A stretch of 54,734 nt of DNA, from positions 1-54,734 of the forward strand of contig NZ_FNHW01000008.1 in the NCBI RefSeq assembly GCF_900103485.1, in the 5' to 3' direction. Within the stretch, counting starts at the first letter, position 1. Every line of letters starts with the position of its first letter. Positions 1-54,734 of this stretch are shown here, one piece after another. The notes beneath the pieces are model-generated. The model was not told the origin of the DNA. It saw only the letters and a list, made by a program, of their open reading frames with translations, and ran no database searches. The position numbers and the translations under genes are program-made. This stretch comes from Fictibacillus solisalsi (GTDB lineage Bacteria > Bacillota > Bacilli > Bacillales > Fictibacillaceae).

Positions 1-221
1 GAAACCGACTTTCAAAAAAGAAACAGGCGTTTCTCTTTATTATCCGGTATTAGCTCCGGTTTCCCGGAGTTATCCCCGTCTTACAGGTAGGTTGCCCACG
101 TGTTACTCACCCGTCCGCCGCTAACATCAGAGGAGCAAGCTCCTCATCTGTCCGCTCGACTTGCATGTATTAGGCACGCCGCCAGCGTTCGTCCTGAGCC
201 AGGATCAAACTCTCCAATAAA
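1..221 (-). rRNA. 16S ribosomal RNA, 5' end only
   Basis: On the minus strand the sequence begins at about 221 with the universal 16S 5' segment (GAGAGTTTGATCCTGGCTCA, then AACGCTGGCGGC) and runs off the window at position 1, so only the first roughly 220 nt are present. The V1 region and the conserved stretch around the 8F primer site are visible. It is the first gene of an rRNA operon transcribed leftwards, preceded by tandem promoters and a boxA. The exact mature 5' end is set by analogy with Bacillus. Confidence 0.97.
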
Positions 222-306
222 GTGTTTGATATAGCTCATAAAAATTTGTTTCAAATAAGAAATTGATGGAATTGTAAAATCCCTGACTTACCTGGCTTTT
301 GTTTGG

Positions 307-319
307 TTTTCAAAGAACA
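307..319 (-). promoter_or_regulatory. rRNA leader boxA antitermination element
   Basis: The minus strand reads TGTTCTTTGAAAA, the form of boxA found in Bacillus rRNA leaders, between promoter P2 and the 16S 5' end. In this family boxA recruits NusB/NusE to protect rRNA transcription from premature termination. Confidence 0.8.
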
Positions 320-377
320 TTTTGTCGAACAACTTCGTTGTTAAAGTCATTCGCCGTCGCTCATTGGCGACTTTATT

Positions 378-406
378 ATCATATCATGTCGTTCAAGGCT
401 TGTCAA
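378..406 (-). promoter_or_regulatory. rrn promoter P2 (sigma-A)
   Basis: Minus strand: -35 TTGACA at 401-406, 17-bp spacer, -10 TATGAT at 378-383. This is the promoter proximal to 16S; the transcript would start near 371 and give a leader of about 150 nt. Confidence 0.85.
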
Positions 407-478
407 CAATCTTTTTAAAAAGTTTTTTTAAATCATTTTGTTGATGCTTTTCAGCAAAGCGCCTCAGCGACGAATACT

Positions 479-507
479 AATATACCACCTATTTAAATCA
501 CTTGCAA
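479..507 (-). promoter_or_regulatory. rrn promoter P1 (sigma-A)
   Basis: Minus strand: -35 TTGCAA at 502-507, 17-bp spacer, -10 TATATT at 479-484, about 100 bp upstream of P2. Tandem promoters are the usual arrangement for Bacillus rRNA operons. Confidence 0.75.
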
Positions 508-548
508 TACCTTTTTAGAAAAAAGTTTGGTTTTCTTTTTAAGCAAAG

Positions 549-584
549 AAAAAACAGCCCGCAAGTCCTTGCAGGCTGTTTTGA
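549..584 (-). terminator. Rho-independent terminator after lysS
   Basis: A hairpin with arms AACAGCC / GGCTGTT is followed on the minus strand by a T run, 14 bp past the lysS stop. It separates lysS transcription from the rRNA promoters. Confidence 0.9.
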
Positions 585-597
585 TCACGTAGCATTT

Positions 598-2100
<1,503 letters not shown>

Positions 2101-2523
2101 CTATCTTTTGCAGTTTTGTATACTAATGATTTCATATGATATTTTTCCCCCGGGAAGGGAGATATAGATTTTTGAGTTCAACGGTTTGCCAAGAACAGCC
2201 TTGGCTACCGGAGAATCAGAGGCAATCTTGAATTCCCTCGGATCGGCCTCAAAAGGATGTACGATTGTATAGGTCATTTCGTCCTGGAATTCGAGTTCAA
2301 GCAATGTAATGGTGGAACCGATTTCCGCTGTATGGCCGGGCTCTTTCTGGTTTGAAAGAATTCGGGCATGAAGAAGCACATGTTCGAGCTGTTTAATTCT
2401 CTTATCCAAAAATATTCCTTTTTCCTCAATCGTGCATGCTTCCTTTTCATCGATCAAGCTTTTCAGCTCATGTTTAAGCCTCCTGGTGCCTTCATTCGTA
2501 AGCAAAACCATTTCTTGGGTCAT
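2101..2523 (-). CDS. GreA/Rnk-like protein with shortened coiled coil
   Basis: A 140-residue relative of GreA-type elongation factors. An N-terminal helical hairpin (about residues 8-55, beginning LLTNEGTRRLKHELK) is followed by an FKBP-like C-terminal domain (about 65-138, including SPVAKAVLGKPLNSKIYI). The hairpin is about 20 residues shorter than in GreA, and the acidic tip motif needed for transcript cleavage (GD-L-EN-EY-AK type) is absent, so this looks closer to Rnk or another secondary-channel binder than to true GreA. I chose the ATG at 2523 rather than one five codons upstream because GGAGGAG lies between the two at ideal spacing. It lies between dusB and lysS, where B. subtilis has no gene. 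Function unproven. Confidence 0.75.
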   Translation of the reverse strand: MTQEMVLLTNEGTRRLKHELKSLIDEKEACTIEEKGIFLDKRIKQLEHVLLHARILSNQKEPGHTAEIGSTITLLELEFQDEMTYTIVHPFEADPREFKIASDSPVAKAVLGKPLNSKIYISLPGGKISYEIISIQNCKR

Positions 2524-2603
2524 TTGCTTCTCCTCCATATCATTAATAAATAATATCTTGTGAAAACACCAGGAAGCCGGATATTTAGATAATATAAGTG
2601 CAA

Positions 2604-2628
2604 CAAAAGCCAGAAATAGTTCTGGCTG
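2604..2628 (-). terminator. Terminator after dusB
   Basis: Perfect 8-bp stem AGCCAGAA / TTCTGGCT with a 4-nt loop, followed on the minus strand by TTTTGTTG. It closes the pab/fol/dusB operon, although the next two genes run in the same direction. Confidence 0.8.
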
Positions 2629-2646
2629 GTCCTATCAGGGTAGAGA

Positions 2647-3642
2647 TCAGCTAACTTTGTCAGCCGGGGTTGCTTCTACTTCTTCAATATAATCATAAAG
2701 AAGCTTGCTCATTTCTTCCCTTGTTGTTTTTGTATTCACTTCGTTACGGACAGAGCCGGTTTTTGGAAGTCCTTTAAGATACCATGCGGCATGTTTTCGC
2801 ATTTCGCGAACCGCTACATACTCCCCTTTAAGGTCAATCAGGCGATCCATGTGCAGCATGCAGATGTCGATTTTTTCTCTTGGGGTCGGCTCTTCAGGAA
2901 TCTCTCCTGTTTCCAAGAACTTGACAGTACGGTACAACATCCATGGATTACCGAGTGCTCCGCGGCCAATCATCACGCCGTCCACGCCGTACGTTTCAAG
3001 CGCATGCTTTGCATCATACGGTGTTTCAATATCTCCGTTTCCGATGACCGGAATAGAAACACTGTCTTTTACTTGTTTAATGATATCCCAGTTTGCCCTT
3101 CCTTCATACATCTGAACACGGGTACGTCCGTGAACCGCTACTGCGGCACCGCCGGCACGCTCAACCGCCTGTGCATTCTGGACAGCAAAAATGTGGTCCT
3201 CGTCCCAACCGACACGCATTTTAACGGTGACCGGTTTTTGTACCGCATCAACAGTGGCCGCCACCATCTCGTAGATTTTATCCGGATCCAGCAGCCATCT
3301 TGCTCCGGCATCACACTTTGTAATCTTAGGAACAGGGCATCCCATATTGATATCTATAATATCGGCATTTGTGTTCTTGTCTACATACTTTGCAGCGGCA
3401 ACAAGCGATTCCCGCTCTCCCCCAAAAATTTGAAGGCTTAACGGTTTTTCCCGTTCATCGACATAGAGCATCTTCAAAGATTTTTCGTTTTCATGCAGAA
3501 TTCCTTTGTCGCTGACCATTTCGGCACAAACAAGTCCCGCGCCAAAATCCTTTGCGATCAGACGGAAAGCCGGATTGCAGACACCTGCCATTGGAGCAAG
3601 CACCACCGGGTTTTTCAGCTTAATTCCGCCGATTTCTAACAC
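2647..3642 (-). CDS. dusB: tRNA-dihydrouridine synthase B
   Basis: FMN enzyme that reduces specific uridines in tRNA to dihydrouridine with NADPH. Family signatures are clear: the N-terminal LKNPVVLAPMAGV flavin-binding strand, NMGCPVPKI near residue 100 followed by the catalytic cysteine in the KCDAGARW segment, VTVKMRVGWD, and GVMIGRGALGNPW for phosphate binding. The length is 331 residues from the GTG at 3642. An in-frame GTG three codons upstream is less likely, because GAGGTGAT overlaps it and sits about 8 nt before 3642. It follows yazB by 5 bp and is the last gene of the folate operon, as in B. subtilis (yacF). Confidence 0.95.
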   Translation of the reverse strand: MLEIGGIKLKNPVVLAPMAGVCNPAFRLIAKDFGAGLVCAEMVSDKGILHENEKSLKMLYVDEREKPLSLQIFGGERESLVAAAKYVDKNTNADIIDINMGCPVPKITKCDAGARWLLDPDKIYEMVAATVDAVQKPVTVKMRVGWDEDHIFAVQNAQAVERAGGAAVAVHGRTRVQMYEGRANWDIIKQVKDSVSIPVIGNGDIETPYDAKHALETYGVDGVMIGRGALGNPWMLYRTVKFLETGEIPEEPTPREKIDICMLHMDRLIDLKGEYVAVREMRKHAAWYLKGLPKTGSVRNEVNTKTTREEMSKLLYDYIEEVEATPADKVS

Positions 3643-3647
3643 GTATA

Positions 3648-3872
3648 TCACCTCACTTCATCTCGAACATAGTCTTGCGTTAATTCATCTATAGAAACTT
3701 GAAAGATTGCAGCAATCTTTGTGATCAATTCTTCCTTTGGCTTCCGGTTTCCGCGCTCAATTTCTCCAAGTATGGAAACGGAAATACCCAATTCCCGCGC
3801 AAGGCCCTCCTGTGTAAAGCCCTTTAACTTTCGAAAGGCCCGGATTCTTCTGCCCCACTTTTCTTCTTCCAT
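3648..3872 (-). CDS. yazB: Small XRE-family HTH protein
   Basis: A 74-residue protein that is almost entirely one Cro/C1-type helix-turn-helix: RRIRAFRKLKGFTQEGLARE, then GISVSILGEIERG, then LITKIAAIFQVSIDEL. It overlaps the 3' end of folK by 49 bp, an overlap also seen in the B. subtilis folate operon. An AAGGTG site precedes the start. It is presumed to bind DNA, but no target is known; it may regulate the operon it sits in. No effector domain is visible. Confidence 0.85.
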   Translation of the reverse strand: MEEEKWGRRIRAFRKLKGFTQEGLARELGISVSILGEIERGNRKPKEELITKIAAIFQVSIDELTQDYVRDEVR

Positions 3873-4354
3873 CTGTGTACACCTTCTTTATTCTGCAGCT
3901 GTTTGAAGAGAACCCCAAGCGGTACTTCCTCTGTACCGGGGTATGTGAGATCTGGAGCAATCTCAAGCAACGGAATCAGTACAAAAGCACGTTCCAGCAT
4001 ACGTGGATGCGGAATGTGCAATGTGTCTGAATGTATACGTTCACTATTATACAACAAAATGTCAAGGTCAATGGTTCTTGGTCCCCATCTGATTTTCCTG
4101 ATTCTTTCCAGTTTGTTTTCAATTTTCTGGGTAATGCTCAACAGTTCTTCTGCTGAGAGGCCTGTTTGCAGCCGAGCCGCTATATTCAGGAAAGGAGGCT
4201 GATCGGTATAGCCTACAGGGTCTGTCTCATACAGAGCCGAAACAACATTGACTTCGATGTCCGGATGGTTCTCCAGTTCTTGTACCGCCTGACGGATGTA
4301 TTCCTCGCGGTTGCCAAGATTGGAACCGAGTGAAAGATAGACGATGTTCTTCAT
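3824..4354 (-). CDS. folK: 6-hydroxymethyl-7,8-dihydropterin pyrophosphokinase (HPPK)
   Basis: Transfers pyrophosphate from ATP to 6-hydroxymethyl-dihydropterin, the step before dihydropteroate synthase. At 176 residues it has the family motifs LSLGSNLGNRE at the N terminus, RWGPRTIDLDILLY near residue 91 (the two Mg-binding aspartates) and IPHPRMLERAFVLIPLLEI. The last 20 or so residues are polar and fall in the overlap with yazB. Its start overlaps the folB stop by 4 bp (ATGA), implying translational coupling. Confidence 0.96.
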   Translation of the reverse strand: MKNIVYLSLGSNLGNREEYIRQAVQELENHPDIEVNVVSALYETDPVGYTDQPPFLNIAARLQTGLSAEELLSITQKIENKLERIRKIRWGPRTIDLDILLYNSERIHSDTLHIPHPRMLERAFVLIPLLEIAPDLTYPGTEEVPLGVLFKQLQNKEGVHRWKKKSGAEESGPFES

Positions 4355-4713
4355 GCTCTGCCCCTCGTTATCTCAATGGCGACCGAATCATAATGGCCCG
4401 GAATGGGCGGATCGGGTTTGACCACTTTTACGGTACATTGCTGAACAAGCGGATAACTGGAAAGAAGGGTAGCCGCGATACTTTCAGTCACCGTTTCCAC
4501 AAGCTTTTTCGGTTCGCCTTCCACGATCTCCTTCACAGTTGCATAAACATCGCCATAGTTGACGGTGTGTTCCAGATCATCGGTTGTTCCGGCAGATTGA
4601 AGATCCAGCTCCAGGATCAGATCCACCTTAAACCGCTGCCCCAGCTTGTTTTCTTCCGGAAAAACACCGTGATACCCATAAAAAGAAAGACCGTTCATAT
4701 ATATTTTATCCAA
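4351..4713 (-). CDS. folB: Dihydroneopterin aldolase
   Basis: Converts 7,8-dihydroneopterin to 6-hydroxymethyl-dihydropterin and glycolaldehyde. The 120-residue protein shows LSFYGYHGVFPEENKLGQRF near the N terminus, a TVTESIAATLL helix, and a C-terminal VKVVKPDPPIPGHYDSVAIEI strand containing the conserved lysine. The family forms octamers. It overlaps folP by 8 bp and folK by 4 bp, so the three folate genes are tightly coupled. Confidence 0.96.
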   Translation of the reverse strand: MDKIYMNGLSFYGYHGVFPEENKLGQRFKVDLILELDLQSAGTTDDLEHTVNYGDVYATVKEIVEGEPKKLVETVTESIAATLLSSYPLVQQCTVKVVKPDPPIPGHYDSVAIEITRGRA

Positions 4714-5569
4714 GTGGACTCATCCCTTTTCCAAGCATGGCATCCATCATCTTGGCCATGCGGCTCATTTCTTTAACATCATGAACCCGGACGATGGAAC
4801 AGCCCCGCTCAATCCCCAGACAAACCGTGGCGCCTGTTCCTTCCATCCGCTCATTGACAGGAAGGTCGAGCGCGTTGCCAATCATAGACTTTCTGGACGT
4901 GGCGAGAAGGACCGGATACCCCATTTCCACAATCTGATTCAGATTACGCATGGTCTCGAGGTTTTGTTCATAGGTTTTGGCAAAACCAATTCCCGGGTCC
5001 AAAATAATATTCTCCGGCCTGACGCCTTCTTTGACACAGATGGCAATACTCTTATTTAAGTCAGCAATGATGTCGGGCATCAGCTCATCGTAATCACGGT
5101 CGGGCCGGTTATGCATCAGGATGATCGGAACATTAAGGCGAGCCGCGGTGGCCGCCATCTTGTCATCCGCCTTTGCTGCCCACACATCATTAATAATATG
5201 GGCTCCCGCCAGAATCGCCTTCTCCGCCACCTCCGCTTTATAGGTATCAATGGATAAAGGAACCTGAACCGCCCGAGAGACCGCTTCAATCACAGGAATG
5301 ACGCGGCGCAATTCTTCTTCCGCCTCTATCTTTTCACCGCCAGGGCGGGTTGATTCTCCACCGATATCAATAATGTCCGCCCCGTCAGCTACCATTTGCC
5401 GGGCGTGTTGTATGGCTGTTTCGATTGAGTTGAATTTTCCCCCGTCAGAAAATGAATCAGGAGTCACATTCAAAATCCCCATCACATGCGTCTTTTTTGA
5501 AAGATCAAGTGTATACGGGCCGCAGGAAATGAGATGGTTAGAACTCTTTGTTGTGATAGCTTGTCCCAT
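4706..5569 (-). CDS. folP: Dihydropteroate synthase
   Basis: Joins p-aminobenzoate to hydroxymethyl-dihydropterin pyrophosphate to make dihydropteroate; the sulfonamide target (sul in B. subtilis). The TIM-barrel motifs appear in order: MGILNVTPDSFSDGG (near residue 31), DIGGESTRPGG (near 70), HIINDVWA, ILDPGIGFAKT (near 193), LLATSRKSMIG (near 220) and IVRVHDV near the C terminus. Its 287 residues are the normal length. It stands 14 bp downstream of pabC, which completes PABA synthesis, so substrate maker and user are co-transcribed. Confidence 0.97.
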   Translation of the reverse strand: MGQAITTKSSNHLISCGPYTLDLSKKTHVMGILNVTPDSFSDGGKFNSIETAIQHARQMVADGADIIDIGGESTRPGGEKIEAEEELRRVIPVIEAVSRAVQVPLSIDTYKAEVAEKAILAGAHIINDVWAAKADDKMAATAARLNVPIILMHNRPDRDYDELMPDIIADLNKSIAICVKEGVRPENIILDPGIGFAKTYEQNLETMRNLNQIVEMGYPVLLATSRKSMIGNALDLPVNERMEGTGATVCLGIERGCSIVRVHDVKEMSRMAKMMDAMLGKGMSPLG

Positions 5570-5583
5570 TATAGGCTCCCCCT

Positions 5584-6444
5584 TTATGCTAATTCATCAA
5601 TACTCCATAATTCCTTACTGCATGAATGGTATAAAAACAATAACGAATGCAACACCTTCCCACCGGCACCCGGAAAGTCTTTTCCTTCAAATCTTTTAAC
5701 CGGCACCATTTCCTGAATGGAGTTGGTGAGAAAAATTTCGTCAGCCCGAAGCAAATCCTGCGGCGTGTAGAACCCTTCCACTGCTTCCATATCAAGCTTG
5801 GCAGCCGCCGCCATAATAAATTGCCGTGTAATGCCGTTCAAGATGCCGGTGCCGATCGAAGGAGTGAAGAGCTTTCCATCCTTAACCCAGAATACATTGG
5901 AGACCGTCCCCTCACTGGCAAACCCATCCTCTGTTAAAAAAAGCCCTTCCTGTTCAGCCGGCCTTTTCAGCTCCCTTTTTCCAAGAATGCTGTTCAGATA
6001 GTGATGGGATTTCAAGCGGATCCTGCCTTCCGGTGTATTTCTTCGCGTCTGCAGAACCATCAGCTCTTTTTCGATAAATGGCCCTTGTTCAGGAAGCGGT
6101 TTCCCATAAATGATAATGGTCGGTTTTTGGTAAGGCTCCGTTTGAAGCCCGATTTCACCGATTCCCGCCGAGATATTGAATCGTATATAGGCATTCTTCC
6201 ATTTATTACGCCTCATCAACCGCTTTGTTTCCATCCAGGCCGCCGAGCTGTCCACCTCATATTTGATGTTAAGCTCGACAAGTGCCTGCTGGAGACGGTT
6301 CATATGGTTTTCCCACAGAAACGGATGTCCATTATAAACCCGGACGGTTTCAAAAGCTCCAAGCCCATACATATATCCGTGGTCAAATGGAGAGATTGAT
6401 GCTTCATTTTTACTTACAAGTTTTCCATCTATTAAGAGGTACAT
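5584..6444 (-). CDS. pabC: 4-amino-4-deoxychorismate lyase
   Basis: PLP-dependent fold-type IV enzyme that releases pyruvate from aminodeoxychorismate to give p-aminobenzoate. At 286 residues it begins [27 protein letters not shown], typical of the branched-chain aminotransferase-like class. The PLP lysine is probably the one in [30 protein letters not shown] near residue 178 is the cofactor-phosphate segment. D-amino-acid transaminases share the fold, but the pab operon position decides the call. Its start overlaps pabA by 13 bp. Confidence 0.93.
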
Positions 6445-7028
6445 ACCTTGTTCCCTTTATTTTTGTATTGATCGATAAAATTACGGAGCAGCTGCTTGCC
6501 CGCTCCTGTCATAATGGATTCGGGATGAAACTGTACGCCTTCCACCGGCAGGGTTTTATGCCTGATGGCCATGATTTCATCTTCAGCCGTCCATGCCGAA
6601 ATATCAAAACAGTCAGGAAGCGTTTCTTTTTTTACGGTAAGGGAGTGATACCTTGTTGCAGTAAACCCGTTCTCCACACCACTGAAAATTGTATGGTCAT
6701 CATGATGGATCGCAGACGTTTTACCATGCATCAAACGCTCCGATCGGATCACGTCTCCTCCGAACACCTGTGCAATGGACTGATGGCCAAGACAAACACC
6801 GAATATAGGAATTTCCCCTGAAAACCGCTTGATGACATCCATGCTGACACCTGCTTCATTCGGAGAGCAAGGGCCAGGCGAAATCATCAGGTAATCCGGC
6901 TTAAGAGCTTCAATCTCTTCAAGCGTAATTTCATCGTTTCTCTTGACTACCAATTCTTCTCCAAGCTCACCCAAATACTGCACCAGGTTGTACGTGAATG
7001 AATCATAATTATCGATCATTAAAATCAT
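6432..7028 (-). CDS. pabA: Glutamine amidotransferase subunit for PABA and tryptophan synthesis
   Basis: Class I glutaminase that supplies ammonia to PabB and, in Bacillus, also to anthranilate synthase (hence the alias trpG). In 198 residues it shows [13 protein letters not shown], the nucleophile motif [15 protein letters not shown] (Cys near 79) and the GVQFHPESI triad segment. The ribosome binding site GAGGAGG is embedded in a run of (G/T)AG triplets resembling a TRAP site, consistent with tryptophan-responsive translational control as known in B. subtilis. It lies 26 bp after pabB. Confidence 0.96.
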
Positions 7029-7030
7029 TT

Positions 7031-7062
7031 CTCATCTTCCTCCTCTAAGCTCTGCTAAACTA
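7031..7062 (-). promoter_or_regulatory. Probable TRAP (MtrB) binding site over the pabA ribosome binding site
   Basis: Read on the minus strand, TAG, TAG, GAG, TAG, GAG occur at an exact 5-nt period (7060, 7055, 7050, 7045, 7040). An AAG (7036) and a GAG (7031) follow. The run covers the end of pabB and the whole pabA Shine-Dalgarno. TRAP binds (G/U)AG triplets spaced by 2-3 nt and is known to block pabA/trpG translation in B. subtilis. There are six good triplets plus one AAG, fewer than the usual nine to eleven, and mtrB is not in this window. Confidence 0.6.
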
Positions 7063-8491
7063 ATTCATAACTTTTTTCTTCGCTTAATTCCTTTGCCCGC
7101 CATAGTGCAGCTGCTTTTTTCAACGACTCTTTATATTCCGCTTTGGGATCGGAGTCAATGACAATGCCGGCTCCAGCCTGGACATGGGCCATACCGTCCT
7201 TGCAGACCATCGTCCGGATCGCGATGTTCAATTCTGCATCTCCATCAAATCCAATCCATCCGATAGAGCCAGTATATACCCCTCGCCGCACAGGCTCAAG
7301 TTCTTCAATGATTTCCATCGTTCTGATTTTTGGGGCACCAGTGATGGTCCCCCCCGGAAAGGTTGCTGCAATGAGATCAAATGCATCACATTCCTTGCGC
7401 AGCTTGCCTTTTACATTGGAAACAATATGCATGACATGCGAGTACTTTTCAATGGTCATGAACTCATCCACTTCAACACTGCCATATTCGCTTACTTTCC
7501 CAAGGTCGTTTCGTTCCAGATCGACGAGCATCACATGTTCCGCGCGTTCCTTTTCATTTTCGATCAATGTCATCGCCAGTCGGCGGTCCTCTTCTTCCGT
7601 TTTACCTCTTGAGCGGGTTCCTGCTATCGGGCGGGTGCTGATCTGATCTCCCCTTTTTTTGACCAGCAGTTCCGGTGAACCGCTCACCAGCTGAAAGTCC
7701 GGTGTATGAAGATATCCCATGTAAGGAGAGGGATTGAAACGGCGAAGCTCTTCATATATTTCAAAAGGCTGCGACATTAATGGCTTGGACTGCCGCACGG
7801 AAAGGTTGACCTGAAACACATCTCCAGCAGCAATATATTCCTTTACCGTTTTAACAGCCTCCACAAAACGTTCCTCCGACATCGAGACCGATTCCTGCAG
7901 AAACGGAAAATGAACTTTTTCCAACGCAGTTCTTTGCTCTGGCTGTTGCCGCGCACTCCATAGCTGCACATATTGCTTCAATCTAAGTTCCGCGCTGGTT
8001 CGGTCCTTTTCCTCGAAATGAACCATAATAAAAAGCTGTTCCTTTTCGTGGTCATAAACAAACACATCGTCAAATACGAGAAGCAAAACATCAGGCAGAT
8101 TCAAATCATCCTCTGCCAGTTCCGGAAGCTTTTCGATTTCACGCGCAACATCATAACTGAAATATCCGATGGCGCCTCCTTTAAAATCAGGAAGGCCGGG
8201 AACGGCTGCAGTATGAAAAGAGGATAGCCATTCTTTTATGATAGGCAGCATATTGCCTTTCTTTGTGACTGTTTTCCCCTTATGCATGATGTTCACCTTG
8301 TTGTTTTTCCCTGAAATAAAAGCCACAGGCGACACCCCCGCGATGCTGTATCTTCCGCTTCGCCCGCTTTCGAGAAACACGTGATGTGGTTCTTTTGCCG
8401 AAAGAGCTTTATACCGTTTAAACCACTCATTTTTCGGCATGGCCAGCGTCTCAAAAATAACGTGACGATCTGACTTGTTTAAGTTTGGCAC
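7055..8491 (-). CDS. pabB: Aminodeoxychorismate synthase component I
   Basis: Converts chorismate plus ammonia to 4-amino-4-deoxychorismate with PabA. The N-terminal third is the anthranilate-synthase-like domain; the C-terminal chorismate-binding domain contains VFQVNLSVRQS, TRPIAGTRSRGKTEEED, AEHVMLVDLERNDLGKV, TFPGGTITGAPKIR and GAGIVIDSDPKAEY. I place the start at the GTG at 8491 (478 residues) because AGGAG lies about 10 nt upstream; the open frame extends 18 codons further with no ribosome site. First gene of the PABA/folate operon, just after the cysK terminator. TrpE is the main alternative, but the neighbours favour PabB. Confidence 0.94.
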   Translation of the reverse strand: MPNLNKSDRHVIFETLAMPKNEWFKRYKALSAKEPHHVFLESGRSGRYSIAGVSPVAFISGKNNKVNIMHKGKTVTKKGNMLPIIKEWLSSFHTAAVPGLPDFKGGAIGYFSYDVAREIEKLPELAEDDLNLPDVLLLVFDDVFVYDHEKEQLFIMVHFEEKDRTSAELRLKQYVQLWSARQQPEQRTALEKVHFPFLQESVSMSEERFVEAVKTVKEYIAAGDVFQVNLSVRQSKPLMSQPFEIYEELRRFNPSPYMGYLHTPDFQLVSGSPELLVKKRGDQISTRPIAGTRSRGKTEEEDRRLAMTLIENEKERAEHVMLVDLERNDLGKVSEYGSVEVDEFMTIEKYSHVMHIVSNVKGKLRKECDAFDLIAATFPGGTITGAPKIRTMEIIEELEPVRRGVYTGSIGWIGFDGDAELNIAIRTMVCKDGMAHVQAGAGIVIDSDPKAEYKESLKKAAALWRAKELSEEKSYELV

Positions 8492-8600
8492 ACCCTTCAC
8501 TCTCCTGATCTTTCTTATGGATACTATTGTAACTGATGATGTCACGAAAGTGGTGATAAAAATCCTGCAATTTTTTGGGAACCCAGCGGAAAATTACTCA

Positions 8601-8628
8601 CAAAAAAAGCCGACAACATGTCGGCTTT
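8601..8628 (-). terminator. Terminator after cysK
   Basis: Stem AAAGCCGACA / TGTCGGCTTT followed by a T run on the minus strand, immediately after the cysK stop. It separates cysK from the folate operon. Confidence 0.92.
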
Positions 8629-8636
8629 CACGTGAT

Positions 8637-9569
8637 TTACTCTGCTTCGTCAAATTGGTACAAAGGTGTGCTGAGATAACGTTCGCCGTTACTCGGAATA
8701 ATAGCGAGCACTTTTTTGCCCTTGCCAAGCTTTTTCGCCGCTTTAAGAGCGGCTGCAATTGCTGCACCAGAAGAAATTCCTCCGAGGATCCCTTCTTCCC
8801 TGGCGGCACGGCGCGCATATTCAAACGCTTCATCATTGGTAATTTGGAGAACTTCATCATACACGGAAGTATTTAGCGTATCCGGTACAAATCCGGCACC
8901 GATTCCCTGAATTTTATGCGGCCCAGGCTTTCCGCCTGATAGGACAGGTGAATCCGTTGGTTCCACAGCATAAAGCTTGATCTCAGGGAATGACTCCTTT
9001 AAGACCTCGCCGGCACCCGTAATCGTTCCGCCGGTTCCAATTCCTGAAACAAAACCGTCAAGACCATCCGGGAATTGAGCAACAATCTCTTTCCCTGTTG
9101 TCTTGCGGTGGATTTCCGGATTCGCCTGGTTTTTAAACTGCTGAGCCAAAAAGTACCCGTTTTCCTGGGATAACGCCTCTGCCTTACGGATGGCTCCTCC
9201 CATTCCTTCAGCTCCCGGAGTCAGAACCAGCTCAGCTCCAAAAGCGCGAAGAAGGTTTCTGCGTTCCATACTCATTGTATCCGGCATAACAATTACCGCT
9301 TTATATCCTTTTGCAGCCGCCACCATGGCAAGACCAATTCCCGTATTGCCGCTTGTTGGTTCAATCAATGTATCGCCAGGCTTTAAGGCGCCTTCTTCTT
9401 CTGCTTTTTCAATCATAGCGAGAGCAATTCGGTCTTTTACACTGCTTCCCGGATTCATGAATTCCAGCTTCAGATAAACGTCTGCAGCCTCTTCATCTGC
9501 CAAACGGTTCAGTTTGACAACCGGTGTTTCCCCGATTAGTTCTGTAATTGAATTTGCTATTCTTGCCAA
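8637..9569 (-). CDS. cysK: Cysteine synthase (O-acetylserine thiol-lyase)
   Basis: PLP enzyme making cysteine from O-acetylserine and sulfide. The motifs are those of Cys[16 protein letters not shown] with the Schiff-base lysine (near residue 42), [33 protein letters not shown] (phosphate loop) and [13 protein letters not shown]. The likely start is the TTG at 9569, which places AGGAG 10 nt upstream and gives a protein beginning [13 protein letters not shown], like its orthologues (310 residues). The GTG three codons upstream touches the AGGAG and cannot use it. It has its own promoter and terminator, so it is a single-gene unit. Confidence 0.95.
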
Positions 9570-9613
9570 CTTAATCACGCTCCTAAATAATCCCGAGTAA
9601 TTTCATTGGATTA

Positions 9614-9643
9614 AGTTTACCAATAATACGAATCGTCTGTCAA
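9614..9643 (-). promoter_or_regulatory. cysK promoter (sigma-A)
   Basis: Minus strand: -35 TTGACA (9638-9643), 18-bp spacer ending in TGG, -10 TAAACT (9614-9619), i.e. with an extended -10 TGn. In B. subtilis cysK is under CymR control; I could not identify a CymR box with confidence. Confidence 0.65.
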
Positions 9644-9678
9644 TTCTTCTGCCCATCTTTAGACCTACAAATTTCGAA

Positions 9679-10560
9679 CTATTTGCTTTCTGTATATAGC
9701 TCCTCAAGATCTTCAGCAGAGAACAAGTACGTCTCATTGCAAAATTGGCAGTGAGCTTCTGCCTGGCCGTCTTCTTCAATCATTGCCCTGATTTCCTCTT
9801 TACCTAATGATATGAGCGCATTGGCAATGCGGTCACGCGAACAAGTACATTGAAATGACACTGGCATCTTATCAAGCAGTTTCACATTTTCTTCTCCAAG
9901 CAGTTCAAAAAGAATTTCTTCCGGGGTAAGCCCTTTTTCCACCAGCTTTGAGATCGGAGGAATGGCTGTAATCCGCTCTTCCAAAAGATCAATGATCGCA
10001 TCTGAAGCATTCGGCATCACCTGTATCACAAATCCGCCGGCTGCAAGGATGCTGTTGTCCGGATTAACAAGCACACCCACTCCTACAGAGGAGGGCACCT
10101 GTTCGGAGGCAACAAAATAGTACGTGAAGTCATCCCCGATTTCACCGGAGACCAGAGGCACCTGACCTGTAAAGTTATCACGCAGACCCAAATCTTTAAC
10201 AACGGAAAGAAAGCCCTCTTTCCCTACCGCACGGGCAACATCGAGTTTGCCGTGCTGGTTTAATTCAAAGTGGACTTGAGGGTTTGTAACATATCCCCTT
10301 GATTGCCCGTTTGGATGAGCATCCACAATGATGGCTCCGATGGGTCCTCCTCCCTCAATCTTTACCGTAATTTTGTGCTTATCGCTCTTTAGCATGGAGG
10401 CCATCATGGTGCTTGCCATCATCGTACGGCCAAGTGCCGCAGACGCTGTCGGCCATGTTTGATGTCTGCGCTGAGCTTCACCGACCATTTCTGTTCCTCT
10501 CATTGCATAGGCACGAATTTGCCCGTCAAAAGCCAAAGCCTTGATTAAATAATCCTGCAT
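9679..10560 (-). CDS. hslO: Redox-regulated holdase chaperone Hsp33
   Basis: Cytosolic chaperone activated by oxidative unfolding. The 293-residue protein has the N-terminal Hsp33 domain ([22 protein letters not shown]; the [12 protein letters not shown] strand) and the C-terminal zinc redox switch: CTC followed about 32 residues later by CQFC (near residues 238 and 270), the four cysteines that hold zinc when reduced. The ATG at 10560 is preferred over a GTG three codons upstream because AGGTGAT overlaps the latter. It sits between coaX and cysK as in B. subtilis. Confidence 0.96.
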
Positions 10561-10596
10561 TTTTATCACCTGTCCTTATTTTTCCGCTCAGAAATG

Positions 10597-11373
10597 TTAC
10601 CATTGCGTTCTGCGGTTTTTTGTATATATGAGTTGAAGCCCTTTTAATGTCAAATAGGGATCTACAATATCGATTTGCTGGCATTCCTCAGAAATCAGAC
10701 CGGCCATCCCTCCGGTAGCCACGACCTTTGGATTACTTTTTTCCTGAGCCTTTATTCTTTTAACAATACCCTCAACCTGTCCAACATATCCAAATAAAAG
10801 TCCTGACTGCATGGCACTGACTGTATTTTTGCCAATAATATTATCCGGCTTGGCGAATTCAATTCTTGGAAGCTTGGCCGCGTTTTTATAAAGACCTTCT
10901 GTGGCAACATTGATGCCCGGGGCAATTGCACCGCCCATGTATTCCTTGCGCTCATTGATGTAGCAATACGTGGTGGCGGTACCGAAATCCACGACAACAA
11001 GCGGTGACCCGTAATAATGGATTGCTGCCACTGCATTGACAATCCGGTCCGCTCCCACTTCCCTGGGGTTTTCGTATTTGATATTCAGCCCAGTCTTGAT
11101 GCCAGGGCCGATAACAAGCGGTTTTTTATAAAAAAACTTGATGCACATCCGCTCCAGCGTTGCCATAATATGCGGCACTACCGAAGAGATGATAATGCCT
11201 TCCACTGCTTCCCGTTTAATTTCAGCGTGGCGAAAAAGGCTAAGAATAAGCATTCCGTATTCATCCTCGGTTTTTTCCCTGGAGGTGCTGATCCTCCAGT
11301 GATGCTTCAATTCGTTACCTTCATATATGCCCAGCACGATATTCGTATTTCCTACATCAAAACACAAGATCAT
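10597..11373 (-). CDS. coaX: Type III pantothenate kinase
   Basis: Phosphorylates pantothenate in the first step of CoA synthesis; insensitive to CoA feedback in characterised members. ASKHA-fold motifs: [15 protein letters not shown] at the N terminus, [16 protein letters not shown] near residue 102, [14 protein letters not shown] near 122 and [11 protein letters not shown] near 217. The length of 258 is typical. Its ribosome site (GCGGGG) is weak. It lies just after the ftsH terminator, so its expression may depend on readthrough or on a promoter I cannot see. Confidence 0.96.
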
Positions 11374-11394
11374 GGAAAATCCCCGCTAACTTTC

Positions 11395-11430
11395 AAAAAG
11401 GATGCCTCTGCGATGAGAGACATCCTTTTT
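11395..11430 (-). terminator. Terminator after ftsH
   Basis: Arms AAAAAGGATG / CATCCTTTTT form a 10-bp stem ending in T residues on the minus strand, between the ftsH stop and the coaX start. Confidence 0.8.
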
Positions 11431-11436
11431 GTGATT

Positions 11437-13344
11437 TTAATCCTCTTTACGTTCTTCTTCATCCTTTTTGTGGATGGTTACTTTCACATCATTTTCCGGA
11501 GAAGAGATCACTTTTCGCTCAGGAAGCTTACCGGTTTTCACAAGCTCCTTGATTTGCTCCTCATCGAGGGTTTCTACATTGAGTAGCGTTTGAGCGATGA
11601 TTTCAAGCTTATCGTTATGCTCTGTAAGAATTTGCTTACAACGCTCATAAGAATCCTTGATGATGTTCTGGATTTCCATGTCAATCTCATGGGCGATTGC
11701 ATCACTGTAGTTTTGCTCGTTGTTAAAGTCGCGGCCAAGGAATACCTGTCCGCCTGAGCTGGAACCAAACTGCATTGGCCCCAATCGGTCACTCATACCG
11801 AATTCGGTTACCATGCGACGGGCAATGCCTGTCGCACGCTGGAAGTCGTTATGTGCACCAGTGCTGACTTCGTTAAATGTGATTTCCTCTGCTACACGTC
11901 CGCCAAGGAGACCAACAATCTTATCAAGAAGCTCTGGTTTTGTCATAAAGTAGCGATCCTCTTTCGGAAGCATAACGGTGTATCCGCCAGCCTGGCCGCG
12001 AGGTACTACAGTTACTTTGTGAACGGTGTCTGCACCTTCAAGCACCAGGCCGATAACGGTATGACCGGCTTCGTGATAGGCGACAATATTCTTTTCCTTT
12101 TCAGAAATAACACGGCTTTTCTTTGCAGGACCTGCGATAACGCGATCGATCGCCTCATCCACATCGTCCATATTAATTTTCTTCTTATTCTGCCTTGCCG
12201 CGACAAGTGCCGCTTCATTCAGCAGGTTCTCGAGATCCGCACCGGAAAAACCAGGTGTGCGCATCGCAATGGTTTTCAAGTTCACTTCTTCACTTAAAGG
12301 CTTGTTGCGGGCATGCACACCAAGTACCTCTTCGCGTCCTTTTACATCTGGGCGGTTAACCGTAATCTGACGGTCAAATCGTCCCGGACGAAGAAGGGCA
12401 GGGTCCAAAATATCCGGACGGTTGGTTGCGGCGATGATGATGATTCCTTCATTGGCACCGAACCCATCCATTTCAACAAGCAACTGGTTGAGCGTTTGTT
12501 CGCGCTCATCATGTCCGCCGCCAAGCCCAGCACCACGCTGGCGTCCTACTGCATCGATCTCATCAATGAAGATGATGCAAGGGGCATTCTTTTTGGCGTT
12601 TTCAAACAAGTCACGTACACGGGATGCACCGACCCCGACAAACATTTCAACAAAATCAGAACCTGAAATGGAGAAGAAAGGAACGCCTGCTTCCCCTGCA
12701 ACTGCACGGGCAAGCAATGTTTTACCTGTTCCAGGAGGTCCCACAAGGAGCACCCCTTTAGGAATTCGCGCGCCAAGAGCGGCGAATTTGCGTGGATCTT
12801 TCAGGAACTCAACCACCTCAACCAGTTCCTGTTTCTCCTCATCCGCTCCGGCAACGTCTTTGAACGTTACCTTTTTCTTTTCTTCATTGTACAGTTTCGC
12901 TTTGCTTTTACCAAAGTTCATTACACGGCTGCCGCCGCCCTGAGCCTGGTTGAGCAGGAAGAAAAACAGGATGAAGATGATGACAAACGGAATGATGGAC
13001 GTGAAAAATGTTACCCAACCGCTTGTTTGTTCTTCTGGCTTGAAATCAATTTTCGCTTTGTTCGTAAGCGCAGTAAGCTGTTTCATGGACTCATCAGAAT
13101 CCGGAGTATAGGTTTCAAAAACCTCTCCCTGTTTGTAGTTGTCAAGCTTACCTCTGACGACATAAACGCCGCCTTCAGGCTGGTATTCAATGCTGTCCAC
13201 ACGCCCATCCTGAATGTACTGCGTTAACTGATCATAACGAATTTTCTTTACTTCATTGTTGGTTCCGTTAAAAAAGCTGACGACACCAACTACAACTAAA
13301 AAGATCAACAAATAGAATATGGTGTTCCGGAAGATCCGATTCAT
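11437..13344 (-). CDS. ftsH: Membrane-bound ATP-dependent zinc protease FtsH
   Basis: AAA+ protease of the cytoplasmic membrane that degrades misfolded membrane proteins and regulators; needed for normal sporulation in Bacillus. In order: TM segment at about residues 7-24 and a second at about 108-130 with a small extracytoplasmic domain between; Walker A GPPGTGKT (near 203), Walker [12 protein letters not shown], second-region-of-homology LLRPGRFDR, and the zinc motif HEAGH (near 423). The tail is highly charged. 635 residues is normal. It follows hpt by about 70 bp. Confidence 0.98.
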
Positions 13345-13413
13345 TCCTTACCTCCTCAACGACAATGAGACGATCCATTACATTTATTAATGCATGTTAA
13401 ATAATACACAGAA

Positions 13414-13953
13414 TTACTTTTCATATACTTCAGGTTTTAAAACCCCGATATACGGCAGGTTGCGGTAGCGTTCGATATAATCAAGCCCGTAACCTACTAC
13501 AAAGGCATCAGGTACGATAAAACCAGTCAGATCCGGCTTAATGTCCACTTTTCTGCCCGTCGGCTTATCCAGCAAGGTCACAATCTTCACCGAATTGGCA
13601 TTGCGGTGTTTAAAGAGCTGGACAAGATAGCTCAGCGTAAGACCGCTGTCTATAATATCTTCGACAATGATGACATCGCGTCCTTCAAGGGATGTATCAA
13701 GGTCCTTAATAATTTTGACCTCGCCTGAAGAAACGGTTGATGCCCCATAGCTGGACACCGCCATGAGATCAATCTCAAGATGAATATCCATCCGTTTGAT
13801 CAGATCGGCCATAAAAGGCAGGGCACCCTTTAACACTCCAACTACAAGCGGAAACCGATCCTGATAATCCTCTGATAACTGCTTTCCGAGATCCTTAATC
13901 TTTTCCTGAAGCGCTTCCTCGGAAATTAATACTTCTTTAATTTCATCATGCAT
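13414..13953 (-). CDS. hpt: Hypoxanthine-guanine phosphoribosyltransferase
   Basis: Salvages hypoxanthine and guanine with PRPP to IMP and GMP. The 179-residue enzyme shows [15 protein letters not shown], the PRPP motif [14 protein letters not shown] (near 97-110) and [21 protein letters not shown] at the C terminus. The open frame reaches 49 codons further upstream into tilS, but the ATG at 13953 has AGGAGG about 10 nt before it and gives the family length. It is the partner of TilS in B. subtilis, where HprT-TilS controls ftsH expression; the same tilS-hpt-ftsH order is kept here. Confidence 0.97.
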
Positions 13954-13967
13954 GCTGCTTTGGCCTC

Positions 13968-15368
13968 CTAGACGTCCTGGCAGAAATTTTGAAACTGTAA
14001 GACTAACCATTGCTTGGGACCGCCTGATGGTTGTACTTCGCCATGCTTTATACCTGGAATCCAGATAATGTTCCCCTCCCCGTCTTGCAGGATGGGCCAC
14101 ACATCGCGTTTCTCCCTTTCAAGCTTCTGGTCAATAAAGATATCTTTTACCTTCCGGGTCCCACCCTCTCCCGGCAGCGCCATTCGGTCACCGGATTTGC
14201 GCGTTCTCACAATGATTGGCAGACTTACACTTTTTACATCACATACAAAAACATCTTTTCCCCTTTTCTCATTCGGATACTCTTCTTTATACACAGCGGT
14301 AATCACTCCGACTGGAAGCTCCAGCTTTCCCGGGATATTCAATTCCAACTGATAGCCGGCTTGTCTTTCGGACGGGCCAAAAACGAGCCTGCAACGGTCA
14401 TAGGAACGGATGACGTGTAAATCCTGCGGAAAATGAAGTCGGCCGGAAGGATGGTCACTCCTGAGTAAAGTTAAAAAGCTTTCCTTATGTATGGAGGAAA
14501 GAGATGAAGGTGTTTGCTTATATAGATAGTTTAATATTAGTGTAATCGCCCTTTTTTGTAAAGGAATTGGCATGCCCAGAAATTTGCTTACAGAGACCTC
14601 GACCAAGGAAGCATTTTTCTCTGAAATAGCCGCTTCCAGGCCTTTTTCAGCCTGCTCGGTTAAATACGTTTCATCCTCATAAAAAGTTTCACTTATTTGC
14701 TGAAAGCGAAGATGAACATTTGGATTTTCTTTTTTTAAAAAGGGAAGAACATGGTGCCTGAATCGATTTCTGACATAATCGTCCGTTTCATTGCTCGGAT
14801 CCCTTCTTGGGAAAATCTTATGTACTCTACAATAATGCTCTATTTCGGCCTTTGTTATTCCTAGAAACGGCCGAATAATGCGCGAGGCTCCAAATGGCCG
14901 GCTGGCCCGCATTCCGCCTAGAGCGGTTCCTGAACTTCCTCTTGTCATCCGCATCAGAACGGTTTCGGTCTGGTCATCGCCATGGTGGGCAAGCGCGACC
15001 GAATCGGCATCAAAACGCGAAACAACTTCCGCATAGAAAGCATATCTGCATTCTCTTGCTGCTGACTGTGTACTGGACAGGCCATGCTCCTTTTTGTAGG
15101 CTGCTACATCCACCCGGGTGCTTTCAAACGGAATGCCGTTCTTTTCGCAATACGTCTGGACGTACAAAAGGTCTTCGTAGGATTCATTGCCTCTCAGCAT
15201 ATGATCCACATGCACGGCAATGATCTTCAGACTCTCCCCCTTTCCCCTGTTCCATAAATAATGAAGCAGTGCCATGGAATCCGGTCCGCCGGAAACGCCA
15301 ACGGCTATCGTCTGCCCCTTCTTGATGAGCTGATGTTTTTTCATAAAGTGATCGACCGCCTGAAGCAT
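13968..15368 (-). CDS. tilS: tRNA(Ile)-lysidine synthase
   Basis: ATP-dependent enzyme that converts the wobble cytidine of tRNA-Ile(CAU) to lysidine, changing both codon and amino-acid identity. The N-type PP-loop [12 protein letters not shown] is near residue 24, followed by HVDHMLRG and [12 protein letters not shown]. The C-terminal half carries the TilS-specific domains ([14 protein letters not shown]-type region with [12 protein letters not shown]). 466 residues fits the long Bacillus form. It begins its transcription unit from an extended -10 promoter. Confidence 0.96.
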
Positions 15369-15434
15369 TTCCTTTCTCTCCTTATCCGGCGCATCCTGAT
15401 GCTTCGCCCATTTTTTTACTTTAAACCTTCCGTA

Positions 15435-15443
15435 AGTATAACA
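15435..15443 (-). promoter_or_regulatory. Candidate extended -10 promoter for tilS-hpt-ftsH
   Basis: Minus strand TGTTATACT: a TGn extension followed by -10 TATACT. The expected -35 position has only a weak TTTCAG. It lies in the 111-bp gap between yabT and tilS. Confidence 0.45.
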
Positions 15444-15479
15444 AAAGGAGACCGGTGCTGAAAGGATTTGCCATTTGCA

Positions 15480-16460
15480 TCACATGGTTTGGCTGATCAG
15501 ATAAAACAGATAAACAATAAACAGGAACGAGCCCAAAAGAACGGTTTCAAACATCATCGCTCTTTTTTTCTTCTTTTTTACTTTTTTATGAGCCGACCGG
15601 CCGCTTGCGCCAGATGTCGTCTGGGAAGGAGCTGACACTTTGCTTCTTCCCTTATTATTCAGGGAAGAAACCAGATCATTTCGCATCTCTTCAGCACTTT
15701 GATATTTACCGTACAGCCCTTTGAGTAAGATGGATTGGTAGTTTGTAAGAAGAGGGCTGCTGCGGATCACTTCCTTCAGCTGCTGCCGCCCGTCTTTCTT
15801 TTTTTCAAAGCGGCTTGGAAAAGCCAGGTTGACCATGATCATACAGGCTGAAAATAAATCATAGGACGGTTCTGCTTTACGTGTACCCAGGCTCCAATAG
15901 CCTCTGTCGAAAAATTCCGTATACTCCTTGATTGACCGTCCGATCTGCGTGGTCCCCCCCACGTCGATCCAACGGATGCGTGACGGTGGGCCAACCACAA
16001 GAAGATTATCCGGTTTAAGGTCACCAAACACCCACCCTGCACGGTGAAGCATACTCAAATCGGTCAGCAGCTGCACGAGGAGAATACCTGCCCATTCTTC
16101 ACTGTGGTTTTTCATAAATTGAAAGAGAGAGTCTCCCTTAAGGTATTCCATAACATAAAAAGGAACCTGCTGGCCGCCCGTAACATAATCATCCACATCG
16201 ATTAAAGAAGGTCCAAGGATTTTGCCCTGGACCCTCGAAAAATGCTTTAACACGTTCACTTCTGAGATGATTGCCATGCTGTCATGCCCGGTCTTGACCG
16301 CTACTTTTCCGCCTTTGCCTGAAGCAAGGTATACTGTGCCTGTGGCTCCCGAACCAAGTTCTCTGATGATGGAATACTCGTTACGGTGCCATTTTCCGGA
16401 AATAATATCTCCGGAATGAAGTTTAGAAACCTGACCCTTCGGAGTATTCTTCTTCATCAC
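15480..16460 (-). CDS. yabT: Sporulation serine/threonine protein kinase YabT
   Basis: Hanks-type kinase without PASTA repeats; the B. subtilis orthologue is a DNA-activated kinase acting on RecA and AbrB-type proteins during sporulation. The 326-residue protein has the glycine loop ELGSGATGTVYLA (near 35), the AVK lysine, a catalytic loop reading HRAGWVFGDLKPDN (near 138) with the HRD motif split by an insert, and DVGG in place of DFG. A lysine-rich stretch (KKVKKKKKRA) precedes one C-terminal TM helix, suggesting a membrane anchor and DNA contact. It starts at a GTG or the adjacent ATG, overlapping yabS by 38 bp. Confidence 0.88.
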   Translation of the reverse strand: MMKKNTPKGQVSKLHSGDIISGKWHRNEYSIIRELGSGATGTVYLASGKGGKVAVKTGHDSMAIISEVNVLKHFSRVQGKILGPSLIDVDDYVTGGQQVPFYVMEYLKGDSLFQFMKNHSEEWAGILLVQLLTDLSMLHRAGWVFGDLKPDNLLVVGPPSRIRWIDVGGTTQIGRSIKEYTEFFDRGYWSLGTRKAEPSYDLFSACMIMVNLAFPSRFEKKKDGRQQLKEVIRSSPLLTNYQSILLKGLYGKYQSAEEMRNDLVSSLNNKGRSKVSAPSQTTSGASGRSAHKKVKKKKKRAMMFETVLLGSFLFIVYLFYLISQTM

Positions 16461-17175
16461 CTGTGATCAATCTCCTTTTTGAACGCCTGTTTGTAAATTC
16501 ATGGATCGCAGCCTTAATGGCCGGACCAGTCGGTGTAATGCCTCCTGACGAAATTTTGGTGAAAGCCTGGGTCAATGAATTCAGCTTGGGCGTCCAATCT
16601 ATCAAAAGCTCGGTTTCGTCTCTTTTACCTGGGAACGCAAACAGCGCAAATTGATTGAAGCCGATCCTCGAGTTCAGCGAGATAGAAAGATCAATAAGTG
16701 ATTCCTGAACGGTAGCAAGCTTCTTTTCCATGCTGCCTGATGCATCCACGAGAATAATCAGCTCGAGATCCATTGTTTCACCAAGGTCATCCACCACTTC
16801 CATTACCTCTCCCCGCTTTTCAGGGGGCAGGTCTTCGATGGTCGATTCTTTGCCGAGTATCTGCTGAAGCTCACTGTTGATGACACCGTGAATGGTCTGA
16901 GTCATTCCCTTCTTGGTTACCATCTGTACGGTCTGAGACAGCTGGGTCGTATACACAATCTGGCTGATGCCGCCTCCGGACAGGGCAATCTCCTCTACTT
17001 CCCGAAGTCCTTTCTGATGATATTCAGGACTGTTCTCCTCCAAGATTCCAATTACATTTATCGTAATGCCATGCTCACGCGCGAGCGCCGCCATGGCGAT
17101 GGGGTCCTCTCCGTGATTGGAGCAGCCATCGGTAATGAGCAACACTTGACGCAGGGTACCTTTTTTCATTTCCAT
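16423..17175 (-). CDS. yabS: VWA-domain protein YabS
   Basis: A 250-residue protein with two von Willebrand A-like segments. The first (about residues 8-80) begins QVLLITDGCSNHGEDP, and the second (about 135-235) has a full metal-site motif, IILVDASGSM, plus ITPTGPAIKAA. No signal peptide or TM is seen, so it is probably cytoplasmic. Between spoIIE and yabT, it is part of the sporulation cluster; biochemical role unknown. Its ribosome site (AGGAG, 9 nt upstream) is partly contained in the hairpin that follows spoIIE. Confidence 0.85.
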   Translation of the reverse strand: MEMKKGTLRQVLLITDGCSNHGEDPIAMAALAREHGITINVIGILEENSPEYHQKGLREVEEIALSGGGISQIVYTTQLSQTVQMVTKKGMTQTIHGVINSELQQILGKESTIEDLPPEKRGEVMEVVDDLGETMDLELIILVDASGSMEKKLATVQESLIDLSISLNSRIGFNQFALFAFPGKRDETELLIDWTPKLNSLTQAFTKISSGGITPTGPAIKAAIHEFTNRRSKRRLITGDEEEYSEGSGF

Positions 17176-17177
17176 TT

Positions 17178-17229
17178 AAAAAAACTCCTCTCATCGAATG
17201 CTGTTATCATCCTTGTCACCGATGAGAGG
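17178..17229 (-). terminator. Hairpin after spoIIE overlapping the yabS ribosome binding site
   Basis: A 10-bp perfect stem (CCTCTCATCG at 17220-17229 pairing with CGATGAGAGG at 17187-17196, minus-strand sense) is followed by AG and seven T residues. It would act as the spoIIE terminator, and its 3' arm forms the left part of the yabS Shine-Dalgarno AGAGGAG. Confidence 0.75.
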
Positions 17230-17253
17230 AAATATACTTTTGATCTATGAAAA

Positions 17254-19749
17254 TTATTGAGCTTTTGGCCGTTTGATGTTGATTTTCGGGAAATGGGGGA
17301 TGGAGGCCCATTTGGGAACGTTCCGGTTGATTTTGGTGACGACAACGGTCATGTCATCTTCGATGGTGTTGGATCCGGTGCGTATGACTTCCTCCATCAG
17401 CAGGTCTGCAACCACCTGGGGATCATCCGTGCCAATCTCTTTGATTTTACGCTTCATCCAGGCATCGATGTTTTCTACATGCTTGGGCCCTTCGTAAATG
17501 CCGTCACTCATCATGATAAGCAGATCCCCAGCTTTTAACTGATCGCTCACAACATCCACATCAAACTCCTCAATAATGCCAATCGGAAGGTTGCTCGCCT
17601 CAATGATCCGCACCTGATCTCCCCGTTTCACAAAACTTGGCGAAGAGCCGATTTTTAAAAATTTCAGCGAGGCATCCTGCAGATCGATCATGGCGAGATC
17701 CAGTGTTGAAAAAATCTCATCGGTTGTACGGAGTGAAAGCACCGAATTTACCGACTTAATCGCCACTTCTTCATCAATACCCGATTTTAAAATTTTTTGC
17801 AGGAGCTCCAGTGTCTCATTACTTTCCCGGAAAGCCCGTTCGCCATTGCCCATTCCATCAGAGATCGCCACCGCATATTTTCCGCCGCCAAGCTCCATGG
17901 TTGAATGGCTGTCTCCTGAAAGCCATGCTCCTCCCTTTGCCGCAGATGCAATGCCCGTTTCAATGACAAATTCGCGCGCTGAACCAAACGCCACATGGCA
18001 GTAGCCATTCGGATAAAAATTACAATCCTCTTTTTTCACCACAATGGTCTCCTGCAAAATATCAGACAGAAGAGGAGCAATAATTTTTTCACACTCCCCG
18101 CTGCCATTGCAACCGGGGAGACTCATCTCAATATCTACATTTGAAGCTTCCAGACTGTAGACATCAATATGTCCCAGCTCAATTCCCGCATTCTGGATCG
18201 CCTCCTTAATCTGCTCTTCCTGCACTTGGTGATTGATGTGCTCCCGCTGGATTTCTTTGGCGAAGTCTCCCATTACCTGTGACACGCCGAGCAGTTGATT
18301 GGCCACCAGTTTCCGGCTTTCCTGAACCTGCTGCTTCAGCCTCTGGCTTGCCTGGTATTGTGACAGCTCTTTGGAGATGGATTCTGTAATTTTTTGCGGT
18401 TTTACACAGTGCTTCTCCCACTCCAGTTTCAGCCTTCGGTCTTTAATTTCCTGATATTGTTCCTGCTCAGTCATAATCTGGGTCATCATTTCATAGGTTT
18501 TAGTAAAATTAACAGCCCAGCACTGTTCTTTTTTAAAACAAGTCTGGCAGGTTTTTTCCGTTACATTGCTTAAAAACAAATCCACCTCATGATCTTGATA
18601 TTCATCGTAGGCACTTTCATTGTACGAAGCAAAGGAGTGGGAAAGAGCCTGAAACATGCTCGAGAACTGCTCCACCCTGTTAGCTGTGACATCCCTGATT
18701 TTTTTTACATATTGCTGCTGTTCATTGGAATGCTCTCTTGTACCCGGAACATAGCGGGCGATGCTGTGAATCACCGCCTGCGGCGTCAGCAAAAAGAGCC
18801 CAATCGCAATGGCAGATTCAATCAGCGTTTTGGTTATGGCAACATTCCCCTCCCCATAGAGGCCGATCAACAAGGTTCCGATTAGCAGCCCGATGCCCAC
18901 CCCGAGCCGCTTTCCTTCCTTCAGCAAACCGCCCAGCAATCCTGAAAAGGCAAGGAGGCTCATCTGATAGAGGCTGCCCACATTTGCCAGACTCAGAATC
19001 AAACCTGTTACCACACCAACAGTTGAACCAATAGCAGCTCCGCCTACAAACGCGAACATCAGTACCAAATATCTAGAAACAATGTGTTCCACGGAATAAT
19101 GATGGATTTCCCACCCGATGGTCCCGGTCATGACAGAAGCCAGCAAAATCATAAAACAGATAATTTCTTCATTCTTTAAGGATTGGGGGATCCGTTTTAA
19201 ATTCAATAAAGGAATGCTTTGTAAAAAGATGAGGGTCAGCACAAGGGAAAGGCCCGCCTCCACTGCTCCCATCATATATTCACTAATCTGGGGAGGCCCT
19301 GAAGTAAAGAAGACGGTTCCGATCCTGGCCGTAAAACTGCTAAGAAATACAACAGCCGGCACCCATCTCATGCGGTTCTTTGTAAACATGTCGGCCATTT
19401 TCTGATAGACTGCATACACCACAACGCCCGCAAGTATGTAAAGCGCATTCATTGGAACATGAGACAACGCACCAGCTACGAGCGCCACTATAGCAAATCC
19501 CGTTCTTTCTTTGCGCAAAATAAACACAGAAGCGATCAACGGCAGGGCAAAAGGAGTAATTTCCGATAAAATCATGGCTCGTCCAAGCAAGAAGCCGATC
19601 GCAAACAACAATAGTCTCCAATTCAACAGTACACCTTCCAGCTTGCTCATGAAGCGCTTGCTAATACCGTTTGACACACTTTGTGTTTTCTCCAGCCAAA
19701 CCATCGCCCGCATGGGTTCCATCACATTCCTGTCCGCCTTTTGATACAT
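17254..19749 (-). CDS. spoIIE: Stage II sporulation phosphatase SpoIIE
   Basis: Membrane PP2C-type phosphatase that dephosphorylates SpoIIAA-P to activate sigma-F in the forespore and joins FtsZ at the polar septum. An N-terminal block of about ten hydrophobic segments (residues about 30-320, starting near FAIGFLLGRAMILSE) is followed by a coiled central region and the C-terminal phosphatase with SDGMGNG (near 628), MMSDGIYEG and DDMTVVV metal motifs. The start at 19749 (831 residues) matches the start of known SpoIIE proteins, although GGAGG abuts the ATG. A promoter with an unusually long spacer lies upstream. Confidence 0.97.
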   Translation of the reverse strand: MYQKADRNVMEPMRAMVWLEKTQSVSNGISKRFMSKLEGVLLNWRLLLFAIGFLLGRAMILSEITPFALPLIASVFILRKERTGFAIVALVAGALSHVPMNALYILAGVVVYAVYQKMADMFTKNRMRWVPAVVFLSSFTARIGTVFFTSGPPQISEYMMGAVEAGLSLVLTLIFLQSIPLLNLKRIPQSLKNEEIICFMILLASVMTGTIGWEIHHYSVEHIVSRYLVLMFAFVGGAAIGSTVGVVTGLILSLANVGSLYQMSLLAFSGLLGGLLKEGKRLGVGIGLLIGTLLIGLYGEGNVAITKTLIESAIAIGLFLLTPQAVIHSIARYVPGTREHSNEQQQYVKKIRDVTANRVEQFSSMFQALSHSFASYNESAYDEYQDHEVDLFLSNVTEKTCQTCFKKEQCWAVNFTKTYEMMTQIMTEQEQYQEIKDRRLKLEWEKHCVKPQKITESISKELSQYQASQRLKQQVQESRKLVANQLLGVSQVMGDFAKEIQREHINHQVQEEQIKEAIQNAGIELGHIDVYSLEASNVDIEMSLPGCNGSGECEKIIAPLLSDILQETIVVKKEDCNFYPNGYCHVAFGSAREFVIETGIASAAKGGAWLSGDSHSTMELGGGKYAVAISDGMGNGERAFRESNETLELLQKILKSGIDEEVAIKSVNSVLSLRTTDEIFSTLDLAMIDLQDASLKFLKIGSSPSFVKRGDQVRIIEASNLPIGIIEEFDVDVVSDQLKAGDLLIMMSDGIYEGPKHVENIDAWMKRKIKEIGTDDPQVVADLLMEEVIRTGSNTIEDDMTVVVTKINRNVPKWASIPHFPKINIKRPKAQ

Positions 19750-19783
19750 CCTCCACACCACCCATTTAGTTTTTGTGTGTCCC

Positions 19784-19817
19784 ATTATAACCACAGGCTA
19801 TTCACATTTTTTGTCAA
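19784..19817 (-). promoter_or_regulatory. spoIIE promoter, Spo0A-dependent type
   Basis: Minus strand: TTGACA (19812-19817) and a perfect TATAAT (19784-19789) separated by 22 bp rather than 17. Long spacers of 21-22 bp are the mark of Spo0A~P-activated sigma-A promoters such as spoIIE and spoIIG. TTTGACA over the -35 resembles a degenerate 0A box. Confidence 0.75.
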
Positions 19818-19849
19818 ACGGTTAGAGCATCTCTCAAAAACTTCTCGAC

Positions 19850-19937
19850 GTACAAATACAAAAATCATGTATTTGCATTGTACAAATACAAAAATCATGT
19901 ATTTGCATGTACAAATACAAAAAAACCCTGCATTTGC
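19850..19937. repeat. Tandem 29-30 bp repeats, each an 8-bp-arm palindrome
   Basis: Units begin at 19851, 19881 and 19910. The first two read TACAAATACA, AAAATCATGT, ATTTGCAT and contain the inverted repeat CAAATACA / TGTATTTG around a 7-nt loop; the third is degenerate and runs into the tRNA terminator. It lies between the spoIIE promoter and that terminator. Confidence 0.85.
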
Positions 19938-19967
19938 AGAGAAGGGCTTCTCCTCAAAATGCAGGGT
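19919..19967 (-). terminator. Terminator of the tRNA-Met/tRNA-Glu operon
   Basis: Perfect 11-bp stem ACCCTGCATTT / AAATGCAGGGT with an inner GAGAAG / CTTCTC stem, followed on the minus strand by seven T residues. It is downstream of tRNA-Glu. Confidence 0.9.
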
Positions 19968-20006
19968 GTATCATTCTATGTATGAGTTTTTTTCTTCGAA
20001 AAAAAA

Positions 20007-20081
20007 TGGTGACCCGTACGGGATTCGAACCCGTGTTACCGCCGTGAAAGGGCGGTGTCTTAACCGCTTGACCAACGGGCC
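20007..20081 (-). tRNA. tRNA-Glu (anticodon TTC)
   Basis: 75 nt on the minus strand including an encoded CCA. Acceptor stem GGCCCGT, anticodon loop with CTTTCAC, and the TpsiC arm GGGTTCGAATCCC are all visible. B. subtilis also has a Met-Glu tRNA pair next to spoIIE. Confidence 0.97.
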
Positions 20082-20106
20082 AACTTGTGCTTTTTTGTAG
20101 AAAAAA

Positions 20107-20183
20107 TGGTAGCGGCGGAGGGGATCGAACCCCCGACCTCACGGGTATGAACCGTACGCTCTAGCCAGCTGAGCTACACCGCC
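20107..20183 (-). tRNA. tRNA-Met (anticodon CAT)
   Basis: 77 nt on the minus strand with encoded CCA. Acceptor stem GGCGGTG, D arm AGCTCAGCTGG, anticodon loop TTCATAC and TpsiC GGGTTCGATCCCC. It lacks the three G:C pairs flanking the anticodon loop seen in initiators, and by analogy with the same locus in B. subtilis is probably the elongator. tRNA-Ile with a lysidine-modified CAT anticodon is a less likely alternative. Co-transcribed with tRNA-Glu, 25 nt apart. Confidence 0.92.
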
Positions 20184-20203
20184 ATGTTAAAGACACAAAT
20201 AGT

Positions 20204-20232
20204 ATATTACAAGAACCCATGCCCCCTGTCAA
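20204..20232 (-). promoter_or_regulatory. tRNA operon promoter (sigma-A)
   Basis: Minus strand: -35 TTGACA (20227-20232), 17-bp spacer, -10 TAATAT (20204-20209), about 20 bp before tRNA-Met. Confidence 0.85.
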
Positions 20233-20457
20233 CGTTTTTTAAAAAGAAATTAAGAAAAAGTTGAATCCGCACAATTTTTGGCAAAGGATCTGCTTAAGAG
20301 CTTTCCACCGGGGAATCCTATGTAAAAAATCTTTATGGATCCTCGAAAAATGAACATCACATTTGCTTTATGCCATGTAACGATGCCGCAAGAAGCCGCT
20401 GCCCCGGTAAAAGCGAGCATCTGAACGGAAGTTAAGCCTCTAAAGGCTGTCTGGTAA
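20233..20457. other. Intergenic stretch, nothing recognised
   Basis: About 225 bp between the yabR terminator and the tRNA promoter. I see no coding potential, promoter or clear hairpin beyond a short AGCCT / AGGCT palindrome near 20440. Confidence 0.5.
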
Positions 20458-20495
20458 AAAAAAGAAAAGGCCTCTCTTTTTCAAGAGAAGCCTTG
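20458..20495 (-). terminator. Terminator after yabR
   Basis: Minus strand: AAGGCTTCTCTT / AAGAGAGGCCTT (one mismatch) followed by TTTTC and a run of T residues. Confidence 0.88.
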
Positions 20496-20544
20496 GATAT
20501 ATAGTATAAGGTCGTAAAGCTTGAGCATTCAAATCAGCAGCTTG

Positions 20545-21036
20545 TTAGCCTCGGCGCGCTCCGCGTCCGCCGCGTTTTGACTCAGTTTGGCGTTTTAATG
20601 TTGCCAGACGGTCTTCACTGTCTTTTAAGAATTTACTCATTTTATCTTCAAATGTTACAGCCGTGTTAAAACCACCATTGCCGCGAGGTGAACCTTTGCG
20701 CTGTTTGTTAAATCCGCCTTTTGACGGTCCAAATCCACCGCTTTTCGGTGCGCCATAGTTTCCTTTGTTCGCTCCGTAGCTGCTTCTCGTCGGTGCCGGA
20801 TTATCCTTTGCTTTCTTGATGGATAAGCCGATTTTGCCATCTTTTTCGATATTCATGACTTTAACTTCGACTTCATCTCCGACTTTTAAGTGGTCATTGA
20901 TGTCTTTAACATAATTGTCTGCAACTTCACTAATGTGCACAAGTCCGGTAGTTCCTCCTGGCAGCTCGACAAACGCTCCAAAATGAGTAATCCCTGTAAC
21001 CTTACCTTGCAACTTGCTGCCTACTTCAATTGACAT
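20545..21036 (-). CDS. yabR: S1-domain RNA-binding protein YabR
   Basis: A 163-residue protein with an N-terminal S1 domain (about residues 3-75: VGSKLQGKVTGITHFGAFVEL, GLVHISEVADNYVKDI, VKVMNIEKDGKIGLSIKKA). This is followed by a low-complexity Gly/Lys/Asn-rich linker and a basic Arg/Gly C terminus ending RGGRGARRG. Related to general stress protein 13. It likely binds RNA or ribosomes; specific role unknown. It stands alone after divIC with its own terminator. Confidence 0.9.
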   Translation of the reverse strand: MSIEVGSKLQGKVTGITHFGAFVELPGGTTGLVHISEVADNYVKDINDHLKVGDEVEVKVMNIEKDGKIGLSIKKAKDNPAPTRSSYGANKGNYGAPKSGGFGPSKGGFNKQRKGSPRGNGGFNTAVTFEDKMSKFLKDSEDRLATLKRQTESKRGGRGARRG

Positions 21037-21102
21037 GAAGAAAATGCTCCTCCTTAGGTATTCATAAGTTTACTTTATTATACATGGGTGAAATTCGGGA
21101 TG

Positions 21103-21483
21103 TCAATCAGACGAAGATTCGCGTGTTTTAAACACGATCTCCCCCTTCTTGGACATGAATAGATCACGCCGCGCGATTTCCCCGATATAATCAACGTCTT
21201 TTAGTTTATGCGCTTCCTCTTTCAGTTGTGCCTTCTTTTCCTTCGTTTGCGCTAACTTGGACTTCATCTGCTTTTCCTGCTTCCCTTTCTCTGCAAGGGT
21301 AGACATTTGTGATGTGATGGTTGAAAGCATGGCAAACGCAAGAACTGAAAAAATGACCAGGAAAGCCGCCAGCCTGCGGTATAAACCACGTTTCCTCTTT
21401 GCGTCAATCTTTTGCTGGAGATGATGTTCCTTCACGTAGCCCGTATTTAATTCAGTGATGTTCTCTTTATTAAACTGGACCAT
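21103..21483 (-). CDS. divIC: Cell-division protein DivIC
   Basis: Single-pass division protein that partners FtsL and DivIB at the septum. The 126-residue protein has a basic cytoplasmic N terminus (about 1-36, KIDAKRKRGLYRR), one TM helix (about 37-56, LAAFLVIFSVLAFAMLS) and an extracytoplasmic coiled coil (KQMKSKLAQTKEKKAQLKEE) ending in a conserved YIGEIARRDLFMSKKGEIVF motif. It lies 10 bp after yabQ, the usual Bacillus order. Confidence 0.95.
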   Translation of the reverse strand: MVQFNKENITELNTGYVKEHHLQQKIDAKRKRGLYRRLAAFLVIFSVLAFAMLSTITSQMSTLAEKGKQEKQMKSKLAQTKEKKAQLKEEAHKLKDVDYIGEIARRDLFMSKKGEIVFKTRESSSD

Positions 21484-21493
21484 GTATAACCTC

Positions 21494-22096
21494 CTATTTC
21501 TCCTTCTTGCGGAACCAATTTTTGACTGTATTCTTCAGAGAAATAAGAATCCCTGCTTTTTTTAGCCAATTACCTTTTAAATTATACCATGTTTGCTTGG
21601 GAATGAAACGTAAAATCAGGCTAAATAACCAATTTACCGGCAAAAAAATGATTTTAAGAACGATCCGGACAAGGGCCCAGACCCAGCGTCCAGCCAATAG
21701 ACCCAGCGCAAAAATAATCGAGATGACCCATTTTACCGGATAAATGATAAGAGCAAAGAGGAGCCGGACAAAAAAACGATACAAATTGCTTATTAACGTG
21801 ATCAGCACTTCCAGCACCTTTTTATAGCTTGTCTGAAAAAGGGCCTTGTACATACTGAAGCCGCACAGAAGGGCAATAAAAACATACAAACGGAGATTGG
21901 CATGGTTTACATGAAGGAGCACATAAAATACAATCAGGGCCTGCAGCAGCCAAAAGATGGTGTCATTGATAAAATGCAGCCAGTACCATTTCCGGCGTTC
22001 ATGGACGAAGCGGCCATAGGTATCAATGGCCATTCCGATCCAGATTCCCGCGGCTGCCATAGCCAGCATGGTTTGAAACTGTACAGAAAGGGTCAT
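21494..22096 (-). CDS. yabQ: Sporulation membrane protein YabQ
   Basis: Required for spore cortex formation in B. subtilis; located in the mother-cell membrane around the forespore. The 200 residues include about four to five hydrophobic segments (for example 5-25, 40-65, 68-90, 105-135 and 140-165) and a basic tail ending NWFRKKEK. The ATG overlaps the yabP stop by 4 bp, so the two are translationally coupled. Confidence 0.93.
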   Translation of the reverse strand: MTLSVQFQTMLAMAAAGIWIGMAIDTYGRFVHERRKWYWLHFINDTIFWLLQALIVFYVLLHVNHANLRLYVFIALLCGFSMYKALFQTSYKKVLEVLITLISNLYRFFVRLLFALIIYPVKWVISIIFALGLLAGRWVWALVRIVLKIIFLPVNWLFSLILRFIPKQTWYNLKGNWLKKAGILISLKNTVKNWFRKKEK

Positions 22097-22398
22097 TTGA
22101 AGAGCTTGCCAAAGAATCCTTTAGTTTTTTCTCCGCTCTGCTGGTCCAGGTAGACCAGATCGAACACTTTTCCTTCAATGGACACCATGCCTGACTCCAC
22201 ATCCAGGTTTTTCATTTTCAAGTTTGTACCCCGAATGGCCAGAAACCCCATCGTTGTCTCAAGAAGGAATTCTTCGTTATCAAAGCTCTCCACCTGTTTC
22301 ACACCAGTGATCTCCAGCTTCTTCCGTCCTACCATCTTCACATCATGATCCGGGTTCGTGTTTTTATTTAATGAGCCATAATCATAGTATTGGTCCAT
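22093..22398 (-). CDS. yabP: Sporulation protein YabP
   Basis: A 101-residue member of the YabP/YqfC family, needed with YabQ for cortex assembly in the mother cell. The recognisable core is VGRKKLEITGVKQVESFDNEEF followed by LLETTMGFLAIRGTNLKM and a beta-rich C-terminal half. No TM is seen. A possible sigma-E -10 (CATAAACA) lies in the 100-bp gap upstream, but the -35 is unconvincing. A terminator after rqcP separates it from that gene. Confidence 0.92.
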   Translation of the reverse strand: MDQYYDYGSLNKNTNPDHDVKMVGRKKLEITGVKQVESFDNEEFLLETTMGFLAIRGTNLKMKNLDVESGMVSIEGKVFDLVYLDQQSGEKTKGFFGKLFK

Positions 22399-22487
22399 TT
22401 TAATCCCCCTCTTTCGCTATATGTTTATGAAAAGGGGGACAACTTTAGAACAGGCCACATTTTAAGAATCAAAAACCTGCCCAATTA

Positions 22488-22517
22488 AAAAGAAGAGCCT
22501 AAAATTTAGGCCCTTCT
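22488..22517 (-). terminator. Terminator after rqcP
   Basis: Stem GGCCTAAA / TTTAGGCT flanked by AAG / CTT, then TTTTT on the minus strand. It overlaps the rqcP stop codon. Confidence 0.8.
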
Positions 22518-22780
22518 TCCGTTGATTGAAGTGATTCTTCATTGATGATGGTATACATCCCGGCAGCATCCTCTTTCTTCGTGAACTCTTTCAGCTCATC
22601 CACACGGACAGTGACAAGCTTCTGGCCAAAGCGGATCTTGAGTTCATCTCCGGCTTTCAAAACCGAAGAGGATTTTGCCTGTTTGCCATTAATGGCAATT
22701 CGCCCTTGATCGGAAATTTCTTTCGCCACCGTCCTGCGTTTAATCAATCGGGAGACTTTAAGAAATTTATCCAGACGCAT
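22499..22780 (-). CDS. rqcP: S4-domain ribosome quality-control factor RqcP
   Basis: A 93-residue RNA-binding protein (YabO in B. subtilis) that works with RqcH to add alanine tails to nascent chains on stalled 50S subunits. The S4 fold fills residues 1-60: [21 protein letters not shown], then [21 protein letters not shown] short acidic tail follows. It begins 1 bp after the HU gene stop, so the two are co-transcribed. Hsp15 is a related S4 protein, but the short length and locus support RqcP. Confidence 0.93.
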
Positions 22781-23053
22781 TTACTTTACAGCTTCCTTAA
22801 GTTTGTTTCCCGGACGGAAAGCAGGAACCGTTGACGCAGGGATGCTGATCTCTTCCCCGGTCTGAGGATTGCGTCCTGTACGGCTAGAACGCTCTCTCGT
22901 TTCGAACGTTCCAAATCCAACAAATTGTACTTTATCTCCGCTCTTAAGCGCCTCTGTAATTTCATCAACAAGTCCACTTACAACCACTTCAACGTCTTTC
23001 TTTGTTAAACCTGATTTTTCTGCAATATTGGTAACTAGTTCATTTCTGTTCAT
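22781..23053 (-). CDS. hup: HU-family DNA-binding protein
   Basis: A 90-residue nucleoid protein. It shows the HU helical body (NRNELVTNIAEKSGLTKKDVE, then VQFVGFGTFETRERSSRTGR) and the DNA-bending arm with GEEISIPASTVPAFRPGNKLKEAVK. It binds and bends DNA without strong sequence preference. In B. subtilis the hbs gene is elsewhere; here it stands between mazG and rqcP, an arrangement I recall from clostridia. This may be a second HU copy. Confidence 0.96.
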   Translation of the reverse strand: MNRNELVTNIAEKSGLTKKDVEVVVSGLVDEITEALKSGDKVQFVGFGTFETRERSSRTGRNPQTGEEISIPASTVPAFRPGNKLKEAVK

Positions 23054-23167
23054 TTTAATAGCCTCCTTAGCATTCTTTCAAAAGATTCGGATAAGGTCCA
23101 GAAAACTTAAGGGTTCTGCTTGCTCTGAAACAATATTCTCTAAGGAAAAAGAGATTCCTTCCGGCTT

Positions 23168-24616
23168 TTATAAATTTTCTTTCGCCTGATCCCAGAGTTT
23201 ATCCATCTTCTCAAGCGTTGTGTCCTGAGGAGTTAGCCCTTCCTTCGCAAGCTCCGTTTCAATGTACCGGAACCGCTGGCAGAACTTTTGATTCGTTAAG
23301 GACAGGGCCTCTTCCGGATGAATGCCATAAAAGCGGCCAAGATTGACCATGGTAAACAGCATGTCCCCAAACTCCCTTTTGCGTTCCTCATCGGTCTGTG
23401 CAGTTTTCCATTCGTCAAATTCTTCTCTTAGCTTGTCTACGACCGGCGTTATCTCATCCCAGTCGAAACCGGCTTTTGCTGCCTTTTTTTGATAATCATA
23501 AGCTTTATGAAGGGCAGGCAATCCTTTGGCCACGCCGTCCAAAAGAGAGGTCCGGTGGGCATTGCCCTTTTCGGCTGACTTGATTTCCTCCCAGTTTTTC
23601 AGTACTTGATCCGCTGTCTCTGCTTCAACATCACCAAAAACATGGGGATGGCGCCGGATCATTTTCTCAGCAAGGACGGAAATTACATCGTCAATGGAAA
23701 AATAGCCGTCATCCTCTCCGATCTGGGCGTGCAGCAGCACCTGAAGCAGCACATCTCCCAACTCTTCCACCAGATGCTCATCGTCTTCTTCATCGATGGC
23801 TTCAATAACCTCATATGCTTCTTCTATTAAATAGCGTTTAAGGGATTCATGTGTCTGCTTTTTATCCCATGGGCAGCCGTCGGGCCCGCGCAATTTGGCA
23901 ATAACACCACGCAAATGTTCAAAGTCCTTGAACAGCATGCTGTCATCACTAACAGGCGGAACATAAACCGCTGTCAGGTTGTTAAGTTCCACCGACCGGT
24001 CCAATTCGTGCAGCGGAACATAGTGAACGGACTCGCTGGCACTTCCCGCAGCTGTCACGACCGCAACTTCGAAATCGTCAGGGTACTTGTCCATGAGCGT
24101 CAGTTTTACATCAGACGCAATAAACCCGTCATACACCTGAACAATAATAAGATGGTTGCGAACCTGGATCTGCTCCTTCTTCAAACTAGTCCCGTCCAGT
24201 ATTTGGCACCCTTCAATTGGATCAATCTTCAAAGCCGTATACATTTCATCCAGAAAGCTTTTTCCTCCGGCGACTTTCACCTGGATTCCCTTGCCCTCTG
24301 CTTCTTTTAGCAGGATTTGGACCGTCTGCTCGGCTACAAGCGGATGCCCCGGAACTGCATAGACGATGTCTTTTTCAGTAGCTTTTTCAAAAAGGACAGA
24401 GGTAATCTCCCGGTAAACCGCTTCAAAACCATCATGTTTTTCATAGATGTCGTCAAAAAAAGTCATGCGGATTTCTTTTTGAAGCTCCTCTACTGCCGGA
24501 TGATCCTTTGTGCGGACATATAAATGATCCGTCTTCTGCAGCAGACGGTATGCTCCCAGGGTGAGCTGTTCAAGATCTCCTGCTCCTAAACCAACGATGG
24601 TAATTGTATGAGACAC
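23168..24616 (-). CDS. mazG: Fused tetrapyrrole-methylase-like / MazG NTP pyrophosphohydrolase
   Basis: A 482-residue two-domain protein (YabN). Residues about 1-220 are a SAM-dependent tetrapyrrole methylase-like fold (TITIVGLGAGDLEQLTLGAYRLL, VYAVPGHPLVAEQTV). Residues about 230-480 are MazG, with GCPWDKKQTHESLKRYLIEE, EELGDVLLQVLLHAQ and a second EFGDMLFTMVNLGR copy whose acidic residues bind Mg. MazG hydrolyses aberrant nucleoside triphosphates; the methylase half has no known substrate. Directly downstream of yabM (2 bp). Confidence 0.94.
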   Translation of the reverse strand: MSHTITIVGLGAGDLEQLTLGAYRLLQKTDHLYVRTKDHPAVEELQKEIRMTFFDDIYEKHDGFEAVYREITSVLFEKATEKDIVYAVPGHPLVAEQTVQILLKEAEGKGIQVKVAGGKSFLDEMYTALKIDPIEGCQILDGTSLKKEQIQVRNHLIIVQVYDGFIASDVKLTLMDKYPDDFEVAVVTAAGSASESVHYVPLHELDRSVELNNLTAVYVPPVSDDSMLFKDFEHLRGVIAKLRGPDGCPWDKKQTHESLKRYLIEEAYEVIEAIDEEDDEHLVEELGDVLLQVLLHAQIGEDDGYFSIDDVISVLAEKMIRRHPHVFGDVEAETADQVLKNWEEIKSAEKGNAHRTSLLDGVAKGLPALHKAYDYQKKAAKAGFDWDEITPVVDKLREEFDEWKTAQTDEERKREFGDMLFTMVNLGRFYGIHPEEALSLTNQKFCQRFRYIETELAKEGLTPQDTTLEKMDKLWDQAKENL

Positions 24617-24618
24617 GG

Positions 24619-26208
24619 TTAACTCCTTCTTTCTTTCCAGCGGCTCATTACATGCCGGATTTTTTGTAATTTGGGAATACGCATAAGGTCATCTGCTCTA
24701 AACACCTTGGCCAGCAGCAATGCGGCTAACAACACGATTCCCCCTCCTGCACTGGAGCCCAGGGAAATGACGGCGCTGGCTGTGCGGGTCTCGGGCAGCA
24801 CTGCAGCTAATCCTGATTTGGCGAGCCAGGCTGACACTGCCATAAGGGCGACTGCACTTCCAATGCGCACCCCATAAAACCTCTCCACTGTGGCAAACCC
24901 GGTCCTTTTTTCAAGAAAAAAGAGGTTAATGCCTGTTGCCAAACAGGATGCAAAAACGGTAGCAGCACTTGCTCCTAGCGCATGAAAAGACGGCATCAGA
25001 ACGGCATTTCCAGCAATTTTAAGTAAAAATGCCAGTAAAACACTGATGACAGGATAAACGGTCAATCCAAGCCCTTGAAGCAAGCCAGTTGAGGTCAGGA
25101 ACAAAGAGACCGGCAAAATCGATATTCCGAGCACAGCGATCTCAAGGGATCCCTCTTTATTTTCAAACAGCATGGTATTGACCGGCTCAATAATGACCGC
25201 AAGGCCAGCAGCTGCAGCCAGTCCAATAATAAAAACAACCTTGATCGACAGGCCGCAGATTTTGCGTACACCTGCAGCATCTCCACGCCTTTTTGCCGCT
25301 GCCACCGCTGGGACAGCGGCGAGGGAAAGCGACGTTGCGATCACTGTTCCAAGTTGAAGAAGAGGCTGTGCTCTATCAAAAATGCCTTTTATTTCCCTGG
25401 CATTCTCTAAAACGATACCACTTTTACCGAGAAAATTGACAAAGGTAAACGCATCAGCGAGCTGAAACAGCAGCAGGATCATGGAGCAAAGGGACAGCAG
25501 CAATCCTGCAGACAGCAGCTGAACACTGCTTTTTCCAGGCAAAGTTAAGCGAGGGCGCATCCCTCTTTGTTCCTTTTGCTCCCTACGGAAAAAGAGGAAC
25601 AAGACGAGAAGCCCCGCCAGCGCCCCTACAACAGAGCCTGTGGTCGCAGCTGCACCTGCTGTATAGACACTGTACCCCTGCGACATAAAGTAATAGGAAA
25701 AACCAATGATGCACAAAACACGGACGGACTGTTCAACCACCTGGGAGCAGGCCGTCGGCTTCATCTGTTCTGCGCCTTGAAAAACCCCTCTGAACACGGC
25801 CACAAACGGCACAAGCAAGTAAATAAAGGATGTAGCTTGAATCGGCAGCTGCAAACGGGCATCACCCATCCAGCTGGCAATGTGGGCAGAGCCGAAGAAA
25901 AGCAAAACAAACAAAAGGATGCCCGCAGCCAAAAACGCGGGAAACGCCTCCTGAACCAACTTTTCCCGATGGGCTGCCATCTCTCCCGATTCAGACAATA
26001 TGCGGGACAGCGCAACCGGGAATCCCGCCAAAGCAAAGGTTGAAGCTATCCCGTAAAAAGGGTACACCTGCTGAAACACATAAAAGCCGGTATCCCCCGT
26101 TATATTCTGATAAGGAATGCGATAAACCACACTCAATATTTTTACAATAACCATGGCAAGCGCCAGCACAACCGCACCCTGCCATATCTGTTTCGATTGA
26201 TCGTCCAT
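24619..26208 (-). CDS. yabM: Polysaccharide/lipid flippase of the MOP family (YabM)
   Basis: Integral membrane protein of 529 residues with about fourteen hydrophobic helices and the MATE-like/SpoVB family opening GAVVLALAMVIVKILSVVYRIPYQNITG. The RIPYQN motif and GDTGFYVFQQVYPFYG are shared with SpoVB, which moves cell-wall lipid intermediates. The exact substrate is unknown. The start at 26208 is set by AGGAG about 5-6 nt upstream; an in-frame TTG 5 codons earlier lacks a site. Its extended -10 promoter lies beside the palindromic repeat array. Confidence 0.88.
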   Translation of the reverse strand: MDDQSKQIWQGAVVLALAMVIVKILSVVYRIPYQNITGDTGFYVFQQVYPFYGIASTFALAGFPVALSRILSESGEMAAHREKLVQEAFPAFLAAGILLFVLLFFGSAHIASWMGDARLQLPIQATSFIYLLVPFVAVFRGVFQGAEQMKPTACSQVVEQSVRVLCIIGFSYYFMSQGYSVYTAGAAATTGSVVGALAGLLVLFLFFRREQKEQRGMRPRLTLPGKSSVQLLSAGLLLSLCSMILLLFQLADAFTFVNFLGKSGIVLENAREIKGIFDRAQPLLQLGTVIATSLSLAAVPAVAAAKRRGDAAGVRKICGLSIKVVFIIGLAAAAGLAVIIEPVNTMLFENKEGSLEIAVLGISILPVSLFLTSTGLLQGLGLTVYPVISVLLAFLLKIAGNAVLMPSFHALGASAATVFASCLATGINLFFLEKRTGFATVERFYGVRIGSAVALMAVSAWLAKSGLAAVLPETRTASAVISLGSSAGGGIVLLAALLLAKVFRADDLMRIPKLQKIRHVMSRWKERRS

Positions 26209-26245
26209 ACCTTCTCCTAACAAAAAATAACATAACGTACAACGT

Positions 26246-26254
26246 ATTATAGCA
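26246..26254 (-). promoter_or_regulatory. Extended -10 promoter for yabM
   Basis: Minus strand TGCTATAAT: perfect -10 with a TGn extension, about 40 bp before the yabM start. Any -35 would fall inside the adjacent repeat element, and no good match is present. Confidence 0.6.
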
Positions 26255-26255
26255 T

Positions 26256-26375
26256 GGAAAAGCTGAAGTGACCGTTTAGAGATGAAAAGCGCTGGAGCAC
26301 TCCCGTCACAACACGCTTTTTGTGTTGAAACGGGAGAGCGAAGCGATCGAATCTCTGGTCACTGAAGCTGGATCA
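26256..26375. repeat. Palindromic extragenic element, copy A
   Basis: 120 bp starting GGAAAAGCTGAAG and ending GAAGCTGGATCA. The outer stem is AGTGACC (26267-26273) with GGTCACT (26357-26363), and AGAGAT (26278) with ATCTCT (26351). Inner stems include CTCCCGT / ACGGGAG. The whole can fold as one long hairpin. Copy B follows directly. Confidence 0.9.
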
Positions 26376-26493
26376 GGAAAAGCTGAAGCCGCTGTTAAGA
26401 GACGACAAGCATTGGAGGACTTCTGCATAAAACGATTTTTGTTTTCTGCAGGAGGCCGAAATGATCGAGTCTCTAGCGGCTGAAGCTGGATCA
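26376..26493. repeat. Palindromic extragenic element, copy B
   Basis: 118 bp with the same borders as copy A. The outer stem has changed on both sides: AGCCGCT (26387-26393) with AGCGGCT (26475-26481), and AGAGAC (26398) with GTCTCT (26469). Pairing is kept although the bases differ, which indicates selection or copying for structure. Confidence 0.9.
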
Positions 26494-26530
26494 GGAAAAG
26501 CTGAAGTGACCGTTTAGAGATGAAAAGCGC
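26494..26530. repeat. Palindromic extragenic element, truncated copy C
   Basis: The first 37 bp are identical to the beginning of copy A, then similarity stops abruptly just before the spoVT terminator. This looks like a partial insertion or a deletion remnant. Confidence 0.85.
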
Positions 26531-26542
26531 ACGAAAGACGAC

Positions 26543-26574
26543 AAAAAAGAAGGAGCCGAGGCACCCTTCTTTTA
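26543..26574 (-). terminator. Terminator after spoVT
   Basis: Minus strand: AAAAGAAGG and GCC pairing with GGC and CCTTCTTTT, ending in a T run. It includes the spoVT stop codon. Confidence 0.85.
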
Positions 26575-27108
26575 ATGTTCCATTTGCCGGGCAAGAAAGC
26601 CGGCTGCTGTTTCTGCAAGCTTTTGCTCAAGCTCTGTCATTTTTTTGCCTTCTTTCGATAGAAGGGTGACAACACCAATTGGGTCGCCGCTGGCTACGAT
26701 GGGGGCAATAACATAAGATGAAGACTCTGAATTTCCGTCAACCATTTCCACGTCCGTGCTGCTGGCCTCAAGCACCGACTTACGGTCGTTCATGGAAGTC
26801 TCTACGACCTTCCCGATTCCTTTATTCAAATAATCCTTCTTGGATCCTCCCGCCACCGCAATATACGAGTCGCGATCAGCGATGAGAACCATATGCCCAG
26901 AGCTGTCAGCCAGGGATTCTGCATATTCTTTCGCAAAATCGCCAAGCTCATTAATCGGCGAATACTTCTTCAGGATGACTTCCCCGTCCCGGTCTACAAA
27001 AATCTCTAAAGGATCGCCTTCTCTGATACGAAGCGTGCGGCGAATCTCTTTTGGAATAACAACCCGGCCAAGGTCATCAATACGGCGTACAATGCCTGTT
27101 GCTTTCAT
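26572..27108 (-). CDS. spoVT: Stage V sporulation transcription factor SpoVT
   Basis: Forespore regulator that tunes sigma-G genes. The 178 residues consist of an AbrB-type DNA-binding N terminus (MKATGIVRRIDDLGRVVIPK, EIRRTLRIREGDPLEIFVD) and a C-terminal GAF-like domain (about 56-178, with SGHMVLIADRDSYIAVAGG and SYVIAPIVASGDPIGVVTLL). The N-terminal 50 residues closely resemble AbrB encoded 20 kb away. Normal length; a sigma-G-like promoter is present upstream. Confidence 0.97.
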   Translation of the reverse strand: MKATGIVRRIDDLGRVVIPKEIRRTLRIREGDPLEIFVDRDGEVILKKYSPINELGDFAKEYAESLADSSGHMVLIADRDSYIAVAGGSKKDYLNKGIGKVVETSMNDRKSVLEASSTDVEMVDGNSESSSYVIAPIVASGDPIGVVTLLSKEGKKMTELEQKLAETAAGFLARQMEH

Positions 27109-27198
27109 TGAATAGTGCCCTCGCTTTCACAAGATGTAATCACTGGATGTATTGCATAAATGAAACCTTCTTTTGGAGATTGTTCCATTCTCTGCTGT

Positions 27199-27227
27199 TA
27201 TTATTTGTTACCTTGCGAGTTCTATGC
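27199..27227 (-). promoter_or_regulatory. Candidate sigma-G promoter for spoVT
   Basis: Minus strand: -35 GCATA (27223-27227), 17-bp spacer, -10 AATAATA (27199-27205). The family consensus is GMATR then CATWMTA at 17-18 bp. spoVT is a known sigma-G gene in B. subtilis. Confidence 0.45.
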
Positions 27228-27266
27228 ATAAAAAGCACTTTGTTTTTTAGCCGGGGTTATCCTCTT

Positions 27267-30200
27267 TTACGATCCTGCCTTCGCCTTATCCTTCTTTACG
27301 CTTTTTAACCTTTTCAATACTTTCTCCATTGCTTGAAGCAGCTCTTTGTCGGAAATACGTTTTTTGTTAAATACAATCTTGAGCTTTTCTTTTTCCACAC
27401 CAAGGTTGATGAAGCGGCCGATTTTATTGACGATCTCAAACAGTTTGGCTCCATCCACTTTTTCTGTTGCTTCTGCTGACAGGAGAATTGTTACCGTATC
27501 GCCCTTTTGTTCGATGCTTTCCGCTTTCTCCCGCTTGGCCAGCTCTTTGATGCGTGCAATTAACAGCAGGCATTCCACTTCTACCGGATAATCGCCAAAA
27601 CGGTCGATCAGGCTGTCATGGAGCTCATCCACATCCTGCAGAGAGCTGGCCGCTTTAAATTGCTTATACATATCAATCTTTTGCTTACTGTCTTCAATAT
27701 AGGAAGCAGGAATATAAGCATCCACTTCCACGTTAATATCGATAACAGGCGCCGCTGCCTTCGGTGTTCCGCCTTTTCGTTCTTCAATGGCTTCCTGCAG
27801 CATTTGGGAATAGAGATCGAATCCGACAGAATCAATAAACCCGTGTTGCTGCGCTCCCAGCAGGTTACCTGCTCCGCGGATGGTTAAATCCCTCATGGCA
27901 ATTTTAAATCCAGAACCGAGTTCGGTAAATTCCTTGATCGCCTGAAGTCTTTTTTCTGCTACTTCCGTCAGCACTTTATCCCGCTGGTAGGTGAAGTAGG
28001 AGTAAGCGACACGATTGGAACGGCCGACACGTCCTCTCAACTGGTACAGCTGGGAAAGCCCCATTTTATCAGCATCATAAACAATCAATGTGTTCACGTT
28101 TGGAATATCCACACCGGTTTCAATGATGGTCGTGGACACCAGAACATCTGTGTTGCCTTCAAGGAAATCTAGCATAACGGATTCCAGCTCGTTTTCCGAC
28201 ATTTGGCCATGAGCAACACCGACTTTAACATCCGGTATGAGAGACGAAATCTGCTCGGCCATCCGGTCGATGGAATCGACACGGTTATATAAAAAGTAAA
28301 CCTGTCCTCCACGTCCGAGCTCGCGTTCAATCGCCTCTCTGACAAGCGAGGCATTATATTCCACCACATACGTCTGGACAGGGAAACGGTTTTCCGGCGG
28401 GGTTTCAATAACCGACAGATCTCTGACACCCAGCATTGACATGTGGAGGGTTCTCGGAATTGGTGTCGCCGTTAACGTTAATACGTCAACATTGGCTTTT
28501 AGCCGTTTAATCTTTTCCTTGTGGGTCACACCAAACCGCTGCTCTTCATCAATGATAAGAAGGCCGAGGTCATGGTATTGGACATCCTTGGAAAGAAGGC
28601 GGTGTGTACCGATGACAATATCCACCGTCCCGTTCTTCACTCCTTTTGTCACTTCCGTTTGTTCTTTTTTTGAACGGAACCGGCTGAGTGATCCGATCGT
28701 TATCGGGAATTCGGCAAACCGTTCGCGGAAGGTTTCATAGTGCTGCTGTGCCAGGATGGTCGTCGGTACCAAAAAGGCAACCTGTTTGCCGTCCATAACT
28801 GCTTTAAATGCAGCACGAATCGCGACCTCTGTTTTTCCATATCCCACGTCTCCGCACAGTAGGCGGTCCATCGGCCGGGTACGTTCCATATCGGTTTTGA
28901 TTTCGTTGATGGCCCGGATCTGGTCGTCTGTTTCCTGGTACGGGAACGAGGACTCGAATTCCTGCTGTTCGGCACCATCTTTACCAAAGGCATAGCCGAC
29001 GCTTGCTTCCCGCTCCGCATACAGCTTGATCAAGTCATCGGCAATATCCTGCACCGAGGACTTAACCTTGTTCTTAACCTTCTTCCAATCGCTGCCGCCC
29101 AGTGCGTAAATTTTCGGTTCCTTTGCTTCAGAACCGACAAACTTCTGCACCTGGTCGATTTGTTCAACCGGCACGTAAAGCTTATCGTTGCCCGCATATC
29201 GGATATGCAGGTAATCTTTGTGAACGCCTTTGATCTCCAAGGTTTCAATTCCCAGATATTTTCCGATCCCGTGGTTCACGTGGACAACATAATCTCCAAC
29301 CTTAAGCTCTGAATAGCTCTTGATCCGCTCGGCATTGGACATCTTTTGAGAGCGGACGGGACGCCTTGCTTTCTTTGTGAAAACTTCCTCTTCCGTAATC
29401 ACCGCAAGCTTTTGCTTGGGCGATTCGAAGCCGCTGGAAAGGTCTCCAATCACAATCTGGTTCACTTTCGGCTTCAACGCTTTGTCGCTTGAAATCACGC
29501 TTGCATCCATATCGTAATCCGCAAGCACCCGTTCCAGACGCTTTGCCCGTTCCTCATTTGCCGCAAGAAAGACAATTGTATAGTTCGTTTTTTTCCATCG
29601 TTCCAGCTCACCCTTCAGTACATTAAGCTGTCCATGAAAATTTTGCATGCTTTTACTTTCCACATTCAAAATGTTTTGTGGATTCGTATGTGGAACATGG
29701 CGCAAGAAAAGAGAAAGGTAGATTTTTTGATAAGAGGTATGCAGAAGAATGTCGCGGTCCTGCGACAGACGGATATCTGTAAGAATCTCACCTTGCATCA
29801 GCATGGAGGTGTGCCATTCGGCTTCTTCTTTTTCAAGCTGATTGGACATTTCCTCCACACGGCTCACTTCATCCATAACAATGATGCTGTCATCCGGTAC
29901 ATAATCCAAAAGACAGGCCGGCTCATCATAAAACAGGGAAATATATTTATACATCCCCTGAAACCGCTGCCTTTCCTTGAATTGTCCCATTTCATAGTTC
30001 ATGTGCTCGACAAGGGATTCTTTCACCTGCTTGTCTTTTACCTTTTTCAGCGTGGATGCGAGCCCCGCTTCCATCTTGTTAACGACACCATCAAATTGTT
30101 CATCATAAAGCAGGATTTCCTGTGCAGGACCGATGGTGATTTTTTCTGCCTTTTCATCGGATCGCTGTGTATCCGCCTCGAAATAACGGATGGAATCAAT

Positions 30201-30800
30201 CTCCGTATCAAAGAGCTCAATCCTGACAGGCATCTGTTCGGTTAATGAATAAATATCGAGAATGCCACCCCGCATGCTGAATTCTCCTGGGGCTGATACC
30301 ATGCTCACCCGCTCATAACCGATCGCTATCAATGTATTTAAAACGTGTTCAACGTCTATATCCATTCCGGTTTTAAAATGCAGCTGGGACGTTTTCCAAA
30401 CCTCTTTTGGCGGCAAAAAACGCCGTACTCCGGCGATCGGGGCAATCACAACACCCTTGTCACGAGAAGTTAAAAAGTTCAATACTTCCAGGCGCTGTGC
30501 CTTTAATTCCGGACTCGCAATGGCTATTTCCGAAGAAATAAGGTCATTGACGGGATACAGTAGAACATCTTCTTCCGGAAGAAGACTGCAAAGGTCCTCA
30601 TACAGCTTTTGAGCCTGGTACAAATTGTGGGTAATCACAAATTGGGTTTTGCCGGTCTCTTCATATAAAGAGGCAATCAGCAGTGTTCTTGCTGATCCGG
30701 ACAGTCCCGCCACAAGCTGTTCCTTCAAATTCTCCTTCAGGCCGGTCAATACCGCCTGAAAATCATCGCCTTGGCGATAATGCTGCTTCAATCCTAACAT
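27267..30800 (-). CDS. mfd: Transcription-repair coupling factor
   Basis: ATP-driven translocase that removes RNA polymerase stalled at lesions and recruits UvrA. In order: UvrB-homology module (about 1-350), RNA polymerase interaction CarD-like domain (near 490-555, VGDYVVHVNHGIGKYLGIE), the SF2 translocase with CGDVGYGKTEVA and IIDEEQRFG, QLRGRVGRS motif VI, and the C-terminal TRCF domain. The start at 30800 follows GGGAGG at 5 nt and gives exactly 1177 residues, the B. subtilis length; the frame continues 9 codons upstream without a ribosome site. Confidence 0.98.
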   Translation of the reverse strand: MLGLKQHYRQGDDFQAVLTGLKENLKEQLVAGLSGSARTLLIASLYEETGKTQFVITHNLYQAQKLYEDLCSLLPEEDVLLYPVNDLISSEIAIASPELKAQRLEVLNFLTSRDKGVVIAPIAGVRRFLPPKEVWKTSQLHFKTGMDIDVEHVLNTLIAIGYERVSMVSAPGEFSMRGGILDIYSLTEQMPVRIELFDTEIDSIRYFEADTQRSDEKAEKITIGPAQEILLYDEQFDGVVNKMEAGLASTLKKVKDKQVKESLVEHMNYEMGQFKERQRFQGMYKYISLFYDEPACLLDYVPDDSIIVMDEVSRVEEMSNQLEKEEAEWHTSMLMQGEILTDIRLSQDRDILLHTSYQKIYLSLFLRHVPHTNPQNILNVESKSMQNFHGQLNVLKGELERWKKTNYTIVFLAANEERAKRLERVLADYDMDASVISSDKALKPKVNQIVIGDLSSGFESPKQKLAVITEEEVFTKKARRPVRSQKMSNAERIKSYSELKVGDYVVHVNHGIGKYLGIETLEIKGVHKDYLHIRYAGNDKLYVPVEQIDQVQKFVGSEAKEPKIYALGGSDWKKVKNKVKSSVQDIADDLIKLYAEREASVGYAFGKDGAEQQEFESSFPYQETDDQIRAINEIKTDMERTRPMDRLLCGDVGYGKTEVAIRAAFKAVMDGKQVAFLVPTTILAQQHYETFRERFAEFPITIGSLSRFRSKKEQTEVTKGVKNGTVDIVIGTHRLLSKDVQYHDLGLLIIDEEQRFGVTHKEKIKRLKANVDVLTLTATPIPRTLHMSMLGVRDLSVIETPPENRFPVQTYVVEYNASLVREAIERELGRGGQVYFLYNRVDSIDRMAEQISSLIPDVKVGVAHGQMSENELESVMLDFLEGNTDVLVSTTIIETGVDIPNVNTLIVYDADKMGLSQLYQLRGRVGRSNRVAYSYFTYQRDKVLTEVAEKRLQAIKEFTELGSGFKIAMRDLTIRGAGNLLGAQQHGFIDSVGFDLYSQMLQEAIEERKGGTPKAAAPVIDINVEVDAYIPASYIEDSKQKIDMYKQFKAASSLQDVDELHDSLIDRFGDYPVEVECLLLIARIKELAKREKAESIEQKGDTVTILLSAEATEKVDGAKLFEIVNKIGRFINLGVEKEKLKIVFNKKRISDKELLQAMEKVLKRLKSVKKDKAKAGS

Positions 30801-30928
30801 GTAAACCTCCCCCCTGACGAAATACAATTCTCCGTATTCCTCAGTACTATGTTGTATATGCTTCTTCTTCGTATTTCTTGCTTTTTTCCCCTTTTACACG
30901 CCAAGTATTCCCTTACGCCCTGTAAATA

Positions 30929-30957
30929 GAAAAAGGCCTTGGCTTGCTGCCAAAGCG
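30929..30957 (-). terminator. Terminator after fin
   Basis: Minus strand stem CTTTGGC / GCCAAGG with a 5-nt loop, followed by CCTTTTTC. Confidence 0.8.
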
Positions 30958-30963
30958 TCTTTC

Positions 30964-31194
30964 TTATTGAATAAAAGAATGGAGCGCATAATAATCCGGG
31001 TTTCTGTCGAGCGCTTCATGACAATCCTCGCAAATAGTTTTGACGTGAATTTCACCTTGCTTGTCATACTCAATCATCGTCTGCCTGTCTTCCGCGGACA
31101 GCTCATGAAAGCCAAGCTGCTCGGCTGTCAGACCGTTATGATCCAAACGCCCGATGTGCTTTCCGCAATGGCGGCACTGATAATGAATAGCCAC
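30964..31194 (-). CDS. fin: Anti-sigma-F factor Fin
   Basis: Small forespore protein that blocks sigma-F so that sigma-G can take over (YabK in B. subtilis). It is 76 residues from the GTG at 31194, which follows AAGGGGG by 9 nt. The upstream extension of the frame has no orthologous sequence. Two zinc-type pairs are visible: CRHCG near residue 8 and ICEDC near residue 55, then EALDRNPDYYALHSFIQ. It lies between mfd and pth, as expected, with a sigma-G-like promoter. Confidence 0.93.
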   Translation of the reverse strand: MAIHYQCRHCGKHIGRLDHNGLTAEQLGFHELSAEDRQTMIEYDKQGEIHVKTICEDCHEALDRNPDYYALHSFIQ

Positions 31195-31242
31195 GTTTTT
31201 CAGCCCCCTTATCCGGTTCACTAGCATATGATATGTTACTAC

Positions 31243-31272
31243 CATTATGAACGGAATAGGGGGTTTCTATTC
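31243..31272 (-). promoter_or_regulatory. Candidate forespore (sigma-G type) promoter for fin
   Basis: Minus strand: -35 GAATA (31268-31272), 18-bp spacer, -10 CATAATG (31243-31249), one base from the CATAATA form. It overlaps the 3' end of pth. B. subtilis fin is read by sigma-F and sigma-G. Confidence 0.5.
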
Positions 31273-31834
31273 AGCCGTTGTACTTATTCATGACACGTGT
31301 AAATGGCATGGAAAGAAAGGCTTCACAGGCGTCCGCGGAGCGTTCCACTGTCTTCTCGACAACAGGAACATCTTCCTTTGAAAAAGGGTTCAATACATAG
31401 TCGGGAACAGGCTGGGCGTTTTTCGGACGGCCGATGCCGAACCTGACCCTGTTGTACTCCTGTGTACCGATATGGGCGATGATGGACTTCATTCCATTAT
31501 GCCCTCCGGCGCTTCCCTTTTCCCTTAACCTAAGCTTTCCTGCCGGAGTATCCAGATCGTCATAAATCACAACCATGTCCTCGACTGGCAGCTTAAAATA
31601 ATCCATAAAAGGACGAACGCATTCACCCGATAAATTCATATATGTGATAGGCTTCAACAGGTAAACTTTTTCTCCGTTTATAACACCCGTTCCATATATA
31701 CCTCTAAACTTTGTTTGGTTTAACGGAATATTGAAACGCTGTGACAATTCATCAATTACCCAAAACCCGACATTGTGGCGGGTTTTTTCATATTCCCGGC
31801 CTGGGTTGCCGAGACCTACAAACCATTTCACCAT
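31271..31834 (-). CDS. pth: Peptidyl-tRNA hydrolase
   Basis: Releases tRNA from prematurely dropped peptidyl-tRNA; essential, and named spoVC in B. subtilis for its sporulation phenotype. The 187-residue enzyme has [22 protein letters not shown] with the catalytic histidine (near 20), the FRGIYG region, [22 protein letters not shown] and [12 protein letters not shown]. It follows ctc by about 145 bp, separated by a hairpin. Confidence 0.97.
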
Positions 31835-31931
31835 GAAATCCTCACTTTCTCAAAGAAAAGCCCTTTTCTGTTACTTTTATTATACACGAAACACTCTCAC
31901 TCATTAATCAAGAAACCTTATATCATAAACA

Positions 31932-31959
31932 AACGGTGCAGCTTGTATGCTGCACCGTT
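31932..31959 (-). terminator. Terminator after ctc
   Basis: Perfect 11-bp stem AACGGTGCAGC / GCTGCACCGTT with a 6-nt loop; on the minus strand it is followed by TTGTTTATG. The short T tract makes it a possible readthrough terminator into pth. Confidence 0.75.
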
Positions 31960-31979
31960 CGAGTATGGTTAAGGCGATC

Positions 31980-32651
31980 TTATTCCTTTGTTCCATCACC
32001 GTTATCTTTGTCTTCTTCATCCACGGCTTTACCTTCTGCATCTCCGCCTGCATCCGCTTCAGCTTCTTCCGCATCTTCTGCGTCTTCATCTTCGGTTTCA
32101 GCAACAGTCGGAGGTGTTACCGTAAGAACCACTTCTTCCTCATCATCCATAATTTCGTAGGCGGATGAGGTTGCAAGATCTTTCACGAGGAAGGAATCCC
32201 CGATGTTAAGATTTTCAGCATTGACTTCGATGTGATCCGGGAAGTCATTCGGCTTGGCTTTAACCGTTACCGTATGAAGGATACGCTGTAGAACGCCTCC
32301 TTCTTTCACTCCCGGTGATTCCCCTGTAACCGTAAGAGGCACATCGGATTCGATTTCCTTCTTAAGGTCTACAACGAGGAAGTCAACGTGTGTCACTTCA
32401 TTTTTCAGTTGGTCCCGTTGAATTTCCTGAACCATAACGGACTGTTTTTTACCATCGGTATTAAGGGAAATTACCCCGTTAAGTCCCTGGTCTTTTAATA
32501 CTTTTATAAATTCGGTCTCAGTAACCGCTACTGACTGAGGTTCTGTGCCGCTTCCATACACTACTGCAGGCACATCTCCATTTTGCCTTAGTTGAGTGAT
32601 ATAAGAACGCTTTGTGGTATTTCGTTGATTGGCTTTGAGTTCTGTTGCCAT
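31980..32651 (-). CDS. ctc: Ribosomal protein L25, general stress form Ctc
   Basis: 5S rRNA-binding ribosomal protein of the long (TL5/CTC) type. The 223 residues comprise the N-terminal L25 domain (about 1-95, ELKANQRNTTKRSYITQLRQNGDVPAVVYG region), the C-terminal CTC beta domain (about 96-185), and a strongly acidic 35-residue tail rich in Glu, Asp and Ala. In B. subtilis ctc is the classical sigma-B reporter gene, and a sigma-B promoter is present here too. Confidence 0.96.
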   Translation of the reverse strand: MATELKANQRNTTKRSYITQLRQNGDVPAVVYGSGTEPQSVAVTETEFIKVLKDQGLNGVISLNTDGKKQSVMVQEIQRDQLKNEVTHVDFLVVDLKKEIESDVPLTVTGESPGVKEGGVLQRILHTVTVKAKPNDFPDHIEVNAENLNIGDSFLVKDLATSSAYEIMDDEEEVVLTVTPPTVAETEDEDAEDAEEAEADAGGDAEGKAVDEEDKDNGDGTKE

Positions 32652-32689
32652 ATTATTTCACCCTTCCTAAATATAAGTCTCTATAAGAA

Positions 32690-32715
32690 TTACCCTATTT
32701 ATCGAAGTTTAAAAC
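32690..32715 (-). promoter_or_regulatory. sigma-B promoter of ctc
   Basis: Minus strand: -35 GTTTTA (32710-32715), 14-bp spacer, -10 GGGTAA (32690-32695). Each is one base from the sigma-B consensus GTTTAA and GGGTAT with the correct spacing, and this gene is a known member of the general stress regulon. Confidence 0.75.
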
Positions 32716-32751
32716 AAGCAAGCAAAAAACCTGGGCGAAAAAAGCCTGGCC

Positions 32752-33705
32752 TTAATCAAACAATTTAGAAACTGATAGCTGCTCATGCACACGAATAATT
32801 GCTTCACCAAGCAACGGTGCCACAGAAAGCTGTGTTACTTTATCCGTGCGTTTTTCTTCTGGCAATACGATCGTGTTGGTAACAACAAGCTCTTTGATGC
32901 GCGAGTTTTGAATACGCTCAATGGCCGGACCTGAAAGCACCGGGTGGGTACAGCAAGCATAAACTTCCTTCGCCCCATTTTCCACAAGTGCATTTGCCGC
33001 AAGCGTGATCGTTCCGGCGGTATCAATAATGTCGTCAATCAAAATGGCTGTTTTGCCTTCAATATTACCAACAATATTCATGACCTCTACCACATTCGGG
33101 CGCGGACGGCGCTTATCAATGATAGCGATCGGAGTTTTCAGGCGGTCTGCCAATTTACGGGCACGTGTCACACCACCGTGGTCCGGTGAAACGACAACGA
33201 TATCTTCAAGTTTTTTGTCTTCAAAATAATTGGCAAGAATCGGAACACCAAGAAGCTGGTCCACCGGGATATCGAAAAAGCCTTGAATTTGGGTAGCATG
33301 AAGATCAATTGTAATCAATCTTGTTGCACCAGCGGTTTCAAGAAGGTTTGCTACTAGTTTTGCTGTAATGGGCTCACGGGCACGCGCTTTACGGTCCTGG
33401 CGTGCATATCCGTAGTATGGGATAACCACATTGATCGTTTTAGCCGAAGCACGCTTGAGTGCATCAATCATGATAAGAAGTTCCATAAGATGCTCATTCA
33501 CCGGAGCGCTTGTCGATTGAATAATATAAACCTCGCTGCCGCGGATACTTTCTTCAATATTAATTTGAACTTCCCCATCACTGAAGGTAGTGACAGAGCT
33601 TTTTCCAAGATCAATACCGATATGCTTTGCAATTTCCTGGGCGAGTTCGATATTGGAATTTAACGTAAAAACCTTTAACGTAGAATCAACATAACTAGTA
33701 GCCAT
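32752..33705 (-). CDS. prs: Ribose-phosphate pyrophosphokinase
   Basis: Makes PRPP from ribose-5-phosphate and ATP, feeding purine, pyrimidine, NAD, histidine and tryptophan synthesis. Class I motifs: [54 protein letters not shown], and the PRPP loop [13 protein letters not shown] (near 220). The ATG at 33705 gives 317 residues, as in B. subtilis; a GTG two codons upstream is an alternative since the ribosome site AAGG fits either. It follows glmU directly, and PRPP is the effector of PurR encoded 3 kb away. Confidence 0.97.
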
Positions 33706-33757
33706 TAACACCTATTCCTTCCGTTTTTTAACTGCTTGCTCAATTATTTTGAAAGCA

Positions 33758-35137
33758 TTACGCTTTATTGTTGTCTTTGAATTTGGAAACATAATTTTCT
33801 TTGTTCGTTTGACGGCTTCTGGCAATCGAAAGTGCTTCTGAAGGAACATCTTCCGTAATGGTTGAACCAGCAGCTACGTACGCATTTTTCCCAACTGTCA
33901 CAGGAGCAATCAAATTTGAATTACAGCCAATGAATGCACCGTCTTCCACTTTGGTGAGGTGTTTGTTTACCCCATCATAGTTTACCATAATTGTGCCGCA
34001 GCCGAGGTTAACATCTCTGCCAATTTCTGCATCTCCCACATAGGTAAGGTGGGATGCTTTGCTGCCTTGGGCCATTACTGATTTCTTTACTTCTACAAAG
34101 TTACCGATTTTAACCTGGTCTTCAATGGAAGAAGCCGGCCGTATATGAGCAAATGGGCCGATATTGACTTCATTGCCCACTTCACTGTCGTGAACCACTG
34201 ATTGCTTAATGGAATTGCTATTTCCAATCGTGCTGTCCTTGATCTCACTGTTTGGGCCAATGATGTTATTATCGCCAATTCGGGATGTCCCGGTAATCAT
34301 GGTGCCTGGATAAATAACGGTATCCCTGCCAATGACTGCATCTGCAGAAATATAAGTCTGATCCGGGTCCACGAGTGTGACACCATTTCTCATGTGGTTT
34401 TCATTAATTCGTTTTTTCATCGTTTTCTCTGCTTGCGAAAGTGCCACACGGTCATTAACACCTAGCGTTTCATCAAATGACGGCGTTTGGTAAGCTGCTA
34501 CGGTTTCCCCCTGCTTTTGAATGATTTCAATAACATCCGGAAGGTAATATTCGCCTTGGGAATTATCATTGTTTACAGAAGAAAGAGCCTCAAATAAGGC
34601 CTTGTTATCGAAGCAGTAGGTTCCTGTATTGATTTCCTGCACCAGTTTCTCTTCATCTGTTGCGTCTTTGTGCTCAACGATCCGCTCAACCGTTCCGCTT
34701 CCATTGCGAAGGACCCGGCCGTAGCCTGCAGGATCTTCGGCTTTTGCAGTCAAAATGCTGACTTTTGCATCGGCGGCCTGGTGTTCATCAATCAGTTTTT
34801 GCATGGTCTCTGCAGTAATCAGAGGCGTGTCTCCGCATACCACGAGCGTAATGCCTTCCTCGTTGGACAACGTTTCTTCCGCTTGCATTACAGCATGTGC
34901 CGTTCCAAGCTGCTCTTCCTGAAGAACATACTCTGAAGCGTCTCCTAGCTGGTCTTTTACTTTTTCAGCTCCGTGGCCTACCACTGTTACGATCTTCTTC
35001 ATGTTAAGCTGAGAGATTTGATCGACCACATGTTGTACCATCGGTTTGCCGCAGACAGGATGTAGTACTTTATATAGACTGGATTTCATTCTTGTTCCTT
35101 GACCTGCAGCTAACACTACTGCATAGCGATTACTCAT
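33758..35137 (-). CDS. glmU: Bifunctional UDP-GlcNAc pyrophosphorylase / glucosamine-1-P acetyltransferase
   Basis: Final two steps to UDP-GlcNAc, the precursor of peptidoglycan and teichoic acid linkers (gcaD in B. subtilis). The N-terminal uridylyltransferase has [21 protein letters not shown] and VVCGDTPLI. The C-terminal half (about 250-459) is a left-handed beta helix of hexapeptide repeats, with the acetyl-CoA site region [11 protein letters not shown] and [11 protein letters not shown]. 459 residues is normal. GTGGAGG precedes the ATG at good spacing. Confidence 0.98.
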
Positions 35138-35186
35138 AAATGACCTCCACTAGTATTTACTATTATTCTGGTAATATTCCATTACG

Positions 35187-35215
35187 AATATATCTTATAA
35201 TCACAGCCATTTCAA
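35187..35215 (-). promoter_or_regulatory. glmU promoter (sigma-A)
   Basis: Minus strand: -35 TTGAAA (35210-35215), 17-bp spacer, -10 TATATT (35187-35192), about 50 bp before the glmU start and just downstream of the repeat array. Confidence 0.65.
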
Positions 35216-35242
35216 GAAATGTGAAGAAGTTGTCAAGGGATT

Positions 35243-35364
35243 GTTAAAAAGCGGAAGCGCCTTGCTCAAAAGTGACAGACGTTGGAGTTTTCGAACACAA
35301 TACGTTCTTCTGTATTTTGTGAGAAAGCGAAACGGCAGAGCTTTTAGGCGCTGGAGCTGGATTC
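35243..35364. repeat. Palindromic extragenic element, copy D
   Basis: About 122 bp of the same family as copies A-C: it opens AAAGCGGAAGCGCC, has GACAGACGTTGGAG where B has GACAAGCATTGGAG, and ends GGAGCTGGAT. Outer stem AGCGCCT (35256-35262) with AGGCGCT (35346-35352), plus AAAAG (35268) with CTTTT (35341). The stem sequence is different again, but paired. Confidence 0.88.
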
Positions 35365-35440
35365 GTTAAAAAGCGGAAGCGCCTTGCTCAAAAGCGACAG
35401 ACGTTGGAGTTTTCGACCACAATACGTTCCTTGTATTTTT
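35365..35440. repeat. Palindromic extragenic element, truncated copy E
   Basis: Nearly identical to the first 76 bp of copy D, starting GTTAAAAAGCGG, then diverging; the 3' half of the hairpin is missing. Copies D and E are in tandem, as A, B and C are near spoVT. Confidence 0.85.
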
Positions 35441-35506
35441 GCAGGAAAATGGAAAGGGGCTGGTGCAATCTGGAAGGAAGACGGTGAAACGGACGTAAAG
35501 AACGCT

Positions 35507-35542
35507 AAAAAAAAGAACCCCATTTTGGTAAGGAGTTCTTTT
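35507..35542 (-). terminator. Terminator after spoVG
   Basis: Minus strand AAAAGAACTCC / GGGGTTCTTTT (one mismatch) running into eight T residues, just past the spoVG stop. Confidence 0.88.
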
Positions 35543-35554
35543 AATCATTAATTA

Positions 35555-35845
35555 TCAGGATGCTCCTGCTTCTTCAAAAGCAGATTCCATTTCACCCATT
35601 CTGTGATACTCCGTCAATACCGCGTTTTGGATCTTCTCGCGTGTACTCGACGTGATTGGGTGTGCAATATCTCTAAATTCTCCATCCGGCGTTCTTTTGC
35701 TAGGCATAGCAACAAACATTCCGTTGTTTCCATCAATCACACGTATATCATGAATAACAAACTCATGATCGATTGTAATTGAAGCAATCGCTTTCATTCG
35801 GCCCTCAGTGTTCACCCTTCTTAGTCGTACATCAGTCACTTCCAT
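35555..35845 (-). CDS. spoVG: RNA/DNA-binding regulator SpoVG
   Basis: Small conserved protein affecting septation and cortex formation in Bacillus and virulence genes in relatives; purified homologues bind nucleic acid. It is 96 residues from the ATG at 35845 ([20 protein letters not shown]), matching the known protein. AAGGTGG lies 8 nt upstream, and the four-codon extension from a GTG overlaps that site. Also recognisable: [22 protein letters not shown] sigma-H promoter and an AT-rich tract precede it. Confidence 0.97.
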
Positions 35846-35887
35846 TCCAAACACCACCTTTTTCCATAAATAAGAACGTATAACAAC

Positions 35888-35915
35888 ATTTCTTCATTTC
35901 CTTGCAAAATCCTTC
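35888..35915 (-). promoter_or_regulatory. sigma-H promoter of spoVG with AT-rich upstream tract
   Basis: Minus strand: -35 GAAGGATTT (35907-35915, full match to RnAGGAwww), 11-bp spacer, -10 GAAGAAAT (35888-35895). Upstream lies an A/T-only run (about 35927-35943), like the AbrB-bound AT box of B. subtilis spoVG. Confidence 0.75.
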
Positions 35916-35952
35916 TATTAATATGAAAATTTTTAAAAAATTTTGTGAAATA

Positions 35953-35989
35953 AAAAATAGCACCTCTTCAAATGAAAAGGTGCTATTTT
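35953..35989 (-). terminator. Terminator after ridA
   Basis: Perfect stem AAATAGCACCT / AGGTGCTATTT with the T tract on the minus strand. It ends the purR-ridA operon. Confidence 0.92.
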
Positions 35990-36011
35990 CCTATCTTCTA
36001 GATGGTCCTTC

Positions 36012-36389
36012 TTAGGACCTCACGAGTGCAATCACTTCGATTTCAATTTGAACGTCTTTTGGCAAACGTGCCACTTCCACGCAAGAGCGGGCCGGTTTAT
36101 GGTCCGAGAAATATTCTCCGTAGATTTCGTTGATTTTGCCGAAGTCATCCATATTTTTAATAAAGACGGTGGTTTTCACAACCTGGTCAAAGGAAGAGCC
36201 TGCTGCATCCAGCACGGCAGCCAGATTTTTGAATACCTGGTGAGTTTGGACGTCAATACCTCCCCGAACGAGTTCCCCCTCTGCAGTCAATGGAATTTGT
36301 CCCGAACTGTAAAAAAGATTGTTTACAACCATTCCTTGTACATATGGCCCAATGGCTGCTGGTGCTTTCTCAGTCTGTACCTTATTCAT
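36012..36389 (-). CDS. ridA: Reactive intermediate deaminase RidA
   Basis: Hydrolyses reactive enamine/imine products of PLP enzymes (YabJ in B. subtilis). The 125-residue chain has [22 protein letters not shown], the [21 protein letters not shown] helix, and the C-terminal [22 protein letters not shown] whose arginine binds substrate carboxylates. The ATG overlaps the purR stop (ATGA), so it is translationally coupled to purR; B. subtilis yabJ is needed for full purine repression. Confidence 0.96.
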
Positions 36390-37222
36390 TGTTCGCTCGT
36401 CTCCTTTTGGTTGAAATAATTCCCTTCTTCGACCTCTATTCGCTGTTCTTTTTCATTAACGCTTGCCAGCCTGGTCAGTGACACGTAATCGTCAACCAGT
36501 CGTTCTGCCCCATCCTGCGCTTCCACAAGCACGCCAATTCCTGCGACTTCAGCTTGAAACTCCTTGATCAGACTAATCATGCCACGAATCGTTCCGCCAG
36601 CTTTCATAAAATCATCAATGATCAGGACATTGGCGCCTTTTTGGATGCTTCTTCTCGCCAGTGCCATCGTCTGGATGCGCTTTGTGGAACCGGAAACATA
36701 ATTGATGCTTACCGTTGAGCCTTCTGTAACCCTGCTGTTGCTTCTTACGATCACTACAGGAACATTAAGCTGCGATGCCACTGCATAAGCGAGTGGTATT
36801 CCCTTGGTTGCCACAGTCATGACAGCATCAATCTTTTGGTGGGAAAAGACAGAGGAAAACAGGCGTCCCACTTGATTGACCAGGTTTGGATTGCCGATGA
36901 TATCTGTTAAATATAAATATCCCCCGGGCAACAGCCGTTCAGGATCCTCGAGCATATCGATGATTTCATGGATGATGGCAGATGCTTCTTCCTTTGAAAT
37001 CGACGGAATGTATTTTACACCGCCTGCCGCACCGGCAACGGTCATGATTGAGCCGATTCCCTGGTATTCAAAGTTTTCCTTGATGATGGCCAAATCCTCA
37101 CTGATGGATGATTTGGCAGATTGATACCGTTCCACAAAATAAGACAGTGGAATTAACTGATGCGGATGCTGCAATAAATAGGTGGTGAGATCAACCATTC
37201 TCCCGCTTCTTTTTAATTTCAT
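36386..37222 (-). CDS. purR: Purine operon repressor PurR
   Basis: PRPP-responsive repressor of purine genes in low-GC Gram-positives. It has 278 residues: a winged helix N terminus (about 1-75, [20 protein letters not shown]) and a phosphoribosyltransferase-like domain whose PRPP loop reads [17 protein letters not shown] (near 201). High PRPP releases it from paired PurBoxes. A PurBox pair overlaps its own promoter, implying autoregulation. GGAGG lies upstream of the ATG. Confidence 0.97.
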
Positions 37223-37234
37223 CCTTTTCCTCCA

Positions 37235-37284
37235 AAAACCGAATATTTGAAGTTAATATACCATTTTCATACGGTTTTTATCAA
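37235..37284 (-). promoter_or_regulatory. purR promoter with overlapping PurBox pair
   Basis: Minus strand: -35 TTGATA (37279-37284), 18-bp spacer ending TGG, -10 TATATT (37255-37260). A strong PurBox AAAACCGAATATT is read on the plus strand at 37235-37247 and a weaker one, AAAACCGTATGAA, on the minus strand at 37266-37278. They face each other about 18 bp apart across the -10, the geometry PurR binds. Confidence 0.7.
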
Positions 37285-37340
37285 CAAAGAAATGGAAATC
37301 ATTAAAATTAAGCGGGAATTTAAATGATTGTTCTAATTCA

Positions 37341-38240
37341 CTATTTTTCCCGAGCGGAGTCCTTAAAGTCCTCCTGCCCTTCACCCAATAGACGTACAGC
37401 ATAAACTTCCGTACAGAATCCTCTCAATCCATTATAGACACGGTTCACCCGGGATTCATGCTGAAACAGCCCAAATACGGTAGGGCCGCTGCCGCTCATC
37501 AGCACACCGTCTGCTCCAAGCCGGTGCATTTGATCCTTAATTTGTTTCACTTCCGGATACTGTGGTAGAGTGACCGTTTCAAGAACATTCCCGAGCTCCC
37601 TGCAGACCGCCTCGTAATCATAGCTCTCGATTGCCTGAACCATCGCATCAATATCGGGATGCTCGATATTTTGAACATTGAGCTTTCGGTACACCTCAGC
37701 TGTGGAAACCCCGATTGGCGGCTTGGCCAGGAGCACCCAGCAAGGCGGCGGCGGTTTAATGTGCTCAATATGTTCTCCTCTTCCGGTTGCAATGGCTGTA
37801 CCGCCATACACACAAAAAGAAACATCAGAACCGATTTTTGCGCCGAGGACAGCTACTTCATCAAGCGTCAGTCCGAGATCCCAGAGTTCATTCAGGCCCT
37901 TCAGCGTTGCGGCGGCATCACTGCTTCCCCCTGCCAGCCCGGCGGCGACCGGAATATTTTTGGAAATATGTATTCCGACACCTTTCTTTACTCCAAACGT
38001 CTCTTTCAGCAGCATTGCCGCCTGATAAGCTAGATTCCGCTGGTCAAGGGGCACAAATCCGCCTGTGGATTCAATCGTAATTTTATTTTCCTCAAGGAGG
38101 GTCAGTTCTACACGGTCCGCCAGATCCACTGTAGTCATAATCATCTTAACTTCATGGTACCCATCTTCCCGCTTACCGAGAACATCAAGCGACAAATTGA
38201 TTTTTGCCGGAGCTTTGATGGATATCTTTTTATCATTCAT
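37341..38240 (-). CDS. ispE: 4-diphosphocytidyl-2-C-methyl-D-erythritol kinase
   Basis: GHMP kinase of the MEP isoprenoid pathway. The 299-residue protein has [22 protein letters not shown] with the catalytic lysine, the ATP loop [21 protein letters not shown] (near 98) with the conserved aspartate, and [18 protein letters not shown] (near 230). Slightly longer than the B. subtilis enzyme because of its charged C terminus. Position between sspF and purR is conserved. Confidence 0.96.
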
Positions 38241-38333
38241 AAAGATTCCCCTATATCATTAATATATAATTTGATACTATCACAAATCGGGAGCAGCCTC
38301 TATATAGAAAAGAGACTGCGGCTAAGGGTCTAC

Positions 38334-38358
38334 AAAAAAACCGGAGCATGGCTCCGGC
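38334..38358 (-). terminator. Terminator after sspF
   Basis: Stem GCCGGAGC / GCTCCGG with a short loop, followed by seven T residues on the minus strand. Confidence 0.9.
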
Positions 38359-38368
38359 ACTCGCATAT

Positions 38369-38545
38369 TTATTGTTGTCGGGATAGGTTCTGCTGTGCGA
38401 TTTCAATTGCACGCTTCACCATATTGCCTGCATCCTTGGACTTGATGCCGCCCCAGCCTTCCTGCTGAACCGTATCATAAAACCCAAGGTCTTTGGCAAG
38501 CTCCATCTTGAATTGCTCAGACATCATTCCACGCCTTCTGCTCAT
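38369..38545 (-). CDS. sspF: Small acid-soluble spore protein, alpha/beta-related SspF
   Basis: DNA-coating spore protein of 58 residues beginning [20 protein letters not shown], then [30 protein letters not shown]. The [15 protein letters not shown] segment is the family's helix-turn contact region. The ATG at 38545 follows AGAGGGG by 8 nt; an upstream in-frame start would absorb that site. A sigma-G-type promoter stands upstream, matching forespore expression of ssp genes. Confidence 0.95.
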
Positions 38546-38585
38546 GATGCAAACCCCTCTCATTAAAAAAATAAGCGATATGGAT

Positions 38586-38615
38586 TAGTATTTTACGATT
38601 GGGGTATCGTTATGT
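38586..38615 (-). promoter_or_regulatory. Candidate sigma-G promoter of sspF
   Basis: Minus strand: -35 ACATA (38611-38615), 18-bp spacer, -10 AATACTA (38586-38592), close to GMATR and CATWMTA. It is 40 bp before the sspF start. Confidence 0.5.
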
Positions 38616-38642
38616 ATAAATAGGCTGCTTGAAAAAAGGCAT

Positions 38643-38670
38643 AAAAAAAAGCAGTAAGAATTCTTACTGC
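38643..38670 (-). terminator. Terminator after veg
   Basis: Perfect GCAGTAAGAA / TTCTTACTGC stem followed by eight T residues on the minus strand; it overlaps the end of veg. Confidence 0.9.
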
Positions 38671-38924
38671 CCGCTAACCACCTGGGATTCTTCTAAGAAA
38701 GTAAGTTCAACGGTTTCCGTTAATACGTCAGCGTAGCTGTAAGAAACACGTTCAAAAGCGTTGGTGTCCTGATCCAGTTTAATAATAAATACGGCAGGGT
38801 ATGTTTCCTCCAAGGTACCAAGTCGCTCAATCGTTTTACGACGGCCTCCGTTAGCTCTCAGAGAAAGTCTTTTACCCACGTTAGACTCCAAAATTCGTCT
38901 AATGTCCACTATTGTTTTACCCAT
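38664..38924 (-). CDS. veg: Veg protein, biofilm-related
   Basis: An 86-residue, highly expressed protein of the Veg family ([55 protein letters not shown]). In B. subtilis it favours biofilm matrix expression by interfering with SinR. The fold is a short SH3-like beta barrel; no catalytic motifs. Two near-consensus promoters lie upstream, in keeping with the very strong veg promoter used widely in B. subtilis. Confidence 0.96.
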
Positions 38925-38948
38925 ATCGGCTCCACCTCACTTAGACAA

Positions 38949-38978
38949 ATTGTAACATAAATCGCTACTTTTTGTCAA
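38949..38978 (-). promoter_or_regulatory. veg proximal promoter
   Basis: Minus strand: TTGACA (38973-38978), 18-bp spacer ending TGT, -10 TACAAT (38949-38954). The same hexamers as the strong B. subtilis veg promoter, with an added TGn. Confidence 0.85.
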
Positions 38979-38990
38979 ATTAAAACTAAA

Positions 38991-39020
38991 ATTATAGCAA
39001 TTTTGAAGTTCGGATGTCAA
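38991..39020 (-). promoter_or_regulatory. veg distal promoter
   Basis: Minus strand: TTGACA (39015-39020), 18-bp spacer ending TGC, perfect -10 TATAAT (38991-38996). It lies exactly 42 bp upstream of the proximal promoter. Confidence 0.75.
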
Positions 39021-39105
39021 TGAAAAATTATCCTTTTTTTCACTTTTATTATGTGGGTAAATGTAAAAATTATGTATGAACACCAAAAAACTTTACAAAA
39101 AACAC

Positions 39106-39168
39106 AAAAAAGCCCCAGCGAGGAGCAGCATAAGTCAGGCTGCTCTTTGCAGGCTGGAAGCCTTTTTA
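39106..39168 (-). terminator. Terminator after yabG
   Basis: Long two-part hairpin on the minus strand: outer CCAGC / GCTGG with AAGGC / GGCTT, inner GAGCAGC / GCTGCTC, followed by six T residues. Confidence 0.85.
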
Positions 39169-40041
39169 TTGCATATAGGTCTGTGATTTGATTGGCATGC
39201 CAGTCCTCAAGAAGCCTTTCGTTTCAACCCCGCCCAGGCCTTCCCTTCCCGTAAGGGTGTTTCTGAGGACGTCCATCACATTCACATGATCCATAAATGA
39301 CGTAAGACTGATCTTTGAAACAATATAGACCGGGTCCAGCGCATGAATATTAATTCGCGCTGGTGAACTTGCAAAATTGCTTCCTGCTTTGATTAATGAT
39401 TCAAAATGGGATTGACAGGCACCGGCAAATATCATGAGATGGTCGAGCTGCGGGTACTTTCTGCGGATTTCCCTGACCGTGCGAACAAAAAACTTGGTAT
39501 GGCGGTAGGCTTGCATATCCTCAATGGACCCTTTGCTTTTCATATACGCATCATGTCCGGTAATGACGAGAATATCGGGACGGACCTCATCTACAAGGGC
39601 CGGAACCTTCTCGGGCATCTCCGTCTCTTTGATATGAATTCCGTACACCGGAACACCCAGCCGTTTGTATAGTTCCAGGCATTTGCTGAGGTAAAGAGGA
39701 TCACCGTCCACATGCAGCACCCGTCCGGGCAGTTCAAAATAAGATTGATCATATTCGTAACCGTTCGTTGAGAGGTACTCCCTTTTTTGCCGGAGCAGAT
39801 AATAATCCTGCCGGAACAGCTTATAAGATGACTCTTCCTTTGCCTGGCCTTCCTGGCGTCTTTCATGCTGCTGCTGCTGCGACATGGCCACGAGATCAGC
39901 GACAGGAGCATCAGCCAAGAGACGCATTTCTTCCCCTGCCAGGTCAGCCACTGTTTTATCTTCATTAAAACCTACGATGCGGAACAACAAATCACAATTA
40001 TAGGATGTTCTGCCAACCACTGCACCAATCTCAAGTTTCAT
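39166..40041 (-). CDS. yabG: Sporulation-specific protease YabG
   Basis: Processes spore coat proteins late in sporulation so they can be cross-linked. The 291-residue protein has family regions VGRTSYNCDLLFRIVGF, LPGRVLHVDGDPLYL, DILVITGHDAYMKSKG, and the probable active-site segment LMIFAGACQSHFESLIKAG (cysteine near 218). The start at 40041 uses GGGGGAG; a TTG one codon upstream cannot be excluded. The B. subtilis gene depends on sigma-K; no clear sigma-K promoter was seen. Confidence 0.95.
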   Translation of the reverse strand: MKLEIGAVVGRTSYNCDLLFRIVGFNEDKTVADLAGEEMRLLADAPVADLVAMSQQQQHERRQEGQAKEESSYKLFRQDYYLLRQKREYLSTNGYEYDQSYFELPGRVLHVDGDPLYLSKCLELYKRLGVPVYGIHIKETEMPEKVPALVDEVRPDILVITGHDAYMKSKGSIEDMQAYRHTKFFVRTVREIRRKYPQLDHLMIFAGACQSHFESLIKAGSNFASSPARINIHALDPVYIVSKISLTSFMDHVNVMDVLRNTLTGREGLGGVETKGFLRTGMPIKSQTYMQ

Positions 40042-40126
40042 CAAACTCCCCCTGTTTGGGAAAAAGTCAAATCCCAGTTACCATATTCTTATTAAAGATA
40101 TGTAACCGGGATTCGAAACATGAGTC

Positions 40127-41556
<1,430 letters not shown>

Positions 41557-41621
41557 AATTTCCTCCCAGATAATGCAAAAAACTACTTTCTAGTATACCC
41601 TTACTTTCCTTTCAGGAAAAT

Positions 41622-41683
41622 AAAAAGCAGAGGATCACCACCCAAACCCGCCGATCCGGGTTGGACGCCTCTCCCCTGCTTCC
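41622..41683 (-). terminator. Terminator after yabE
   Basis: Minus strand: outer AAGCAG / CTGCTT and inner CCAACCCG / CGGGTTTGG form a branched-looking long hairpin followed by TTTTTATTTT. Confidence 0.85.
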
Positions 41684-41695
41684 TTCTATTATGTT

Positions 41696-42928
41696 CTATT
41701 TAATAACTTTTACTTTTACTGATTTTCTTCCCCATTTTTCGGCTGCAGACTGTGAGGAAAAGAATACGTCGATTCGGTTCCCGTTAATCGCTCCGCCTGT
41801 GTCGGCGGCAACCGCATAACCGTAGCCCTCAACATAAACTTTACTGCCAAGCGGAATTACGCTCGGATCGACGGCGATTACTTTCGCATTCGGATTCGCA
41901 TGCAAGTTTACGCCTGTTGCGGTCTTACCGGTGCACCCTGCACAGTTTGCCGTATACGCCGTGCTTGTTACATACAGTTCCTTGTCTCCAGAGGAAGACG
42001 GGCTGCTCTTTCCGCGGGATACGACAACCGGTTTTGCTTTCGGCTTCGGTTGTGGTTTTGGTGCGACTTTGGTTCCCACAGCGATCACTTTGTCTTTGCT
42101 GTCTTTCAGGGTTTTTTTGCTTTTTAGCTTGCGGGATACTTCCTTCCCGTTTTCAAGTACGACCTCATACTTTTTGGAAAGCCGGCCCTTTGAGCCCTCT
42201 TTCACTACTTTTTCCTTGCCCTTTGCCAACTTTCCGTCTTGGTGTTTAACCGTGGCAAACGGTGTATCTTCCTCCACTACATCGGTGACCTTTTTCACCC
42301 GGGTTACGTTAATCTTCAATCCGTCTTTTAGTTCGGTCTTTTTCGCTGGTTTCACGCGATCAAGATCTCCCAATTTTACTTTGTCTTGCTTTAAAAGGTC
42401 AGCGACCGTAGTCGAGGTGGTCCAAACTTGCTTTTTCTTGCCTCCAACAACAAGGTCTACAGAGACGGCTTGCTGCAGGTGGATTTCCTGCTTGTCTTCA
42501 ATTGGTGTATTTAATGCAGGTTGTAATTTATCGTGCTGGTTCACGTTCATTTCGCGTTCACCTAAAAATTCTTTTACCGTATCGGCTGTTGACCACACTG
42601 ACTGCTTTTCCCCGTCAACTGTAAAGTTCACACGGTGTGCAGGCGTGTATTCAATCTGCATTCCATCTTTAAGCGGCTCATTTAATCCTGGCGTGACCGC
42701 ATCATGGCGGTTCAGTTTAAGTCCATAATCAGAAAGTGCATCCCTAACATTTTCAGCGTGCGAACTAAACGATTTCTTCTTTCCGTCAACCATGATGGAA
42801 ACATCTGTTTTCGAAGTTTCATAGCTTACGAAACCTGTTGTCACAGCCAGAACGATGACAGCTGCAGCAGCCAATACGAGATTTTTCGTCAAAAATTCAT
42901 AAAAAAGCTTTCCTTTGCTCCTGTTCAT
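41696..42928 (-). CDS. yabE: Cell-wall protein YabE (DUF348-G5-3D domains)
   Basis: Secreted or anchored Rpf/Sps-like wall hydrolase of 410 residues. An uncleaved-looking signal anchor (about 14-34, KNLVLAAAAVIVLAVTTGFV) is followed by three DUF348 repeats (about 42-210), a G5 domain (about 215-280), a Pro/Lys/Ser linker (PKPQPKPKAKP) and a C-terminal 3D domain. The last contains TAYTANCAGCTGKTATG, VIAVDPSVIPLGSKVYVEG and ADTGGAINGNRIDVFF, where the three aspartates that name it lie. The fold is that of lytic transglycosylase MltA. It has its own sigma-A promoter. Confidence 0.95.
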   Translation of the reverse strand: MNRSKGKLFYEFLTKNLVLAAAAVIVLAVTTGFVSYETSKTDVSIMVDGKKKSFSSHAENVRDALSDYGLKLNRHDAVTPGLNEPLKDGMQIEYTPAHRVNFTVDGEKQSVWSTADTVKEFLGEREMNVNQHDKLQPALNTPIEDKQEIHLQQAVSVDLVVGGKKKQVWTTSTTVADLLKQDKVKLGDLDRVKPAKKTELKDGLKINVTRVKKVTDVVEEDTPFATVKHQDGKLAKGKEKVVKEGSKGRLSKKYEVVLENGKEVSRKLKSKKTLKDSKDKVIAVGTKVAPKPQPKPKAKPVVVSRGKSSPSSSGDKELYVTSTAYTANCAGCTGKTATGVNLHANPNAKVIAVDPSVIPLGSKVYVEGYGYAVAADTGGAINGNRIDVFFSSQSAAEKWGRKSVKVKVIK

Positions 42929-42955
42929 GTCCTATTCCCCCTTCACAAAGATTGA

Positions 42956-42984
42956 AGTATAATCGCAGATTTTTTCGTTGTCAA
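42956..42984 (-). promoter_or_regulatory. yabE promoter (sigma-A)
   Basis: Minus strand: TTGACA (42979-42984), 17-bp spacer, TATACT (42956-42961). The leader would be only about 20 nt, so no room for a riboswitch. A long palindrome abuts the -35. Confidence 0.82.
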
Positions 42985-42989
42985 ATCCC

Positions 42990-43039
42990 CCCTCATATTC
43001 AATTGATTGGCAAACACCCACTAATCGATTGAATGAGGG
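42990..43039. repeat. Long inverted repeat just upstream of the yabE promoter
   Basis: Arms CCCTCATATTCAATTGATTGG (42990-43010, shown here to 20 bases plus G) and CTAATCGATTGAATGAGGG (43021-43039) pair over about 17 positions around a 10-nt loop. Neither side has a T run, so it is not an ordinary terminator. It ends 5 bp from the yabE -35. Confidence 0.75.
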
Positions 43040-43040
43040 C

Positions 43041-43084
43041 GGGAAGAGCGGGGAAGCCTCCCTATCTTTTCCTTCACTCTTCCC
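43041..43084. repeat. Second inverted repeat between tatD and yabE
   Basis: Arms GGGAAGAG (43041-43048) and CTCTTCCC (43077-43084), directly beside the longer palindrome. It lies 40 bp past the tatD stop and might be a T-poor transcription end signal. Confidence 0.6.
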
Positions 43085-43125
43085 TTGCTAATTGCTGGAT
43101 TTTCAACGTTGATTTGACCGGGCAC

Positions 43126-43893
43126 TCAGTCGCTGATCTGATAAAGGCGCTTCGCGTTTTCGGTCGTTTTTTTAACTAAATCTTCCAAAGGCATTTCTCT
43201 TAATTCTGCTATGGCCTCCGCCACATACTTTACATAGGATGGTTCGTTTCGTTTTCCCCTGAGCGGGTGAGGACTTAAGTAAGGACAGTCCGTTTCGATC
43301 AAAAGGCGGTCAATCGGAATCTCTTTGGCTACTTCCTTTGGCTTTTTCGCATTTTTAAAGGTCACAGGACCGCCAAACGAAATATAAAAGTTCATCTCTA
43401 TGCATTCCTTCGCCACTTCAAGACTGCCGCTGTAGCAATGCATAATTCCGCCAACTTCTTCGGCTCCTTCTTCTCTCAGAATATCAACCACATCTTGTGT
43501 TGCCTCACGATTATGAATGATAATCGGCAGCTTCACTTTTTTAGCGAGTTGAATCTGCTGCCGGAACACGCGCTGCTGCACGTCCTTCGGTGATTTGTCC
43601 CAATGATAGTCCAGCCCCATTTCGCCAATGGCTACGACCTTCGGGTGGTCTGCAAGTTTTTCGATCCATTGCAGATCCTCCGGTGTCATATCCACCGCAT
43701 CAACAGGGTGCCATCCTACAGCTGCATAGATAAAATCATATGTATCAGCCAATTTTAGAGCGCCTTTGATTGTCGGCTGATCGAACCCGACAACCACGAT
43801 ATGTGAAATTCCTTCATCCAAAGCTCTTTGAATCACATCTTCAAGATCTTCTTCAAACTGAATTGCATTTAAATGTGCGTGTGTATCAAACAT
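43126..43893 (-). CDS. tatD: TatD-family metal-dependent DNase
   Basis: TIM-barrel hydrolase of 255 residues (YabD in B. subtilis). Metal ligands are visible in order: FDTHAHLNAIQF (HxH), IGEMGLDYHWD (Glu near 92), IIHNREA, GIMHCYSGSLEVA and LIETDCPYLSP (Asp near 204). Family members are 3'-5' exonucleases acting on DNA and sometimes D-aminoacyl-tRNA deacylases; the in vivo substrate is uncertain. Located after metG, as commonly seen. Confidence 0.95.
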   Translation of the reverse strand: MFDTHAHLNAIQFEEDLEDVIQRALDEGISHIVVVGFDQPTIKGALKLADTYDFIYAAVGWHPVDAVDMTPEDLQWIEKLADHPKVVAIGEMGLDYHWDKSPKDVQQRVFRQQIQLAKKVKLPIIIHNREATQDVVDILREEGAEEVGGIMHCYSGSLEVAKECIEMNFYISFGGPVTFKNAKKPKEVAKEIPIDRLLIETDCPYLSPHPLRGKRNEPSYVKYVAEAIAELREMPLEDLVKKTTENAKRLYQISD

Positions 43894-44057
43894 GAAGATA
43901 ACCCTCCCATAACACTTTCACAGTTTATCATACCTTTGTCCTATAACACCAAGTCGTACGTATAACAATTGCATTACAGAATTATTACATACTGGAAATT
44001 CAGCGGTAAATATAGGGATTTATCTGTCCTTTTCATTCTTTTTCTTCGTTTTTATAC

Positions 44058-44083
44058 AAAAAAAAGAAGCCTTTTTAGGCTTC
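44058..44083 (-). terminator. Terminator after metG
   Basis: Perfect GAAGCCT / AGGCTTC stem with a short A-rich loop and eight T residues on the minus strand. Confidence 0.92.
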
Positions 44084-44098
44084 CCATTCGACGCTGTT

Positions 44099-46084
<1,986 letters not shown>

Positions 46085-46097
46085 TTAATAAACTATG

Positions 46098-46123
46098 AAA
46101 AAAGCCCCTGCATAAGGAGGGAC
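46098..46123 (-). terminator. Leader terminator (attenuator) upstream of metG
   Basis: Minus strand stem GTCCCT / AGGGGC (one G-U) with an 8-nt loop, followed by six T residues, 40 nt before the metG start and inside its leader RNA. Confidence 0.7.
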
Positions 46124-46271
46124 ATGTTATTTACAGGAAAAGTGGGATAAAGCGCACCTATTCGATTGGGTAAATCAGAAAAAGTGTAAAAAAATGTTTC
46201 TTCTGGGACATAAAATACAAAGCAGGTGCGAAATCACTTTATGTAAATACTTTCATTATGCTCTTTTCTTC
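46124..46271 (-). promoter_or_regulatory. Structured metG leader RNA
   Basis: Between the predicted transcription start (about 46271) and the leader terminator, four nested helices can form: TATTTACA/TGTAAATA (46242-46249 with 46128-46135), AAAGTG/CACTTT (46235-46240 with 46139-46144), CGCACCT/AGGTGCG (46224-46230 with 46153-46159) and CAGAA/TTCTG (46201-46205 with 46176-46180). The conserved T-box 14-mer and S-box elements are not recognisable, so the class is unknown. Confidence 0.6.
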
Positions 46272-46277
46272 ACTCAA

Positions 46278-46307
46278 AATATACCTAATACCACAAAGTG
46301 ATGTCAA
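46278..46307 (-). promoter_or_regulatory. metG promoter (sigma-A)
   Basis: Minus strand: TTGACA (46302-46307), 18-bp spacer, TATATT (46278-46283). It directs a leader of about 210 nt. Confidence 0.8.
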
Positions 46308-46365
46308 GGTATACAGGATGTACAGGGAAGAACAGGCTAAGAGGGTATTTTTTAAAAGTCAGTTT

Positions 46366-46382
46366 TGTCGAAAATTGACGAA
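46366..46382 (+). promoter_or_regulatory. Upstream Spo0A box pair
   Basis: TGTCGAA (46366-46372) and TGACGAA (46376-46382), 10 bp apart, the same layout as the pair over the abrB start site but 208 bp further upstream, between the metG and abrB promoters. Confidence 0.65.
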
Positions 46383-46529
46383 TTTATCAAACGTAATTTC
46401 CAGTAATAAATTTGAAAATAAAACATAAAATTCTAAGCCTTTTTTTACCTTTTCCCTTCAACATTCTGATATGATTGAATCTAAGGAAAACAGGGTAAAT
46501 AGATAGAGAAATTTTTATTTACAAAATAG

Positions 46530-46558
46530 TTGACCTAATCTGGAAATATTGTTATGAT
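46530..46558 (+). promoter_or_regulatory. abrB promoter (sigma-A)
   Basis: -35 TTGACC (46530-46535), 17-bp spacer ending TGT, -10 TATGAT (46553-46558). Start expected near 46565, giving a leader of about 87 nt. Confidence 0.8.
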
Positions 46559-46573
46559 GAATCCGTAAGATTT

Positions 46574-46590
46574 TGTCGAATTCTGACGAT
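46574..46590 (+). promoter_or_regulatory. Spo0A boxes of abrB
   Basis: TGTCGAA (46574-46580) and TGACGAT (46584-46590) lie about 10-25 bp downstream of the transcription start, the position at which Spo0A~P represses abrB in B. subtilis. Confidence 0.85.
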
Positions 46591-46651
46591 TATATAAATA
46601 TAGATAAAGTTAGGTTTAGATATTCTACTATTCGGGAGGAGATTACTAAAA

Positions 46652-46936
46652 ATGAAATCTACAGGTATTGTTCGTAAAGTTGATGAGCTAGGACGTGTGG
46701 TAATTCCAATCGAATTACGCCGTACTCTTGGAATTGCAGAGAAAGATGCTTTGGAAATTTATGTTGATGATGACCGCATCATCCTCAAAAAATACAAGCC
46801 TAACATGACATGTGCTGTAACTGGTGAAGTTTCTGATGACAACTACTCACTTGCTGGCGGAAAAATCATTCTTAGCCCAGAAGGTGCAAAAGAAATCATG
46901 AACGAACTTCAAAAACAACTTCAAACTTCAAAATAA
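46652..46936 (+). CDS. abrB: Transition-state regulator AbrB
   Basis: Represses sporulation, competence and stationary-phase genes during growth; itself shut off by Spo0A~P. The 94-residue protein has the swapped-hairpin DNA-binding domain MKSTGIVRKVDELGRVVIPI, ELRRTLGIAEKDALEIYVD and a C-terminal multimerisation half (CAVTGEVSDDNYSLAGG). The single Cys in MTCAVTG is conserved. GGAGGAG precedes the ATG. The only clear plus-strand gene in the window, divergent from metG, convergent with rsmI. Confidence 0.98.
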   Translation: MKSTGIVRKVDELGRVVIPIELRRTLGIAEKDALEIYVDDDRIILKKYKPNMTCAVTGEVSDDNYSLAGGKIILSPEGAKEIMNELQKQLQTSK

Positions 46937-46939
46937 AAA

Positions 46940-46972
46940 AATGGCCTCCTGTCGATCAGGAGGCTTTTTTAT
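46940..46972. terminator. Bidirectional terminator between abrB and rsmI
   Basis: Perfect GCCTCCTG / CAGGAGGC stem with a 5-nt loop, six T residues on the plus side and a T tract on the minus side. It serves both convergent genes. Confidence 0.92.
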
Positions 46973-46983
46973 ATCCCTTTATT

Positions 46984-47871
46984 TTATTCTTGTTCGATGT
47001 GATAGGCCTGATAGACTTCCCGCTTGGATACGTTTCTGTCCGCTGCAGCCCGTTTTATCGCATCTTTGCTTTTTAGCTGTTCCTGTTCGATGTAATGCTC
47101 GACATGTTCAACCATGGTGAGCGGTTCCCACCATTTAGTCTCCGTATTTTCTTCATTCTTTTCATTTTCGGAGCCTTCAACAATGAGGCAAAATTCCCCT
47201 CTGACCTCTGTGTTTTTCGCCCATTCCAGAACTTCCGTTAAAGAACCCCTGATAAACTCTTCATACTTCTTGGTTAATTCTCTGGCCATCGAAAGCTGGC
47301 GGTCTCCGAGCACTTCAAGCATAGCTGAGAGCGTTTCTTTTAATCGATGGGGAGACTCATAAAAGATCATCGTAAACGGATAGAACTTTAACCGTTCCAA
47401 CTGTTCCCGTTTCTCTTTTTTACCACGGGGAAGAAATCCATAAAAGTAAAAGTCCTTTGTATCCAGTCCCGAAGCAATCAAAGAGGTCAGGGCCGCATTG
47501 GCTCCCGGCAAAGGAACCACAGGAATGTTCTCCATTAAAGCGCTGACCACCAGCTCATAGCCTGGATCAGAGATGGCGGGCGTTCCGGCATCGGATACGA
47601 TCGCGATGGTCTTCCCTTCCTTTAACCGGTCGATTATCTTCATGCCGCTTGCTTCTTTATTGTGTTCATGATAGCTGAGAAGCGGTGTCTGTATCTCGAA
47701 ATAATTGCAAAGCTTTTTAGTCTGCCGTGTGTCTTCCGCTCCTATGTAATCAGCTTCCCTCAAGATCCGAATGGCACGGTACGTCATATCCTCCAGATTG
47801 CCGATCGGTGTCGGAACCAGGTAGAGTACACCTGTTTCATGTTGCTCATGGTAGCTCTTTTGCTGCCACAT
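46984..47871 (-). CDS. rsmI: 16S rRNA 2'-O-ribose C1402 methyltransferase
   Basis: Tetrapyrrole-methylase-fold enzyme that methylates the ribose of C1402 in the decoding centre. The 295 residues contain GVLYLVPTPIGNLEDMTYRA, LLSYHEHNK, IAIVSDAGTPAISDPGYEL (near 88), PLPGANAALTSLIASG and FYGFLPRGKKEKRE. A C-terminal helical extension follows (KDAIKRAAADRNVSKREVYQ). It is 20 bp after yabB; the small GIY-YIG gene yazA that intervenes in B. subtilis is absent. Confidence 0.97.
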   Translation of the reverse strand: MWQQKSYHEQHETGVLYLVPTPIGNLEDMTYRAIRILREADYIGAEDTRQTKKLCNYFEIQTPLLSYHEHNKEASGMKIIDRLKEGKTIAIVSDAGTPAISDPGYELVVSALMENIPVVPLPGANAALTSLIASGLDTKDFYFYGFLPRGKKEKREQLERLKFYPFTMIFYESPHRLKETLSAMLEVLGDRQLSMARELTKKYEEFIRGSLTEVLEWAKNTEVRGEFCLIVEGSENEKNEENTETKWWEPLTMVEHVEHYIEQEQLKSKDAIKRAAADRNVSKREVYQAYHIEQE

Positions 47872-47891
47872 AACTCATTCCTCCTTCCTTC

Positions 47892-48635
47892 TTATTTTCC
47901 GTAAAAGACGGTCTTCAATTCTTCCGTGTACTGCCCGTCTTCTCCATAAACCGTAAGCGGCGGAAGGATGTGAAGGTCCGGCCTGCCATCCTTCATGCCT
48001 TCAATCAGCAGCATGTTGGCTTCACTGCCTTTTTTCGGATGGATAAATTGAAGCCTCTTTGGCTCCAGCCGATACGCCCTCATGGTGCTTAAAATATCCA
48101 TTAAACGCTGAGGCCGGTGAACAAAGGTGACCTTCCCGCCCTGTTTCACGAGTTTACTGCTTACCGAGACGACGTCTTCCAGCGTACAGTAAATTTCGTG
48201 CCTGGCGACAGCGAGGTGTTCATTTTCATTATGATCTTTTCGATTAGCTGACGGAAAGTAGGGAGGGTTGCATACAACCGCATCAAAACGGCCATGTCCC
48301 AACGTTTCAGGGAGATTGACAATATTGTCCGTCACCATGCTGATCTGATCCTCAAGGCCGTTCAGTACAATACTCCTTTTTGCCATATCGCTCAGCCGCT
48401 CCTGAATTTCTACGCCAGTAATTTGGGCCTTGGATCGCTGAGTCAACAGCAGTGCCACCGCTCCATTCCCGCTGCAAAGGTCAATAATCCTTCCTTTTTG
48501 GATGGGAATATAGGCAAACCTGCTCAGCAATACTGCATCCAGGGAAAAAGAAAAAACGCTGGGGCTTTGAATAATTTTCAGGGACTCGTCCACCAGATAA
48601 TCCAGACGCTCATCTCCTTGTAACCGGCTCTTCAT
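47892..48635 (-). CDS. yabB: tRNA1(Val) adenine-37 N6-methyltransferase-like protein
   Basis: Rossmann-fold SAM methyltransferase of 247 residues. Motif I is [15 protein letters not shown] (near 46), and the amino-methylating motif IV is [14 protein letters not shown] (near 118), the NPPY form used by N6-adenine enzymes. Related to E. coli TrmN6, so tRNA A37 is the most likely target, but other RNA substrates are possible. It sits between yabA and rsmI as in B. subtilis. Confidence 0.88.
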
Positions 48636-48672
48636 TTCATCACTCTTTTCGTATTTTTACCCTTACAACAGA

Positions 48673-48701
48673 AAAGAGTCTTCCCCATTGGAAAGACTCT
48701 T
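48673..48701 (-). terminator. Terminator after yabA
   Basis: Minus strand AAGAGTCTTTCC / GGGAAGACTCTT (near perfect, 4-nt loop) then TTCTG. It overlaps the yabA stop codon. The weak T run suggests partial readthrough to yabB. Confidence 0.75.
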
Positions 48702-49053
48702 ATTTTTTATTAAGGAATGAAAGACAGAACAGGCAGTCGCCCTCTGTTCGTACACTTCCGTAATGCAGATTGCAAATATGAAATCCTTCTTGATACAGCC
48801 TGGCCAAGTTGTCATAGCCTTCCCCGATATCTGCCGATTCTTGTGACAGTGACCGCTTTTTAACAGAGGATTTGGATCCCTTTTTTTCCTGTGGTTTCAG
48901 AGCACTTCGCAAATTGTAATTTTCCATTTGCAGGTTGTGATTCTGTTCCAATAAGGCGACAAGGTCTGCTTTTAAGTCTCCAATTTGCTCCGTTAAAGCT
49001 GCCAATTGCTGCTCCATATGGGTCACCCGGGAAAAAATTTGATCTTTCTCCAC
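48700..49053 (-). CDS. yabA: Replication initiation-control protein YabA
   Basis: Negative regulator of DnaA that also binds DnaN to limit re-initiation. The 117-residue protein has an N-terminal coiled coil for tetramerisation (about 5-55, heptads from [22 protein letters not shown]), a polar linker, and a C-terminal zinc module (about 85-117) with ICNLHYG and GDCLFCLSF. Start is the GTG at 49053, 7 nt after GAGGTGG. It follows ricT and holB, a replication-linked set. Confidence 0.95.
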
Positions 49054-49068
49054 GTGCTTTCCACCTCA

Positions 49069-49896
49069 TTATTCTGTAGCTTGCGTAAATAATTCCTTTT
49101 CTTTCATGAGCTCATCAATTGTGTATTCTGTTACTTTTTCAAGTTCAGGCAGATCGACCTGTACAAGTTTCTCGAGCATATTCAATCCTACCACGCGACC
49201 TCTTCCGTCAGGAGTAGCAATATACTCTCCAACATCCGGAAGTTCTTTTTTGACTTCTTCATAGTAGTCGTTTTCATACTTCAAACAGCACATTAAACGG
49301 CCGCAAAGTCCGGAAATTTTCGCTGGATTCAGCGAGAGATTCTGATCTTTGGCCATCTTGATTGAGACGGGTTCAAAGTCACCAAGAAAAGTTGAACAAC
49401 AAAGCATTCTTCCGCATGGACCGATTCCGCCAAGCATTTTGGCTTCATCGCGAACACCGATTTGACGAAGTTCAATCCGTGTTCTGAAAATGGAAGCAAG
49501 ATCTTTAACAAGTTCACGGAAATCGATGCGTCCATCCGCTGTGAAATAAAAAATAACTTTATTTCGGTCAAATGTATACTCAACATCCACCAATTTCATA
49601 TCCAGCTTATGCTCGGTGATTTTCTCAGTGCAAAGATGAAAGGCTTGTTGGGCAGCTTTTTTGTTCTCTTCCACCGCAAGTGTATCTTTTTCGTTTGCGT
49701 TTCTTACGACTTTTTTCAAAGGAAGTACAACATCATTCTCCCCAACTTGCTTCTTGTCTATAACGACTTTTCCGTACTCAATACCGCGTGCTGTTTCGAC
49801 AATTACGAATGATTCATTTAAGATTTCAAGGTCGCCAGGATCGAAATAGTATATTTTTCCCGCTTTTTTAAAGCGGACACCAACTACTTCATACAC
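49069..49896 (-). CDS. ricT: RNA-maturation/sporulation factor RicT (PSP1 domain)
   Basis: Member of the Y complex (RicA, RicF, RicT; YaaT in B. subtilis), which promotes RNase Y-dependent mRNA maturation and affects Spo0A phosphorylation. 275 residues with the PSP1 core (about 60-185) and the cysteine cluster GPCGRMLCCSTF then GLCGRLMCCLKYE (near 165-205), which holds iron-sulfur clusters in the complex. RicA and RicF are not encoded here. Confidence 0.95.
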   Translation of the reverse strand: MYEVVGVRFKKAGKIYYFDPGDLEILNESFVIVETARGIEYGKVVIDKKQVGENDVVLPLKKVVRNANEKDTLAVEENKKAAQQAFHLCTEKITEHKLDMKLVDVEYTFDRNKVIFYFTADGRIDFRELVKDLASIFRTRIELRQIGVRDEAKMLGGIGPCGRMLCCSTFLGDFEPVSIKMAKDQNLSLNPAKISGLCGRLMCCLKYENDYYEEVKKELPDVGEYIATPDGRGRVVGLNMLEKLVQVDLPELEKVTEYTIDELMKEKELFTQATE

Positions 49897-49902
49897 AGGC
49901 TT

Positions 49903-50889
49903 TTATCCCTCCCGTAATCGTAAAACCAGCTGCTCCATGAGGAGCTGTGGGTTTACGTTTGCACCTAGACGCTGCTTGGCTGTTAATACCGCCAGCATGT
50001 TCTCACTGATTCGTTTCTGTGAGGTATGTAGAGCTTGTTGCTCCAACGCCTGCCGCTGATCGACAAATACCAGGTGCTCCGGCTCCGAAAGCTGTATAAA
50101 TAAAAGATCTTTGTACCAGATCAATAAAAGGCTTAATGCGTTGTCGAGTTGATCTCTTTCCTTAAAAAACGACAACCAGTTTTCCTGTAATGAAACAAGA
50201 GCCTGGTTGGGACGACTCCTCAACTCTTCAGTTAATTGTATCACTTTGTCTCGTGCTTGTGCAAACCACTCTTCCCTACAAATTTCGAGCGCTTCTGACG
50301 TATCATTCGTCAGGGCCGCTGCCATGGAAGCCATCGGCAGGGAAATTCCCTCGTTCTGAAGAACTCCGATCAGCTGATCGGAGGGAAGCGGTGAAAAAGA
50401 AAGCACCTGTGAGCGAGACATAATCGTTTCAAGCAACCGGTGCACCTGTTCAGTCAGTAAAATGGCGATGGTAGAAGAAGTAGGCTCTTCCAGAAATTTC
50501 AGCAGACTGTTGGCTGCCTGGACAGTCATTCGGTCGGCATGTTCGACAATATAAACTTTCTTTTCCGACTCCATGCCGTGATAGGCAAATTCCTTTTGCA
50601 GGCCGCGTATTTGATCGATCTTAATGGATTGTCCGTCGGGCTGAACAACATGAACGTCGGGATGATTGCCTGAATCAATCCGCTTGCAATCCTTGCATTC
50701 TCCGCAAGGTTCAACATCCGTTTGCTCCCTGCATAAAAATGTTTTTGCGAGCTGCAGGGCCACGTCCATCTTGCCGGTGCCATGGCCCCCCTCAAAAACA
50801 TAAGCATGAGCGAGACGGTCTTTCCTGACAGTGTTTGTTAACGTTTTAACAATCCTTGGCTGACGTTTACTTAATTGTTCCCAGCTCAT
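49903..50889 (-). CDS. holB: DNA polymerase III delta-prime subunit
   Basis: Clamp-loader subunit that helps load the sliding clamp. It is 328 residues from the ATG at 50889, which has AGGTGG at 5-6 nt; a GTG three codons upstream overlaps that site. The AAA+ fold shows the P-loop-like FEGGHGTGKMDV (near 33), a zinc module CREQTDVEPCGECKDCKRID, and LLTEQVHRLLETIMSRSQ with the SRS-type arginine finger. Between yaaR and ricT as expected. Confidence 0.96.
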   Translation of the reverse strand: MSWEQLSKRQPRIVKTLTNTVRKDRLAHAYVFEGGHGTGKMDVALQLAKTFLCREQTDVEPCGECKDCKRIDSGNHPDVHVVQPDGQSIKIDQIRGLQKEFAYHGMESEKKVYIVEHADRMTVQAANSLLKFLEEPTSSTIAILLTEQVHRLLETIMSRSQVLSFSPLPSDQLIGVLQNEGISLPMASMAAALTNDTSEALEICREEWFAQARDKVIQLTEELRSRPNQALVSLQENWLSFFKERDQLDNALSLLLIWYKDLLFIQLSEPEHLVFVDQRQALEQQALHTSQKRISENMLAVLTAKQRLGANVNPQLLMEQLVLRLREG

Positions 50890-50898
50890 TTTTTCCAC

Positions 50899-51339
50899 CT
50901 ACATATACAGATTAATCAATAGCCCTTTCATTTCACCGATCTGATCAAGGAGGCTGATTGATTTTTCTTCTTTCTTTATCATCGTATCGGTCATTTCGAG
51001 CAGTTTCGTGTCAATCTCCTGAACCAGCCGTGATGTCTGCAATCTTCCCTGGCTGTTCCACCCTTTGTGCTGTTTAAGGTTCATGCCGAAACTTACGGCT
51101 TCTTTGACAAATCGCTGAACAAGCAGCTTGTATTGTGTGAAATCTTTTAATGTCTGGCTCCGGATGAGACGCTCGCCTTGTTTTTCAACATCTTTAAAAA
51201 GCGTTCCCAATTGTTCGCTTTGCAGCTTTTTCTGTTGAGTGGCTACGGCTTCCCCAAACGAAAGACCGCTTTTCCCGTTTCCTTTGGTTTCCGCCATCCT
51301 GGTCTCAACCACCGTACGGGAATCCTGGCCGATTTTCAT
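50899..51339 (-). CDS. yaaR: YaaR family protein (DUF327)
   Basis: A 146-residue, largely helical cytoplasmic protein of unknown function, conserved in this locus. Recognisable core: GTLFKDVEKQGERLIRSQTLKD, FTQYKLLVQRFVKEAVSFGM, and a C-terminal coiled segment LLDQIGEMKGLLINLYM. The ATG at 51339 has GGAGG 7 nt upstream; an ATG two codons earlier is too close to it. It lies between darA and holB, suggesting co-expression, nothing more can be inferred. Confidence 0.9.
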   Translation of the reverse strand: MKIGQDSRTVVETRMAETKGNGKSGLSFGEAVATQQKKLQSEQLGTLFKDVEKQGERLIRSQTLKDFTQYKLLVQRFVKEAVSFGMNLKQHKGWNSQGRLQTSRLVQEIDTKLLEMTDTMIKKEEKSISLLDQIGEMKGLLINLYM

Positions 51340-51356
51340 TTCCATTCCTCCATTAT

Positions 51357-52347
<991 letters not shown>

Positions 52348-52351
<4 letters not shown>

Positions 52352-53790
52352 AAGCACTCTTCCTTCTGTTCTGCAAATACGTATATTTTATGTTCCTGTC
52401 CTCCATGAAACCTTGCACCCTGGCTGGACAAGTACTGATATTCTTTAATCATGACTTCTGTGATCCGTTCCCCTTTGGCAATCAAAGGAATGCCAGGCGG
52501 GTACGGAATAATTGCTTCTGCCGCAATAGAACCTGCTGCCTCTTCAAGAAATACAAGCCGTGTCTCCATTTGCGCCAATTCCTTGTAACTCTTTTCAAGA
52601 GCACTGATCTCAGCCGATTGGGCGATCATCGGAGATTGACGAAATTGTTCCTTGTGAAACATTCCTTCCGAAACCGCATCCCGTATCGTTTGAATGACTG
52701 CATTCGAATTCTGAATCTCTCCCAAGGGAAGAACAAACAATACATTGAAGGGATCAGCAAGTTCAGTATAAATTCCCTTTTTCTCAAATATATGCTGTAG
52801 TTCATATCCCGACAATCCCACCGTACTCTGTACCGTAACCTTCAATGGATCCATTCTGCACCCTGGTGAAGCTTCCAGCACACGAAAACCGTCAAGCTCG
52901 GTTAAGGAGCGGCGGAAATGAGCTGTATCCTGCCTGATTTTTTTAAAATCATCAGTAGAAAGATTCGCTGTATACGCTCTGGCCAGATCAAGAGAGGCCA
53001 TAATGGGATAGGAGGGTGAACTTGACTGAAGTGCTTGTAAGTAATGTTTTACCCTTTTATCGTCGATTCGAAAACTGTTGCAGTGCAGGTAGGCCCCCAT
53101 TGTCATCGCAGGCAGGGTCTTATGAGCAGAATGCACAACCATATCCGCTCCGGCGCTTATCGCACCATCCGGAAAGTACTCACTGTGCCCTAAATGAGCA
53201 CCATGCGCCTCATCCACCAGCACAACCAGATTTTTATGATGCATATATTCAACGATTTCGGTCAAATCTGGAACCATACCATAGTAGTTGGGAGAAGTAA
53301 GCAAAATTCCTTTGGCATCAGGATACTTGTCCAGTGCCTTTTTCACATTTGAAAAGGAAATTCCTGTCGCAAAATGCCCTGCAGGGTCCACTTCCGGTGA
53401 CAAAAAAACAGGCCTTAATCCAGCCAGTTCCAGTCCGTTCAGCACGGACTTATGGCAATTCCGCTGAATGAGAACTACATCCCCTTCCTTAAAAGCCGAA
53501 AACAGCATGACTAGATTTCCTGCCGAACTTCCGCCAACAAGGAAGTAACTATCCTTCACATTGTAAAAATCAGCGGCTAGCTGCTGTGCCTCATGAATCG
53601 CTTCTGTCGGTTCATGAAGATCATCAAGCCCCGACAGTTCTGTCACATCAAAGGGAAGAACAGAAGAAAACGCCTCAGCGAGCTGAAATCCTACAGTCCC
53701 GTTCTTGTGGCCTGGTACATGAAAAGACCATTTTGTATGCTGACGATGCTGCACAAGGGCATCGTACAATGGTGTTTGTTGTTGTCGCAT
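52348..53790 (-). CDS. yaaO: Orn/Lys/Arg decarboxylase family protein YaaO
   Basis: PLP fold-type I enzyme of 480 residues. Signatures: WSFHVPGHKNGTVGF (N terminus), FLVGGSSAGNLVMLFSA, VLVDEAHGAHLGHS, and the cofactor lysine in VVHSAHKTLPAMTMGAYLH (near 225). The C-terminal domain has IIPYPPGIPLIAKGERIT. Substrate could be arginine, lysine or ornithine; sequence alone does not decide. The start at 53790 follows AAAGGA by 9 nt. It follows csfB; xpaC and yaaN, which intervene in B. subtilis, are missing. Confidence 0.9.
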
Positions 53791-53874
53791 CCTGTTTAAT
53801 CCTTTGGTCATTAAATGTTTTGCTTAGCTTTATTTTAGCATAACTTCTTACCCTCTGCTTCACGTCCAAAGAGA

Positions 53875-53898
53875 AAACAGGCCGTTGGCGGCCTGTTT
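53875..53898 (-). terminator. Terminator after csfB
   Basis: Perfect 10-bp stem AAACAGGCCG / CGGCCTGTTT with a 4-nt loop, T-rich on the minus side; it reaches the csfB stop codon. Confidence 0.9.
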
Positions 53899-54094
53899 AG
53901 ACAGAGGAATTTACCAGTTTCAGTTTTCGTAATTGCTTAAGATAGTGTTTATAATACTCGTCATTGGTCTCAGCAGAAACTATTTTTTTTTCACAATCCA
54001 TACAAATGTACTGATGTAAAATATGAATGCCTGTTTGCTTCCTTTCTTCGCAAACTAAGCACATTTCCCCTGCTTGCTGTTTTGATGAATCCAT
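53897..54094 (-). CDS. csfB: Anti-sigma factor CsfB (Gin)
   Basis: Forespore protein of 65 residues that blocks premature sigma-G (and sigma-E) activity. The zinc-binding pairs MCLVCEE (near 11) and YICMDCEKKI (near 30) are intact, followed by a basic helix EYYKHYLKQLRKLKLV. GGAGGTG is 8 nt before the ATG. A sigma-F promoter lies directly upstream, as in B. subtilis, where csfB is sigma-F dependent. Confidence 0.94.
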   Translation of the reverse strand: MDSSKQQAGEMCLVCEERKQTGIHILHQYICMDCEKKIVSAETNDEYYKHYLKQLRKLKLVNSSV

Positions 54095-54117
54095 TTTTCA
54101 TCCACCTCCGTTACTCC

Positions 54118-54147
54118 CATTCTTTCCAGGGTGAAGCTCCTCTATAC
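54118..54147 (-). promoter_or_regulatory. sigma-F promoter of csfB
   Basis: Minus strand: -35 GTATA (54143-54147), 15-bp spacer, -10 GGAAAGAATG (54118-54127), matching GYWTA and 9 of 10 positions of GGnnAnAMTW. Confidence 0.75.
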
Positions 54148-54496
54148 TCTCGTATCTTACTAAACTCGTTTTTTCTTCTTGGGCTCTAGTTCAATGTATG
54201 TAAAATGGAATTTGTTCGTGTCTGTCTCCGAAAATTAAAGCCCTTTTCAGGGTTTTTGCTGAAAAATTGGTTCTTTTTCCTGATCGTGGATTTAAGGTTT
54301 TTGATAAGGAAAGAGCTTTTGAGGTGGTTTTTAATTTTTTTGAAAAGGGGCTTTTGATGCGGCCGAAGCTGAATCCAGGGGTATGGGGGTTTTTGTTTTA
54401 TTCCCGCGCCGCTGCTTAGTTGCGGTTTGACTCAATGAATTGCGGTTCGACACGATTTACTTGCAGATCACGTCATTTTCATTCCACGACAAAACA
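54148..54496. other. Non-coding spacer between csfB and the rRNA terminator
   Basis: About 350 bp with no coding potential I can support. It is T-rich on the plus strand with GGTTTTT-like runs, and contains the short direct repeats at 54420-54480. Confidence 0.6.
54420..54480. repeat. Short direct repeats, 20-21 bp period
   Basis: TTGCGGTTTGAC at 54420 and TTGCGGTTCGAC at 54440 are near identical; a weaker third copy TTGCAGATCACG begins at 54461. Period 20 then 21 bp. Confidence 0.6.
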
Positions 54497-54527
54497 AAAA
54501 AGCACCGCTGATTTCTCAGCAGTGCTT
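54497..54527 (-). terminator. rRNA operon terminator
   Basis: Minus strand AAGCACTGCTGA / TCAGCGGTGCTT (one G-T) with a GAAA loop and six T residues, 8 nt beyond the 5S 3' end. Confidence 0.92.
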
Positions 54528-54534
54528 CGTCTTT

Positions 54535-54651
54535 GCCCGGCAACGTCCTACTCTAACAGGGGGAAGCCCCCAACTACCATCGGCGCTGAAGAGCTTAACT
54601 TCCGTGTTCGGTATGGGAACGGGTGTGACCTCTTCGCTATTGCCACCAGAC
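54535..54651 (-). rRNA. 5S ribosomal RNA
   Basis: 117 nt on the minus strand beginning GTCTGGTGGCAATAGCGAAG and ending GCCGGGC, with the universal CCCATACCGAACACGGAAGT loop and GTAGGACGTTGCC. Terminal arms pair. It is the last gene of an rRNA operon that continues beyond the right edge; 54652-54734 is 23S-5S spacer. RNase M5, encoded at 41 kb, would mature it. Confidence 0.97.
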
Positions 54652-54734
54652 ATATATCGGTTTGTGATCAACGGCGATCTTCTTCGTCGCTGACAAACCT
54701 TTTATTTTTGAGGCATATTCCCTCAAAACTAGAT

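Follow-up and report, generated by a model that had tools for sequence, protein, structure and literature searches.

Small folding repeats are common in bacteria, and it is often unknown which nucleic acid form of them is under selection. The bcr1 to bcr3 repeats of the Bacillus cereus group are intergenic sequences of 100–400 bp, of which bcr1, with an average of 39 copies, has been called MITE-like; about half of the bcr copies lie within transcripts, and the first bcr element was confined to the B. cereus group, with a mobility tied to a TTTAT motif, according to the portions of the two reports that we cite (PMC3446304, PMC6542083). The family that we describe here is likewise intergenic and, as far as these descriptions go, is set apart from bcr by its presence in many genera of Bacillales and by its TAA/TTA-rich 5′ borders. 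The cited part of a third report describes the REP and BIME sequences associated with RAYT proteins (GTAG and CGTC super-families) as extragenic palindromes of 20–40 bp, some of which occur in tandem groups, and MITEs such as ERIC, RUP and NEMIS as 70–300-bp sequences devoid of coding capacity that adjoin genes (PMC3733652). Palindromes and tandem groups are common to REPs and to the present family, but the unit of the latter spans 118 positions and Y1 proteins went undetected in several of the genomes that carry it. As expected of MITEs, the family is non-coding, dispersed and insertion-polymorphic, but in the loci that we opened it lacks a clear target duplication or a parent transposon, and it differs further by its head-to-tail arrays bearing a remnant of their own 5′ end and by a full-length covarying fold with internal loops. 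Integron attC sites, in which the shape of one folded strand is recognized and the arm sequences vary while pairing is kept, would resemble it by analogy only, through their one-strand shape and their varying paired arms. No published description of the family was found in literature searches covering the beginnings of abstracts and text passages. The family is akin to MITEs and REPs and fits none of the tested families; it is a real and widespread variant of the small palindromic repeats, undescribed in the literature searched.

The window analyzed here is a 54,734-nt stretch of Fictibacillus solisalsi DNA. The contig starts inside a 16S rRNA gene (window 1–220, − strand) and stops shortly after a 5S rRNA gene (54535–54650, − strand), and the window is probably the stretch between two rRNA operons. 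The units that it contains and their neighbors are the following.

24619..26223, − strand: SpoVB/MurJ-like transporter gene flanking A to C (166 bits, below the SpoVB cut-off of 372)
26256..26375, + strand: unit A, complete folding element (model positions 1–118 = 26257–26375; 127.7 bits)
26376..26493, + strand: unit B, complete folding element, head to tail with A (121 bits)
26494..26530, + strand: C, 37-nt remnant identical to the 5′ end of A, without the 3′ arm
26572..27108, − strand: spoVT, flanking A to C
33758..35137, − strand: glmU, flanking D and E
35243..35364, + strand: unit D, complete folding element (100.1 bits)
35365..35440, + strand: E, second unit with a D-like 5′ part and a decayed 3′ arm (33.2 bits)
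35555..35857, − strand: spoVG, flanking D and E

A, B and C lie between the SpoVB-like gene and spoVT, and D and E between glmU and spoVG. All units of the window are on the + strand, head to tail, and all four flanking genes are on the − strand. The first-pass annotation of this DNA counted five copies; A, B and D are indeed complete, imperfect palindromes of about 118 nt, whereas C and E proved to be 3′-truncated or decayed. Over the first 37 nt, C is 100% identical to A and B is 76% like A, and a blastn search of the own genome matched E to D over 76 of 120 query bases. The arm pairs that the annotation had read in the stems, AGTGACC/GGTCACT in A, AGCCGCT/AGCGGCT in B and AGCGCCT/AGGCGCT in D, are present, as are the next helices that it listed. 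Compared with 200 shuffled sequences, A and B fold far better than every shuffle (z = −6.50 and −5.44, respectively), and for D a single shuffle was as good (z = −2.56).

RNAalifold applied to 16 aligned full units of the own genome returned 33 pairs, which arrange the unit of about 118 nt into five stacked helices with internal loops between them. As read from the alignment, a short outer helix is followed by a G-A/G-A internal loop and a 7-bp helix, then by a 5′-side bulge of roughly four bases, a 6-bp helix and a GACAAG-like/ATCGA-like internal loop. The inner part consists of a 4-bp helix (CGTT/AACG), a GGA/GA loop and a 6-bp helix; the top is formed by a longer loop and by an apical hairpin whose loop is T-rich. 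The internal loops could harbor tandem G·A pairs, likewise read from the alignments.

Among the 16 own-genome units, 96.2% of the pairs are standard, compared to 32–48% in controls with slid partners, and double-sided changes are found at 21 of the 33 pairs. The covariation score of 0.495 was reached by none of 500 shuffles (0.192, sd 0.015) and dropped to 0.06–0.10 with partners slid, bearing out the suggestion that the stems covary. Larger sets lean towards the structure, given that units were gathered by similarity to the model and the larger alignments were fitted to it, a bias that affects the slid controls and the G·U:A·C test below less: 95.4% of the cells pair in 128 distinct Fictibacillus copies (31–44% slid), with double changes at 29 of 33 pairs; 92.6% pair in 55 distinct copies from other families, with a score of 0.821 compared to 0.226 in shuffles; and 94.1% pair in the pooled set, in which 29 and 15 of 500 shuffles reached two weaker measures. 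In the 55 other-family copies, further pair types were not above shuffles (265/500 reach the observed value), and 53 of them lack one outer pair. Covariation in the own-genome, Fictibacillus, other-family and pooled sets upholds the view that the folded form matters: the helices vary in sequence as long as their pairing is retained.

Mismatched cells tell which strand folds. G·U outnumbers A·C by about 3.5 to 1 in three sets (124:35, 25:7 and 34:10), other mismatches (144, 22 and 59) exceeding G·U in all but the second. Since a symmetric DNA cruciform predicts roughly equal numbers of both, this excess indicates that one strand folds and that it does so under selection. The sense strand, as RNA or as single-stranded DNA, is thus what folds, not a symmetric cruciform, and it is the strand on which the annotation had written the elements.

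A blastn search of the own genome, which comprises 4.8 Mb in 14 contigs, found further copies, and a first covariance model of 118 positions was built from 16 own-genome copies. At E ≤ 1, this model matched the own genome 31 times, with 23 matches below 1e-8, including the 16 model units, which match by construction; a broader model gave 25 at E ≤ 0.1, and one array may count twice where matches lie at contig ends (C1, C2, C6, C12 and C14). Loci L020/L024 and L006/L027 group together in the site grouping, and L071 and L199 are one and the same place. The genome-wide search proposed in the first-pass annotation thus returned copies that covary beyond chance. The occurrence of related GCGGAAGCGCC-type elements in other bacteria, which it mentioned, is also supported, for the family is widespread in Bacillales, including many spore-forming bacteria: at E ≤ 0.1, the first model found matches in 35 of 40 genomes (the own genome and 39 relatives), representing 16 of 20 genera. 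In a sample of the class, with up to 12 candidates scored per genome, 39 of 299 genomes including the own one had a match at E ≤ 1e-6; of these, 18 belong to the own order, 19 to a single other family and 2 to neither. The broader model, with up to 9 candidates scored per genome, detected the family in 6 of 398 genomes of a phylum sample, including the own one, all within the class. An exact pattern search of named genomes found 82 stretches, in Fictibacillus, Pseudalkalibacillus and Alkalihalobacillus. Of the relatives, G001 to G006 are assigned to the genus of the window. Plasmids had no match to the window units, to one L366 unit pair or to one L192 unit, phages had none to the L192 unit used as the query, and viral contigs had none to one exact pattern. 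Rfam 15 gave no gathering-score match over the window units, only weak sub-threshold matches over units, and none for the family in the loci of 13 relatives, where the four matches are rRNAs and two riboswitches situated elsewhere in the loci.

We cut out 81 arrays and grouped them into 33 sites, 23 of which occur in at least two of seven genomes, site sharing being judged among the fetched arrays only. The number of units at one site often differs between species. In Fictibacillus, the 5′ border is constant and the 3′ border ragged. AT-rich sequence forms the 5′ border, in which TTA or TAA often precedes GAAAAGC; base counts in the 5′ flanks reveal AT-richness only, and the last three bases before the unit were T in 35, A in 41 and A in 48 of 50 tail-bearing copies. 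The bases that precede a unit often recur, by eye, between units. The whole unit is itself an inverted repeat whose flanks prefer TAA/TTA, and no clear target-site duplication was found in these flanks; the empty site of F. macauensis has diverged too far to reveal any.

In 45 of 75 Fictibacillus arrays and in 8 of 19 arrays of other families, the last full unit is followed downstream by a piece of the 5′ end of the array's own unit. A 3′ fragment lies upstream of the array in 1 of 75 and 0 of 19, respectively, and control windows for the remnants contained 0 or 1 each. In a mixed set consisting mostly of arrays from one Pseudalkalibacillus genome (G023), the 5′ remnant was found once in 24 arrays, as in the control (1/24). 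By a different criterion, it was counted in 52 of 71 Fictibacillus arrays and 9 of 16 others. Remnants measure 9–122 nt. Simple 3′ decay as their cause is not favored, as 43 of 52 are shorter than 50 nt and 17 of 52 are 10–15 nt long, the short ones being near the detection limit. Of 15 multi-unit Fictibacillus arrays, 9 carry a remnant closest to the last unit and 5 one closest to the first, so that simple local duplication and loss are also possible; in six other multi-unit arrays it is closest to the first unit in 3, to the last in 1 and tied in 2, and C of the window copies A, the first unit of its array. The directional 5′ remnant suggests either copying that begins at a fixed point and continues beyond the end of the unit or array contraction always from one side.

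Units of G023 are followed by a conserved 3′ tail (195 matches compared to 0 in a reversed-pattern control). In this 26-nt tail, CTTTCTTA is the mirror of TAAGAAAAG at the 5′ end, and the two may form an outer terminal inverted repeat; no repeat of this type was seen by eye in Fictibacillus arrays. No coding partner of the family was found, and no autonomous copy in 30 of the 195 tail-bearing loci of G023 plus one of G021; in 29 of these the 5′ start lies 112–224 nt upstream, and one has no recognized start.

The spoVT and spoVG loci were compared in 25 genomes, 18 of them outside Fictibacillus. Units occupy the spoVT site in five of seven Fictibacillus genomes and the spoVG site in five; by eye, G003 retains a 5′ fragment at the former and G005 a short remnant at the latter. 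F. macauensis has no unit at either site, which reveals the insertion polymorphism that the annotation had proposed to look for. In the 18 other genomes, neither locus had a match, apart from one of 39.5 bits at the spoVG locus of G010. The two window sites were not seen to be conserved between genera. At the spoVT site of G003 (L316), a short GGCGCGTATT-like repeat was noticed by eye in the spacer after the 5′ fragment. Among 22 units examined in G023, three pairs at different loci are 99–100% identical, although for one pair the flanks also score 102 and it may belong to a longer repeat. In Fictibacillus, the best between-locus identity within one genome is 93% among the units fetched, and orthologous units reach 99%. 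Judging from these identities, dispersal is older in Fictibacillus than in G023.

With moderate confidence, we regard the family as a non-autonomous, structure-dependent mobile repeat of Bacillales whose folded strand lets it spread. The folded sense strand would be exposed as single-stranded DNA in replication and recognized by its shape by a host or foreign enzyme. Insertion would take place at AT-rich sites, often after TAA or TTA, and also where an older copy begins with TAAGAAAAG; insertion there would produce head-to-tail arrays. Copying would start at the 5′ border and overrun the end, leaving a 5′ fragment downstream; recombination would then enlarge and shrink the arrays, and harmful insertions would be purged, a process that we propose as the source of both the excess of antisense sites and the spacer location of the window arrays (see below). 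A more specific and unlikely version supposes a new copying mode: an unknown enzyme would read the shape of the folded sense strand instead of its sequence and copy, from the 5′ border, one or more whole units and a portion of the one that follows, which would leave a piece of the array's own start at its end, the fold being held later because it is useful or still read at the site. Against mobility, neither an enzyme, an autonomous copy nor a clear target duplication was found, and the mostly-G023 set is without the remnant. The lack of matches in plasmids, phages and viral contigs with the queries given above, and the excess of other mismatches over G·U in two of the three sets, also count against it. 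If mobility is correct, the family has spread through a large part of an order without being linked so far to any enzyme. Its many copies in many genera point to one folded strand, bear a directional scar and offer natural empty sites, so that both the function of the fold and the enzyme that moves the units become testable.

It is possible, if somewhat unlikely, that the family instead acts as a functional RNA, the sense transcript of which would fold, bind a protein or be cut by an RNase, and set the stability or coupling of the neighboring message, or act in trans. The sense-strand G·U preference and the possible tandem G·A pairs agree with such a role, and compensatory change at shared Fictibacillus sites makes it a serious rival. 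Double Watson-Crick changes there number 5 compared to 0.4 expected at ≥92% identity, 47 compared to 3.6 at 80–92%, and 155 compared to 20 and 122 compared to 19 in further identity classes; these comparisons overlap, and deep pairs may be non-orthologous since arrays turn over. As pairing is held at old sites, these data would suit a host function too. Sense units also occur in the atpA-atpG intergenic region of at least five of seven Fictibacillus genomes (L022, L123, L142, L166 and L181; genes named from L181) and, in G008, between the 3′ end of the 23S and the 5S rRNA gene (L068:261–378); from their position, these copies should be transcribed in sense, the G008 unit being copied into pre-rRNA.

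The placement of the family makes a role inside mRNA less likely. Seventeen of the 33 distinct sites are antisense to both neighbors, compared to 4 that are sense to both (P = 0.007 for 17 vs 4) and 12 mixed, and the 76 arrays divide into 42, 10 and 24, respectively. In G032 and G006, the sense strand runs against the replication fork in 59 of 84 arrays (31/46 and 28/38) and with it in 25 (P = 0.0003), the 46 and 38 arrays being hand-collapsed from the 80 of 82 and 43 of 48 matches listed, and the origins being placed where we assume them to be from the position of spoVT and the gene order of B. subtilis. Gene direction and fork direction are not separable in these placement counts. Orientation against the fork is the reverse of that of IS200/IS605. 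Both arrays of the window seem to be flanked by the end of one gene and by promoter-like sites of the next, recognized by eye at spoVT and by a scan for glmU, for which shuffles give about one such site by chance. Our promoter and terminator scan detected nothing at A to C, and inside D it found a promoter-like site on the + strand of a kind that shuffles also give; the terminator hairpins of spoVT and spoVG were seen by eye and missed by the scan. Given the excess of antisense over sense sites and the apparent location of the window arrays in spacer DNA, single-stranded DNA seems more likely than RNA. The vacancy of both window sites in other genera and the sub-threshold Rfam scores also argue against a functional RNA.

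Mobilization of REP-type palindromes by a RAYT (REP-associated tyrosine transposase) or an IS200/IS605 enzyme seems improbable. The strand-specific fold, intergenic location, tandem arrangement and replication-strand bias are consistent with such a system, and Y1 (PF01797) proteins are encoded in 33 of the 40 genomes; G029 and G038 have neither elements nor Y1, as a Y1 link would predict. Yet no transposase was found together with the elements. Five element-rich genomes (G000, G003, G004, G035 and G036, three of them Fictibacillus), with 13–38 element matches, have no Y1 protein at E ≤ 1e-5, and G013, G028 and G037 have Y1 without elements. The 30 Y1 loci examined contained one strong and one marginal element match, and the unit measures 118 nt, not 20–40 nt. 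A Y1 or RAYT enzyme is at present not needed to account for the elements, unless it was lost after spreading, which is possible.

Intramolecular template switching (quasi-palindrome correction), which would keep the arms alike without selection and generate double changes in one step without any function, is very improbable, because close orthologues at shared Fictibacillus sites differ mostly by one-sided changes (52 vs 5 double in 27 pairs at ≥92% identity), because a symmetric process is not expected to favor G·U over A·C, and because unlike internal loops, which arm copying would erase, persist in the consensus of 95 distinct pooled copies.

The fold also varies in its details. Units at L027, L029, L031, L191 and L193 display, by eye, extra hairpins in the 3′ internal loop or a branched apex, with the basal helices kept. 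Some units of Pseudalkalibacillus G023 have a different apical part bearing two hairpins.
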